Assembly (NCBI GenBank): GCA_903829945.1
Contig: CAIKRV010000088.1
Span: 1 to 53,757 of the forward strand
Reading direction: 5' to 3'
Length of the DNA: 53,757 nt
Origin: an uncultured bacterium
Lineage (GTDB): Bacteria > Bacteroidota > Bacteroidia > CAILMK01
The translations under genes and the position numbers were made by a program. Positions 1-53,757 of the stretch are shown here, in pieces (the first letter of the stretch is position 1; each line of letters opens with the position of its first letter). The notes under the pieces are model-generated. The model worked only from the letters and a program-made list of their open reading frames with translations. It had not been told where the DNA came from and ran no database searches.

Positions 1-2
1 AG

Positions 3-44
3 AAAAGTACTACTACCAAGAAGAAAGTAGTTAAAAGAAAATAG
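3..44 (+). CDS. C-terminal tail of an unknown protein (partial, cut by window edge)
   Basis: One plus-strand frame enters at the left edge and stops at TAG 42-44. It gives a 13-residue basic tail, KSTTTKKKVVKRK. Lys-rich tails like this end many Bacteroidota nucleic-acid-binding proteins, but 13 residues cannot identify the family. A strong plus-strand terminator starts 18 bases after the stop, which supports a real gene ending here. The other two frames also stop within about 35 bases, so the frame choice rests on composition and the terminator. Confidence 0.4.
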   Translation, partial: KSTTTKKKVVKRK

Positions 45-62
45 TTTTATATACTGAAAATT

Positions 63-100
63 AAAAGGCCGTTCGGAAATTCCGGACGGCCTTTTTTATT
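63..100 (+). terminator. Intrinsic terminator of the left-edge gene
   Basis: A 12-bp stem pairs 65-76 with 82-93 (AAGGCCGTTCGG against CCGGACGGCCTT, one G-T wobble) around the loop AAATT, followed by a T-run at 92-97. The A-run on the 5' side may let it work in both directions. Confidence 0.85.
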
Positions 101-143
101 GGAGAACACTAAAGGATTTTTAAAAGCAGAAAGTTTAGCCCAC

Positions 144-173
144 AAAAAAAGGCAATCCGAGGATTGCCTTTTT
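144..173 (-). terminator. Intrinsic terminator after the gldJ-like gene
   Basis: A GC-containing stem (GGCAATC, 151-157, with GATTGCC, 162-168) around a CGAG loop is flanked by A-run 144-150 and T-run 169-173. On the minus strand it lies about 20 bases past the stop at 193, so it should end the porP/gldJ transcript. It also reads as a terminator from the other side. Confidence 0.8.
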
Positions 174-192
174 GATATACTTTAGTATTGTA

Positions 193-1614
193 TTATTTCA
201 TTTTTCTTCCACCTACGCGAATCATTGCGCAACGGAAACCTAAGGTAGATAAAGATTGATCTTCATCTAAGAAACGGCGAGTACCCGGAGAAAGGAAGAA
301 TGCTCTATCATTCCAGCTACCACCTTTATAAACACGAGCCTTATCACTAATTAAAGTTGAAACACCGTATTCATATTTTTGTTCGCCGCCATTGTATTCC
401 ATTTCATCACGAGAACCTTTGTTATCTGCCTTTTTGTAGTTTCTACGACCGGCATTTTCTTCATTGGTTACGTTTTCATATTGAATACGGCCTAAGCTAT
501 CTTTATCTTCTACATATCCGTCAGCGTTACGTTTTACTTTTTGGAAAACGTTACCACGGAAAGAATTCATATCATTCATATCTTCGAAAGTAAGCGGACG
601 ATATACGTCCATTACCCATTCGCTAACGTTACCGCTCATATTATAAAGACCGAAATCATTAGGCCAGTAAGAACGAACCGGAGCAGTAATAGGTGCTGCG
701 TCATTCGGCATTTCAGATACACCCATATTATCACCACGACCACGTTTGTAGTTACCACGCATTCTTCCTACGTAGTGACCATCAATTTTACGCATGGATA
801 AACCATCCCAAGAATATATTCTACGTTCGTTTACGTTTTCAAATTTAGCATTACCTTGTGCGGCAAGAGCTGCATATTCCCATTCTGCTTCAGTAGGTAG
901 GCGATAATCAGGTAATAAGATACCATCTTCTTGACGAACCTTACGTTTTCCACCGCCCGGGCCTAAGTTTTTCTTTTGATTTTTAACCATCCCTTCATAC
1001 TGACCTACTAAGTAAGCTTCAGTATTGAAGTTATCATCACCGCTTTGGCTAGGATTAGCTTTTAAGAATCCTTGGTCAATCATGATTTGCTCATTCACAC
1101 GGTCAGTTCTCCATTTGCAATATTCTGTAGCTTGGAGCCAATTAACACCAACCACAGGATAATTTTGGAAAGCCGGGTGACGGAAATAATATTTTACATA
1201 AGGCTCATTATAAGCCAATGGATCTCTCCAACACAAAGTGTCAGGTTTAGCTTTTTCAGCAACTTCAGGGAAGTCCTGATAAACACGACCTAACCAATAT
1301 AAGTATTCAAGGTAATCAATATTAGCTACCTCAGTTTGGTCAATATAATAATCAGTAACGGTAATACGACGAGGAACGGCATCCGCTTCCCAACGTACAT
1401 CTTGTTCAAACTGACCCATTTGGTAAGTTCCACCAGGAATAAACACGAGGTTTGGACCAGTGGCTTGCTCATGGTAGTCAAGTTTTTCAAAACCACCGTT
1501 CTTTTTATCATTGTAGTTCCAACCAGTAGTAGCTGATTTTTCCTTTTTCCCACAACTTGCTAAAAGTGTGGCAGTTCCCAACAAAACTACCAGTAACGAG
1601 TTCTTCTTAATCAT
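193..1614 (-). CDS. gldJ: T9SS/gliding lipoprotein, GldJ-like (GldJ/GldK family)
   Basis: Outer-membrane-anchored lipoprotein of the type IX secretion and gliding machinery. The N-terminus is a lipoprotein signal ending in LLASC, with the lipidated Cys at residue 21. The rest is a formylglycine-generating-enzyme/sulfatase-modifying fold from about residue 55 (FIPGGTYQMG) through VVGVNWLQATEYCKWRTDRVNE to a C-terminal GGSWND...GTRR...GFRC signature. In GldJ and GldK this fold is structural, not an enzyme. The length of 473 residues is close to GldK, but the post-lipobox motif TTGWNYND and the position beside porU-porV, as in Flavobacterium johnsoniae, favour GldJ. No gldL, gldM or gldN follows: a terminator lies directly downstream. 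It probably shares a transcript with porP, 94 bases upstream, and a possible extra promoter lies in that gap. The alternative name is GldK/PorK. Confidence 0.8.
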   Translation of the reverse strand: MIKKNSLLVVLLGTATLLASCGKKEKSATTGWNYNDKKNGGFEKLDYHEQATGPNLVFIPGGTYQMGQFEQDVRWEADAVPRRITVTDYYIDQTEVANIDYLEYLYWLGRVYQDFPEVAEKAKPDTLCWRDPLAYNEPYVKYYFRHPAFQNYPVVGVNWLQATEYCKWRTDRVNEQIMIDQGFLKANPSQSGDDNFNTEAYLVGQYEGMVKNQKKNLGPGGGKRKVRQEDGILLPDYRLPTEAEWEYAALAAQGNAKFENVNERRIYSWDGLSMRKIDGHYVGRMRGNYKRGRGDNMGVSEMPNDAAPITAPVRSYWPNDFGLYNMSGNVSEWVMDVYRPLTFEDMNDMNSFRGNVFQKVKRNADGYVEDKDSLGRIQYENVTNEENAGRRNYKKADNKGSRDEMEYNGGEQKYEYGVSTLISDKARVYKGGSWNDRAFFLSPGTRRFLDEDQSLSTLGFRCAMIRVGGRKMK

Positions 1615-1660
1615 GATATTCTGTTTGCTTTTAGACGATCTAATTTCAGTTTATTAACTA

Positions 1661-1668
1661 CAAAAATA
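1661..1668 (-). promoter_or_regulatory. Possible -7 promoter element for the gldJ-like gene
   Basis: On the minus strand this reads TATTTTTG, an exact match to TAnnTTTG, 46 bases before the gldJ-like start and inside the porP-gldJ gap. I saw no convincing -33 TTTG at the usual spacing, so internal initiation is only possible. Confidence 0.35.
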
Positions 1669-1708
1669 GTTTAAATATTTTATCTTAGTAAAAAAATCCT
1701 TTCAAATA

Positions 1709-2722
1709 TTAAAAACCAGGGCAAGGAATTTTCTTAAACTTCCTTACTTGTTTAGGGCTCATTGGAGGTAATTCAATAATTAAAGATACCTCATGGCTAC
1801 CGGTTGCCGCTGCACGAGCATCGGAAACGGTTAAGTCATAGCTATATCCAATTCTAACGGCATCCTTTTTAACACCAATTAAAACCATTAATGCATCAGA
1901 ATTCGGGCGTGTTTGACGGTACCAAAGACCAGCTACAAAATAATTTTTAATAAAGTATGCCCCGAAATTTACTTGGCGGAAATTCGCCTGTTGTTGGAAC
2001 AAGATATTAGGGGAGATAAAAGTAGAAGGGTCTCTTTTCCAATTATCTACAGTAATAGTCATCCCGGCATTAACGGTATATTTACGAGGAAGGGTACTAT
2101 TCGGGTTACCGAAAAATGATTGAGTAGGCTCAACGATGTGATTTACAGAGAAACCACCATAATATTTATTAGTAAAGGCCAATAAACCTGCAGAGAAATC
2201 AGGGATAAAGTCTGTGGTTTCCACGCCTTTAGGTATTCTTTCTTGGGTTACACGACCCAACCATCCTTTACGAGGGTCAATTTCATCACCAAAGTGAAGC
2301 TTATCAAAATCCAAACTACGTTGGAAAGCTCCGGCTTGTAAACCGGCTTTGATAATAAAGTAATCTCTGGTTGCATCTTTTATTCTAAGATCATAAGAGT
2401 AAACTCCACTGAAAGAAGAAGTTGATAATCTTCCATCCCCGGCCTGATCGTACCAAACCTGAGCACCTATTCCACCGCCAATTCCGTCAAAATGCTGATC
2501 ATAAGAAGCGGCATAAGTAACGAAAGTACCTGAAATACTTGGCCATTGGTCGCGGAAGTTAATACAGAAACGCGGACCGGCAGTAGTTCCGGCAAATGCA
2601 GGATTAGTGTATAGGGGGTTCGCATAAAACTGAGTAAACTCGGGGTCCTGAGCATTAGCTGTGCCTGCAAAAAGCAAACCTAGCGACATAAATAGTAAGA
2701 CTCTCTTCATTGCCTTATTCAT
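1709..2722 (-). CDS. porP: T9SS outer-membrane protein, PorP/SprF family
   Basis: PorP/SprF proteins are outer-membrane beta-barrels that help assemble the T9SS or serve export and anchoring of particular substrates; many genomes hold several copies. The 337-residue product has a signal peptide ending near TANAQ (residues 20-25), then the family's opening DPEFTQFYANPLYTNPAFAGT. It continues with strand-forming repeats rich in Gly, Tyr and Phe, including a GIGGGIGAQVWYD segment, and ends in a short basic tail with CPGF. It precedes the GldJ-like gene on the same strand and is divergent from porU. An in-frame ATG at codon 5 is an equally plausible start. Whether this copy is the core PorP or a substrate-specific paralogue cannot be told from sequence. 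Confidence 0.9.
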   Translation of the reverse strand: MNKAMKRVLLFMSLGLLFAGTANAQDPEFTQFYANPLYTNPAFAGTTAGPRFCINFRDQWPSISGTFVTYAASYDQHFDGIGGGIGAQVWYDQAGDGRLSTSSFSGVYSYDLRIKDATRDYFIIKAGLQAGAFQRSLDFDKLHFGDEIDPRKGWLGRVTQERIPKGVETTDFIPDFSAGLLAFTNKYYGGFSVNHIVEPTQSFFGNPNSTLPRKYTVNAGMTITVDNWKRDPSTFISPNILFQQQANFRQVNFGAYFIKNYFVAGLWYRQTRPNSDALMVLIGVKKDAVRIGYSYDLTVSDARAAATGSHEVSLIIELPPMSPKQVRKFKKIPCPGF

Positions 2723-2790
2723 AAAAATTATTTAAGCAGTTTATAATTTTAATCTTTTCTGTACGTTTAAGAATCCAATTTGTAAAAAAC

Positions 2791-2821
2791 TTGTTTAAAC
2801 TCTTAATCGTAACTAACTTTG
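2791..2821 (+). promoter_or_regulatory. Bacteroidota-type promoter of porU
   Basis: A TTG at 2791-2793 is followed after 20 bp by TAACTTTG at 2814-2821, an exact TAnnTTTG match. Transcription would begin near 2826-2829, leaving a leader of about 25 bases before ATG 2852. Confidence 0.7.
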
Positions 2822-2851
2822 TTTACACTTTCATCAAAACTACACAAATTT

Positions 2852-5800
2852 ATGAAGATATCCACTCGTTTTCTGCTCTTTTTAGCATTAAATCTTACGG
2901 CTATCTCTTGCCTTCATGCTTCCCCTTTCAAGTTCTACAGGGAAATAAACAGGCAAATTAACAAAAATGTGATTAATTCTCAAAAAGAATTTTCAAATTT
3001 TTTAAATGCCTTCCCTGAAAATCCAACGGATCCCGGGAATTCCGCTTCGGGAAATGGAGCTTCTCAGGCCATGAATAAACGTAGTCAGCCGAATAATTCT
3101 GTGATGAATTCAGGCGCTTGGTACAAATTAGGATTGACCAATTCTGGCGTATATTATATTAATTATCAATACTTAAAGTCTTTAGGAATTAATCCTGACC
3201 AGATTGCAAAAAAGTATATACATATATATGGTAAACGTGGTGGAACCCTTTCTGAAATAGCCGGAAGCCCGCGTGACCTCGATTTAACGGAGAACCCAAT
3301 TTTTGTTACAGGCAACGGTTCTGATATGTTCGGATCTTCCGATTATATTCTTTTTTATGGTGAAAGCCCGGTGCAATGGTTATACAGTAGTGGTGATAAT
3401 CATTTTCATCATCAACAAAATGCCTATTCGGATACCACGTATTATTTCTTATGTATTAATGATTCCCAAGGTTTAAGAATTGATAGCCGAACTTCCTCCT
3501 CCAGTTTTGATCGAACAATTACGGCCTACGATGATTTTAGGTTGCATGATGTAGACAATTGGACCGACATTACTAAAAATGTAAAATCAGGTAGGCAATG
3601 GTGGGGTGAGGCTTTTGATAAGGTTCAAAGTCAAACATTTAGCTTTGATTTTCCGGATCGTGATCCTAATAATTGCACCTTGTATATGCGTACCGTTTTT
3701 GCAGCGCGCTCGCTAAACCAAACCAGTTTTGATGTTTATTGCAATAATACAAAGCGATTTAATTACGTTTTAGAAGCTGCCAATTTTGATTTTACTCAAG
3801 ATTATGCTACCCAAGGCAATGGATTAACCTCCACTACTTATTGTGATGGCTCCAATCATTTGGATATAAATATTCAATTTAACATGAATGGCGACTATAA
3901 TGCCTTGGCTTGGTTGGATTTTATAGAGCTCAATGCGCGATGCAAATTATCCTTCCATAATGGGCAATTCGTATTTCGCGATGCCTTAAGTTATGATTCG
4001 GGCCATGTAAATAAATTTAGCATAGCCAATTCAAATAACAATACCTTGGTTTGGGAAGTAACCGATATCCACAATGTACATCTCATTAAAGGGAGTTTAA
4101 ATAATGGTAATTATGAATTTACCGCCGGTTCGGATACCCTCAGAGAATTTGTAACTTTTGATGGTTCTAATTTGCTTATTCCGGTATCCTTTGGAAGTGT
4201 TGGAAATCAAAATTTGCATGGATTGGCACAAGCAGATATGGTTATTATTTCTCACCCTAATTTTATGGCTGCATCGAATAGGATTGCAAATTTCCATAGG
4301 AATAGGGATCATTTTACGGTACACGTAGTTACGCCACAGCAGATTTACAATGAATTTTCTTCCGGCTCTCAGGATGTCACTGCCTTCAGAGATTTTTTAA
4401 AAATGTTTTATGACCGTGCCAAAAACGACCCGAGTCAAAAGCAAATAAAATATGTTTTGCTGATGGGTGCTGCTTCGTATGATCCTAAATATAGAGTGCC
4501 GAATAACACCAATTTTATTCCAATTTACGAAACCAATCAAGACAAAAATTCAGTATCTTTTATCAACTCTTTTTGTTCGGATGATTTTATCGGATTCTTA
4601 GACGATGGTGAAGGTATTTTGCCTACCAGTAATCAAGTGGATGTTGGCATCGGCAGGTTTCCGGTCGTAAGTACCGATGAAGCCAATGCCATGGCAGATA
4701 AAGTTGAAGCATATGTTGATCCTCGTTCTATGAGTGATTGGCGTAATCAATTAAGTTTTGCTGCCGATGATCAGGAATTTAATTTGTTTGAATTATCCAC
4801 TGAAACAACAACAGATTCCATCAAAAGGCAATACCCGATTTTCAATATTGAAAAAATTTATTTGGACGCTTACCAGATGGAAGTAACTACTACCGGTTCG
4901 CGCTATCCTGATGCACAAAAAGCCATAGTGGATCGCGTAAATAAAGGTGCTTTAGTAATGACCTATACGGGACATGGTGGAGAATCAGGATGGGCGAATG
5001 AACGTGTATTGGAAGTAGCGGATATAAATTCATGGAAAAATAAATATGCTATGCCGGTTTTCCTTACGGCTACTTGTGAATTTGGCAGGTATGATGATCC
5101 TACCTTGGTATCAGCGGGACAATTATGTATTTTAAATCCGAATGGTGGAGCCGTAGCTTTATTTACTACGACAAGACTGGCAGAATCTACCGGGAATGAT
5201 GCCTTGACCAGAGGTGTTTATCAAAACAATATTTTCAGTACTCCTAATGGCATGGCACGGAGGTTTGGTGATATTATTGCCACTGCCAAAAATGCAGCAG
5301 GATTCTCTGAAAATACTTGCATTTTTGCTTTGCTGGGTGATCCTGCCTTGCAGATTGCTTTACCTATGGATTCTGTAGTTACTACCCAAATTAATGAACA
5401 TATTGTTGACCCCACACAAAATGACACCTTGCGCGCACTAACCATGGTGACTATTAAGGGATATATTTCTGATCGTTCAGGCAATAAAAGAACAAGCTTC
5501 AATGGGGTTATTTATCCTACGGTATATGATAAAGCACAAACCCTTACAACCTTAGCGAATGTAACAGGGACTGCAAATCCAAGCTATAAAATGAATTTTT
5601 CTGTTCAGAATAATATTATTTTTAAAGGGGCCGCTACGGTTAAAAACGGAGAATTCAGTTTCACTTTTGTCATGCCTAAAGATGTTTCTTTTACAAACTC
5701 CAAGGGAAAGATTTCGTATTATGCTACCAATGGAACTAATGAAGATGCCAGCGGATATTATAACAATATAATTATTGGAGGCAGTTCTGATCATGAAGTA

Positions 5801-6466
5801 AAAGAGGACGGATTAGGGCCGAAAATTCAATTGTATATTAATGATACCACCTTTATATCCGGCGGGATATGTAATGATACTCCGCATTTATTAGCTAAAC
5901 TTTGGGATGACGTAGGAATTAATACGGTTGGTAATGGAATCGGACATGATATAACAGGCGTGCTGAACGGAGGGGATCCTATCGTGATGAATGATTACTA
6001 TCAGTCGGATTTAGATAATTACCATTCGGGTTGGCTGAATTATCCGTTTCAACTTTTACCGACCGGAAAATATACGCTTACTTTAAAAGTTTGGGATGTA
6101 GCAAATAATTCAGCAGAAGCATCGATTGATTTTGAAGTAGTAGATCATTCAGATTTTACTATTGGAAAATTATATAATTTCCCAAATCCATTTTCAGACT
6201 ATACTACTTTCTCCTTTGAACACAATGCAGATCCCAATGAACAATTAGAGGTCACAATTTATATATATAATATTCAAGGACAATTAGTTAAAACAATTTC
6301 TGCCACGCCGGTGAATGGTGGCAGTCACGTTAAAACAGTATTTTGGGATGGAAAAACAGATGCGGGTGCTCCGATGGCCAATGGGATGTATATTTACCGA
6401 ATGAGTGTACAATCCCCTAGCGGTAGTCATCAGGAATTAAATGCGAAGCTGATAATAATTCGTTAA
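2852..6466 (+). CDS. porU: T9SS sortase PorU (C25 gingipain-like peptidase)
   Basis: PorU is the outer-surface sortase of the T9SS. It removes the C-terminal signal of exported proteins and attaches them to the cell surface, working with PorV. The 1204-residue product has a signal peptide (LLFLALNLTAISCLHA) and a long N-terminal beta-rich region. The gingipain-type peptidase domain follows, with catalytic His708 in YTGHGGESGW and Cys742 in TATCEFG. After Ig-like regions it ends in a FlgD/CTD-like module with NFPNPF and NGMYIYRM, as expected because PorU itself carries a T9SS CTD. The start is set at ATG 2852: an upstream in-frame TTG at 2819 lies inside the promoter element, and only the shorter form begins with a proper signal peptide. 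porV follows after 183 bases. Confidence 0.93.
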   Translation: MKISTRFLLFLALNLTAISCLHASPFKFYREINRQINKNVINSQKEFSNFLNAFPENPTDPGNSASGNGASQAMNKRSQPNNSVMNSGAWYKLGLTNSGVYYINYQYLKSLGINPDQIAKKYIHIYGKRGGTLSEIAGSPRDLDLTENPIFVTGNGSDMFGSSDYILFYGESPVQWLYSSGDNHFHHQQNAYSDTTYYFLCINDSQGLRIDSRTSSSSFDRTITAYDDFRLHDVDNWTDITKNVKSGRQWWGEAFDKVQSQTFSFDFPDRDPNNCTLYMRTVFAARSLNQTSFDVYCNNTKRFNYVLEAANFDFTQDYATQGNGLTSTTYCDGSNHLDINIQFNMNGDYNALAWLDFIELNARCKLSFHNGQFVFRDALSYDSGHVNKFSIANSNNNTLVWEVTDIHNVHLIKGSLNNGNYEFTAGSDTLREFVTFDGSNLLIPVSFGSVGNQNLHGLAQADMVIISHPNFMAASNRIANFHRNRDHFTVHVVTPQQIYNEFSSGSQDVTAFRDFLKMFYDRAKNDPSQKQIKYVLLMGAASYDPKYRVPNNTNFIPIYETNQDKNSVSFINSFCSDDFIGFLDDGEGILPTSNQVDVGIGRFPVVSTDEANAMADKVEAYVDPRSMSDWRNQLSFAADDQEFNLFELSTETTTDSIKRQYPIFNIEKIYLDAYQMEVTTTGSRYPDAQKAIVDRVNKGALVMTYTGHGGESGWANERVLEVADINSWKNKYAMPVFLTATCEFGRYDDPTLVSAGQLCILNPNGGAVALFTTTRLAESTGNDALTRGVYQNNIFSTPNGMARRFGDIIATAKNAAGFSENTCIFALLGDPALQIALPMDSVVTTQINEHIVDPTQNDTLRALTMVTIKGYISDRSGNKRTSFNGVIYPTVYDKAQTLTTLANVTGTANPSYKMNFSVQNNIIFKGAATVKNGEFSFTFVMPKDVSFTNSKGKISYYATNGTNEDASGYYNNIIIGGSSDHEVKEDGLGPKIQLYINDTTFISGGICNDTPHLLAKLWDDVGINTVGNGIGHDITGVLNGGDPIVMNDYYQSDLDNYHSGWLNYPFQLLPTGKYTLTLKVWDVANNSAEASIDFEVVDHSDFTIGKLYNFPNPFSDYTTFSFEHNADPNEQLEVTIYIYNIQGQLVKTISATPVNGGSHVKTVFWDGKTDAGAPMANGMYIYRMSVQSPSGSHQELNAKLIIIR

Positions 6467-6543
6467 CACATTAATTGATAAATAATATTTTGATACTTAA
6501 GTAATTAGCTATTATAAGACAAAACAAGGCAATTTCTATGCAT

Positions 6544-6561
6544 TTCTTACGTTTGTAAGAA
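6544..6561. repeat. Small inverted repeat between porU and porV
   Basis: TTCTTAC (6544-6550) and GTAAGAA (6555-6561) form a perfect 7-bp inverted repeat around GTTT. No T-run follows, so it is a poor terminator. It may be a weak hairpin in the porU 3' end or part of the porV control region. Confidence 0.4.
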
Positions 6562-6576
6562 GGCCGACGTTGAAAA

Positions 6577-6601
6577 ACACATATTATTGCAATATATGTG
6601 T
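6577..6601. promoter_or_regulatory. Interrupted 24-nt palindrome upstream of porV (candidate operator)
   Basis: ACACATAT (6577-6584), T6585, ATTGCAAT (6586-6593) and ATATGTGT (6594-6601) make a perfect 24-nt palindrome broken by one inserted T. It lies just upstream of the porV -7 element (6624-6631), where a transcription factor site would be expected. No T-run follows on the plus strand. Confidence 0.45.
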
Positions 6602-6623
6602 AGCTTGCAGCCAATTATTTTTT

Positions 6624-6631
6624 TAGTTTTG
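6624..6631 (+). promoter_or_regulatory. -7 promoter element of porV
   Basis: TAGTTTTG matches TAnnTTTG exactly and lies 18 bases before the porV ATG. A TTG at 6605-6607 is 16 bp upstream, slightly short for a -33 element. It suggests porV can be transcribed independently of porU. Confidence 0.55.
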
Positions 6632-6649
6632 TAATCTATATATGAATAT

Positions 6650-7909
6650 ATGAATCGTTTTTCAAAAATCTTACTTTTGGGTGTACTAACGTTTTACGTT
6701 GGTCAAACAAGTGCACAACTTTCTACCAGTCAATTATTGGGACAGCGAAATGTAATAACCACAGCCGTACCCTTTCTTATGATAACACCGGATGCTGCAT
6801 CCGGCGCCATGGGTGATGTTGGGGTAGCTACTAATCCTGATGAAAATTGCATGCATTGGAATCCTGCTAAATTGGCTTTTATGCCACATGACGGAGGTAT
6901 TTCAGTTTCTTATACGCCGTGGCTGCGTTCTTTGGTTCCTGATATCAGTTTATCCTACCTTTCAGGGTATTATAAAATTGATAAATTATCCGGTTTTGGA
7001 GCATCCTTAAGATATTTCTCTTTAGGTGATATTCAATTTACAGATAATTATGGAAATGATTTGAAACAATACAGACCTTATGAATTTGCCACCGATTTGG
7101 GATATGCAAGAAAATTATCTGATAATTTTTCAATTGGTGTAGCCGGCCGTTTTATTTACTCTGACTTAGCGGGCAAAACTCCTATTGGAAATGGATCATC
7201 TTCCACACAGCCTGCCATTGGTTTTGGCGGAGATATCTCAGGATATTATACCAAAGCGATGAAAGTTTCAGGGTACAATGCCAATCTAGGTTTAGGATTT
7301 GATATTTCTAACCTTGGACCAAAAATAACCTATACCAATGATGCTTCCCGCGATTATATTCCCATTAATATGCGAGTAGGCGGTTATTTTAATTTCCACA
7401 TTGATGATTACAATGAACTTGCTATTGCATTAGACTTAAATAAATTATTAGTACCAACACCTCCGGCATATAAATTGGACCAATATGGTAATCCAATTCT
7501 TGATCCGGTCAGCGGACAACCGGAGCTATCTGCCGGTATGGATCCAAACCGTCCGGTATTGCAAGGTATTTTTACTTCTTTTTATGATGCACCTGGAGGA
7601 TTATCCGAAGAAATTAAAGAAATTAATCCTTCAGTAGGACTTGAATATTGGTACGATAAACAAGTAGCAGGAAGAATGGGTTATTTTTATGAAGCCGTTC
7701 AAAAAGGCGGTCGTCAATATTTAACCTTAGGCGGTGGCGTTCGTTATAATATTCTTACCCTAGATTTTTCTTACTTAATTACCACCAACGGTCAAAATAC
7801 TACGCAACGTAATCCCTTGGATAATACCTTAAGATTTACACTTGCTTTGCACTTCGATAAAAAGAAGAAAAGTGATAAAGAGCCAAACAATAATGGCGGT
7901 GGCAGGTAA
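6650..7909 (+). CDS. porV: T9SS outer-membrane protein PorV (LptO)
   Basis: PorV is a FadL-like 14-strand barrel that binds the C-terminal signal of T9SS substrates and hands them to PorU. The 419-residue product has a signal peptide ending at QTSAQ, then the PorV hallmark TAVPFLMITPDAASGAMGDVGVAT, followed by HWNPAKLAFM. Aromatic and Gly-rich strands run to the end, with a basic, Asn/Gly-rich terminus after FTLALHFDKKKK. An ATG eight bases upstream, at 6642, opens a frame that stops after three codons, so ATG 6650 is the start. It follows porU on the same strand and has its own -7 element and a strong terminator. Confidence 0.95.
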   Translation: MNRFSKILLLGVLTFYVGQTSAQLSTSQLLGQRNVITTAVPFLMITPDAASGAMGDVGVATNPDENCMHWNPAKLAFMPHDGGISVSYTPWLRSLVPDISLSYLSGYYKIDKLSGFGASLRYFSLGDIQFTDNYGNDLKQYRPYEFATDLGYARKLSDNFSIGVAGRFIYSDLAGKTPIGNGSSSTQPAIGFGGDISGYYTKAMKVSGYNANLGLGFDISNLGPKITYTNDASRDYIPINMRVGGYFNFHIDDYNELAIALDLNKLLVPTPPAYKLDQYGNPILDPVSGQPELSAGMDPNRPVLQGIFTSFYDAPGGLSEEIKEINPSVGLEYWYDKQVAGRMGYFYEAVQKGGRQYLTLGGGVRYNILTLDFSYLITTNGQNTTQRNPLDNTLRFTLALHFDKKKKSDKEPNNNGGGR

Positions 7910-7929
7910 AAAAATAAATAAAAATGTAG

Positions 7930-7962
7930 AAAAACGTGAGAAGCTTATTCTCACGTTTTTTT
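7930..7962 (+). terminator. Intrinsic terminator after porV
   Basis: AAAAACGTGAGAA (7930-7942) pairs perfectly with TTCTCACGTTTTT (7948-7960) around GCTTA and runs into more T. It lies 20 bases after the porV stop. Confidence 0.9.
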
Positions 7963-7988
7963 GTTTAACAAGAGTGCTTTACATTACT

Positions 7989-7996
7989 TAATTTTG
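7989..7996 (+). promoter_or_regulatory. -7 promoter element of ispF
   Basis: TAATTTTG is an exact TAnnTTTG match 22 bases before the ispF ATG. The nearest upstream TTTG (7960-7963) is 25 bp away, longer than usual, so only the -7 half is convincing. Confidence 0.5.
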
Positions 7997-8018
7997 AAAA
8001 CTAAATTAATTACTTCTT

Positions 8019-8498
8019 ATGAATTTTCGAATCGGATTTGGTTTTGATGTTCACCAATTAGAAAAAGCCGACACCCTTATTCTGGGAGGTATTGCCATAC
8101 CTTCTCAAAAAGGCGCGGTGGGTCATTCTGATGCAGATGTATTAATACATGCTATATGTGATGCACTATTGGGTGCAGCCGGCCTGCGTGATATAGGAAA
8201 TCAATTCCCAAATACTGACCCCACCCTTAAAGGAATAGATAGTAAAATACTTTTAAGTAAAACGATAAAACTATTAGAAGACCATAATTATTTGGTCGGA
8301 AATATTGATGCCACGGTATGTTTGGAACAACCTAAAATAAATCCGCATATCGAAAATATGAGAATGGTATTATCCGAGATTTTGAAAATAGAAAGTAGTG
8401 CTGTTTCCATTAAAGCTACCACCAATGAAACCTTAGGTTATGTAGGTAGAGAAGATGGCATCAATGCCTATGCGGTGGCACTTATTTATAAGCCTTAG
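8019..8498 (+). CDS. ispF: 2-C-methyl-D-erythritol 2,4-cyclodiphosphate synthase
   Basis: IspF converts CDP-methylerythritol 2-phosphate to methylerythritol 2,4-cyclodiphosphate and releases CMP, in the cytoplasmic MEP route to isoprenoids. The 159-residue length is typical. The metal ligands are visible as Asp10 and His12 in GFGFDVHQLE and His44 in DVLIHAICDALLG. HSDAD (36-40) and the C-terminal IKATTNETLGYVGREDGI are also family signatures. Its 3' end overlaps the convergent ribE end by 4 bases. It has its own -7 element after the porV terminator. The polyprenyl synthase at 21899-22858 uses downstream products of this pathway. Confidence 0.97.
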   Translation: MNFRIGFGFDVHQLEKADTLILGGIAIPSQKGAVGHSDADVLIHAICDALLGAAGLRDIGNQFPNTDPTLKGIDSKILLSKTIKLLEDHNYLVGNIDATVCLEQPKINPHIENMRMVLSEILKIESSAVSIKATTNETLGYVGREDGINAYAVALIYKP

Positions 8499-9088
8499 GA
8501 AACATGATTTATTAAATTTCTTTGCACATATTTTCCTAAAATATCAAATTCCAAATTCACCGGATCACCGATCTTTAATGCCGACATATTGGTATGGCTT
8601 AATGTATATGGAATAATTCCTACGGTAAAGAAATTATCCGTACAATTAAACACCGTCAAACTAATCCCATTTAAACAAATAGAGCCTTTCTCTACCATTA
8701 ATTTTTTAAACGCTTCGGGATAATTAAAACTGAATAAAGTACTTCCGTCTAAAGGCTCTATAGCCACACAAGTGCCCACGCCATCTACATGCCCTTGCAC
8801 TAAATGACCATCCAGGCGCGCACCCAATTGCATACTTCGTTCTATATTTAAATAATCATTTATTTTGCAAAGTCCCAAATTACTTTTCTTTAAAGTTTCA
8901 TCAATAGCAGTAACCTCATACCATGCGTCTCCTACTACCTCTACTGTTAAACAACACCCATTATGGGATATGCTCTGATCAGGTTTAAATTCCGAAGCGA
9001 GCGTAGATGCCAATCGGAAAGTGATATTGGAGCCCTTCGGAGTAATTCCAATAATTTTAGCCATGGATTCAATAATGCCTGTAAACAT
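8495..9088 (-). CDS. ribE: Riboflavin synthase, alpha chain
   Basis: The enzyme dismutates two 6,7-dimethyl-8-ribityllumazine molecules into riboflavin and a pyrimidine that is recycled. The 197-residue protein starts with the invariant MFTGIIE and consists of two similar lumazine-binding halves. The first carries ISHNGCCLTVE; the second carries QLGARLDGHLVQGHVDGVG and SICLNGISLTV. It starts only 2 bases after the uvrA stop on the same strand, so it is probably co-transcribed and translationally coupled with uvrA. No FMN riboswitch is visible, which fits its place as a second gene. The gene is also called ribC in some organisms. Confidence 0.96.
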   Translation of the reverse strand: MFTGIIESMAKIIGITPKGSNITFRLASTLASEFKPDQSISHNGCCLTVEVVGDAWYEVTAIDETLKKSNLGLCKINDYLNIERSMQLGARLDGHLVQGHVDGVGTCVAIEPLDGSTLFSFNYPEAFKKLMVEKGSICLNGISLTVFNCTDNFFTVGIIPYTLSHTNMSALKIGDPVNLEFDILGKYVQRNLINHVS

Positions 9089-9090
9089 AA

Positions 9091-11928
9091 TTAATTTAAT
9101 TTCTCCTTTAAATATTTTGCAGTGATACTCTCCTTAACTTTCAACAAACCTTCCGGGGGGCCTTGATAAACGACATACCCTCCTGCTTCTCCACCTTCAG
9201 GACCTAAATCAATTAACCAATCTGCGCATTTTATTACCTCCATATTATGTTCAATAATACATACACTATGACCATTTTCAAGTAAGGCATAAAAAGATTC
9301 CATCAATTTATGAATATCATGAAAATGCAAACCGGTGGTCGGTTCATCAAAAATAAATAATACGGGTTCCGGTGAATTATTTTTTACCAAAAATGAGGCT
9401 AATTTTATTCTTTGTGCTTCGCCGCCGCTCAAATGAATACTCGCTTGTCCTAAGGCTAAATAATCCAATCCAACCTGCATTAACGGGTATAAATTCTTAG
9501 TAATTTCAGGTTGTTCTTTGAAAAATTCCATGGCCTCATGTACGGTAAGTTCCAATACCTCGGATATGTTTTTTCCATTCCAGGTAACATCCAAAATATC
9601 CTGCTTATATCTTTTACCTTTACAATTTTCACATTCCATTTCAATATCCGCCATGAATTGCATTTCAATGGTAATAATACCTTCGCCTTTGCAAACATCA
9701 CATCGACCACCGTCCACATTGAAAGAAAACCAAGCCGGTGTAAATCCCTTTTGTTTGGATAATTGTTGCTTGGCGTATAATTCGCGAATGGGATCAAAAG
9801 CTTTGAGGTAAGTCACCGGATTGGAGCGAGATGATTTTCCTATGGGATTTTGATCCACATATTCCACACGTTTTATTTTTTTCAAATCGCCGCCCAGTTG
9901 TGCTGCATTCTTTTTATTTTCTAAAGAATCCTTGAGTAAAGGATATAATAAATCTCTAACAAGCGTGGACTTCCCGGAGCCGGATACTCCGGTGATAACG
10001 GTCAGTGCTTCCACGGGTATTTTTACATTAATATTTTTTAAATTATTTTTATTGGCCTCATTCAGCTCAATAAAATATTTAGCCTTGCGTCTTTTGGTAG
10101 GAATCGGTACCATTAATTCAGAACGCATATATTTTGCCGTAAGCGTTTTCCCCTTTTTTATCATTTCATCAGTGGGCCCCTGATAAACCAATTCTCCGCC
10201 TAATGCCCCTGCCAAAGGCCCAATATCAATAATTTCATCGGCAATTTTTATAATATCCTCATCATGCTCTACCACCAATACTGTATTGCCAAGATTTTTC
10301 AGCCTTTGCAATACTACAATTAATCGATCTGTATCACGGGAATGCAAACCAATACTTGGCTCATCCAAAATATAGAGCGCCCCGGTTAAATTACTTCCTA
10401 AAGACGTTACAATTTGTATTCTTTGAGATTCCCCGCCGCTTAAAGTACGTGATGCCCGATTGAGTGTAAGATAACCCAAGCCCACATCATTTAGAAAAGT
10501 AAGTCGGTTATTTATTTCAAGGAGTAAACGTTTGGCTATTTCCTGCTCTGTATCGTTTAATTTTAAATTTTTAAAATGCTGCGCCAAATCTGTACAAGGC
10601 ATTTGCAATAATTCAGTAATAGGCTTATCATCTATTTTTACATAGGAAGCTTCCGGACGCAGACGCGTGCCGCCACATTCCATGCAATTGGTTTTACCCT
10701 TGTAGCGCGCAAGCATTACCCGATATTGAATTTTATAAGTTTTCCCTTCTACATATTTGAAGAAATTTAAAATCCCTTCAATATCTTTATTCCCTTTCCA
10801 AAGTAAATTTTTTTCCTTTTGTGAAAGTTGATGATAAGGACGGTGAATAGGAAAATCATACTTGGGTGCTTTCTTAATAAACCAATCCTTCCACTCGCCC
10901 ATCGTTTCGCCCTTCCAACAAGCCACGGCGCCTTCATATACGCTTAAAGATTTATTCGGAATTACTTTATCCTCATCCACCCCGATTACCTGGCCAAAGC
11001 CTTCACAAACCTTACATGCGCCATAAGGATTATTGAAGGTAAATAAATTTACGGAAGGCTCTTCAAAGGTGATACCATCCATTTCAAATTTATCAGAGAA
11101 AGAATGCTTGGTAGATTCCTTATCGGAAAGCACTTCAATAATACATTCTCCATGCCCTTCAAAAAATGCTGTTTGTACAGAATCAGCAATACGTGAACGA
11201 TTATCATCCTCACTGATATTTACACTAATTCTATCCACCAATAGTAAACTGGCATTTAATAAAACTTCGCTTTGATATAAGGTTTCTTTCAATTCATCTT
11301 CCGTTTTACCGGTTTCAAGAAAAGAAATAACATCTTCAATTTTTACCACCCTGCCGCCAAGTTCAATTCGAGAAAAACCTTTTTGAAGAATAATATTGAG
11401 TTCTTCTTTCCAAGAGCGCGTTTTAAATTTTACAATTGGACAAAGCACTTGAATTCTTGTCCCTTGCGGTAAAACTTGTACAAAATTTACAACATCCGTA
11501 ACGGTAAACCTTTTCACTTCCTCGCCACTATGAGGAGAATAGGTTCGTCCTATTCTGGCATATAGCAAACGTAAATAATCATAAATTTCAGTAGTTGTGC
11601 CGACCGTAGATCTGGGATTGGTGGTATTTACCTTCTGTTGAATAGCCACAGCGGGGGAAAGACCCTTGATGTAATCAACACTAGGCTTATTAATTTTCCC
11701 CATAAATTGGCGTATATAAGCGGAAAGGCTTTCCACGTACCTGCGTTGACCTTCGGCATAAAGCGTATCAAAAGCTAAGGAAGATTTTCCTGAGCCACTG
11801 ACACCGGTGATGACAATTAACTTTTTTTGAGGAATAGCTAAGTTTAAGCCTTTGAGGTTGTTTTGGCGCGCATTCTTGACGAGAATAAATTCTCTATAAT
11901 CAAGATTATCAATATTTTGTAAGCTCAT
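9091..11928 (-). CDS. uvrA: Excinuclease ABC subunit A (UvrA)
   Basis: UvrA is the damage-sensing ATPase of nucleotide excision repair; it loads UvrB at lesions. The 945-residue product has two ABC modules. The first has Walker A GVSGSGKSS near residue 42-50 and signature LSGGESQRIQ; the second has GVSGSGKST and LSGGEAQRIK with LFIFDEPTTGLH. The C-terminal zinc module is intact (CDVC...CENC). The first zinc module looks incomplete: where UvrA usually has a CxxC before the FTFNNPYGAC segment, residues about 274-284 (SFSDKFEMDG) hold no Cys, and only CKVC remains. I believe this variant is common in Bacteroidota. It heads a probable operon with ribE and diverges from the ECF sigma gene. Confidence 0.97.
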   Translation of the reverse strand: MSLQNIDNLDYREFILVKNARQNNLKGLNLAIPQKKLIVITGVSGSGKSSLAFDTLYAEGQRRYVESLSAYIRQFMGKINKPSVDYIKGLSPAVAIQQKVNTTNPRSTVGTTTEIYDYLRLLYARIGRTYSPHSGEEVKRFTVTDVVNFVQVLPQGTRIQVLCPIVKFKTRSWKEELNIILQKGFSRIELGGRVVKIEDVISFLETGKTEDELKETLYQSEVLLNASLLLVDRISVNISEDDNRSRIADSVQTAFFEGHGECIIEVLSDKESTKHSFSDKFEMDGITFEEPSVNLFTFNNPYGACKVCEGFGQVIGVDEDKVIPNKSLSVYEGAVACWKGETMGEWKDWFIKKAPKYDFPIHRPYHQLSQKEKNLLWKGNKDIEGILNFFKYVEGKTYKIQYRVMLARYKGKTNCMECGGTRLRPEASYVKIDDKPITELLQMPCTDLAQHFKNLKLNDTEQEIAKRLLLEINNRLTFLNDVGLGYLTLNRASRTLSGGESQRIQIVTSLGSNLTGALYILDEPSIGLHSRDTDRLIVVLQRLKNLGNTVLVVEHDEDIIKIADEIIDIGPLAGALGGELVYQGPTDEMIKKGKTLTAKYMRSELMVPIPTKRRKAKYFIELNEANKNNLKNINVKIPVEALTVITGVSGSGKSTLVRDLLYPLLKDSLENKKNAAQLGGDLKKIKRVEYVDQNPIGKSSRSNPVTYLKAFDPIRELYAKQQLSKQKGFTPAWFSFNVDGGRCDVCKGEGIITIEMQFMADIEMECENCKGKRYKQDILDVTWNGKNISEVLELTVHEAMEFFKEQPEITKNLYPLMQVGLDYLALGQASIHLSGGEAQRIKLASFLVKNNSPEPVLFIFDEPTTGLHFHDIHKLMESFYALLENGHSVCIIEHNMEVIKCADWLIDLGPEGGEAGGYVVYQGPPEGLLKVKESITAKYLKEKLN

Positions 11929-12095
11929 TAATAAAAAAATCTAAAAAAAATTTGGCATATTCAAGAAAACGTCTTATATTGTGATAAGTTTCAACTGCAT
12001 ATTTAACCAAACATATAAACAACAAAAGTATAAATTAATTCGCCTATAGAAAAGTAGCTCTACATCTTGCTGATTTATTAATATAAAATACTGCT

Positions 12096-12677
12096 ATGAC
12101 CAAGAAAACAGTTAGCGATGAAGAGCTCCTTACCGGATATATAAATGGTGAGGAAAACTGCTTAAGAACCCTCATACATAGGCATCAAAGAAGAGTTTTT
12201 ACTTCTATTTATGTATTGGTTAAAGACCGAGCTTTGGCAGAAGATCTTTTTCAGGAAACCTTTATTAAGGTGATTAACAGCCTAAGAAGTGGCCGTTATG
12301 AAGAAAAAGGGAAATTTGCCGCTTGGGTAGTCCAGATCGGAACCAACCTTGTTAGAGATTATTTCCGTAAAATGGAACGTCTTCCAAGGGTAGTTGGATC
12401 AGACGGTGATGAAACTTTTCTAAAATACATCCCACTAGGCGATGAAAACGCCGAACGCAGACTCATTAATGATGAACGTGATGAGATGGTTAAAAATCTT
12501 ATCCAAAAGTTACCTCCTGAACAGAGGGAGGTGTTAGTATTAAGAAATTATGCAAATCTTAGCTTTAAGGAAATAGCGGAACTCACAAACGTGAGTACCA
12601 ATACTGCCTTAGCCAGAATGCGTTATGCACTTAGTAATATGCGTAAACTCATTGAAAAGCATAATATTATATTATAG
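12096..12677 (+). CDS. RNA polymerase sigma factor, ECF type (sigma-70 family)
   Basis: An ECF sigma factor of 193 residues. Region 2 is seen in LIHRHQRRVFTSIY, the DLFQETFIKV core and FAAWVVQIGTNLVRDYFRK. Region 4 is seen in LPPEQREVLVLRNYANLSFKEIAELTNVSTNTALARMRYALSNMR, a helix-turn-helix that reads the -35 box. No FecR-type transmembrane anti-sigma gene or TonB receptor follows; instead an 80-residue protein lies 154 bases downstream. It diverges from uvrA with a 167-base gap in which I found no clear promoter. Its targets are unknown, and the envelope operon at 13410-17212 is a candidate only by proximity. Confidence 0.92.
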   Translation: MTKKTVSDEELLTGYINGEENCLRTLIHRHQRRVFTSIYVLVKDRALAEDLFQETFIKVINSLRSGRYEEKGKFAAWVVQIGTNLVRDYFRKMERLPRVVGSDGDETFLKYIPLGDENAERRLINDERDEMVKNLIQKLPPEQREVLVLRNYANLSFKEIAELTNVSTNTALARMRYALSNMRKLIEKHNIIL

Positions 12678-12831
12678 CATGGCAAAAATAAAATAAAGCC
12701 TTGTAAGGTTTTAGGCCATTTTGCAAAAAAAACTGCTATTGGATATATTATACTTGTTGAATGCGCGTTTATAAAAGTGTAAAAAGACTAAACAATGAAG
12801 TTTACCTTTAAAATTTATAAAGTGCGTGCCT

Positions 12832-13074
12832 ATGCAACAAGTTTACACTGAAGACGACATTATCCGTTATGTTTATAATGAAGTAAGTGCCTCAGAAAAG
12901 GTACTTATCGAGAAAGCAATGGAAAACCAACCTTCCCTATTTCAGGCTTATAACCAATTGTTGGAAATTAAGTCTCGTATGGATGGGGTAGTTTTGAATC
13001 CGAATGCAAGTAGTGTAGAACTCATACTTGAACATTCCATCAAAACCTCATCGCATCTCGAAGCTTCAATTTAA
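12832..13074 (+). CDS. Small cytoplasmic protein after the ECF sigma gene (possible regulatory partner)
   Basis: An 80-residue soluble protein with no signal peptide or membrane segment. The first 50 residues look helical (TEDDIIRYVYNEVSASEKVLIEKAMEN) and the end is polar. This outline resembles the N-terminal helical part of anti-sigma factors, but the His/Cys zinc ligands and a membrane anchor are absent. Similar short proteins commonly follow ECF sigma genes in Chitinophagia, so a role in restraining or tuning the sigma factor is inferred, not shown. ATG 12832 is preferred over an upstream in-frame GTG at 12826. A strong terminator follows the stop, separating it from the LPP20 operon. Confidence 0.7.
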   Translation: MQQVYTEDDIIRYVYNEVSASEKVLIEKAMENQPSLFQAYNQLLEIKSRMDGVVLNPNASSVELILEHSIKTSSHLEASI

Positions 13075-13091
13075 CATAATTTAAAAGGAGC

Positions 13092-13128
13092 AAAGTTGAA
13101 CTCTAAAACTTAGGGTTTAACTTTTTTT
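13092..13128 (+). terminator. Intrinsic terminator after the small sigma-linked gene
   Basis: A 15-bp stem pairs AAAGTTGAACTCTAA (13092-13106) with TTAGGGTTTAACTTT (13110-13124), with two G-T wobbles, around AAC. A run of seven T (13122-13128) follows. It isolates the sigma region from the next operon. Confidence 0.85.
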
Positions 13129-13323
13129 GTGTAAATGCTAAATACTTTAGCTATTTCCAACCTCCCTGAATCTGGGGAGGCTCAATTGTGGTAAAATATC
13201 CCCACATTTCAGGATAAAATTCTTAATTTAAATTTAATTATGGCATAAATCCAAGGCCAGTTCAAATTTTTAAAACATTATATTCCAATATTTTAGCACC
13301 TTTTTAAAAAGGTAAATCAAAAA
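13129..13323. other. Gene-free stretch with two mutually exclusive stem-loops
   Basis: The whole gene-free gap is 13075-13409; this is the part between the terminator and the next promoter. I found no open frame of note. Hairpin A pairs CCTCCC (13161-13166) with GGGAGG (13175-13180). Hairpin B pairs CCTGAA (13165-13170) with TTCAGG (13208-13213) and, after a small internal loop, TGGGG (13173-13177) with CCCCA (13200-13204). They share bases, so only one can form. The rest is AT-rich with nothing recognisable. A small RNA is possible, but so is chance. Confidence 0.3.
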
Positions 13324-13355
13324 TTGGCACGGTAATCGTATAATCGGTAACTTTG
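13324..13355 (+). promoter_or_regulatory. Bacteroidota-type promoter of the LPP20/FlgT-like/DUF4476 operon
   Basis: TTGG at 13324-13327 and TAACTTTG at 13348-13355 are separated by 21 bp counted from the TTG. This is one of the best full promoter matches in the window. Transcription should begin near 13361, giving a leader of about 50 bases. Confidence 0.75.
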
Positions 13356-13367
13356 TAACACTGTTAA

Positions 13368-13390
13368 GAACGAAAATTTAAATTTCGTTC
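13368..13390 (+). promoter_or_regulatory. 5' leader hairpin of the LPP20 operon
   Basis: GAACGAAA (13368-13375) and TTTCGTTC (13383-13390) form a perfect 8-bp inverted repeat around ATTTAAA. It sits a few bases after the expected transcript start and 19 bases before the ATG. It could protect the mRNA 5' end or bind a regulator. Confidence 0.55.
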
Positions 13391-13409
13391 CACCTAAAAA
13401 AATAAAAAA

Positions 13410-14708
13410 ATGTTAAAACCACTTTTATTTTCAATTGTCATTATTGGAAGCAGTCATTTTTATGGCTTTGCTCAAACCGGTAGCGGAACCATTAGTCCTA
13501 CTGTTCAGAATCCGACCAACCCCGGTTCCCAAAGTGATCCGGTTCCTTTAAAAAAGGTTAAAAAACAGAAAAAATCTAAGAAATCTACAAATCCTTCAGC
13601 TAATGCACCTGCACCAAATGGATTAACTACCCCAAACAATGCCCCTGGAAATGGTGCACAAATGGACCAAGTAAAAACAACTCCGAGCGGAAATGCTGCC
13701 ACCGGTAATCCAAGTAATGCAACTCCTGCATCAGCTGCTTCACCTGCAGGTACAAATTCTCCTGCCGCTGCATCATCCATGACCGATAATACTAATAATA
13801 GTACCACCAACAATAATACTAATCAAGGAACCGGTAATATAGATGATTTGGTAAAAAAATCAAATCCAATAGTTACCAATACCACCAATGGTCAAGTTAA
13901 TTGGACCAATCAATATGTGGAAGCAATTGGAGAAGCTGCCATAGACAATGTACGTTTTACCAATCCGGCCCAAGCTAAGCTCATGGCCAAGCGAGGTGCC
14001 GTAGTGCTTGCACAAAGAAACCTACTTGAAATTGTAAAAGGGGTAAATGTAACGGCTGAAACTACCGTAAAAGATATGATTACATCCAGTGATTATGTTT
14101 ATACCCGTGTGGATGGTGTGGTAAAAGGAGCCGAGATGGTAGGCGAAGCAATAGAAGATAATGGTATTATGCGCGTAAAACTACGTATGCCTTTATATGC
14201 AACCAATGGCCTTGCCTCTGCCATATATGATAATATTCCGGGTACCGGCGGAACCACAAATGGAACTAATTCTGCAGCAGGTACTGCCAGTGGCAACGGA
14301 CAAACTTTAGCCACGAATATTAACAATGCAACCAATACAGCTGCCAATGTATCTAATACTGTCAGCAATGCAGTTTCTGATGCCCAAAAATTGGTAATTA
14401 ACTTAGGAGGGAAAAAGTTTGATCCCAGCTTATTTCCGGTAGTGCTAGATGATAAAGGAAATTTACTTTTAGATTTTAAAAAATTATATGATCCTACCAC
14501 TGGCACCTTCCCGCAAATTATCCAAGCCTCTAAAGAATTAATGAATGATTTTAATTTGAAACAAGGTGTACAAGTCGTCAATGCAATTCAAGATAAATTA
14601 AGTACAGGAAAAATTGTAATCAGCAATGATACCGTTAAGAAAATAAACTGGAGTAAAATTGGAAATACTGCAGCAACCATTGGAAAAATATTAATGATGT
14701 TTATCTGA
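13410..14708 (+). CDS. Exported protein with LPP20-like domain
   Basis: A secreted or periplasmic protein of 432 residues. A signal peptide (residues 1-21, ending FAQ) is followed by a basic patch (Lys 48-58) and a long Asn/Thr/Pro/Ala/Gly linker to about residue 145. Residues about 163-262 resemble the LPP20 family: AKRGAVVLAQRNLLEIVKGVNV, then TTVKDMI, TRVDGVVKGAEMVGE and MRVKLRMPLY. LPP20-like domains occur in Helicobacter Lpp20 and in the flagellar outer-membrane protein FlgP. Unlike those, this protein lacks a lipobox Cys. A second linker (about 280-325) precedes a C-terminal region (328-432) I do not recognise. It is first in a three-gene operon with a FlgT-like gene 28 bases downstream. 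The function is unknown. Confidence 0.8.
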   Translation: MLKPLLFSIVIIGSSHFYGFAQTGSGTISPTVQNPTNPGSQSDPVPLKKVKKQKKSKKSTNPSANAPAPNGLTTPNNAPGNGAQMDQVKTTPSGNAATGNPSNATPASAASPAGTNSPAAASSMTDNTNNSTTNNNTNQGTGNIDDLVKKSNPIVTNTTNGQVNWTNQYVEAIGEAAIDNVRFTNPAQAKLMAKRGAVVLAQRNLLEIVKGVNVTAETTVKDMITSSDYVYTRVDGVVKGAEMVGEAIEDNGIMRVKLRMPLYATNGLASAIYDNIPGTGGTTNGTNSAAGTASGNGQTLATNINNATNTAANVSNTVSNAVSDAQKLVINLGGKKFDPSLFPVVLDDKGNLLLDFKKLYDPTTGTFPQIIQASKELMNDFNLKQGVQVVNAIQDKLSTGKIVISNDTVKKINWSKIGNTAATIGKILMMFI

Positions 14709-14736
14709 TAAAAAGGATTTAGAAAAGCAAAAAACT

Positions 14737-16095
14737 ATGAGATTTTATAAATTTTTATTACTATTAATATTAGTACTTCCATTGGCTTCCAAAGCTCAAG
14801 ATGATATTATGGAAGTAGATGCCAAAGGTACGGGTCTAAAACACGCGGACGCACTTCAAGATGCCTTAAGAAATGCAGTTTCACAAGCTGCGGGTGTGGC
14901 TATACGCTCAGAAACAAAAGTTGAAAATTTTGAAGTGGTATCGGATGCCGTTTCTTCCAATACACAAGGATATATTACTTCCTATACGGAAACTAAATCT
15001 GTCCCATTATCTGATCGTACTGAAGTAACCATTCATGCTAAGGTAAGTTTAAAACCACTTAAAGCAGACATCAATTTAATATCAAAATCCATTGGTGGCG
15101 TTCGTTTTCTAGTGATGTATGATCCCCGGTCTGTAAAAGCTGAAGAGAAACCAAAATATGATTTTGCCATAGAACGTATAAATAATTATTTATCGCAAAA
15201 AAAATATCGGTACATAGAGCAAAGCAGATTTGAATCTTTAAAAAATGAAGCCAGTAATATAGCGGAAGCAGATGCGGATAGCAGCCATCAAATAAGCTAT
15301 GTTCAACGTTTAGGCATTATGAGTGATGCACAATTTATCATTCTAATTTCTAATATTTCCATCAGTAGCAGAAGTGAAGCTTTTGACACTAGAACTTCTT
15401 CAAAAATATCAATTGAGGCCAAAGCTTATGATAATTGTACGGCGGAAGGTTTAGGAACCGTGCTTTTAGAAAGTGGATGGAAAAATGCCGTCGACTTACA
15501 ATCATCTATACAAGATGGTGTAGGTGATGCTGTAAATAATGGATTTGATCAATTATTAGGAACTTTCACTGCTTATATCGGAGGTTGGGTCAATAATGGA
15601 ACACCATTTGAATTACGTTTTTATAATTGCGGTACTTATAGAGATTTTAGAGATTTAAAAAGTAAATTGAAAGATGATAACGATTTTGGTGGTGATTTAG
15701 AAATCGTAAATGCTGAAAATTATACAAAACTAAATTGTACCTTTAGGAAAAAACCGGAAGACTTGGCAGATAAAGTTTTAGATTACTCAGATGCCGTACC
15801 AACGTTTAAGAGCAAAGATTTAGATGTAAAGTTTATTTATGGACGTCAGATTTCATTTGCGCCCCATAATGAAACCATTCCGGGATTACCGGCCACAGCA
15901 ACACAAAACAGCACTACTGCTACACCGAAACAACCAACAGCTACGCCTGCCAATACCTTAACACCGGCAGCCAAGACAAGCCCTGCCCCTGCAGGCGGAA
16001 ACGCACCAATACCTCCTGCCGGCACAAATAAAGCCAATACAAAATATACTCCTTTAAAGAAACCTAAACCAGTTATTAATAAATCAACCAACTAA
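14737..16095 (+). CDS. Exported protein with FlgT-like N-terminal domain
   Basis: A 452-residue protein with a signal peptide (1-20, ending SKA). Residues 22-110 look like the N-terminal domain of FlgT-type proteins: VDAKGTGLKHADALQDALRN, AVSQAAGVAI, then ETKVENFE and TQGYITSYTE. The middle (about 118-225) alternates strands and helices, with YRYIEQSRFESLK and LGIMSDAQFIILIS, reminiscent of CsgG/TolB-type folds. Another alpha/beta segment runs from 285 to 375. The tail (380-452) is a Pro/Thr/Ala linker ending in a basic stretch. It lies between the LPP20-like and DUF4476 genes with short gaps, so it is probably one transcript. In Vibrio, FlgT works with FlgP at the flagellar outer rings; no flagellar gene is visible here, so the role must differ or be ancestral. 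The domain match is from pattern memory. Confidence 0.75.
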   Translation: MRFYKFLLLLILVLPLASKAQDDIMEVDAKGTGLKHADALQDALRNAVSQAAGVAIRSETKVENFEVVSDAVSSNTQGYITSYTETKSVPLSDRTEVTIHAKVSLKPLKADINLISKSIGGVRFLVMYDPRSVKAEEKPKYDFAIERINNYLSQKKYRYIEQSRFESLKNEASNIAEADADSSHQISYVQRLGIMSDAQFIILISNISISSRSEAFDTRTSSKISIEAKAYDNCTAEGLGTVLLESGWKNAVDLQSSIQDGVGDAVNNGFDQLLGTFTAYIGGWVNNGTPFELRFYNCGTYRDFRDLKSKLKDDNDFGGDLEIVNAENYTKLNCTFRKKPEDLADKVLDYSDAVPTFKSKDLDVKFIYGRQISFAPHNETIPGLPATATQNSTTATPKQPTATPANTLTPAAKTSPAPAGGNAPIPPAGTNKANTKYTPLKKPKPVINKSTN

Positions 16096-16114
16096 AACAT
16101 TAACATTATTAAAT

Positions 16115-17212
16115 ATGCAAAAGACGATTTTAACAGTGCTGATATTACTAGGTACCTATATGACCAGTGTAGCACAAAAAACAACTGAAGTAGTTATTTT
16201 CTCAGAAGATGGAGAAAAATTTTATTTAATCCTTGACGGAGAAAAACAAAACGCCACACCGGCAGTGCGTGTAAAAATGCCTGCCTTGGTTAATGAATTT
16301 TACAAAGTAAAAATCATATTTGATGATCAGCAAATTCAATCTATTGATGATAATATCCGCACCAAAGGTTATACTACCACGCAATCGTATGAACAAGCGC
16401 GTCAAATTACCTATGTAATTAAAAATAAGGGAAAAGGCAAAAGAGTATTACGTAGTTCCACTTGGTCATATTATGGAGATAATTCTACTCCTGTAACCAC
16501 CAATGATAATCCGGTTCCGCAAAACACTAATACCACGGCTGCTCCAAATAATAATCCAAATACAGGCACTAATACAACCACCACCACCACTACAAGCGCT
16601 CCGAATGGAACCAATATGAATATGAATATGAATGTTGGTACCAATGGCGTAAGTGTTACCGATCCGGATGGAAATACAGTTAATATGAATGTAAATGTGG
16701 ACCCGAATAACCAGAATGTAAATGTGAATACTAGTGTTAAAAATGCCAACGGGACACCTGCGAAAATGACCACCACTACCACTACCAGTTCTTCTTCTAC
16801 TTATTCTAGTTCCGGTACTAATAATAATCAAAACTATAATAACAATAACAACCAAAACTATAATAATAATGCCCAGGCGCCTGCCAGCAATAATGCAGGT
16901 AATGGGGGAAATAAATGTGTTTTCCCTATGAGTTCTGGGGATTTTGCAACTGCTAAGGCATCGATTACTAAGCAATCATTTGCTGAAGAAAAAATGAAAG
17001 TTGCTAAACAAATTGTAAAAGCAAAATGTGTAAATGCTGCCCAAGTAAAAGAAATAATGGGCTTATTTAGTTTTGAAGAAAACAAACTTGAATTTGCTAA
17101 ATTTGCTTATGATTATACTACCGATAAAGATAATTATTTTACCATCAATGATGCGTTTAGTTTTAGCTCTTCTGTTGATGATTTAAATAGTTATTTGGAT
17201 GGCAAAAAATAA
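16115..17212 (+). CDS. Exported DUF4476 protein with Asn/Thr-rich linker
   Basis: A 365-residue exported protein. The signal peptide is residues 1-20 (ending SVAQ). Residues 21-115 form a beta-rich domain (VVIFSEDGEKFYLILDGEKQN). A low-complexity linker of Asn, Thr, Met and Val (about 120-265) includes NMNMNMNV and NQNYNNNNNQNYNNN. The C-terminal 90 residues (CVFPMSSGDFATAKASITKQSF...) are the helical DUF4476 domain, seen in many Bacteroidota envelope proteins and of unknown function. It follows the FlgT-like gene after 19 bases and ends at a very strong terminator. The shared style of linkers in all three operon proteins suggests they span or decorate the same envelope structure. Confidence 0.85.
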   Translation: MQKTILTVLILLGTYMTSVAQKTTEVVIFSEDGEKFYLILDGEKQNATPAVRVKMPALVNEFYKVKIIFDDQQIQSIDDNIRTKGYTTTQSYEQARQITYVIKNKGKGKRVLRSSTWSYYGDNSTPVTTNDNPVPQNTNTTAAPNNNPNTGTNTTTTTTTSAPNGTNMNMNMNVGTNGVSVTDPDGNTVNMNVNVDPNNQNVNVNTSVKNANGTPAKMTTTTTTSSSSTYSSSGTNNNQNYNNNNNQNYNNNAQAPASNNAGNGGNKCVFPMSSGDFATAKASITKQSFAEEKMKVAKQIVKAKCVNAAQVKEIMGLFSFEENKLEFAKFAYDYTTDKDNYFTINDAFSFSSSVDDLNSYLDGKK

Positions 17213-17231
17213 TTAATTTCATTAAGTCCAT

Positions 17232-17270
17232 AAAAGAGAAGAGCTGCAATAATTGCAGCTCTTCTCTTTT
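17232..17270. terminator. Strong bidirectional terminator between convergent genes
   Basis: A perfect 19-bp inverted repeat (17232-17250 and 17252-17270) with A17251 at the centre, AAAA at one end and TTTT at the other. It lies between the ends of the DUF4476 operon (plus) and the T9SS-exported protein at 17284 (minus) and can serve both. Confidence 0.92.
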
Positions 17271-17283
17271 ATAATTAGGAGAT

Positions 17284-18873
17284 TTAATTTTTAATTATTG
17301 ATTTAGCATATATCGCATCCTTACCCTTTAAAACTAAATAATAAGTTCCGTTTGGCAAGTAACTCAAATCCAAATGTACTTTATCCTGCATGCTGCTTAT
17401 GTGTATATTTTGCAATAATAAACCATTATTATTATAAATATTAATTTCAGAAATCAGTTCACCTTTCAAATCCTCCCATGTTATGTTAATGATGCTTTGA
17501 GCAGGATTTGGATAAACTTTAATTTTTGCAGATAATTCAAAATTTGCTGCTATCCCTAAAGATTTTGAAACACTAATATAATCGGTTTTATTATTAAGTG
17601 CTGAACCAATTCTATTGGTAGCAATTAAAGTAACCGTATATTTCCCAACGGAGTCAAAGCGTACATTAGGATTTTGACTGCTCGATGAAGTTCCATTCAT
17701 GTAAGTAATGGTACTTGGTGAAAAAAGCCATAACCATTGGGTGGGTGCATTGGTGCTATTATCCGTAAAGTGAACAACATTGGCGGTGGTAGGATTTACG
17801 CGATCCGCATAAAAATCGACGACAGGTTTTCCCAATTTTTTTACGTGAATGTAATTTGATTTAACTTTTGAACCTTTAATATTAACTATTGGAATAGTAG
17901 CATCCAAACTGACCGAATAAAATCCTGTATCAGAAAAAGTGACATGCGGTGCTTTTGAAGATGCATTAGTGCTATCCACAAAATTAAAGGTTCCCGGACT
18001 GATGCTCCAAGCATAGGAATATACCCCTAAAGGATCGGTAGTACTATTGGTAAATTTTACGGTATCGCCAATATAAACATTGGTATCATTAGCATTAAAA
18101 TTAACAGGAGGTGCCAATGGGCTATTAATATTGCGCATGCTATCTTTATAATAGATTTGCTTGATAAATCCACCTGCTGAAACAATCACCTCCATAATTG
18201 GAACTTTGGCACCATTGGCCAACCATTTATATTCAACTCTATTGGAAGGGATATTGGTGTATATGGAATCGGTTTCAGTAATTACAGATTTTATTCTTAC
18301 ACAACTAAAAGTTCCAAATGGGGTTTTAATGGTTCCATATCCATCAATGGTATTATGTCGGGTTCCATTAACTTTAATACTGCCCACCTTAGGAATACTG
18401 ATGCTACCGCTAAAGCTGCAACTATCATCGCTATTCCCATATTTTAACGGCAATACATATTCAATATCGGGATTGGAATATGGCACAGGCACTCTTAAAT
18501 TGACAATAGGTACATCAAATAAGAGGGCTTGCCTTTTATATGCGGAACTGCTATTTTTAAAAAAACCCAAACCGGATAAGGTACCCCCTAATACGGTATC
18601 TGTTACATCTCCATAATAGGTAAGGTATAGTAAAGAAATATTGTAAGGATCCTTATAACTCAAAACATTATTTGCACTAGCCTTTAGATAGGAAAAATCC
18701 CATGAATAATTCGCACCGGTATTGGTTACGTTGATGGTATCAATGGCTGCACTAATATACACATTTTTATCACCTGAAGAAGGTAAATCTGCACTTTTGA
18801 TGCTAATTTGTGCTTCCAGCATTAAAACGGAAGTACAAAATAATAATATGAGAAGAATGGATTTTTTTATCAT
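17284..18873 (-). CDS. Secreted PKD-domain protein with T9SS type A sorting domain
   Basis: A 529-residue secreted protein: signal peptide (ending LMLEAQ), then a beta-rich N-terminal half of about 255 residues. Two PKD-like domains follow; the second contains VNPTTANVVHFTDNSTN, WLWLFSPS and VGKYTVTLIATN. The final 75 residues are a T9SS type A CTD (KVYPNPAQSIINITW...LPNGTYYLVLKG). It should be exported by the T9SS and released or anchored by PorU. It starts 12 bases after the DUF5686 gene on the same strand, so it is the third gene of a probable operon. No enzyme motif is visible, and an adhesive or scaffold role is inferred. Confidence 0.88.
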   Translation of the reverse strand: MIKKSILLILLFCTSVLMLEAQISIKSADLPSSGDKNVYISAAIDTINVTNTGANYSWDFSYLKASANNVLSYKDPYNISLLYLTYYGDVTDTVLGGTLSGLGFFKNSSSAYKRQALLFDVPIVNLRVPVPYSNPDIEYVLPLKYGNSDDSCSFSGSISIPKVGSIKVNGTRHNTIDGYGTIKTPFGTFSCVRIKSVITETDSIYTNIPSNRVEYKWLANGAKVPIMEVIVSAGGFIKQIYYKDSMRNINSPLAPPVNFNANDTNVYIGDTVKFTNSTTDPLGVYSYAWSISPGTFNFVDSTNASSKAPHVTFSDTGFYSVSLDATIPIVNIKGSKVKSNYIHVKKLGKPVVDFYADRVNPTTANVVHFTDNSTNAPTQWLWLFSPSTITYMNGTSSSSQNPNVRFDSVGKYTVTLIATNRIGSALNNKTDYISVSKSLGIAANFELSAKIKVYPNPAQSIINITWEDLKGELISEINIYNNNGLLLQNIHISSMQDKVHLDLSYLPNGTYYLVLKGKDAIYAKSIIKN

Positions 18874-18885
18874 ATGGTTTAAGCA

Positions 18886-21441
18886 TTAAAAACTCAAATA
18901 TAGGGAACCTTTTATATAAAATCGTGGCACCCTTCTACTATCAATCGAATTTAAATAAGTAATACGGTGAATAGCATCAATTCTTAAAATTTTAAAAATA
19001 TTTTCAATGCCATAAAATGCTTCTACGTAAGGAACATCATTGCGCATAATTCGAACCTTATCTACTATATTTCCATTGGGATCCTTTTCAGGAAGCAAAT
19101 TTCTATTTTCATTACTCAAATACACCATAGCTGCTTTAATGCCTCCTACCTCTCTCCATTTTAATTCCTTTAGCAATGGAATTCGATTAAAAATTAATCC
19201 GTCGAAATGATGGGTATAAAATGCAGTAATACTTTGATCGCCGGCAAATTCAAAGAAGCGCATCAAATTAAAAGCTTCATCACTGCGGACAAATGTTTCA
19301 TTCCCCAATTGAATATCCAATAATGGGTATGGAAGGGGATTAAATACTTTGGTACCCGTTATTGAATATTGACCAATCCCTAAGGCACCCATTTTTACTT
19401 TTTGATTAATATTTAAATTTAATTTGTGATAATAAAAATCACTTCCTAAAACTCCTTTTAAACCTAAAGTATATTTAAATATAAAAATGGGAGATCGCTC
19501 TATAGCTACTCTTACTCTCCTATTATCTTTTACCAAAAAAGCATCCTTAAATGCATATCTTGATTCAGAACTTATTTCTGAAACTGTATAAAAAGGATCA
19601 ATTCTGCTATGGTCATTTTGATTGGGATAATATCCGAAATGGTAATTCCTGCCTACCGGAACAAAGTTTTTATTAAGAAAAAATAAACGCTCATTAAATC
19701 CTTTAAAAAGATCTGACTCCAACCAAACTCTGGTCATTTCCACTTTATTTAATCGCGTAAGCAAACCTAATTGCGTACTTGCTGCAAGTAAATTGCTATT
19801 GTTCCCAAAAAATTCATCCTGAACACCCAATTCTTCAATATCTTCCTTCCGCTGAATGCCTATTTTAGTCCAATTTTTTCGATTCAGAAAATATTCTACC
19901 TGGGCATTATATTTAAATTTATTATCCCGAATTCCATAGGCACCATATCCTTTTAAAATCCACTTTTTGCTAAAATTTGAATTGGAGCGAAAACCTAATC
20001 TTAATCTACTTCCTTCCACCTGATTAAATCCATATAAAAAAATATACGGACCAATTTCAAAATATTTCCCTGCTCGGTAATAACCGTTAACTACCACATC
20101 AATCACATCAATATATGTTTTGATTTTAGGAATATTTTTAACGCTATCAATTAAGCTATAAATTTGTTTATCTTCTTTCGTTAAAGCATCATGCCTATTG
20201 GCATCCCAATAAGCATCAGAATGGTCTTGGGCATCTTCTGCCACTTCAATACGATCTTTAAAGAAACCATAAGGCTTTTCCTTATTTACAATAAAGCTAT
20301 CATTGGAAACATATAGTTTCAGTAATACTCCGGCCGATTTTTTAGTTAATTCAGCAATGTCCACCAAAATTCTAACTTTAGCGGGAAGCCATGGTCCGGC
20401 TGCCGTTTGTATTAAATCCTGTTGAATTTTTAATCGGTCAATATAATTCAGGTTTGATTTTCCACCCAATTCCACGGTGAGGCGTTTTAAAGCAAAAGTG
20501 GTATCGGTAATCCACATGGTTCCGTTAAAGGCCAAATCACTGGAGTTACGGGGCTTAAATTCGATTTTATAACAATACTTCTGATCAATTACCAAACTAT
20601 CCACCAGGTAATAATGATAAAAAGTTATTCCGGCACTTGCTAATGGTGAAATCACATTTTTTTCAAGAATATTTATATAATTCTGATAAAAATTATAATC
20701 CTGAAATGATGCGCCCATCACTTGTTGCATAAATTGCACATCATTTACACCTACACCTTTGGTTTTGTTTGCTTTAATTATTTCCTTTTTTCTTTCCGGA
20801 CCTTTAGCATAAAAATAATCTGAAATAGTTTCCGACATAAAAAAAGGTAAGACCGGTTTGCCGTCTTCGCCGGCAATAAGCTTAAGGCTATCTAATATTT
20901 TTCGAAAGGGTGCCATAAGCTTAACCTTTTTAAAGGATTCGATATTATTAGCATCCGCTTCAATTTTACTATAGGTTTCATAGCTATAAGCATCTAGGCT
21001 TCTTTTATCATTTTTATCCCGATTTTCCCATATTTTTCTAAGAATTCTAAAAGCAGGATTTTCACCCGGTCTTACTACTACCTCTTTCAATTCATACCCT
21101 GAAGCTTCTAATTGAATATTTAATTCCTGCGATTTGCCTTTATAAACAAATTTTGTCCGCATTTTATACCCTAAATATCGCGCACAAATAGAATCATCCG
21201 CACGATCCGTAGTAATTAAATAATTACCATCAAAATCTGTGACAGTTCCTACTTTTGTTTTAGGGAAAAAGACATTAACAAAAGGAATTGGTTCACCGGT
21301 ATTGGCATCGGTTACTCTACCCTTTACAACAGTGGTTTGAGCAATAGCATCGATCCATGAAAATATAAAAATAATTCCAAGTAAACTGTATTTTAACCGT
21401 TGAGATAAAAACTGAAAAATATAATTACGCTTTAAAATCAC
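18886..21441 (-). CDS. Outer-membrane DUF5686 protein with carboxypeptidase-regulatory-like domain
   Basis: An 851-residue protein. After an N-terminal hydrophobic signal (YSLLGIIFIFSWIDAIAQ), residues 36-125 form a CarboxypepD_reg-like domain (VVKGRVTDANTGEPIPFVNVFF...GTVTDFDGNYLI). The DUF5686 region follows, from GENPAFRILRKIWENRDKND and DAYSYETYSKIEAD into a long beta-strand-rich C-terminal half ending YIKGSLYLSF, a typical outer-membrane barrel end. The family is common in Bacteroidota and its function is unknown. The start is GTG 21441: there is no in-frame ATG near the signal peptide. It begins 2 bases after the stop of the preceding small gene, so translation is probably coupled. Confidence 0.88.
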   Translation of the reverse strand: MILKRNYIFQFLSQRLKYSLLGIIFIFSWIDAIAQTTVVKGRVTDANTGEPIPFVNVFFPKTKVGTVTDFDGNYLITTDRADDSICARYLGYKMRTKFVYKGKSQELNIQLEASGYELKEVVVRPGENPAFRILRKIWENRDKNDKRSLDAYSYETYSKIEADANNIESFKKVKLMAPFRKILDSLKLIAGEDGKPVLPFFMSETISDYFYAKGPERKKEIIKANKTKGVGVNDVQFMQQVMGASFQDYNFYQNYINILEKNVISPLASAGITFYHYYLVDSLVIDQKYCYKIEFKPRNSSDLAFNGTMWITDTTFALKRLTVELGGKSNLNYIDRLKIQQDLIQTAAGPWLPAKVRILVDIAELTKKSAGVLLKLYVSNDSFIVNKEKPYGFFKDRIEVAEDAQDHSDAYWDANRHDALTKEDKQIYSLIDSVKNIPKIKTYIDVIDVVVNGYYRAGKYFEIGPYIFLYGFNQVEGSRLRLGFRSNSNFSKKWILKGYGAYGIRDNKFKYNAQVEYFLNRKNWTKIGIQRKEDIEELGVQDEFFGNNSNLLAASTQLGLLTRLNKVEMTRVWLESDLFKGFNERLFFLNKNFVPVGRNYHFGYYPNQNDHSRIDPFYTVSEISSESRYAFKDAFLVKDNRRVRVAIERSPIFIFKYTLGLKGVLGSDFYYHKLNLNINQKVKMGALGIGQYSITGTKVFNPLPYPLLDIQLGNETFVRSDEAFNLMRFFEFAGDQSITAFYTHHFDGLIFNRIPLLKELKWREVGGIKAAMVYLSNENRNLLPEKDPNGNIVDKVRIMRNDVPYVEAFYGIENIFKILRIDAIHRITYLNSIDSRRVPRFYIKGSLYLSF

Positions 21442-21443
21442 AT

Positions 21444-21782
21444 TTAAAGTAAACGCTCAGTTACAAAATAATGATATATATGTTCTTTAATAAATACTTC
21501 TTGTTGTTTTGCATCCATAGGCGGTAATGCCTTGGCTTGTTTCCACACCGGCCATCCGTCTGCATCTAAATGCTCGACTACGAAATAACCTTCATCAGTA
21601 AGAATTTTACAGGCAGCCAGGTTCATTAAATCCAATTTTTCTTCTTTGGTTATTTTAGTCTTCTTTTGCCCCCATTCCCTGAGGCCGATTACAAAAAGCG
21701 CAGCCTTTAAGTCAGCACTTTTACCAAATCGGTTTTTTAATGCATGGCTAACTAATTCCCATTTTTCTTCTATACTTTCCAT
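21444..21782 (-). CDS. Small conserved cytoplasmic protein, function unknown
   Basis: A 112-residue soluble protein without signal peptide or membrane segments. It looks mixed helical: ALKNRFGKSADLKAALFVIGLREWG, then a KEEKLDLMNLAACKIL helix, a GYFVVEHLDADGWPVW turn and an acidic/aromatic end. I do not recognise a named family. It is first in a minus-strand operon with the DUF5686 protein and a T9SS-exported protein. A TATCTTTG promoter element ends 5 bases before its ATG, so its message may have almost no leader. Confidence 0.8.
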   Translation of the reverse strand: MESIEEKWELVSHALKNRFGKSADLKAALFVIGLREWGQKKTKITKEEKLDLMNLAACKILTDEGYFVVEHLDADGWPVWKQAKALPPMDAKQQEVFIKEHIYHYFVTERLL

Positions 21783-21787
21783 TCCTA

Positions 21788-21795
21788 CAAAGATA
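21788..21795 (-). promoter_or_regulatory. -7 promoter element of the DUF5686 operon
   Basis: On the minus strand this reads TATCTTTG, an exact TAnnTTTG match, with only 5 bases before ATG 21782. A TTTG on the same strand (forward 21812-21815) is 16 bp upstream, somewhat short. Confidence 0.6.
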
Positions 21796-21861
21796 ACATT
21801 CTCCGCGAAATCAAAAATATTTAAAGCATCGATTAGGGATTATTATAAATTTAAATATCCA

Positions 21862-21893
21862 TTGTCAAACTATTCAATGTGTATCTATCTTTG
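21862..21893 (+). promoter_or_regulatory. Bacteroidota-type promoter of the polyprenyl synthase gene
   Basis: TTG at 21862-21864 is followed after 21 bp by TATCTTTG (21886-21893), an exact match. The ATG begins 5 bases later, so transcription should start at or within a few bases of the start codon. Confidence 0.75.
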
Positions 21894-21898
21894 CACTA

Positions 21899-22858
21899 AT
21901 GAATTCCTATTTAGATTTAATTGAAGCAGCCATCAAAAAACTGCAATTTAAGGGTCATCCTAAGTCATTATATGACCCGGCCAACTACATGATGTCATTG
22001 GGAGGTAAACGTATTCGCCCAATTCTCACCCTTATGGCCTGTAAAATGTTTGACGGTAATATTGAAAAAGCGATGTATCCCGCCCTGGCCATGGAAATAT
22101 TTCATAATTTCAGTCTGGTACATGATGATTTTATGGATCATGCACCTTTAAGGCGAGGAAAAGCAACAGTACATACGAAATGGGATGTGCCAACAGCCAT
22201 ACTATCAGGCGACTTAATGCTTGTATTAGCTTATAAAGTCCTTAGTAAATCAAATGATGAAAAATTGGCCGATATGCTCAGCCTCTTTAATAATACTGCC
22301 ATTAAAGTATGCGAAGGCCAACAATTGGATATGGAATTCCAGCATAAAAATAATATCAGCATTCAAGAATACCTGGATATGATAGGTTTAAAAACTGCAG
22401 CCTTATTAGCCGGATGTTTAAAAATGGGGGCTGTTGTTGCCGGCGCCTCAACAAAAGATGCAGAATATATTTACGATTTTGGATATAAACTTGGTATTTC
22501 ATTTCAAATACAAGACGATTTACTGGATAGCTTTGGAGATGCCCAAACTTTTGGCAAATCGATTGGCGGTGATATTGTTGAAAATAAGAAAACTTTTTTA
22601 GCGATTAAGGCACGGGAATTAGCTACTCCCGCCATTAGAAAAAAACTTGACACCTTAGCTTCTGAGACGGATTATGTAAGAAAGGTTGAGCTAATTTTAA
22701 CTATTTACGAACAATTGGGAATCAAACACATTACCAAAGAACTCAGTGAAAAATATTATCAGGATGCATTAAAGGATTTGGATAGCATCAGTACTTCAGA
22801 TGCATCAAAAAAAGAATTGATTTCCTTAGCTGAAGAATTATTAAATAGGGTCCGCTGA
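21899..22858 (+). CDS. Polyprenyl (geranylgeranyl/farnesyl) diphosphate synthase
   Basis: A trans-prenyltransferase that condenses isopentenyl diphosphate onto allylic diphosphates to make short-chain isoprenoid diphosphates for quinones, carotenoids or undecaprenyl carriers. The 319-residue sequence has GGKRIRP (35-41), the first Asp-rich motif DDFMD at 76-80 followed by LRRG, and the second, DDLLD, at 206-210. Phe71, five residues before the first motif, is the kind of bulky residue that limits chain length, so FPP or GGPP is likely. There is no two-residue insertion in the first motif. It overlaps the convergent gene by 18 bases at the 3' end. The leader is predicted to be near zero. Confidence 0.92.
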   Translation: MNSYLDLIEAAIKKLQFKGHPKSLYDPANYMMSLGGKRIRPILTLMACKMFDGNIEKAMYPALAMEIFHNFSLVHDDFMDHAPLRRGKATVHTKWDVPTAILSGDLMLVLAYKVLSKSNDEKLADMLSLFNNTAIKVCEGQQLDMEFQHKNNISIQEYLDMIGLKTAALLAGCLKMGAVVAGASTKDAEYIYDFGYKLGISFQIQDDLLDSFGDAQTFGKSIGGDIVENKKTFLAIKARELATPAIRKKLDTLASETDYVRKVELILTIYEQLGIKHITKELSEKYYQDALKDLDSISTSDASKKELISLAEELLNRVR

Positions 22859-24289
22859 TAAAGATTGGCCTTCAATCTCTTTTAATTTTTCTCTGAGCCA
22901 ATTTAAATCTGCAATTTGCTTAATACCTAGTAGTTCATTTTTTACATCAGGCAATGCAATCCTACTACCTATCTTTATGTGCATCAGTTTTTTACTGTAT
23001 TTTACAAAATTTAAATAAACTGTGCGCTGATATTCTGAAATTACCTTATTACGCTTCAGGTAATTGGTAAACGCATCCGTTAATGATAAAAATGGTTCAG
23101 TATCATTTAATTCATAATATGTTTTTAATAACAATGCTTTGGAATCCAATTGGTAATAATTGTCTGCAAATTCTACCTGCTGCAATAAACGCAAAGCATG
23201 GCTAAATTCCTTTTTATAATAATGCAAAAACGCCTTGTTGTAATTGTAGGTAATTTCCCTGCTGGCCGCCGGAATGGTATCTTTATAGGCATTTATAAAA
23301 TTCTCGGTCCATGCTACTTGTCCGGAACGTAAACTTATCGTCACGATATTTTTAAAATCAGAAGGGGCCAATTCTTTATTTTCAAAAATCAATTCCTTTT
23401 CAATAAGGGATTTATATAATTCAAATAATTCCTGTGTATAGGTAAGCTCTCCACTGTTCAGTTTCTTGATGCAATAATTTAGCGCAAAAACATACATATC
23501 CTTAGCCTCTGCAGGAGTAAATTGCTTAGTATACTCTTCCAACATAATTTTCAACTGCAAATAATGTTTGGATTCGTCGGGCTCACGAAAGGTCATTAAA
23601 ATTTGATAATAAATGGCAATGGCCGGAACATCCCTAAAATGATCATTTGCTAAAAAATTTACAATTTCATTAAGCAAATGATTATTGTAGGTTACTTGCG
23701 CTACATCTTGCAGATTAAATATTACACAACAAAAACGCAGCTTATTGGCAAGGTAGTATAAATCTAAATTATCTGCTGCTTGTTGTAAAGATTCTGCCAA
23801 ACCCCTGGCTTCTCTATTCAGACTATGCAAGTACACATTTTCTTCCAATAAATGTTGGTAAAAATACCAATCAACATCTCTGTAAATTTCCTTATTTTGT
23901 TGCACCAATGCAGTTTCCTTCAACTGCTGAAAATACTTATCAAGTTTTCTTTGGTCATAAGCATTAAGGAGTAAATGCTTTTTATAAATATCACTTTTAT
24001 CAAATTCGATATAAGCCAAAAAATCTTCCAATAATTTGGTAAGATCCGTCATTACATATCTTAACTTTTGCTCATCAATTTTCTCTTTGGGAAATACTTT
24101 TACAAATATTTGTTCCAAGCCAACTTTATCTTCAGGAAATTCCGGATGGAATTTTTTAATGACAGAAAACAATGCTATCACCTTTTCATTTTTATTAAAA
24201 AAAGGAGATAAAATATATTCTTCAAAGTATTTTAATTCCTTGGAAGAAATAGTTCTGAGAATTGATACCAGTTTACTTTTAAAAAGCAT
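22841..24289 (-). CDS. Large alpha-helical (TPR-like) cytoplasmic protein, function unknown
   Basis: A 482-residue soluble protein, almost entirely helical by appearance, with no signal peptide, membrane segment or catalytic motif. Repeated helix pairs with aromatic and Leu positions (KAFLHYYKKEFSHALRLLQQVEF; ALLLKTYYELNDTEPFLSLTDAF) suggest a TPR-like superhelix, so protein-protein contact is a reasonable guess. I believe it is conserved in Bacteroidota without a named function. It converges on the polyprenyl synthase with an 18-base overlap. Its own -7 element, TAACTTTG, lies 13 bases before the ATG. Confidence 0.82.
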   Translation of the reverse strand: MLFKSKLVSILRTISSKELKYFEEYILSPFFNKNEKVIALFSVIKKFHPEFPEDKVGLEQIFVKVFPKEKIDEQKLRYVMTDLTKLLEDFLAYIEFDKSDIYKKHLLLNAYDQRKLDKYFQQLKETALVQQNKEIYRDVDWYFYQHLLEENVYLHSLNREARGLAESLQQAADNLDLYYLANKLRFCCVIFNLQDVAQVTYNNHLLNEIVNFLANDHFRDVPAIAIYYQILMTFREPDESKHYLQLKIMLEEYTKQFTPAEAKDMYVFALNYCIKKLNSGELTYTQELFELYKSLIEKELIFENKELAPSDFKNIVTISLRSGQVAWTENFINAYKDTIPAASREITYNYNKAFLHYYKKEFSHALRLLQQVEFADNYYQLDSKALLLKTYYELNDTEPFLSLTDAFTNYLKRNKVISEYQRTVYLNFVKYSKKLMHIKIGSRIALPDVKNELLGIKQIADLNWLREKLKEIEGQSLSADPI

Positions 24290-24302
24290 ATATAATGTTC
24301 GG

Positions 24303-24310
24303 CAAAGTTA
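24303..24310 (-). promoter_or_regulatory. -7 promoter element of the helical protein gene
   Basis: On the minus strand this reads TAACTTTG, an exact TAnnTTTG match, 13 bases before ATG 24289. It directly abuts the terminator of the upstream gene, so any -33 contact would fall within the terminator hairpin, where no TTG is seen. Confidence 0.5.
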
Positions 24311-24312
24311 TA

Positions 24313-24345
24313 AAAAAACCTCCCGTTTTGGACGGGAGGTTTTTT
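24313..24345 (-). terminator. Intrinsic terminator of the 5-PKD exported protein gene
   Basis: CCTCCCGT (24319-24326) pairs with ACGGGAGG (24332-24339) around TTTGG, extended by A-run and T-run on either side. On the minus strand it follows the stop at 24364. It can also act in the plus direction. Confidence 0.88.
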
Positions 24346-24363
24346 ATCGCAATAAATTATAAT

Positions 24364-27300
24364 TTATTTAACGTAAATTAATTGTTTGGTTTGAATTTCA
24401 TCTCCGATGCTAACATGTAAAATGTATACCCCGGATTGAACTTTATAAGCTGCAGGTTCAAATAAAACGGAATGAGCTCCTGCGCCTTCACTACTATTGG
24501 CCAGTACTGTAATGGTACGTCCGGTTAAATCCACAATTTCAATATGCACTCGAGTATTAGATTCAAGATTATAGGAAATGGTGGTATTATCCTTAAATGG
24601 ATTTGGATAAACCTTAAGTTCTGTACTACTTGTGGAATTATCAAAAATACCGGTATTAATGCCAGTGCTATCCTTATAGTTACTGCTACACTTATTGGCA
24701 GCAGTTGCAGATAATGTAATATAATGCATCACATTATTCTTGTAAGCATGGGTAGGCTTAATGTTTACAATATCTTTAGTAGTATCACCAAAATTCCAAG
24801 TAAAGGAAGTTAAAGTGGTATCCACCGGAATGAATTTGTACTTTTGGAACCCGAGTTTAGTAAATGAAAAAGTAGTATTAGGACTTTGTTTTACATTTAC
24901 AGTTTTGGTCATGGTATCGTTACAACCATTGGTATTTATTGCAATAAGTTTCACAACAAAGCTTCCGCCTTTTGCATAATAATGGGTAGTATCCTTTGCA
25001 CTCAGTTTGGTTCCATCACCAAAATCCCATGAATATTTTGCGCCTTTGGTAACATTCGTATTAGTAAAGCTAGTACCTAAACCGGAACAAACAGAATCTA
25101 CGAAATTAAATGAGGCTTTGCTTCCGGTATAAAAATTAATTGGTAAGCTAAAGCTATCCATACAACCATTGGTTTTAGAAGTGATTTTAAGCGTGGCCGT
25201 AAAGGATGAAAATGAACTATAAGTATGGCTAGGATTGGTAGCTGTAGATTTAGTGCTGGCATCTCCAAAATCCCATGAATAAGATCCTCCTCCTACTGTA
25301 AATGAAGAATCGGAGAATCTTATGGTTTCACTATTGCAATAAGCAGTATAACCAAATTTAACCGTAGGTTTTGCATTAATGGTTACTGATTTTTTGATTG
25401 TATCGTTACAACCGGAATAAGTAGTAATTAATCTTACATTATAAGCACCGGTGCTGGCATATTTATGATTTGGATTGGTAAGTGTAGAGCCGGTAGTTTT
25501 ATCACCGAAATCCCAACTATAAGTAAGGGAAGAACCACTTGGCAAACTCTTATTGGTAAACATTACACTATCCCCGAAGCATGTATTTGCAACACTAAAA
25601 TCAGCCTTAGGACTTGCATTTACAATAATTGAAGTTGTTACAGAATCTTTACACCCTCCGGAAAAACCTACTACCAATTTTACTTTCTTAGTTCCGCCAT
25701 ATTTGTAATTATGGGTTGGGCTTTGAGTGGTGCTGCTAGTAGAATCACCAAAATCCCATCTCCAGGAATTAATAGTACCGGACCCTGTAGTTTTAGAAGT
25801 ATCTGTAAAGACCGTACCGCTACAAGTATTATTGTATTTATATCCTGCTTGCAAACTTGCAAAATTTACAGATAAAGCAGTTCGGCTGCTTGGACAAGTA
25901 ATAACATGGTAAAACACTTCACCATTCCATGTACGAGGCGTAACGAATGAAGAACCGGAAACCATAGGAGTACCAAATTTCCCTGCAACGGAATTACCTG
26001 TTTTTAAAGTAATTTCAGGACTATTAAACGTACGACTTCCTACATCATAAGCTACATTTCCTGTTTGTAAACGAATATAAATGCCGTAAGTATGACCTGC
26101 TTTAAAAGGTGTAGTAAATCGAACATAAGCAGGAATAAGTCCGCCGCTATAGCCGGCACCATATACAGTATCTCTGCCTACAAAAGTCCATGCCTTGGAT
26201 TTTGTTTCATTACCCACATAGGAACCTTCTTTGTAATATACTTCTGCAACATCTTTACCGGAAGAATAGGTTTTAATATAAAAACTATCAATTTGAATAT
26301 CAGCTTTAGCTACGATATCAAACATATTTCCATTGTTGGAACGAACAGTACTTGAAGTTAATGTTGTATCAGTATTTACAGTGTCCCATTTCAATATTTG
26401 ACTTTCTGCATAATACGTAGTTGCCTTAGTCAATTTAGGCGTCGTAAAAGTATCGCCGATATATAAATCCGTATCGGAAGTTGCAGAGGCATACCAATGA
26501 ATTTTCGTACCGCTGGTAGAGCAAGAGGCAATTAAAGTTCCTTTGCCTGCGGCGCATATAGAAGTACTGGAGCCGGTAGGACTGCTTGGTGTAGTACCAA
26601 CTACAATTGTACCTTTAATGGTATCATTGGTACGATCGCTATCGGATGCCAGGTTAGTATAAATTGAAAAAGGATAACTGCCCGCAGAAAGAGATATACT
26701 GGTGGTAGCAAAAGTAAAAGTATCCCTAAGATTCATTTTAAGTGTTTTCTTAAGCGTATCCGTATAAGTGGATCCGCCTACATTTAATACCACAGGAATA
26801 GACGTTAGTGAATCAGAGCCTTGGTTTCTGATCACCACTTTAACGGATTGACTGCTGCCGGAACAAGTATATAAGGAAGGGCTAAGCATAGTTTCAAGGG
26901 CAGCATCGCTGGTTCTTGCCTTGATTTGAAGAATATAATCTTCGGTTTCCCCTTTATTAAGACCAGAACTTAAACAAGAGGAACTATTGCTCAAAAAATT
27001 CAAGGTGCTACTATCTGCATCCATCATTCTTAAAGCATAATTGCCCGGTTTAATATTATAAGGGATATAAATACTGCTATTTAAACTATCGGTTCTATTA
27101 TTATCATTAATGATGGTTTCACCGGAATCAGCAAAATCACCGTCTTGGTTCCAGTCAATCCAAACACCAAAATTTTGGTTGGTATTTGCATTGGCTACAA
27201 CAATAGGGTAAGTTTTGCCTCGGAAAATCGGAATCACAATTCCGGTGCTGTCATATCCCTTGTAAACCTTGGATAAATGGGTAAAATTGCTACAACCGGA

Positions 27301-27456
27301 AGTTCGTGAGTAAGTACCCAATTGGAAGTAAGTTACGGAATCACCGGTAGAACAGCCCGTTTTGTATACTGGGATACAATATTGAGCCCGCAAATGGCCG
27401 GGGAGGAAGGAAAGAATGGCCAAGAAGAGACCAGTCAATAATACAATCTTTTTCAT
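24364..27456 (-). CDS. Very large secreted PKD-repeat protein with T9SS type A sorting domain
   Basis: A 1030-residue secreted protein: signal peptide (ending GHLRAQ), then a GEVED-like module with IDWNQDGDFADSGE and NKGETEDYILQI. A CARDB/Ig-like region (SLYTCSGSSQSVKVVIRNQG) and a lectin-like middle part follow. Five PKD-type repeats come next, each with a W(D/N)FGD core. It ends in a type A CTD (KVYPNPFKDNTTISYN...VQSGVYILHVSIG). The cysteine in each PKD repeat start and in the C..D..T region may form disulfides. It is exported through the T9SS. The repeats point to an adhesive or structural surface role; no hydrolase motif is visible. It is a single-gene unit with its own terminator. Confidence 0.9.
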   Translation of the reverse strand: MKKIVLLTGLFLAILSFLPGHLRAQYCIPVYKTGCSTGDSVTYFQLGTYSRTSGCSNFTHLSKVYKGYDSTGIVIPIFRGKTYPIVVANANTNQNFGVWIDWNQDGDFADSGETIINDNNRTDSLNSSIYIPYNIKPGNYALRMMDADSSTLNFLSNSSSCLSSGLNKGETEDYILQIKARTSDAALETMLSPSLYTCSGSSQSVKVVIRNQGSDSLTSIPVVLNVGGSTYTDTLKKTLKMNLRDTFTFATTSISLSAGSYPFSIYTNLASDSDRTNDTIKGTIVVGTTPSSPTGSSTSICAAGKGTLIASCSTSGTKIHWYASATSDTDLYIGDTFTTPKLTKATTYYAESQILKWDTVNTDTTLTSSTVRSNNGNMFDIVAKADIQIDSFYIKTYSSGKDVAEVYYKEGSYVGNETKSKAWTFVGRDTVYGAGYSGGLIPAYVRFTTPFKAGHTYGIYIRLQTGNVAYDVGSRTFNSPEITLKTGNSVAGKFGTPMVSGSSFVTPRTWNGEVFYHVITCPSSRTALSVNFASLQAGYKYNNTCSGTVFTDTSKTTGSGTINSWRWDFGDSTSSTTQSPTHNYKYGGTKKVKLVVGFSGGCKDSVTTSIIVNASPKADFSVANTCFGDSVMFTNKSLPSGSSLTYSWDFGDKTTGSTLTNPNHKYASTGAYNVRLITTYSGCNDTIKKSVTINAKPTVKFGYTAYCNSETIRFSDSSFTVGGGSYSWDFGDASTKSTATNPSHTYSSFSSFTATLKITSKTNGCMDSFSLPINFYTGSKASFNFVDSVCSGLGTSFTNTNVTKGAKYSWDFGDGTKLSAKDTTHYYAKGGSFVVKLIAINTNGCNDTMTKTVNVKQSPNTTFSFTKLGFQKYKFIPVDTTLTSFTWNFGDTTKDIVNIKPTHAYKNNVMHYITLSATAANKCSSNYKDSTGINTGIFDNSTSSTELKVYPNPFKDNTTISYNLESNTRVHIEIVDLTGRTITVLANSSEGAGAHSVLFEPAAYKVQSGVYILHVSIGDEIQTKQLIYVK

Positions 27457-27620
27457 GCTTATATTAGTTTAAAGGCGAAATATACAAAAAAATCAAACGG
27501 CAAACGATCGATGTTCCATTAAAGACCCCTATTAATCGTTAAAAATGAAGAAGACTTTCCTATAAAAGGACTTAGAATATTTAAATCGCTAATTTTAAAC
27601 CTTTTACATAACTATTTGGA

Positions 27621-27983
27621 CTACTTTTGTTTAACAAATAAGTATCTAGTAAAAGATAGGTCTCCGTAAATAACATGAGTAGTATTGACCAAGGTCCAAC
27701 CGTCGGCAGCAAGGGAATTTATTTTAAGAACAATAGATTTATTATTGGAATTAATATCTTTTAAATTTAATCTACCGAATCTTCCTATACATTCAATGTC
27801 CATTTCAGTACTTACACCATTCTCATCAGTAATTAACATTTTAGCAGGTTTACCTTCCGTAATGGTAATCATCATATAAACATTCTTTTTCCCTTCATCA
27901 GGAAGACTTTTAAAGGCGTAAAAAGTTAAAGAAATGACCAGCAGGGTGCTAAAAATAATTGTCAATTTTGTTGTCTTTTTCAT
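27621..27983 (-). CDS. Small exported protein, function unknown
   Basis: A 120-residue protein with an N-terminal signal or anchor (TKLTIIFSTLLVISLTFYAF) followed by about 95 residues rich in beta strands (VYMMITITEGKPAKMLITDENG, IVLKINSLAADGWTLVNTTHV, SFTRYLFVKQ). The ADGW(T/E)LVN...YLF pattern resembles DUF4177-like small domains of secreted Bacteroidota proteins, but I would not name it firmly. ATG 27983 is chosen because the signal peptide starts there and a -7 element lies 18 bases upstream; an upstream in-frame start at 28004 would sit in that element. It stands alone between two large exported-protein genes. Confidence 0.75.
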   Translation of the reverse strand: MKKTTKLTIIFSTLLVISLTFYAFKSLPDEGKKNVYMMITITEGKPAKMLITDENGVSTEMDIECIGRFGRLNLKDINSNNKSIVLKINSLAADGWTLVNTTHVIYGDLSFTRYLFVKQK

Positions 27984-28001
27984 AATTTTTAAATTAAAAG
28001 T

Positions 28002-28009
28002 CAAAGTTA
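28002..28009 (-). promoter_or_regulatory. -7 promoter element of the small exported protein gene
   Basis: On the minus strand this reads TAACTTTG, exact to TAnnTTTG, 18 bases before ATG 27983. No clear -33 TTTG is seen at standard spacing. Confidence 0.5.
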
Positions 28010-28104
28010 TCTTTTTGTTGGAATTGTAAAGAATCTTATTTTAGATTTTTATCCGTAACTTTACAGTTGAAAAGCCAAAACGAAGTATCTAATTTGCCAT
28101 TTGA

Positions 28105-31100
28105 ATGATATCCAAGAAACTACTGCTAATTCTGTTACTTTTAGTTCCTCTGCGAAATTTTGCTACGCATTTATTGGGTGGAGAAATAACTTATAAGCAT
28201 ATTAGCTACAATTCTTCCACCAATACAAATACTTATAAAATTCAACTGAATATGTATAGGGATTGTCAGTATGGCCTGGCGCCATTAGACGATTCTATTT
28301 CCATTGGATTTTATGAGAATGTAACGGGGAAAAAATCCAGAACGGCTGTTTTAACCCTTGGTGTTCCGGATAGTAGTAATGTTGACCCATTTGCGGGAAA
28401 AAATTATAGCTCTTGTAAAACCTTACCAAAGGCATGTATGCAATGGGGAAAATATATTGGCAATATTGATTTACCGCAAAGTAAATACGGCTATTTAATA
28501 CTCTATCAAAGATGTTGTAGAAAAAATGGCATTATAAACGTTCTCGATACCCAAGGACAATCCTATACCAATGTTATTCCACCGGATATCACCTATATTA
28601 ATAGCTCCCCATATTTTACTGACCCGCCTGCTCCTTTTTTAGGGGTAAATGATACGGCCAGTTACTTTAATAATGCCATTGACCCTGACGGTGACTCTTT
28701 GGTATATTCCTTGGCGAGACCTTATCTTGGAGGAACTACCTCCGCACCGGTGGTTTATCCCCTGGGTTCCTATAATTCGCCCGGATTAATTCAATATCAA
28801 CCGGGTTATAGTTTTAGTGCTCCCTTTGGTAGCAAAGGATATGCAAGCATTGATCCGGTGACAGGATTAACTACCGTTTATGCTACAAAAACAGGAAATT
28901 ATGCCATTGCCATTGATGTAAAAGAATACCGTAACGGTGTGTATTTAGGTACTACGCGTAGAGACGTTATGCTTTATATCACCAGTGTTTTATCCAGTGT
29001 TAAAATAAAAGGCGATAAGGTGGGTTGGTACACCACGGCAGATAGTTTTTCAGTCATGGCCGGTAAAACTTTAAGTTTTTCATTGCAATTTTCAGGAGGT
29101 GATACTTTAAGTTTCAGCGCCAATGGTGAACCTTTAGACACTACTCGAAACAGCTATGGTACTTTTACTATAAAATCATTTCCCAAGCAAGTGAATCCTA
29201 CTTTTACTTGGCAAACCAAATGTAGTGATTTACGCACCCAACCTTATATTATCAAATATGTGGTCACTAATAAATGGTGCCCGCCTTCTATTCCATTAAA
29301 AGGTACAAAACGGATTTATGTATTGCCTTATAAAGGCTCCGATACTATTTTTGGGCCCACCAAAATTTGCAGCAGTACCATTACTCGAGGTCGCTATTAC
29401 ATTCAAGGCGGTTCTAAAACCAATACCTATATCTGGAGTGTTAAAGGAGGTACCATTAAAAACTACTCATTGTACAATGATTCCATTTATGTTGATTGGG
29501 GTAAAAGTACCAGCGGAAGTATTAGGCTTACACAATCCAATAGTATGGGTTGCCCCGGTGATACCATCAATGTAAATGTTACTATTTTGCCTCCTCCAAG
29601 TATTCCGGTAATATCAGGAAAATTAAATGTCTGCGCGCATGAAACAGATAGTTATTTTGTAAAAAATTATACCGGTTCCGACACCTTGAAATGGGAAATT
29701 ATTGGTGGCGCTATTCTTAAGAAAGCAAATAATTATGCCATTGTAAAATGGGGGACCAGCGATTCCGGTATCGTAGAAGTTCAATTAAAAAATATTAATG
29801 GTTGTACGAGTGATACCTCCAAACTTAAAGTGATTAAAAATGTTCCCAAGGCAGATAGTATTGCCGGTGCATTTTCGGTTTGTCCTAATGCCAAAGGGAT
29901 AGATTATTATATTTATAGAAATATTGGTCCGGGTTCTACTTTTAAATGGTTTGTCAGCGGGGGAATTATTGCATCCGGCAATAATAGCTCACATATAACG
30001 GTAAATTGGGGAAATAAGGGCAAAGGCAAAGTACAAGCCATAGAATACACCCAATACGGATGCGTAGGTGATACTTTAAATTTCAATGTTAGTAAAGATT
30101 ATAATTTAAGTATTAATAAAATAAATGGAGATACTTCTTTATGCGAGTTTTCCAATGCTAAAACATATTCCGTTTTATACGTTCATAATTCCACTTATAC
30201 TTGGAATATAAAAGGTGGGAGTTTTAATTCCGGTACTACCAGCGCCAATACAAATGTAAATTGGGGTAGTGCAGGAAGAGTGAATATAAGTGTAACTCAA
30301 ACTGCTTATGATTCAGTAAATAAATTAACTTGTACGTCGAATAACGTTATATTACCGGTTTTATTAAATCCATTACCAAATACGGGGCCCATTATCGGTG
30401 ATCAAACCATGTGTCAAGGATTTATTCACCAATACACTGTAAGCGGATTGGCCGGTAGTTCTTACCAATGGAGTTTCAGCGGAGGAAATAATAATATTAA
30501 TAACCAAGGGAAAGACACAATTACTCTTAGCACAATGGTTGCAGGAACTTATACTTTATCCGTACGCGAATTGACCAAAGATAGTTGTTTAGGCAATCCG
30601 GTAAGTATTGCATTAGTGGTCCTACCCTCTCCTAAATTGAGTAAAATTAGTGGGCCTTCAATTGTATGTTCCCCTAATCTTAATAATATAACTTACTCAG
30701 TGCTTAATGATGCCGGCTCCTCGTTTCAATGGAGCATAATAGGAGGCAATATTAATTCCGGTAATGGCTCAAATACCGTCAATATTAATTGGAATAAACC
30801 AGGCATGGATTCTTTGTATGTAAAAGAAACTAATTCTTCCGGGTGCATGGATTCTACGGGGATAAAAGTGGAAGAAGATTCAGCGCTTATTAAAATGGAT
30901 TTAGTGACCACTATTCGTCAAAATGAACAACAAATTGAGATTTTTTGGAACACTAAAAACGCACAATTTTTGAGAGGTAAATTGCAAGTAATGCGTCGCG
31001 GATTAAATGATTTTAACGAAATAAATATTGATACGGTAGGCAAATTCCGTGGGCATTATATTGATAAAACCGCAAACCCTTCCAAAAATCCTTACTTCTA

Positions 31101-31698
31101 CAGACTGGTAGGAACCAATAATTGTTTAAATACCATATCTTCGGATACCCATAAGACCGTATTTTTAAATGGGAAATTTACCACTGATTCTACCATTTAT
31201 TTATATTGGAACAATTATTTCGGTTGGCAAAAAAACATTAGAAATTATCTGGTGTATCGATCCTTTAATACGGATACCACTTTGATTTATTATAATGCCG
31301 TTCAGGATACGTTTCTTAACCTTAAAACAGATATTAATTATTGGAGACAATGTTTTAGAGTTGCAGGAGTAAATGCCATAGATACCACATTAATTTCTTA
31401 TTCTAATAAAATCTGTTTTGAATTTGATCCATTGGTGTATGTGCCAAATGTTTTTACTCCGGACGGCAATAAACTAAATGATTATTTTCATGTGTATGCT
31501 ACCTATGCCAAATCTTTTGATTTAAGTATATTTGACAGATGGGGAGAAAAAATATTTCATAGCAGTGATCCAAATATAAATTGGGATGGAACCTTTATGG
31601 GGAAAAAGTGTGAAGAAGGTATTTATATTTATATACTAAATGTAGGCGGTACGCATAGCAATGTTTCTAAAAAAGGAACCATTTCATTGCTACGATAA
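28105..31698 (+). CDS. Very large surface protein with T9SS type B (gliding-associated) C-terminal domain
   Basis: A 1197-residue secreted protein. The signal peptide ends near NFATH; the N-terminal module begins HLLGGEITYKHISY and includes IQLNMYRDCQY and LILYQRCCRKNG, which are Cys-rich. Then DPDGDSLVYSLARPY and a KEYRNGVYLGTTRRDVMLYI segment are shared in outline with the protein at 45278-47911. The middle holds six Ig/PKD-like repeats marked by a W....GG core and, in most copies, an NWG or DWG. The end (VPNVFTPDGNKLNDYFHVY...FDRWGEKIF...WDGT...GIYIYIL) is the gliding motility-associated type B CTD. PorU/PorV would export it. A TAACTTTA element at 28056-28063 is a near match to a promoter. 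An adhesin or SprB-like filament role is possible but unproven. Confidence 0.9.
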   Translation: MISKKLLLILLLLVPLRNFATHLLGGEITYKHISYNSSTNTNTYKIQLNMYRDCQYGLAPLDDSISIGFYENVTGKKSRTAVLTLGVPDSSNVDPFAGKNYSSCKTLPKACMQWGKYIGNIDLPQSKYGYLILYQRCCRKNGIINVLDTQGQSYTNVIPPDITYINSSPYFTDPPAPFLGVNDTASYFNNAIDPDGDSLVYSLARPYLGGTTSAPVVYPLGSYNSPGLIQYQPGYSFSAPFGSKGYASIDPVTGLTTVYATKTGNYAIAIDVKEYRNGVYLGTTRRDVMLYITSVLSSVKIKGDKVGWYTTADSFSVMAGKTLSFSLQFSGGDTLSFSANGEPLDTTRNSYGTFTIKSFPKQVNPTFTWQTKCSDLRTQPYIIKYVVTNKWCPPSIPLKGTKRIYVLPYKGSDTIFGPTKICSSTITRGRYYIQGGSKTNTYIWSVKGGTIKNYSLYNDSIYVDWGKSTSGSIRLTQSNSMGCPGDTINVNVTILPPPSIPVISGKLNVCAHETDSYFVKNYTGSDTLKWEIIGGAILKKANNYAIVKWGTSDSGIVEVQLKNINGCTSDTSKLKVIKNVPKADSIAGAFSVCPNAKGIDYYIYRNIGPGSTFKWFVSGGIIASGNNSSHITVNWGNKGKGKVQAIEYTQYGCVGDTLNFNVSKDYNLSINKINGDTSLCEFSNAKTYSVLYVHNSTYTWNIKGGSFNSGTTSANTNVNWGSAGRVNISVTQTAYDSVNKLTCTSNNVILPVLLNPLPNTGPIIGDQTMCQGFIHQYTVSGLAGSSYQWSFSGGNNNINNQGKDTITLSTMVAGTYTLSVRELTKDSCLGNPVSIALVVLPSPKLSKISGPSIVCSPNLNNITYSVLNDAGSSFQWSIIGGNINSGNGSNTVNINWNKPGMDSLYVKETNSSGCMDSTGIKVEEDSALIKMDLVTTIRQNEQQIEIFWNTKNAQFLRGKLQVMRRGLNDFNEINIDTVGKFRGHYIDKTANPSKNPYFYRLVGTNNCLNTISSDTHKTVFLNGKFTTDSTIYLYWNNYFGWQKNIRNYLVYRSFNTDTTLIYYNAVQDTFLNLKTDINYWRQCFRVAGVNAIDTTLISYSNKICFEFDPLVYVPNVFTPDGNKLNDYFHVYATYAKSFDLSIFDRWGEKIFHSSDPNINWDGTFMGKKCEEGIYIYILNVGGTHSNVSKKGTISLLR

Positions 31699-31775
31699 AA
31701 GATAATTTTGACGGACATTTATCCATTTAGTGATTTAAAATATCCGGATGTCTTACTGAGAAGAATTAAGAAGTC

Positions 31776-32141
31776 TTAAAAATCGTTTTTAAGATTTGAT
31801 AATTCTTTATCAATATCAAAATCTTCAGACTCAGATTGGACCTCAGGTGCAGGCTCACGATTATACATATCGAAATCGTATTCCGGCATTAAATCGGATT
31901 TCACATAATCTATGACTTCGGCCAAGCCTGCGCTAAACTTATTAAAGTCTTCCTTATAAAGAAAGATTTTATGTTTGTCATATCCATAGCCATCAAATCT
32001 TTTTTTACTTTCTGTAATAGTTATAAAAAAATCTTCGCCTTTATTGGTAGGTTTAACATCGATAAAGTAGGTTCTTTTTCCTGCTTTTATTCTTTTAGAG
32101 AAGAGTTCTTCTCTATCATTTTTGCCATTCGAATCTTCCAT
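31776..32141 (-). CDS. PUR-family DNA/RNA-binding protein (DUF3276)
   Basis: A 121-residue cytoplasmic protein of the bacterial PUR-alpha-like family. The PUR fold covers residues about 14-82 (FSKRIKAGKRTYFIDVKPTNKG, DFFITITESKKRF, HKIFLYKEDFNKFSAGLAEVIDYV) and an acidic tail follows (EVQSESEDFDIDKEL). The Borrelia homologue BpuR binds DNA and RNA and limits its own synthesis. A 14-nt palindrome overlaps the start codon of this gene, which makes similar self-control an attractive idea. A near-consensus promoter lies 28-60 bases upstream. It converges on the type B surface protein gene, and no terminator is obvious between them. Confidence 0.88.
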   Translation of the reverse strand: MEDSNGKNDREELFSKRIKAGKRTYFIDVKPTNKGEDFFITITESKKRFDGYGYDKHKIFLYKEDFNKFSAGLAEVIDYVKSDLMPEYDFDMYNREPAPEVQSESEDFDIDKELSNLKNDF

Positions 32142-32153
32142 AAGTCGACTTAT
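32140..32153. promoter_or_regulatory. 14-nt palindrome over the start codon of the PUR gene
   Basis: ATAAGTCGACTTAT is a perfect palindrome. On the minus strand its last bases run into ATG 32141-32139, so in the mRNA it could form a short stem with a UCGA loop at the ribosome entry site, or act as a DNA operator. Confidence 0.5.
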
Positions 32154-32169
32154 TTCACTTTTAGTGCTG

Positions 32170-32201
32170 TAAAAATAAGTGATTTTATAAATATGACCAA
32201 A
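32170..32201 (-). promoter_or_regulatory. Near-consensus promoter of the PUR gene
   Basis: On the minus strand TTTG (forward 32198-32201) is followed after 20 bp by TATTTTTA (forward 32170-32177), one base off TAnnTTTG. It predicts a leader of roughly 25 bases before ATG 32141. Confidence 0.5.
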
Positions 32202-32276
32202 TAAGGGAGTTATTTTAGGCAGGTTTAAATCTTAAATTGGCAAAAATAAAACGTAAAAATTGCAGTAAGGAATTTG

Positions 32277-32284
32277 TACCTTTG
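32277..32284 (+). promoter_or_regulatory. -7 promoter element of the thiolase gene
   Basis: TACCTTTG is an exact TAnnTTTG match 22 bases before ATG 32307. The nearest TTG upstream (32260-32262) is at 14 bp, too short for a standard -33. Confidence 0.55.
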
Positions 32285-32306
32285 TGGCTTATATATTTTT
32301 ACAACT

Positions 32307-33488
32307 ATGACCAAAGAAGTTTATATTGTTGCTGTAGCCAGAACGCCCATAGGCAGTTTTGGAGGTGCATTGGCATCTATGCCGGCACCAAAATTAGGTG
32401 CTGCCGTCATTAAAGCGGCGGTGGAACGTGCAGGCATTAAACCTGCTGAAGTGGATGAAGTATTTATGGGAAATGTACTTTCTGCAAACTTGGGCCAAAG
32501 CCCGGCGCGTCAAGCAGCGCTTTTTGCCGGTTTAAGCAATACAACTCCTTGTACAACAGTTAATAAAGTTTGTGCTTCCGGGGCTAAAGCCATCATGTGG
32601 GGTACGCAAAGCATTTTATTGGGAGATAACCATATAGTGGTAGCAGGCGGCATGGAAAATATGAGCGCTGTTCCATATTATTTAGACAAGGCAAGAGACG
32701 GATACAAACTAGGTCATCAACAAGTGACCGATGGCATCATCAAAGACGGGCTCTGGGATGTATACAATGATTACCATATGGGGAATGCAGCTGAAAAATG
32801 TGCTTGTGATTATGATATCACACGTGAGCAACAAGATGCATTTGCTATAACATCTTATAAACGCTCTGCACAAGCTTATATGGATGGCTCATTTAAAAAT
32901 GAAATTATTCCAATAGAGATTCAAGATCGCAAAGGAACCATTACAGTTGCAGAAGATGAAGACTATAAAAAAGTTGATTTTAATAAAGTCCCAACCTTAC
33001 GCCCGGTATTTAAAAAGGATGGCACCGTAACCGCTGCAAATGCTTCTAACCTCAATGATGGCGCCTCTGCGGTAGTATTGATGAGCAAAGAAAAAGCAGA
33101 AGCTTTGGGTATTAAACCAATGGCTAGAATCTTGGGTTATGCTGATAATGAACAAGAACCTGAAAACTTTACAACTGCACCGGTTGGCGCATTACAAAAA
33201 GCCATTAAAAAAGCAGGATTAACCATTAATGACATTGATTTTTTTGAAATCAATGAAGCATTTTCAGTGGTATCCCTTGCCAATAATAAATTGTTGGAAT
33301 TGGACCCTAATAAAGTGAATATTTATGGAGGTGCTGTTAGTCTTGGACATCCACTGGGTTCAAGCGGTTCTAGAATAATGGTAACCTTAACTTCCGTATT
33401 AAAACAAAAAGGTGGAAAATATGGAGCCATTGGAATATGTAATGGCGGTGGTGGAGCCTCTGCTATTGTTATTGAAAACTTAAGCTAG
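32307..33488 (+). CDS. Acetyl-CoA acetyltransferase (thiolase)
   Basis: A degradative/biosynthetic thiolase joining or cleaving acetyl-CoA and acetoacetyl-CoA in the cytoplasm. The 393-residue length is typical. The acylated nucleophile is Cys89 in NKVCASGAKA; His348 is in GHPLGSSGSR; the second active Cys is Cys378 in ICNGGGGAS. The motif FEINEAFSVV is also present. The start is set at ATG 32307 (MTKEVYIVAVARTP): the longer frame from a TTG at 32274 would overlap the TACCTTTG promoter element and adds 11 residues foreign to the family. It ends at a terminator shared with the convergent anmK gene. It could serve fatty-acid or branched-chain degradation; no partner gene is adjacent. Confidence 0.93.
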   Translation: MTKEVYIVAVARTPIGSFGGALASMPAPKLGAAVIKAAVERAGIKPAEVDEVFMGNVLSANLGQSPARQAALFAGLSNTTPCTTVNKVCASGAKAIMWGTQSILLGDNHIVVAGGMENMSAVPYYLDKARDGYKLGHQQVTDGIIKDGLWDVYNDYHMGNAAEKCACDYDITREQQDAFAITSYKRSAQAYMDGSFKNEIIPIEIQDRKGTITVAEDEDYKKVDFNKVPTLRPVFKKDGTVTAANASNLNDGASAVVLMSKEKAEALGIKPMARILGYADNEQEPENFTTAPVGALQKAIKKAGLTINDIDFFEINEAFSVVSLANNKLLELDPNKVNIYGGAVSLGHPLGSSGSRIMVTLTSVLKQKGGKYGAIGICNGGGGASAIVIENLS

Positions 33489-33506
33489 TTTTAGCTAATA
33501 AATATT

Positions 33507-33537
33507 TAAAAAGGCTGCCCTCGGGTAGCCTTTTTTA
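33507..33537. terminator. Bidirectional terminator between thiolase and anmK
   Basis: AAAAAGGCTGCCC pairs with GGGTAGCCTTTTT (33508-33520 and 33523-33535, one G-T wobble) around TC. The T-run reaches the anmK stop codon at 33535-33537. A-runs and T-runs on the two sides let it serve both genes. Confidence 0.85.
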
Positions 33538-34611
33538 TTTGGGTCCGAGGTAATATGCTCCCCCGATGCTATTGGAGGTGGCTCCGGTGACACTGGCAAG
33601 CGTATTTATTTTATTTGCGGCACGCAATAACCCTAAGAATCCAAAAATTAGAGCTTCTTTAAAATCAATAATTTGCGCTGAGGGCACAAAAAATAATATG
33701 GCAGTATTCTTTTTTAATGCTTCAACCATAAAGTTATTATGTGCGCCGCCGCCACTTAATAATACCTTTGGATTTTGAGAATGATGTAATAATATTTCCG
33801 AACAAATTTTATTGACAATATGACTGGTAATGGTAGCTAATTTATCTTCCACCGAAATTGGAAAGGCATTGATAAGCGGTAATAATGCATTATACACTTC
33901 GGCCTTATCCAAAGATTTGGGTCCATTTTGTTGATAATAATTCCAAGAGGCTAATTGATTAAGCAGCTCGTCGGATACGACTCCTTGTTTAGCCATTAAG
34001 CCATCTTTATCATAGGAAAAACCTGATATTTCTGCATAATGATTGAGCAATAAATTACATGGGCAAATATCATAAGCCTTCCTGATGCCTTGGTCTGAAA
34101 AGGACATATTGGCAATACCGCCCAAGTTTACACAAAAATCAAAATCAGAAAATAATAATGCATCACCAATAGGCACTAAAGGCGCTCCTTGCCCACCCAG
34201 GCATACATCCAGTTCCCGGAAATTACAGACCACATCTTTCCTTGCAGTAGACGCAATGGCTGCACCACTGCCTAATTGGTAACTTATTCCCTTATCCGGC
34301 GCGTGAAAAATAGTATGCCCATGAGAAGCAATTAATTGGACTTCCTGTTTATTTTCTTCTAGAAAATTTTTACTTAAATTCCCAAGAAAGCAACCATATT
34401 CATGATCTAATAAAAGTAAATCTTTACCACTTAATTGATCTGCATTTCTCAGTCTTTCTTTCCAAGTATTAGAGTAAGAAACACATTTTGAAATAATAAT
34501 TTGGAAGGACCATTTTGAAGATTCTTCCGTAAAATGGCAAACGGCCAAATCCACCCCATCCATGGAGGTACCGGACATTAAACCTAAAACTTGATAATGC
34601 TTTGGAGACAT
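33535..34611 (-). CDS. anmK: Anhydro-N-acetylmuramic acid kinase
   Basis: AnmK hydrolyses the 1,6-anhydro ring and phosphorylates anhydro-MurNAc to MurNAc-6-phosphate during cell-wall recycling. The 358-residue protein opens with the family signature YQVLGLMSGTSMDGVDLAV. It has VQLIASHGHTIFHAP, CVNLGGIANMSF and LLSGGGAHNNFMVEAL, all typical of the ASKHA kinase fold of this family. The start is set at ATG 34611. An in-frame TTG at 34629 would fall inside a TAGTTTTG promoter element. The NagZ-like domain encoded at 48006-50915 would release the anhydro-MurNAc substrate. murQ, the next step, is not in the window. Confidence 0.93.
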   Translation of the reverse strand: MSPKHYQVLGLMSGTSMDGVDLAVCHFTEESSKWSFQIIISKCVSYSNTWKERLRNADQLSGKDLLLLDHEYGCFLGNLSKNFLEENKQEVQLIASHGHTIFHAPDKGISYQLGSGAAIASTARKDVVCNFRELDVCLGGQGAPLVPIGDALLFSDFDFCVNLGGIANMSFSDQGIRKAYDICPCNLLLNHYAEISGFSYDKDGLMAKQGVVSDELLNQLASWNYYQQNGPKSLDKAEVYNALLPLINAFPISVEDKLATITSHIVNKICSEILLHHSQNPKVLLSGGGAHNNFMVEALKKNTAILFFVPSAQIIDFKEALIFGFLGLLRAANKINTLASVTGATSNSIGGAYYLGPK

Positions 34612-34626
34612 AATAATATTCTGGTT

Positions 34627-34634
34627 CAAAACTA
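34627..34634 (-). promoter_or_regulatory. -7 promoter element of anmK
   Basis: On the minus strand this reads TAGTTTTG, exact to TAnnTTTG, 15 bases before ATG 34611. A TTG on the same strand (forward 34658-34660) lies 23 bp upstream, slightly long. Confidence 0.55.
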
Positions 34635-34746
34635 GGAATTTAAAGCAAGATATAATTCAATGCTAAAATTTAGGTCAAAAGTAACCCATCCCCTAATGAT
34701 GGAGCAATTAAACAAATAGTGCTAATGAATAAATTTAGAACCTTAT

Positions 34747-34845
34747 TTACTGGTTCTGTTTACCGTGCAACAAATAAGCGGTACCAAAAACGACCAATAA
34801 TACCACGACTACCGCTGCAACGATGTAAATTGCGTAACTTTCCAT
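34747..34845 (-). CDS. 32-residue single-span membrane peptide
   Basis: A short reading frame starts at ATG 34845-34843 and stops at TAA 34749-34747. The product is MESYAIYIVAAVVVVLL followed by VVFGTAYLLHGKQNQ. Residues 5-25 form one clear membrane span, and the polar C-terminus carries a Lys and a His. The combination of ATG start, perfect hydrophobic span and polar ends is unlikely by chance in an AT-rich gap. It lies in the 300-base gap between anmK and the aminopeptidase gene; the rest of that gap shows no other feature. Small single-span proteins often sit in respiratory or stress complexes, but nothing here identifies the partner. Confidence 0.6.
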   Translation of the reverse strand: MESYAIYIVAAVVVVLLVVFGTAYLLHGKQNQ

Positions 34846-34930
34846 AATATTATTATTTAAGGTAAATTTACAATAATTTTAGATATACCAAACTTTTTAG
34901 CAATTATTTTAAAAATATATTTTTCGTTAT

Positions 34931-37375
34931 ATGTACAAACATCTATTAACTTTTAGTTTATTACTACTTTCATTTACAGCAACTCATGCGCAAACCAATG
35001 CCACTTATAAATGCTATTTAAATGACCCAAGTGCAAGACCTAGAGAACATAACGTTGATATGGAGCGAATGATTTTGGATGTGAGATTTAAACCGGAACA
35101 AGGATTAGTTATTGGTCAGGTAAAATATACTTTTACGCCCATTAGACAAAGTATTGATAGTCTTTTTCTAGATGCCCCGGAAATCAAAATATCCAAAGTG
35201 ATGTTGGATCAAGAAGCTTGTAGTTTTACTAGCACAAAAGAAGGCATTACTTTACACTTTAAGCGCAGTTTAGTTTGGAATTCAAAACATAGTATAACCA
35301 TAGACTATGAAGCAAGCCCCAAAAAAGGCATCTATTTTATAGGTTGGGATGACCCTAAAGGTAAAAGCAGGAAACAAATTTGGACCCAAGGAGAAGGCGT
35401 AGATAACCGCTATTGGATTCCTTCATATGATGATCCGGATGATAAATTAATTACTGAAGAAATAGTTAGAATGGATAAAAAGTATAAAGTACTTGGTAAT
35501 GGTAAATTAATATCCGGCATTGAAAATAATGACGGCACGAAAACCTGGCATTATGCAATGAGTCATCCAATGGCATTTTACTTGGTGATGTTGGGCATTG
35601 GAGAATACGAAATAGCAAATGGAAAAGCCACTGACGGTACACCGCTTTTTATGTGGTATTATGCTGATAAAAAAGAAGCATTAGAACCAACTTATCGTTA
35701 TACTGCTCAGATTATGGATTTTCTAGAAAAAGAAACCGGGGTTAAATATCCTTGGGAAAGCTATGGGCAAATTCCGGTTCAAAATTTTCTTTACGGTGCT
35801 ATGGAAAATACAACAGCTACGATTTTTGGCGATTTTTATTATGTAGATAAAAGAGAATTTTTAGACCGCAATTATATTGGAGTTAATGCACATGAAATGG
35901 CCCACCAATGGTTCGGTGATTTTATTACAGCAAGAGGACCAAAAGATATTTGGTTGCAGGAAAGTTTTGCTACGCATTATTCCAAACTTGCACTCCATCA
36001 TTTAATGGGCGAAGATTATTATCAATGGGATAAACGTAATGAGGCAAATACTGCCTTAGCCTTAGGTAAGGAAAACAAAAATCCGATCGTTTATACAGGT
36101 GCAGGTACCGGAAGAATTTATCAAAAAGGCTCTTTTGTTCTGGATATGTTAAAATATGTGGTGGGTAAAGAAGATTATGACAGAACGCTCACTTATTACC
36201 TCAATAAACATGCTTACGGCAGCGTGGAAACTTATGATTTATATATTGCATTTCATGATGTTTTGGGCTTAAACTTGGATTGGTTTTTTGATGAATGGTT
36301 GTATAGAGGCGGAGAACCCGAATATAAAGTTAGCTTCCTGCAAGAACCTGCTCATAGCCTTACTTTAGTAAATATTACACAAGTACAAGAACGAAATGAA
36401 GTGAGCGGTTTATTTAAAATGCCAATTGTTGTAGAGGTTCATTATATGGATGGAACATTTACTACCCAAAGGGAAATTGTGGAAAATGAAAATCACATAA
36501 TGCGTATTCCTAATTATGGTAATAAACCAATTGACTTTATTTTATTTGATCCGAACAGTAATATTTTAAAGAAGGTAAATTTTGAAAAACCTTATGCCAT
36601 GCTGGAAGGACAATTGATGCATGCGCAAAATATGATAGATAAATATGACGCTTTATTAGCCCTGCGCGATTTTCCAATGGTTCAAAAAAAACAAGCATTA
36701 TTAAAAGCTTATGCCAAAGAAAATTTTCATGCATTGAGATCTGAAATTTTATCCCAACTGATTGACGAAAAAGATCAGGAATGTATTGGATTAATCAATA
36801 GTGCTTTGCATGATAAGGAAGTAAAAGTACGTTTGGCTACTTTACAAAATATTAAGAAAATTAATACCAATTATCTAAGTAGTTGTCAGGATCTATTAGG
36901 AGACTCCTCTTATAAAGTTGTAGAAACAGCCTTTCTGAAATTATGTAATGATGATCCGAATTCAGTTGATAAATATTTAGCAAAAACAGATTTGCAATAT
37001 GGCCCGGATAAAAGTTTAAGAATTGAATGGATAAAAAGAAAATACCTCACAAATTTAGAGAGAAAAAATACTGATGCCTCAGGCACAATGGCATTAAAAG
37101 AGTTAATTGAATATGCCTCCTCATCCTATGAATTTAGAACCAGGGTATGTGCCATTAAAGGTTTACAAAGCCTGAACTATTTGAATGAGGAAGCTGTTGG
37201 CTATATACTGGATGCATATTTATCCAATAATGGCAGATTGAGCGGGCCGGCCGGAGAGACTTTAAGTTATTTTGTTAAACAAGATTGGTTTAAAAAATTA
37301 ATTACGGAATACGCCAAAAGTAAAGTTTGGGAAGAATGGCAAAAAAATAAATTATCAGGCATCATTAAATTATGA
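34931..37375 (+). CDS. M1-family zinc aminopeptidase, exported
   Basis: A zinc metallo-aminopeptidase of the M1 (gluzincin) family that trims N-terminal residues from peptides. An N-terminal signal (residues 1-20, ending THAQ) sends the 814-residue protein to the periplasm or surface. Visible active-site parts are the GAMEN motif (289-293), HEMAH (His321, Glu322, His325) and the third ligand Glu344 in LQESFATHY. After the catalytic domain comes a beta-rich segment and a helical, HEAT-like C-terminal region. No T9SS CTD is present. Its stop overlaps the next start by 4 bases (ATGA), so the START-domain protein is translationally coupled. Confidence 0.93.
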   Translation: MYKHLLTFSLLLLSFTATHAQTNATYKCYLNDPSARPREHNVDMERMILDVRFKPEQGLVIGQVKYTFTPIRQSIDSLFLDAPEIKISKVMLDQEACSFTSTKEGITLHFKRSLVWNSKHSITIDYEASPKKGIYFIGWDDPKGKSRKQIWTQGEGVDNRYWIPSYDDPDDKLITEEIVRMDKKYKVLGNGKLISGIENNDGTKTWHYAMSHPMAFYLVMLGIGEYEIANGKATDGTPLFMWYYADKKEALEPTYRYTAQIMDFLEKETGVKYPWESYGQIPVQNFLYGAMENTTATIFGDFYYVDKREFLDRNYIGVNAHEMAHQWFGDFITARGPKDIWLQESFATHYSKLALHHLMGEDYYQWDKRNEANTALALGKENKNPIVYTGAGTGRIYQKGSFVLDMLKYVVGKEDYDRTLTYYLNKHAYGSVETYDLYIAFHDVLGLNLDWFFDEWLYRGGEPEYKVSFLQEPAHSLTLVNITQVQERNEVSGLFKMPIVVEVHYMDGTFTTQREIVENENHIMRIPNYGNKPIDFILFDPNSNILKKVNFEKPYAMLEGQLMHAQNMIDKYDALLALRDFPMVQKKQALLKAYAKENFHALRSEILSQLIDEKDQECIGLINSALHDKEVKVRLATLQNIKKINTNYLSSCQDLLGDSSYKVVETAFLKLCNDDPNSVDKYLAKTDLQYGPDKSLRIEWIKRKYLTNLERKNTDASGTMALKELIEYASSSYEFRTRVCAIKGLQSLNYLNEEAVGYILDAYLSNNGRLSGPAGETLSYFVKQDWFKKLITEYAKSKVWEEWQKNKLSGIIKL

Positions 37376-38031
37376 TTCGATGTACACCGCATAAAATATT
37401 TTGGGTTATAAGCTTCTTATTACTCTTTTTACCTTGTTATGCGGGCAAAAGTGAAACTTGGAAATTAGTTAAAAATAAAGATGGTATTAAAGTTTATACC
37501 AGGAGCATCAGTAATAGTGATCTTAATGAACTGAAAGCAGAAATATTGGTGCATTCCAGTCTAAATGCGATTATGGCTTTATTAAGAGATATTCCAAATT
37601 TTAAAGATTGGGTATATCATTGCAAAGAATCGCATGAATTAAAGAAAACCGGTAATGAAGTATATTATTATCAATATACTTCGGTGCCCTTTCCCATCAG
37701 TGATCGTGACTTGATCATCCATTCGTCATGGAGTCAAGATGAACATACCAAAGTTATTTATATTAATGGTGAAGGACATCCAAATTTTATACCGGCTAAA
37801 AAAGGTGTGGTGCGCATTCAAAAATTTAAAAGTCGATGGAATTTAGTCCCAAAAGGCAAAGGAGAAGTATTGATAGAATATGAAATCAGTGTAGATCCGG
37901 CAGGGTGGGTTCCTTCGTGGTTGGTAAATTTAAGTGCTGTGGAAGGGCCCTATGAAACATGCAAAAATCTCAGAAATATATTGAAGTCAGCAAAATATAC
38001 TAATGCACAACATGTAGTCAAGGAATTTTAA
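37372..38031 (+). CDS. Exported START-domain lipid-binding protein
   Basis: A 219-residue protein with a signal peptide (1-24, ending CYAG) and one START domain over nearly all the rest: TWKLVKNKDGIKVYTRS, ELKAEILVHSSLNAIMALLRD, FKDWVYHCKESHELK, SVPFPISDRDLI and NLVPKGKGEVLIEYEISVDPAGWVPSWLVN. START folds hold a hydrophobic ligand, usually a lipid, in a closed pocket. Exported bacterial examples have no settled role. Its coupling to the aminopeptidase gene may be only for expression. The ligand cannot be predicted. Confidence 0.88.
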   Translation: MIRCTPHKIFWVISFLLLFLPCYAGKSETWKLVKNKDGIKVYTRSISNSDLNELKAEILVHSSLNAIMALLRDIPNFKDWVYHCKESHELKKTGNEVYYYQYTSVPFPISDRDLIIHSSWSQDEHTKVIYINGEGHPNFIPAKKGVVRIQKFKSRWNLVPKGKGEVLIEYEISVDPAGWVPSWLVNLSAVEGPYETCKNLRNILKSAKYTNAQHVVKEF

Positions 38032-38057
38032 AAATAATTGATTTTTTTTCAAGAAAA

Positions 38058-38089
38058 TTTGACATTTTAAAAAAATCATTGTAATTTAG
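38058..38089 (+). promoter_or_regulatory. Promoter of the SirB1-like gene
   Basis: TTTG at 38058-38061 and TAATTTAG at 38082-38089 are 20 bp apart; the -7 part differs from TAnnTTTG at one base. A GTG at 38089 overlaps the element, so translation more likely starts at ATG 38110, 20 bases later. Confidence 0.55.
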
Positions 38090-38109
38090 TGTTCCATTTT
38101 TTGCCCATT

Positions 38110-39024
38110 ATGATGAACTCCGGTGAACTAAACTCGCTTATCTCCTTGTTGGATGACATGGATGAAGAAATCATTTCCCATGTTACGGAAAAATTATTAA
38201 CTTATGGACAAGACATCCTTCCATTATTGGAAGATCGATATTTGACTGAACCGGAAAAATCAGTTCAATTAAAAATTCATTTTATTATTGATAAGATTCA
38301 TTTTTCACAACTCAAAAGGGAGTTAGTACAATGGGCGGAAAGCGGAGGAAATGATTTATTTGAAGGGATTTATTTGGTTTCAAAATTTCGTTATCCGGAA
38401 TTAAATAAACAAAGTCTTAATAATCAAATTGACAAAATAAAACTGGATGCTTGGTTGGAACTAAATTTTCAATTGTCCCCATTAGATAAGGTTCGAATTT
38501 TAAATTATATTTTCTATGATTTGCATGGAATGAAGGGGAATTCAGAGAATTATCATTCACCTGATAATTCTTTTATCAATAAAGTATTGGAAACAAAAAA
38601 TGGTAACCCAATTTCTTTGGCTATTTTATATTCAATTATCGCTCAACGACTCAATATTCCAATTTTTGGGGTGAATTTGCCACAACATTTTGTCCTCGCC
38701 TACAGAGATGATTCTAAATTAAAAACCGATAATTCATATAAGGGAAATGCGTATTTAAACTATCAAACCGGCGGGGAGGTAATTTTTTACATTAATGCTT
38801 TCAATAGAGGAGCCATATTCAGTAAATGGAATGTTGACCAATTCCTTAAACAATTAAATATTCCATCAGCAGATTTTTATTATTTGCCTTGTTCAAATGT
38901 CGATATTATATTGAGAGTATTCAGAAATCTTAGTTTTGCCTATGAAAAACTAAATGATCACCCTAGAATGGATGCGATTAAAGAATTATCCTTGCTATTG
39001 CAACCTTATGCATTAATTATTTAA
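38110..39024 (+). CDS. SirB1-like protein (transglutaminase-like fold)
   Basis: A 304-residue soluble protein. The N-terminal third is helical (ELNSLISLLDDMDEEIISHVTEKLL). Residues about 140-235 match the SirB1 N-terminal/transglutaminase-like domain: NFQLSPLDKVRILNYIFYD, NKVLETKNGNPISLAILYSIIAQRLNIPIFGVNLPQHFVLAY. In classic SirB1 proteins a second TPR-rich part follows; here a short helical C-terminus ends in YALII. The Cys of active transglutaminases is not present at the GNPISLA position, so catalysis is doubtful. The start is ATG 38110 or 38113. It converges on the SRPBCC gene with an 8-base gap. Confidence 0.85.
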   Translation: MMNSGELNSLISLLDDMDEEIISHVTEKLLTYGQDILPLLEDRYLTEPEKSVQLKIHFIIDKIHFSQLKRELVQWAESGGNDLFEGIYLVSKFRYPELNKQSLNNQIDKIKLDAWLELNFQLSPLDKVRILNYIFYDLHGMKGNSENYHSPDNSFINKVLETKNGNPISLAILYSIIAQRLNIPIFGVNLPQHFVLAYRDDSKLKTDNSYKGNAYLNYQTGGEVIFYINAFNRGAIFSKWNVDQFLKQLNIPSADFYYLPCSNVDIILRVFRNLSFAYEKLNDHPRMDAIKELSLLLQPYALII

Positions 39025-39032
39025 TAGGATTA

Positions 39033-39428
39033 TTAACCGCCTATAGTTTGCCTAAGCTTTTCTACGCTTACATTATAAATCATCTGCGATTCATTTATAG
39101 AGGCTTCTTCTTCAAAATCAGTAATAATTAATGCCACATCACCGGTAAGATCGTCTTGATCAATTTCAAAAGAAAAGTATTCCTCCGGCCCTTTATTAAG
39201 CCATTGAAACTTTACAAATTTATTCATGCGCTTACTTAATAATTTAGCCTTCTCCTCACTGCCTTCCCATTCAAAAGTAAAAATATCTCCATTTAAGCGC
39301 ACATCATCAGCAAACCATTCGGAAAGTCCGGAGGGAGAACTGATATAAGTATATAGAAATTCCGGACTGGACTTAATCATAAATTCCATCGAGAATTTAG
39401 TTCGTACTACAACGGCAGATTTCTTCAT
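39033..39428 (-). CDS. START-like SRPBCC (AHSA1-type) domain protein
   Basis: A 131-residue soluble protein of the Bacteroidota START-like group in the SRPBCC superfamily. The sequence runs FSMEFMIKSSPEFLYTYISSPSGLSEWFADDV, then DIFTFEWEGSEEKAKLL and LIITDFEEEASI; the SGLSEWFADDV helix is diagnostic. The fold encloses a hydrophobic pocket. No ligand is known for this group. It is last in a minus-strand run after nrnA (107-base gap), so joint transcription is uncertain. Confidence 0.85.
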   Translation of the reverse strand: MKKSAVVVRTKFSMEFMIKSSPEFLYTYISSPSGLSEWFADDVRLNGDIFTFEWEGSEEKAKLLSKRMNKFVKFQWLNKGPEEYFSFEIDQDDLTGDVALIITDFEEEASINESQMIYNVSVEKLRQTIGG

Positions 39429-39535
39429 AAAAATACTATTAAAGTATGTGTTCCTTTAGCTTAACTCCTATTTCCTTAAAACCTCTAATGCCCGCCCCAA
39501 ATATAAGTGAAAAATCAAACTTGGGAACATTTAAT

Positions 39536-40546
39536 CTAATTATTCAATAATAATATTTCAAATTCCTTAACGGCTTCTTCAAACTTGGCAATAGTTTGTT
39601 GCAAATTCTCATAAGAGGTACCACCGGCTGCATTAATATGCCCACCCCCATGAAAATACTTCTTAGCAATTTCATTGACCGGGAAATTACCTTTAGACCT
39701 TAAGGATAATTTTACTACTTTATCACGTTCTACAATAAGTGCACCCACCACTGTTTCACTTAAACTCATGGTATAATTTACTAAACCCTCAGTGTCTCCG
39801 GTTAAAATATTGTATTGACGAAGTTCTTCCTTATTTACGCTAATATAGGCCGCTCGAAATTTGGGGAGAATAACCAGTTTTTCCTTAATACAATGACCAA
39901 AAAATCGAAGCTGACTTTCTTTCATCGTATCATAAATATTTCTATGAATCATGGTATGATCCATACCGGTACTCATTAAATGAGCAGTGATTAAATGAAC
40001 CTGCGGACTTACATTGCTGTATTGAAAAGAACCTGAATCGGTCATAATTCCGGTATATAAGCAAATGGCCATATTTTTATCAATGATGGCTTCATCTCCC
40101 AATAGTCCGATAAATTTATAAACTAATTCTGCCGTGGCACAAGCTTCCGGATTCCATAACCGATAATCTTCAAAACCTTCAGGCTCTAAATGATGATCAA
40201 TCATAATTTTTTTGGCCGGACTTAGGCGAATACTTTCGCCCATATCTTCAATTCGACCTAAATTATTGAAATCCAGGCAAAAAATTAGCTCAGCTTGGTC
40301 AATATACTTTTGAATCCCCTTTTTATTTTCTTCCCAAATTAAAACGGAAGGATTTCCAGGCATCCAATGCAAATAAACACCATAATCGGTTGGAGAAACC
40401 ACAATGGGATCATGGCCTTTAGCCATTAAATAAAAATATAAAGCTAAAGCAGAACCTAAAGCATCGCCATCCGGCTTGCGATGCATCGTAACTAAAACCT
40501 TACGAGGTTCACTTAGAAGTGTTTTGATTTCGTCAATTCCCTGCAT
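39536..40546 (-). CDS. nrnA: DHH-family phosphoesterase, NrnA-like
   Basis: A bifunctional oligoribonuclease and pAp phosphatase of the DHH/DHHA1 family, which degrades nanoRNA to nucleotides and recycles 3'-phosphoadenosine 5'-phosphate. The 336-residue sequence shows HRKPDGDALGS (His22, Asp26, Asp28), CLDFNNLGRI and the DHH triad in IDHHLEPEGF for Mn binding. The C-terminal DHHA1 motif GGGHINAAGG is also present. Genuine Orn is rare in Bacteroidota, so NrnA is expected to be important. It is preceded by csaA (62-base gap) on the same strand. Confidence 0.93.
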   Translation of the reverse strand: MQGIDEIKTLLSEPRKVLVTMHRKPDGDALGSALALYFYLMAKGHDPIVVSPTDYGVYLHWMPGNPSVLIWEENKKGIQKYIDQAELIFCLDFNNLGRIEDMGESIRLSPAKKIMIDHHLEPEGFEDYRLWNPEACATAELVYKFIGLLGDEAIIDKNMAICLYTGIMTDSGSFQYSNVSPQVHLITAHLMSTGMDHTMIHRNIYDTMKESQLRFFGHCIKEKLVILPKFRAAYISVNKEELRQYNILTGDTEGLVNYTMSLSETVVGALIVERDKVVKLSLRSKGNFPVNEIAKKYFHGGGHINAAGGTSYENLQQTIAKFEEAVKEFEILLLNN

Positions 40547-40608
40547 TTAAGTTATTTTCACTGCAAATAAACTTAAATAAATACTGAAAAAAGAATTTCG
40601 ATAAAATT

Positions 40609-40950
40609 CTATGCTAATCGGGTGCCATTAGGCACCAGACTCTCGGGCTGTGCCAGGATTACCCTACCCTTCTCTAGTATAAAACCGGTAATCAACACTT
40701 CCGAGATAAAATCAGCAACTTGCTTTGGCGGGAAATTACATACACAAATTACTTGTTTATCAATTAATTCAGTCATTGAATATTGGATTGTAATTTGAGC
40801 ACTGGAGGCTTTTATGCCTAATTCAGGACCCAAATCCACCCAAACCTTATATGCCTTTTTGACGGCTTTCGGAAAATCTTCCACGCCTACGATAGTTCCT
40901 ACCCTAAGATCAACTTTATCAAAATCATTCCAAGCAATAGTTGCAGCCAT
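40609..40950 (-). CDS. csaA: tRNA-binding domain protein, CsaA-like
   Basis: A 113-residue OB-fold protein of the CsaA/Trbp111 type. Its motif order is typical: WNDFDKVDLRVGTIV, then KKAYKVWVDLGPELGIKASSAQI, QVICVCNFPPKQVADFISEVLITGF and the end VILAQPESLVPNGTRLA. The family binds the tRNA outer corner, and Bacillus CsaA was described as a secretion chaperone; which role applies here is open. It starts 10 bases after the peroxiredoxin stop, so the two are probably in one operon. Confidence 0.92.
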   Translation of the reverse strand: MAATIAWNDFDKVDLRVGTIVGVEDFPKAVKKAYKVWVDLGPELGIKASSAQITIQYSMTELIDKQVICVCNFPPKQVADFISEVLITGFILEKGRVILAQPESLVPNGTRLA

Positions 40951-40960
40951 GATATACCGC

Positions 40961-41434
40961 TTAATTCAAATCTTTAAGAACTTTTAATGCTTCTTGCACA
41001 TGCTTTTGAGGTTGAATTTGCGAGTTGAAAACATGCATTATTTTACCGTTTTTATCAACTACATAAGTTACCCGACCCGGAATAAATCCAAAAGCACTTG
41101 GCACCCCGAATAAATTTCGAACCTTACCCCCTAAATCGCTCAGCAAAGTAAAAGGCAAATGGTGCTTATTTTGAAATTCTTTATGTGAATCAATGGTATC
41201 AGATGAAATACCGATTACTTCTGCACCGGCTTCCGTAAATTTCTCATATTCATCTCTAAAAGAACAAGATTCCATCGTACATCCCAGGGTATTATCACGG
41301 GGATAAAAATAAAGAACTAAACTCTTGTTTCCCAAATATTTACTAATACTAACTTCATTACCGTCTTGGTCGCTTAAGCTAAATTCAGGAATAAAGTCTC
41401 CTTTCAGTAGTCGTTTATTAAGTGCAGTTTTCAT
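40961..41434 (-). CDS. bcp: Peroxiredoxin, BCP/PrxQ type
   Basis: A thiol peroxidase that reduces hydrogen peroxide and organic peroxides, using thioredoxin. The 157-residue protein has the peroxidatic Cys52 in PRDNTLGCT and the resolving Cys57 in CTMESC, the five-residue spacing of atypical two-Cys BCP enzymes. The usual Pro before GCT is Leu here (TLGC instead of TPGC), a conservative change next to the active site. It begins a minus-strand group (bcp-csaA-nrnA) and faces the ABC-F gene across a gap with a perfect 12-bp inverted repeat overlapping its promoter. Confidence 0.93.
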   Translation of the reverse strand: MKTALNKRLLKGDFIPEFSLSDQDGNEVSISKYLGNKSLVLYFYPRDNTLGCTMESCSFRDEYEKFTEAGAEVIGISSDTIDSHKEFQNKHHLPFTLLSDLGGKVRNLFGVPSAFGFIPGRVTYVVDKNGKIMHVFNSQIQPQKHVQEALKVLKDLN

Positions 41435-41504
41435 ATTTCAGCAATTTTAATATTTCAATTCAATAATAAGGGTTAAACAGCAAAATTGATACCTAAAATA
41501 AAAA

Positions 41505-41512
41505 CAAAATTA
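41505..41512 (-). promoter_or_regulatory. -7 promoter element of the bcp operon
   Basis: On the minus strand this reads TAATTTTG, exact to TAnnTTTG, about 70 bases before ATG 41434. The expected -33 zone lies inside the adjacent inverted repeat. Confidence 0.5.
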
Positions 41513-41541
41513 GCAGTTAAAATGGAACTTTTTAACTGCTA
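41511..41541. promoter_or_regulatory. Perfect 12-bp inverted repeat between bcp and the ABC-F gene (candidate operator)
   Basis: TAGCAGTTAAAA (41511-41522) and TTTTAACTGCTA (41530-41541) are exact reverse complements around a 7-base loop. A further partial copy, CAGTTAAA, lies just downstream. The repeat covers the region from the edge of the bcp -7 element back across its -33 position. No long T-run follows, so it looks more like an operator than a terminator. Confidence 0.55.
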
Positions 41542-41594
41542 TTTCAGTTAAAGCCGATAATTCCGTCTAAAAGCATTAAATCCTTATTATTTAG

Positions 41595-44139
<2,545 letters not shown>

Positions 44140-44295
44140 AAATTATTATATATTAACATTTTACCATATGTTTTAACTAAATATCCTTACATTTAAATAA
44201 TTAAACAAAAAATACATGTAATTTAAATAGCCTAACTAAGGTTTTAAAGAAACATTGTATATTCGTATTTTTAAAACAAACTTATATAATTTTAT

Positions 44296-45159
44296 ATGAA
44301 AAAGGTATTCCTACTACTTTTTACTGTAACTCTTGCTTTTGCAGGATGTAGCAAGAAAAATGATACCACTCAAGCTGCACCGACAACTACCGGATCTACC
44401 ACTGGCAATACTGATAATTCCAGACCTACGGCATGTTTTGTTACGCCCGGTTTATTTGAAATGATTGACGGATCAGTAACTGTCAATTTTTCTTGCGGTT
44501 GTTCTCAGTTGGCTTATTTTTACGATTGGGATTATGGTGATGGTAGCACACATGATGTAAGTTCATCGGTTAGTCATACCTATACCAAAGCTGGAAAATA
44601 TAAGGTAGTGCTAACGGTATGGAATAAAAATAAAACGGTATCCAGTACTGCCACCAATACCATTACAGTTGGTGAAAGGTATTTAACTAAAATAACCATC
44701 AATTCCATCGATCCTATTGATCAAAGCACAGGATATGCTTGGGATCATAGTGCAACCGGCGGCATCATTAATGGGGTAAGCGATACCACCGGTCCTGATT
44801 TATTTTTAAAAATGGGATATGATACTGCGATGGATTATGTATTCAGTACGGATACCTTTGATGTGGTTGGAGTATATGATAATGTAATTACAGATGCCAG
44901 CGGTGCTATTAAGGGAACTCCTGTAACTTGGGATTTTACCAAAAGCAGCTCAAATTTCTTTAGAAATATTAAGCTAACCAATAAAAAATGGGTGGTTCAA
45001 ATTATGGACAAAACCTATGCACCCGGTGGTGGTGGCGGCAGTAGAAGTATTGGAAGCAGTATAGGATTTAATCCAATTATAACTTTAGGAAGCACCTCTC
45101 CTTCTACCTACCCTCTGACCGGCAAATGGAAAATTACCTTCGAATGGGTCATTCGATAA
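44296..45159 (+). CDS. Lipoprotein with a PKD domain
   Basis: A 287-residue predicted lipoprotein: LLFTVTLAFAGCSKK has a lipobox-like end at Cys18 (Phe at -3 is unusual). A Thr/Gln/Asn linker follows (DTTQAAPTTTGSTTGNTDNS). One PKD domain covers about residues 50-125 (FYDWDYGDGSTHDVSSSVSHTY, KAGKYKVVLTVWNK). The C-terminal part is beta-rich, resembling a C2-like or lectin-like sandwich (LTKITINSIDPIDQ, PDLFLKMGYDTAMDYVF, KWVVQIMDKT). No enzyme motif is seen. It stands alone with a strong terminator directly after it. Confidence 0.82.
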   Translation: MKKVFLLLFTVTLAFAGCSKKNDTTQAAPTTTGSTTGNTDNSRPTACFVTPGLFEMIDGSVTVNFSCGCSQLAYFYDWDYGDGSTHDVSSSVSHTYTKAGKYKVVLTVWNKNKTVSSTATNTITVGERYLTKITINSIDPIDQSTGYAWDHSATGGIINGVSDTTGPDLFLKMGYDTAMDYVFSTDTFDVVGVYDNVITDASGAIKGTPVTWDFTKSSSNFFRNIKLTNKKWVVQIMDKTYAPGGGGGSRSIGSSIGFNPIITLGSTSPSTYPLTGKWKITFEWVIR

Positions 45160-45173
45160 TTTTTAAAGATTTT

Positions 45174-45208
45174 AAAAAAAGCCATCGCCAAAAGCGATGG
45201 CTTTTTTT
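45174..45208 (+). terminator. Intrinsic terminator after the PKD lipoprotein
   Basis: GCCATCGC (45181-45188) pairs with GCGATGGC (45194-45201) around CAAAA, extended by seven A and seven T on either side. It lies 15 bases past the stop. Confidence 0.92.
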
Positions 45209-45233
45209 ATTTATTTTGAAACCATTAGAGTGC

Positions 45234-45264
45234 TTTGAACGTAGTATCAAAATACGTATCTTCG
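45234..45264 (+). promoter_or_regulatory. Promoter of the second type B surface protein gene
   Basis: TTTG at 45234-45237 and TATCTTCG at 45257-45264 are 19 bp apart; the -7 part differs at one base from TAnnTTTG. ATG 45278 lies 13 bases later. Confidence 0.55.
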
Positions 45265-45277
45265 TTTATCATTTTCA

Positions 45278-47911
45278 ATGAAAACTGCTTTCTATTATTG
45301 CCTTAGTGTGCTCCTGCTCCTGCTTGGAACATGGGAAACTGCCTATGCCACTCATAATAGAGCCGGAGAAATTACCTACCGGCAGTTATCAAAATACACT
45401 TATGAAATAACGCTGATAACCTATACGGATTCGAGAAGTACTAATGCAGATAGGCCGGTAATAACTTTGGCTTGGGGTGATAATACGAGCAATGATGTAA
45501 ATCGGGATACCCAAACCCAAATCGGTAATAATACGTTCCGTAATGTTTACATTCAAAATCATACCTATCCCGGCCCGGGAACCTATATTATTCAATTTCA
45601 GGATCCGAATAGGATTCAGAATATTGTTAATATGCTTAATTCTGTGGATGTACCATTTTATGTAGAATCCCAACTGCAAATAAATCCAACTTTTGGACCG
45701 GATCATTCTCCGCGTTTATTAAGGCCTCCTTTGGATTATGCACAAGTAAATGCAATTTTTACACATAATCCCAACGCTTATGATGAAGATGGGGATAGTT
45801 TAAATTTTACTTTAATCCCCCCCAAGCAAGCGCCGGATAAAGACGTTCCCGGCTATTCCACCCCTAGATATTCGAATTATTTTAGCTTGGATCCGCGTTC
45901 TGGAGAGCTGGTATGGAATACTCCTAAAATAACCGGAATTTATAATATTGCCATTTTAATTGAAGAATACCGCAGAGGAATAAAAATTGGATATATTGTT
46001 CGTGATATGCAGATTATAGTAAATGCAGGGAATAATCATCCTCCGGTAATTGATTCATTAAGCGATACTTGTGTACAAGCTGGCAGCGGAACATTCCTAC
46101 ATCTTCCTATCAGTGCAACTGATAAGGATACGAATCAACAAATAACCTTAAGTGCGACAGGAGGTCCATTTTTGCAAAGCATAAAACCTGCTAGTTTTAA
46201 AACGGTAACGGGTACAAGTCCTGTTACTTCATTTTTTGATTGGCAAATTGATTGTTCTCATATTCGCAAACAACCTTATCAAGTGGTCTTCCGAGCGGTG
46301 GACAATGACCCTGCTTTGCCGCTTGCTGATATAAAATATATGAATGTAAGAGTAGTAGGTCCTGCTCCAAAAAATTTAAAAGCTACAGTTTTAGGAAGTG
46401 CTATTACTTTAACATGGCAGCCACCGGATAGCTGTAATGTCCGCGGATATTTTATATACCGAAAAACTGATTCTGCCAGGTGGCAGCACGACTATTGTGA
46501 AATTGGAGTGCCGTCTGCTTTAGGATTCCGACTCATTGATACCATTTTAAATAATACTACCCTTTCCAGAATTGATTCTAACGGTACTGAAGGATTGGCT
46601 CCAGGAGTAAACTACTGTTACTTGATTACCGCCATTTACCTCAATCGTGGACAATTTGATTATGTAGAAGGATATGCCTCCAACCAAGTATGTGCCAGAC
46701 TAAATAAAGATGTACCCGTTATTAACAATGTCAGCGTAAGCCATACAGATGTATTTTTAGGAGGAATTAAAGTAGCCTGGTCTAAACCCTCGCATTTAGA
46801 CACCCTAAAACAACCGGGGCCTTATCGATATATTATCAGTAAAACGGATATTAATAACGTTACCACTACTGCCGGTGCCATTAATAGTCCTTATTTTGGC
46901 ACATTAAAAGATACCATGTTTATTGACTCTCCAATAAATACCAAAGACTATCAATATACCTATAAAATTAATTTTCAAAATACCATTAATGGCACTTTAA
47001 AAAATGAAGGTAAGACCGTAAGTGCTTCTTCTATTTTCCTTAGCACCAGACGTGGCGATCATCGAATTTTTTTAAATTGGAATGTGCATAAACCTTGGAC
47101 CAATTACTACTATGTAATTTATAGAAAAACGGATACTTCCAAGGCTTGGGATTCTCTTAATTTTACTACGCATTTTAACTATACGGATTCTAATTTGCAA
47201 TTGGGAAGGACTTATTGTTACCTCATAAAGTCTGTTGGCTCCTATGGATCGCCCGGTTTTGTTAATCCTATCATTAATTTCTCTGAATATACTTGTGCTG
47301 CGCCTAAAGATACCGTTCCCCCTTGTGCAGTTATTGATAGTGCTGTAGGCAATTGTGATACGCGCAGCAGTACGCTAAATTGGACTGTACCTAATTTGGA
47401 TTGCAATAAAGATGTAGTAAGCTATAAAATTTATTTTGACCCCAAAAAGAATGGAAACTTTAGCGGAATCGATTCCATTCCGGTCATTCAACAAAGTTTT
47501 ACAGATACTAGAGAGGTATTAAGAAACTCAATTGCGGGATGCTATTATGTAACAGCTATTGATTCCTTTGGCAATGAAAGCCCGGCATCCAATATTTGTT
47601 GTGTAGATAATTGTCCTTTATATCATTTACCCAATGTTTTTACGCCTGATAATGATGGTAAAAATGATATTTACATGCCGATGGGTGACTATCGTTTTAT
47701 TGAAAGTGTGGACATGCATATTTACAATCGATGGGGGATGGAAGTATTTAAAACTACAGATCCTGCAATAAAATGGGACGGAAAAGATATGAAAACAGGG
47801 CAAGCACTGGCTGCCGGAACTTATTTTTTCTATTGTATTGTAAAAGAAATCTATTTAGATGGTATAAAAAGCACCCCTCCCATCAGAGGTACGATTACCA
47901 TTATTCGATAA
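45278..47911 (+). CDS. Large surface protein with T9SS type B (gliding-associated) C-terminal domain
   Basis: An 877-residue secreted protein. The signal peptide ends near TAYATH, and the N-terminal module starts NRAGEITYRQLSKYTYEITLITYTD. This is the same kind of opening as in the protein at 28105-31698 (GEITY..., then DxDGDSLxF/Y and EEYR-G-K-GYIVRDMQIIV). The middle holds fibronectin type III-like repeats (APKNLKATVLGSAITLTWQPPDSC; FIYRKTDS; YCYLITAIYL) seen at least three times. The end (LPNVFTPDNDGKNDIYMP...YNRWGMEVFKT...WDGKD...AGTYFFYCIV) is the type B CTD. It should be exported and anchored by PorU/PorV. The role is unknown, possibly adhesive. Confidence 0.9.
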   Translation: MKTAFYYCLSVLLLLLGTWETAYATHNRAGEITYRQLSKYTYEITLITYTDSRSTNADRPVITLAWGDNTSNDVNRDTQTQIGNNTFRNVYIQNHTYPGPGTYIIQFQDPNRIQNIVNMLNSVDVPFYVESQLQINPTFGPDHSPRLLRPPLDYAQVNAIFTHNPNAYDEDGDSLNFTLIPPKQAPDKDVPGYSTPRYSNYFSLDPRSGELVWNTPKITGIYNIAILIEEYRRGIKIGYIVRDMQIIVNAGNNHPPVIDSLSDTCVQAGSGTFLHLPISATDKDTNQQITLSATGGPFLQSIKPASFKTVTGTSPVTSFFDWQIDCSHIRKQPYQVVFRAVDNDPALPLADIKYMNVRVVGPAPKNLKATVLGSAITLTWQPPDSCNVRGYFIYRKTDSARWQHDYCEIGVPSALGFRLIDTILNNTTLSRIDSNGTEGLAPGVNYCYLITAIYLNRGQFDYVEGYASNQVCARLNKDVPVINNVSVSHTDVFLGGIKVAWSKPSHLDTLKQPGPYRYIISKTDINNVTTTAGAINSPYFGTLKDTMFIDSPINTKDYQYTYKINFQNTINGTLKNEGKTVSASSIFLSTRRGDHRIFLNWNVHKPWTNYYYVIYRKTDTSKAWDSLNFTTHFNYTDSNLQLGRTYCYLIKSVGSYGSPGFVNPIINFSEYTCAAPKDTVPPCAVIDSAVGNCDTRSSTLNWTVPNLDCNKDVVSYKIYFDPKKNGNFSGIDSIPVIQQSFTDTREVLRNSIAGCYYVTAIDSFGNESPASNICCVDNCPLYHLPNVFTPDNDGKNDIYMPMGDYRFIESVDMHIYNRWGMEVFKTTDPAIKWDGKDMKTGQALAAGTYFFYCIVKEIYLDGIKSTPPIRGTITIIR

Positions 47912-47990
47912 TTCTTGTAAAGAATATAGATTTTAATTAGGCTATTTTATATTAATAGCTATTTAAATCTATAAATCATTTCTTATTTGT

Positions 47991-47998
47991 TAATTTTG
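47991..47998 (+). promoter_or_regulatory. -7 promoter element of the NagZ/beta-lactamase fusion gene
   Basis: TAATTTTG is an exact TAnnTTTG match and ends 7 bases before ATG 48006, so the mRNA would have a very short or no leader. No clear -33 element is seen. Confidence 0.5.
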
Positions 47999-48005
47999 CG
48001 GCAAA

Positions 48006-50915
48006 ATGAAGCGTTTCCTTTTCGTCATTGTTGGAATAGTATTATTTTTCTCCTCTAAAGCACAGGTAAAAAAATACGATATTTTTCATCCGTCAGGTTG
48101 GGTAGATTCTGCTATGGCATCCATGAGCCCCGAGGAAAAAATAGGTCAATTATTTATGGTGGCCGCTTTTACTGCACCGGATAAGAACAATATTACTAAA
48201 ATGCTCATCCCTTTGATACAAAAGTATCATATTGGAGGAGTAATTTTCTTTAAAGGAGGTCCGGGCAAGGAAGTAATGGCTACAAATGAATTGCAAGAAA
48301 AAAGTAAAATTCCTTTACTGGTAGGTATAGATGCAGAATGGGGTTTATCCATGCGCCTGGATAGTACGCTGAATTATGGATACCAAATGTCTATTGCTGC
48401 GGCAAACGATGATTCCTTAGTGTATAAATTAGGCAAGGAAATGGCGTATGAATGCAAGCGAATAGGAGCACAAATAAATTTTGCTCCGGTTATTGACATT
48501 AATAATAATCCATTGAATCCGGTCATTCATATGCGCTCCTTTGGTGAAAATAAGGAAATGGTTACTCGGAAAGGTTTAATGTATATGCGAGGGATGCAAG
48601 ATGACCATATCCTTGCCGTAGCAAAACACTTCCCGGGCCATGGTAATGTAGATGTGGATTCACATTTAGATTTACCTGTATTAAATCAAAGCAAAGCCAG
48701 TATGGATACGCTCGAATTGTATCCTTTTAAAAAATTGTTTAAAGAAGGTGTTGGTGGAGTAATGACCGCGCATTTGCATATTCCGGCATATGATTCGAGT
48801 TTACATATAGGCGCATCCTTATCCCCGATTGTTTCTACAGGCTTATTGCGATGGACTTTAAATTTTAAAGGCATTGCATTCTCAGACGCATTAAACATGG
48901 GAGGTGTAAGCAAATATTATAGTCCGGGCGAATTGGAAATGAAAGCATTATTGGCGGGTAACGATGTTTTATTATATTCCGAAAATATTCCAAAAGCCAT
49001 TGCTTACATCAAAAGTAAATTGGATAGTGGTTGCATAGACCAAGATTTTATAGACCGAAAAGTTAGAAGAATTTTAATGGTCAAAAAATGGACCGGCTTA
49101 GATAAGTGCACCTATTCAGCAACAGAAAATGTATTTCCGGATCTCAATACACCTACAGGAAAATTATTAAAAAAGAAAATTGCTGAATCCGCTATTACTT
49201 TGGTTCAAAATAAAAAGAATCTTATCCCCATTCGTGATTTAGAAAAATATCGGATTGCTACAGTTGCATTTGGTACCCGGGAACAAATGCCATTTCAGGA
49301 CATGGTAAGAATGTATGCTAATGCTGATGTTTTTACGGTAAGCATGTACGCACGCGATTCTATTTGGACCAAATTGAGGGATACTTTAAAAGCTTATGAT
49401 ATTGTTATTTTTAGCCTTCACTATTTGAGTAATAAAAGTACCTCAAATTACGGACTGACTGAAAAAACTGCTAATTTTATTAATGCTTTTAAAAAAGAAA
49501 AAACAAGTGTTTTGGTTAGTTTTGGAAGCCCCTATGTCCTCTCCCGTTTTCCTGATATGGAAAATATAATTTGTGCCTATCAAGATGAAAGCGGCTTTCA
49601 ATATGCAGCTGCAGAAGCTCTCTTTGGGGCAATTCCAATAAAAGGTAAATTACCGGTAACCTCGTCCTTGGATTATCCTATTGGTACAGGAGTTCAAAGT
49701 TCATTGATTCTGCGTTCCAAATTTGCGGAACCTGAAGCAGCAGGACTGTCCTCTGCAGGCTTGCAACGAATTGATAGCATAGTGCAATTCGCAATGCGCC
49801 AAGGAGCCATGCCCGGCTGTCAGGTATTGGTGGCCAAAGATAACAAGGTAGTTTATTATAAATCATTCGGATATCAAGATTACGACAAAAAAAGAGCCGT
49901 ACAGAATGATGATATTTATGATTTGGCTTCCATCACCAAAGTTGCATCCACCACCTTGGTTGCTATGAAACTTTATGAAGCAGGTAAATTAAAAATGAAC
50001 GAAACGCTGGGTAAGTATTTACCTGAACTTGCAAATACTAATAAAGCTGATCTCAAGATTAGTGAAATTATGACACATCAATCCGGTTTGAAAGAATATT
50101 TTATTTTTTATAAAAAAACATTGAAAAATGGCAAATTAGACAGTAATTTATACTGCAATGAGCCAAATAATACCTTTACCATCCGAGTAGCTGATAAGTT
50201 ATATTTAAGAAAAGGCTATAAAGACACAATTTATAAAATTATTGACACTTCTTCCTTACGTGATCGCGGCAATTTCCACTATAGTGATTTAGGATTTATA
50301 TACATGCAAAGAATTATTGAACGCATTACAGGAAGAAGTCTTGATTATATAGCGGACAGTATTTTCTATCGTCCCCTGGGCCTATCCACCATGACTTATA
50401 AACCAAGAGAAAAAAATGAATTATCAAGGCTTGTACCTACGGAAAATGATACTGAATATAGAAAACAATTAATTCGTGGTGATGTTCATGATCCTTCTGC
50501 TGCAATGCTTGGTGGAGTATCGGGCAATGCAGGTTTGTTTTCAGATGCCAATGACCTTGCTATACTCATGCAGATGCTATTGAACGATGGTACATATGGC
50601 GGAAAGAGATATTTTATGCCCTCTACTGTACAATATTTTATAGCACCTGTATTTGATGGTAACCGTCGGGCTTTAGGCTGGGATAAGCCGGACTTTAGAA
50701 TCCTGAATGGCCCTACCTCCAATTTAGTTTCTCCCGCCACTTTCGGACATACCGGCTTTACAGGTACCTGTGTTTGGGCGGATCCCAAATATAAATTAAC
50801 CTATGTGTTTTTATCCAATAGGGTATGCCCTACTGCTTCCAATCATAAGTTGGTAGAATACAATATTCGCACAAAAATCCAAGATATTATTTACCAATCC
50901 TTAAAAAATCGCTAA
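48006..50915 (+). CDS. Glycoside hydrolase family 3 (NagZ-type) fused to a class C beta-lactamase-like domain
   Basis: A 969-residue exported protein (signal 1-20, ending SSKAQ). Residues about 30-370 form a GH3 N-acetylglucosaminidase: the NagZ signature KHFPGHGNVDVDSHLDLP holds the catalytic His loop, and Asp294 in FSDALNMGG is the nucleophile. A GH3 C-terminal domain follows to about 580. Residues about 585-960 are a serine beta-lactamase/esterase fold with SITK (Ser642, Lys645), YSD in place of YxN, and HTG in place of KTG. The fusion is known in Bacteroidota, and its second domain could be an esterase or DD-peptidase-like enzyme. It should act on peptidoglycan in the periplasm and supply the AnmK pathway. 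No T9SS CTD is present. Confidence 0.93.
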   Translation: MKRFLFVIVGIVLFFSSKAQVKKYDIFHPSGWVDSAMASMSPEEKIGQLFMVAAFTAPDKNNITKMLIPLIQKYHIGGVIFFKGGPGKEVMATNELQEKSKIPLLVGIDAEWGLSMRLDSTLNYGYQMSIAAANDDSLVYKLGKEMAYECKRIGAQINFAPVIDINNNPLNPVIHMRSFGENKEMVTRKGLMYMRGMQDDHILAVAKHFPGHGNVDVDSHLDLPVLNQSKASMDTLELYPFKKLFKEGVGGVMTAHLHIPAYDSSLHIGASLSPIVSTGLLRWTLNFKGIAFSDALNMGGVSKYYSPGELEMKALLAGNDVLLYSENIPKAIAYIKSKLDSGCIDQDFIDRKVRRILMVKKWTGLDKCTYSATENVFPDLNTPTGKLLKKKIAESAITLVQNKKNLIPIRDLEKYRIATVAFGTREQMPFQDMVRMYANADVFTVSMYARDSIWTKLRDTLKAYDIVIFSLHYLSNKSTSNYGLTEKTANFINAFKKEKTSVLVSFGSPYVLSRFPDMENIICAYQDESGFQYAAAEALFGAIPIKGKLPVTSSLDYPIGTGVQSSLILRSKFAEPEAAGLSSAGLQRIDSIVQFAMRQGAMPGCQVLVAKDNKVVYYKSFGYQDYDKKRAVQNDDIYDLASITKVASTTLVAMKLYEAGKLKMNETLGKYLPELANTNKADLKISEIMTHQSGLKEYFIFYKKTLKNGKLDSNLYCNEPNNTFTIRVADKLYLRKGYKDTIYKIIDTSSLRDRGNFHYSDLGFIYMQRIIERITGRSLDYIADSIFYRPLGLSTMTYKPREKNELSRLVPTENDTEYRKQLIRGDVHDPSAAMLGGVSGNAGLFSDANDLAILMQMLLNDGTYGGKRYFMPSTVQYFIAPVFDGNRRALGWDKPDFRILNGPTSNLVSPATFGHTGFTGTCVWADPKYKLTYVFLSNRVCPTASNHKLVEYNIRTKIQDIIYQSLKNR

Positions 50916-50976
50916 TTTGCCGCTCTTAGGTGTAGTTTTTGCTAAATATTAATAAAGCTCACACATTAGACTAAAA

Positions 50977-53757
50977 TTGGGTAACTTTCTCAATAAACGA
51001 TTCTTCCTATTGGCTACAGGGCTTGCATTAATTACTATTGCATTGCTTTGTGAAAGCCTTTTTTCTCCATTAATTGATTCTTGTTATCACAAAGTACGTA
51101 TTGCTACTGCTTTATCCAACCTACATCAAAAAGAAAAAATAGCAGATGAAATGTTGGAATTTGCTAAAAAAGAAAATCCATATCAACATGAAAATTGGTT
51201 TCTTTATAAAGCGAAAAAAGAAGGCATATTTTTTTATATATATTCGGCTAGTAATTTACATGTATCTTTTTGGACCACTAACTCCATTTTGCCCAAGGTG
51301 GCTCCTTTCCAAGATACCACCATTATGGAAAGCTTGGCTAATGGGTATTACATGCAAAAAAATACTTATTACAAGGATTTAATTTATATTACTTTAATAC
51401 CGGTGGAATATAATTATTCCATCCACAATAATTATCTTCAAAATAGTTTTGTACTTAACAGCAATAGCTTTGAAAATTTTCATATTTCATTAAAAAAGGA
51501 AAAAGAGGGCACACCCTTTTATAGTAATAAAGGACTATATTTATTTAATCTCCAAGTAGGCAAAAAAACCCATAATTATTATTGGATTGGCTGGCTATTT
51601 ATAATCGGATTATCCTGTTATTGCATGTATATTAATGGCTGGTTAGTTCAATTAATTTCCAGTAAAAGGGTTTTAAAAGGAATTGCATTATATGCTATAA
51701 GTATAATATTACCGCTAGTGGTTTGGTATATTTATCCTTATCCGAAATCATTATTTGAATGGCATTTATTTAGCCCGGAACTTTATGCAAGTTCCAGCAT
51801 TCTTTCATCATTAGGATATTTATTAATCTTAAGCTCCATTACTTGTTGGTCATTTAGAATATTCAGCCACCTTAGAATAGCCACCCTCCCTAAACAGTTT
51901 AGGAAAGTATTTGTTTTTATCCAAATACTTGCTCTCATTTGTTTATCGAATGTAATTTATGCCGTAGTAAAGAGTTTGGTTTCAGATTCAAAATTATCTT
52001 TAGACTTAGGTAATATTTCTGAAATATCCATTTATACTTTAGGCGCCTTAGGAGCCATTACCGGTTTCGTATTGGCATTTTTCATTTTACTACATTGTAC
52101 CATAAAAAATGCTTTTAAACTGCTGCATGGAAGAAAGTCTATGTATTTGTTTATTGCATCAGCAGGAATAATTATCACCACTATTTCCTTAACACTATAT
52201 CATTTTTCAAGTGTAGGTTTAGTGTTTGCGTTTATATGTTTATTATTATACACTAACCGGTATAAAAAGACTGCGCCTGATAGATTGATTGGTTTAGCCA
52301 TACTTATTGCCGCCTTATTTATAACAACAGCCTTATCCATAAATAATGCAGCAAAAACAAAGGAAATACAAAAAGTATTAGCTTCTACCTTATTTTCCGA
52401 ACGTGACGCCATCGGAGAATATATGTTTGGAGATGTATATGAAAACATAAAAAATGACAATTATTTAGGTGATTACTTTTATTATAAAACACCATTGCTT
52501 TCTCAAAATATTTTAAAGCAAAGATTAATTCAATTATACCTATCGGGATACTATAGCAAATACGATATGGAATTGCTTAGTTTTACCCCGGCCGGCACAC
52601 CCTATAAAGGAAATTATGATAATTCATTTGATTTTTATACCGGATTAATTAATACCAATAAGGCTGTACCGGCCAGAGATGATAGTTCCTTATATTTTTT
52701 AAATTCATATAATGGACTACCTGCTTATTTATCCTTTATTCCGGTCATTAAGGATGGGAATTTTTTAGGAACTTTAGTTTTATTATTTACACAAAAAGCT
52801 TTTTATGAAGAAAGTATTTATCCCGAATTATTACTTTCAGAGAATTTAAAACCACTCAAGAGATTACAAGAATACTCCTATGCTATTTATGTTAATAATT
52901 ATCTCATTACGCAGAAAGGAGCATGCAGTTATGATGAAGCATTGAAACCTAAATTTCAAAGCAAAAAAATGTATGCTTATATCAGCGATGAAGGATACCA
53001 GCATTTTATTTATCATCTATCTCCCGAGCAAACTATCATAGTAAGTGATAAGGAGGATGATTTGCTATACTATACTGCTACATTTTCCTTTATATTGTTT
53101 TTCTTTATCGCTTTCTTGGCCATTATTATATTGTTCCGATTAATTTTTATAGGCGTATTTGCAAAAAATTCAAAAGGTTTAAATGCCGTTATTTCACGTA
53201 TAACCGTATTGTGGAGAAATTTATCCTTCCGCGCCAAAGTTTTAATTTCTATTATAAGTAGTGTTACCTTAGCATTATTCCTTATTGGCTTTACCACCAT
53301 TAAGTATATCTCTTATCATTATTCAGAGGAAGAGCTTCTTAAATTAAATACTAAAACCAGAGCCATAAAAGAACGTCTGGAAACACAGCTTAAAAATGAT
53401 TTACTACTGGCACCACAGCCGGGAGAAGAACTTACGAGCATAGTAAAAAGTCTATCCAAATTGTATCAAACCGATATAAATGTATATGATATTGATGGTA
53501 AATTATTGGGTTATTCTCAGCCGGTAATTTATGACAAAAAATTAATTCAGCCAAGGATGGAGCCGGAGGCCTATTTTAATTTTATTGCTCTCAATAAATC
53601 ACAATTGCAAAGTGAGGAACAAATAGGCAAACTTAATTACATTGCCGCCTATATGCCTTTAAGAAATTATAATAATCATACGGCCGGTTTTGTAAGCTTA
53701 CCTTATTTTGCCAAGGAACGTGAACTGGATGATGCTATTTCTTCATTTCTGGAAGCA
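50977..53757 (+). CDS. Large membrane sensor protein, probable histidine kinase N-terminal part (cut by right edge)
   Basis: One frame is open from TTG 50977 to the last base: 927 codons with no stop. I checked it codon by codon. The first in-frame stop upstream is TAA 50953-50955. About 11 membrane spans are visible: 9-29, a cluster of eight at 202-454, 699-722 and 753-774. They separate three outside segments: 30-200, 455-698 (Cache-like, LSFIPVIKDGNFLGTLVL) and 775-920 (NVYDIDGKLLGYSQP, IGKLNYIAAYMPLRN, FVSLPYFAKERELDDAI). This architecture is typical of very long Bacteroidota sensor histidine kinases, whose HAMP and kinase domains would lie beyond the window. No ATG lies before residue 59. 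The signal sensed is unknown. Confidence 0.75.
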   Translation, partial: MGNFLNKRFFLLATGLALITIALLCESLFSPLIDSCYHKVRIATALSNLHQKEKIADEMLEFAKKENPYQHENWFLYKAKKEGIFFYIYSASNLHVSFWTTNSILPKVAPFQDTTIMESLANGYYMQKNTYYKDLIYITLIPVEYNYSIHNNYLQNSFVLNSNSFENFHISLKKEKEGTPFYSNKGLYLFNLQVGKKTHNYYWIGWLFIIGLSCYCMYINGWLVQLISSKRVLKGIALYAISIILPLVVWYIYPYPKSLFEWHLFSPELYASSSILSSLGYLLILSSITCWSFRIFSHLRIATLPKQFRKVFVFIQILALICLSNVIYAVVKSLVSDSKLSLDLGNISEISIYTLGALGAITGFVLAFFILLHCTIKNAFKLLHGRKSMYLFIASAGIIITTISLTLYHFSSVGLVFAFICLLLYTNRYKKTAPDRLIGLAILIAALFITTALSINNAAKTKEIQKVLASTLFSERDAIGEYMFGDVYENIKNDNYLGDYFYYKTPLLSQNILKQRLIQLYLSGYYSKYDMELLSFTPAGTPYKGNYDNSFDFYTGLINTNKAVPARDDSSLYFLNSYNGLPAYLSFIPVIKDGNFLGTLVLLFTQKAFYEESIYPELLLSENLKPLKRLQEYSYAIYVNNYLITQKGACSYDEALKPKFQSKKMYAYISDEGYQHFIYHLSPEQTIIVSDKEDDLLYYTATFSFILFFFIAFLAIIILFRLIFIGVFAKNSKGLNAVISRITVLWRNLSFRAKVLISIISSVTLALFLIGFTTIKYISYHYSEEELLKLNTKTRAIKERLETQLKNDLLLAPQPGEELTSIVKSLSKLYQTDINVYDIDGKLLGYSQPVIYDKKLIQPRMEPEAYFNFIALNKSQLQSEEQIGKLNYIAAYMPLRNYNNHTAGFVSLPYFAKERELDDAISSFLEA

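Follow-up and report, generated by a model that had tools for sequence, protein, structure and literature searches.

The analysed stretch of DNA (the window; 53,757 nucleotides of contig CAIKRV010000088.1, from an uncultured bacterium of the class Bacteroidia) contains three adjacent plus-strand genes for secreted proteins, termed A (13410..14708, 432 aa), B (14737..16095, 452 aa) and C (16115..17212, 365 aa), which are separated by gaps of 28 nt (A/B) and 19 nt (B/C). Each protein starts with a Sec-type signal peptide, none carries a lipobox cysteine, and an entropy scan revealed low-complexity stretches in all three (about residues 29-160 of A, 377-452 of B and 114-275 of C). On the same strand, the genes are followed by an intrinsic terminator (17230..17272) with a 20-bp stem and a 3-nt loop, whose folding energy was -30.6 kcal/mol compared with -9.3 ± 2.4 for shuffled sequences (z -8.8). 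The gene arrangement and the very strong terminator were as described in a first-pass annotation of the window, and A, B and C would be co-transcribed. The host had also been considered to be of the T9SS type, and PorU, PorV, PorP/SprF and T9SS sorting tails were indeed found in the window.

FlgP and FlgT, which are known as motor accessories, build outer-membrane rings around flagella in other bacteria. The first-pass annotation proposed an LPP20-like core in A and a FlgT-like N-terminus in B; both assignments were borne out, and both (LPP20 and FlgT_N) were significant only via family profiles or predicted structure. On A alone, the Pfam LPP20 match (E 0.12) was below the Pfam cut-off; applied to individual proteins, Pfam and NCBIfam were weak. 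A family profile of A (A6) matched C. jejuni FlgP (9hmf) with E 5.4e-13 and four more FlgP-type chains with E-values from 1.1e-9 to 6.8e-6, the last belonging to the Vibrio chain. At the level of sequence, these matches establish A as a FlgP/LPP20-type SHS2 protein and a homologue of FlgP. The full-length model of A was poor (pLDDT 45.5); its fold matches (VIA) were Treponema Tp0624 (Z 6.0), FlgT (Z 5.8) and Lpp20 (Z 5.2), together with Tip-alpha and HP1454. VIA also gave weak rows such as salicylate synthase and AcpS, which were dismissed as noise from a common fold.

Behind the signal peptide, A has a low-complexity linker (about residues 23-150, 13476..13859) with a pLDDT of about 23-39 over most of its length. 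The SHS2/LPP20-like domain follows (about residues 155-262, 13872..14195) and is composed in the model of a strand (169-177), a helix (186-210) and two further strands (248-250 and 253-261). An insert between the helix and the second strand (residues 211-247, 14040..14150) is equivalent to the FlgP ring-forming β-hairpin, with which ring formation in the FlgP family has been linked (PMC12222027). This insert was recognised at the sequence level, where the profile alignment with 9hmf runs without gaps over TvkdmitesdiiatrVeGvvkgaevv, and had low pLDDT in the monomer model. The C-terminal domain (about residues 327-405, 14388..14624) is conserved in both phyla in which A was found and was modelled with low confidence. 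Over residues 159-422, A overlaid on Tp0624 (5jir) with 184 residues aligned, which makes Tp0624 its best fold match; A lacks the OmpA-like domain with which Tp0624 ends (PMC5104382).

Residues 414-431 of A (14649..14702) form a predicted C-terminal amphipathic helix that is present in the Bacteroidia members only. The hydrophobic moment was 0.43-0.65 in the window and in L003, L028, L030, L031, L032 and L051 (P 0.006-0.14 against shuffles), compared with 0.13-0.21 at the C-termini of the second-phylum A proteins. Flagellar FlgP is anchored by a lipid; in contrast, A lacks a lipobox and contains not one cysteine. A resembles FlgP of the Vibrio H-ring and the Campylobacter basal disc in being secreted, in its SHS2 domain with hairpin insert and in adjoining a FlgT-like gene, and differs in its long disordered linker, second domain, amphipathic helix and missing lipobox.

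The model of B was compared with 350,542 PDB chains by Foldseek, and the first and second ranks were both FlgT (3w1e, 1.6e-8; 8z5n_0, 4.2e-8). Pfam reported no FlgT_N in the window's own B, while homologues of B exceeded the FlgT_N cut-off (3.2e-8, 2.8e-8 and 4.6e-8), and a family profile of B (A5) matched C. jejuni FlgP (9hmf) with E 4e-8. The FlgT_N/SHS2 domain, supported by profile A5 and the secondary structure of the model, spans residues 24-104 (14806..15048) and holds a hairpin-type insert (53-78) of low model confidence. The middle domain (residues 119-287, 15091..15597) has a PelC/CsgG/TolB-N/LptE-like fold, as in FlgT_M, and its VIA matches were PelC (Z 10.7), CsgG (9.9) and the FlgT chain of the LPHT ring (8z5n_0, 9.8, spanning residues 108-281). 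Thus, B is a homologue of FlgT over its first two domains; as in Vibrio FlgT (3w1e) and the LPHT ring (8z5n), an SHS2 domain precedes a TolB/CsgG-type middle domain, and a Sec signal without lipid is present. B differs from FlgT in its third domain (residues 288-376, 15598..15864), which is alternating α/β in the model, and in its low-complexity tail. No Pfam match to FlgT_C was obtained in B or its homologues, and the VIA matches to FlgT stop short of the third domain. This domain and the missing lipid anchor of A set the two proteins apart from their flagellar counterparts. Campylobacter FlgP and FlgQ are likewise two SHS2-bearing proteins, both needed for one disc; FlgQ is modelled as a double FlgP (PMC12222027), whereas B combines one SHS2 domain with a TolB/CsgG-type domain.

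The folds of the two proteins also invite readings without a ring. The SHS2 fold occurs in dodecin and Tip-alpha, neither of which is an outer-membrane ring, and secreted proteins of Bacteroidota often contain low-complexity linkers. Given the matches of A to Lpp20, Tip-alpha and HP1454, A and B might be ordinary periplasmic or secreted SHS2 proteins with a ligand-binding role or an extracellular function, which resemble FlgP and FlgT in fold only. We consider this quite improbable, since the FlgP sequence match of A, which includes the hairpin, and the ancient, stable pairing with a FlgT-like protein exceed what a shared fold would give. Alternatively, A and B could be envelope-biogenesis accessories of the LpoB/CsgG/PelC/LptE type that form no FlgP-like ring. 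B would then use its middle domain to bind a peptidoglycan synthase or a channel in the outer membrane, with A as its partner. The middle-domain matches to PelC, CsgG, TolB and LptE favour this idea, as does the B protein of L078, which reaches the LpoB cut-off. However, two-domain matches of B placed FlgT above all of these proteins, the ring-linked hairpin insert is conserved in both A and B, and Pfam revealed no CsgG-family gene in the window's genome. A CsgG-family gene does follow A-B in three second-phylum genomes that lack FlhA, which agrees with the accessory role and also recalls FlgO of the Vibrio FlgO-FlgP-FlgT genes. Overall, we regard the accessory role as unlikely.

Adjacency of A and B was found to be conserved well beyond the strain: of the 15 genomes with B, 14 have A immediately before it, across two phyla. 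In G067, the A gene is broken and apart from B. Further FlgT_N-like proteins, which form a second group (L033-L038), were regarded as a different system and left out, and one scan of genome contigs yielded only four loci. In the SHS2 tree, A and B split with 100/100 support and both phyla appear on each side. Two genomes have A without B. Full-length B was present in 7 of 395 Bacteroidia genomes, and the pair is intact in five Bacteroidia families; this sparse distribution indicates that A-B is dispensable. In the Vibrio cluster the corresponding genes are also adjacent; here, the FlgP-like gene precedes the FlgT-like gene, and the window has a DUF4476 gene and no CsgG/FlgO gene.

The first-pass annotation saw no flagellar gene, and this was supported for FlhA and FlgI in every Bacteroidia carrier tested. 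Neither gene was present in the 99.99% complete genome of the window, in six further Bacteroidia carriers or in five second-phylum genomes with A-B. We therefore rejected a flagellar function of A-B; the host of A, unlike that of FlgP, has no detected flagellar genes, and the host of B lacks the P-ring protein FlgI. Three second-phylum relatives with A-B do encode FlhA; two of these were tested for FlgI, and both have it. Together with the lack of flagellar genes in Bacteroidia carriers, this might suggest that A-B is a relic of a lost flagellum, retained by chance. Such an origin is very improbable, because the pair is intact in five Bacteroidia families, three of which have sigma-54-type sites, and is cleanly present or absent between sister species; this suggests a cassette that is used but dispensable, and not decay.

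Gene C encodes a DUF4476 protein (PF14771; E 1.6e-22, 80 bits against a cut-off of 22.5), a domain for which our literature search found no functional paper in bacteria. C adjoins B in G024, G103, G067 and G097. In the sister species G001, the same locus lacks exactly A and B and retains the promoter before C, so that the conserved core consists of A-B only, which behaves as a two-gene cassette. The proposed LPP20, FlgT and DUF4476 operon thus held for the A-B pair but not for C as part of its core; a fixed three-gene system was rejected because C stands without A-B in G001 and C-family proteins occur in 241 of 395 Bacteroidia genomes. C is probably an accessory that is co-transcribed with A-B.

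A 40-nt block upstream of A (13319..13358, plus strand) was 95% identical by BLAST to the DNA before C in G001, whereas the intergenic DNA on either side has diverged. It contains a sigma-54-like -24/-12 element, TTGGCACGGTAATCGTA (13324-13340, plus strand), which agrees with 12 of 14 positions of the consensus (YTGGCACGrNNNTTGCW, GG-N10-GC spacing) and has a degenerate -12 element with GT in place of GC. An overlapping plus-strand promoter of the housekeeping type (TTG-N21-TAnnTTTG) has TAACTTTG at 13348-13355. The first-pass annotation described one full promoter; the block is conserved in the sister species, but the pattern TTGG-N20-TAACTTTG (13324-13355) is weak on its own, and a standard sigma-70 scan performed no better than chance (30 sites found, 28.2 expected). 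Upstream of the operon, three Bacteroidia families have sigma-54-type sites, which are perfect in two genomes (14/14 in L003 and L029, 13/14 in L028, 12/14 in L030 and the window). At those loci, all 157 remaining upstream regions scored below 12; in the window's own genome, 10 of 990 upstream regions reached 12. As judged from these motifs, a sigma-54-type site appears to be the recurrent regulatory signal of A-B, which is described here for the first time. In several lineages at least, expression of A-B probably depends on sigma-54, and it may also do so in the window's strain, whose genome encodes two NtrC-type proteins with GAFTGA; a motif search of 1.57 of its 2.91 Mb (54%) found no RpoN. 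The Vibrio genes share this sigma-54 theme, as flgOP is activated by FlrA in V. fischeri (PMC3948606). The ECF sigma gene (12096-12677) and its small partner, an 82-aa ORF, are present upstream as the first-pass annotation reported, but they are followed by their own terminator-like stem (13092-13124), resemble a separate transcript and are not adjacent to A-B in L003, L006, L030 and L031. The ECF pair was therefore rejected as a regulator of the operon.

On balance, we favour A-B as a flagellum-independent ring scaffold close to the outer membrane, built from non-flagellar homologues of FlgP and FlgT. Since A-B recurs in bacteria without detectable flagellar genes, the module probably serves another envelope structure. 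We infer ring formation, contact between A and B, their position at the membrane and service to a machine other than the flagellum. Sec would export both proteins to the periplasm. There, the SHS2 domain and hairpin insert of A may allow it to assemble into a disc or ring beneath the outer membrane, with the C-terminal amphipathic helix holding it at the membrane in place of the FlgP lipid. B would dock beside A and link the ring to a partner other than the flagellar LP-ring, and C would be an accessory secreted protein from the same transcript. More tentatively, it is possible that A-B represents a sigma-54-linked, flagellum-independent FlgP/FlgT ring machine of Bacteroidota and at least one other phylum, a two-gene cassette that could be gained or lost downstream of an existing promoter.

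Our literature search found no description of the A-B pair in Bacteroidota, and the pair points to an outer-membrane assembly for which the papers retrieved gave no description. The occurrence of a FlgP-FlgT-like pair without detectable flagellar genes indicates that this module can exist on its own. The question of how motors gained such discs is still open (PMC12222027). If the sigma-54-linked ring machine does exist in these phyla, a general module for outer-membrane rings would have come first, with the H-rings and basal discs of flagella as one of its uses.

Genes A (FlgP/LPP20-like, 13410-14708), B (FlgT-like, 14737-16095) and C (DUF4476, 16115-17212) lie on the forward strand, with 28 nt between A and B and 19 nt between B and C, and all three encode an N-terminal Sec-type signal peptide. 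Low-complexity regions cover residues ~29-160 of A, 377-452 of B and 114-275 of C, and a 20-bp terminator (z -8.8) ends the group. The compact layout and very strong terminator described in the first-pass annotation were confirmed. Its remark that no flagellar gene is visible was supported for FlhA and FlgI, both absent from the window's genome, which is 99.99% complete.

In single-protein Pfam scans, A matched LPP20 only at E 0.12 and B gave no meaningful match. With a profile built from nine A proteins, Campylobacter jejuni FlgP (9hmf) was hit at 5.4e-13, and FlgP-type chains from other motors gave 1.1e-9 to 6.8e-6; the equivalent B profile, also from nine proteins, recovered 9hmf at 4e-8. 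A aligned without gaps across the hairpin after the SHS2 helix, an insert reported to accompany ring formation in the FlgP family (PMC12222027). B homologues at loci L008 (3.2e-8), L081 (2.8e-8) and L078 (4.6e-8) matched FlgT_N above the cut-off. When the B model (pLDDT 67.9) was compared against 350,542 PDB chains, the first two ranks were both FlgT (3w1e, 1.6e-8; LPHT-ring FlgT chain, 4.2e-8). The TM-scores were low (0.24-0.30) and the rmsd high, probably owing to different domain placement and a disordered tail, so the agreement lies in which domains are present and in their order. Taken by itself, the middle domain matched PelC, CsgG, TolB and LptE at Z 8-10.7; the third domain lay outside the VIA FlgT matches. 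The A model was of low overall quality (pLDDT 45.5), and its top four matches included Tp0624 (Z 6.0), FlgT (5.8) and Lpp20 (5.2). The LPP20-like core proposed for A and the FlgT-like N-terminus proposed for B were upheld by the profile and structure matches.

Adjacency of A and B extends well beyond this strain. Full-length B was present in 7 of 395 genomes of the class Bacteroidia, with A directly upstream in six; in the seventh, G067, A is a broken gene ~0.64 Mb from B. This broken copy (C1:1266701-1267697; L053 6729-7776) apparently occupies two frames, far from B-C in a single-contig genome. In a second phylum, that of L008, B occurred in 8 of 28 genomes, always with A directly upstream. 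FlhA was found in only three of these eight carriers and FlgI in both of the FlhA-positive carriers tested, while FlgI was absent from all five FlhA-less carriers, the completeness of these genomes not being established. Two genomes hold A without B. The SHS2-domain tree separated A from B proteins at 100/100 with both phyla on each side, which means that the two genes either were paired early or have been transferred together. A second secreted FlgT_N/LPP20-like group without gene A occurs in Bacteroidia (L033 2294-7671, L035 6350-13860, L034, L036, L037 and L038), in three nearby copies in some genomes and beside a DUF6175 protein in L035; it forms a separate clade (100/99).

The sister species G001 (L097) shows no trace of A or B: its ECF sigma gene is followed by the 82-aa ORF, then C, one further gene and the gene found downstream in the window. 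Its C is preceded by a 40-nt block 95% identical to part of the window's promoter region, so A and B were gained or lost jointly behind a pre-existing promoter. On this sequence comparison, A-B is the unit, C is probably a co-transcribed neighbour and the ECF pair is a bystander; the proposed three-gene system did not hold, since G001 retains both C and the ECF pair without A-B. The ECF pair (window 12096-13074; L097 4060-4921) is conserved within the genus and is followed in the window by a terminator-like stem of its own; the 82-aa protein may be an anti-sigma factor.

Within the conserved block, TTGGCACGGTAATCGTA agrees with the sigma-54 consensus at 12 of 14 positions. Perfect matches lie 42-43 nt before the start codons of A in L003 and B in L029; L028 scores 13 and L030 scores 12, and none of 157 other upstream regions of those loci reaches 12. 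G067 keeps a perfect site 41-42 nt before B despite its broken, distant A. L031, L032 and L051 showed no such site. A score of 12 or more is reached by 10 of 990 upstream regions from the window's genome, so the window site, taken by itself, amounts only to a 1% event; the site also overlaps a TTG-N21-TAnnTTTG promoter. Two NtrC-type response regulators with intact GAFTGA loops are encoded in that genome (L156 8031-9320; L193 12152-13489), one of them confirmed by Pfam, implying a functional sigma-54 system. RpoN was not found in the sampled 54% of the genome. Taken together, these observations make sigma-54 control likely for the A-B group and possible for the window strain. Links between sigma-54 and control of the bacterial exterior have been described (PMC3162934), and Vibrio fischeri flgOP depends on FlrA, a sigma-54 activator (PMC3948606).

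T9SS components in the window comprise PorU, PorV, a PorP/SprF protein and T9SS sorting tails. The PorP/SprF protein, PorU sortase and PorV cluster at 1709-7909, ~5.5 kb upstream of A, and showed no association with A-B in other genomes. In the second phylum, a CsgG-family gene follows B at three loci from FlhA-less genomes (L081, L082, L083), and L008, L078 and L081 have FecR-domain genes close to A-B; these neighbours point to outer-membrane export or assembly. The FecR-domain proteins follow A-B (L081 7731-10964, L078 8415-10362, L008 6001-7967) and, with the CsgG-family protein of the three FlhA-less genomes, make up a FlgP-FlgT-CsgG-FecR set. No CsgG-family gene was found in the window's genome. 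A contains no cysteine and is therefore not a lipoprotein; Bacteroidia A proteins have an amphipathic C-terminal helix (moment 0.43-0.65 versus 0.13-0.21 in the second phylum, which lacks it) that may stand in for a lipid anchor.

FlgP homologues form a known broad family (PMC12222027); in the open-access literature searched, we found no description of such a FlgP-FlgT-like pair being conserved where flagellar genes are not detectable. In the best-supported reading, A would assemble a ring or disc beneath the outer membrane, and B would connect it to another component.
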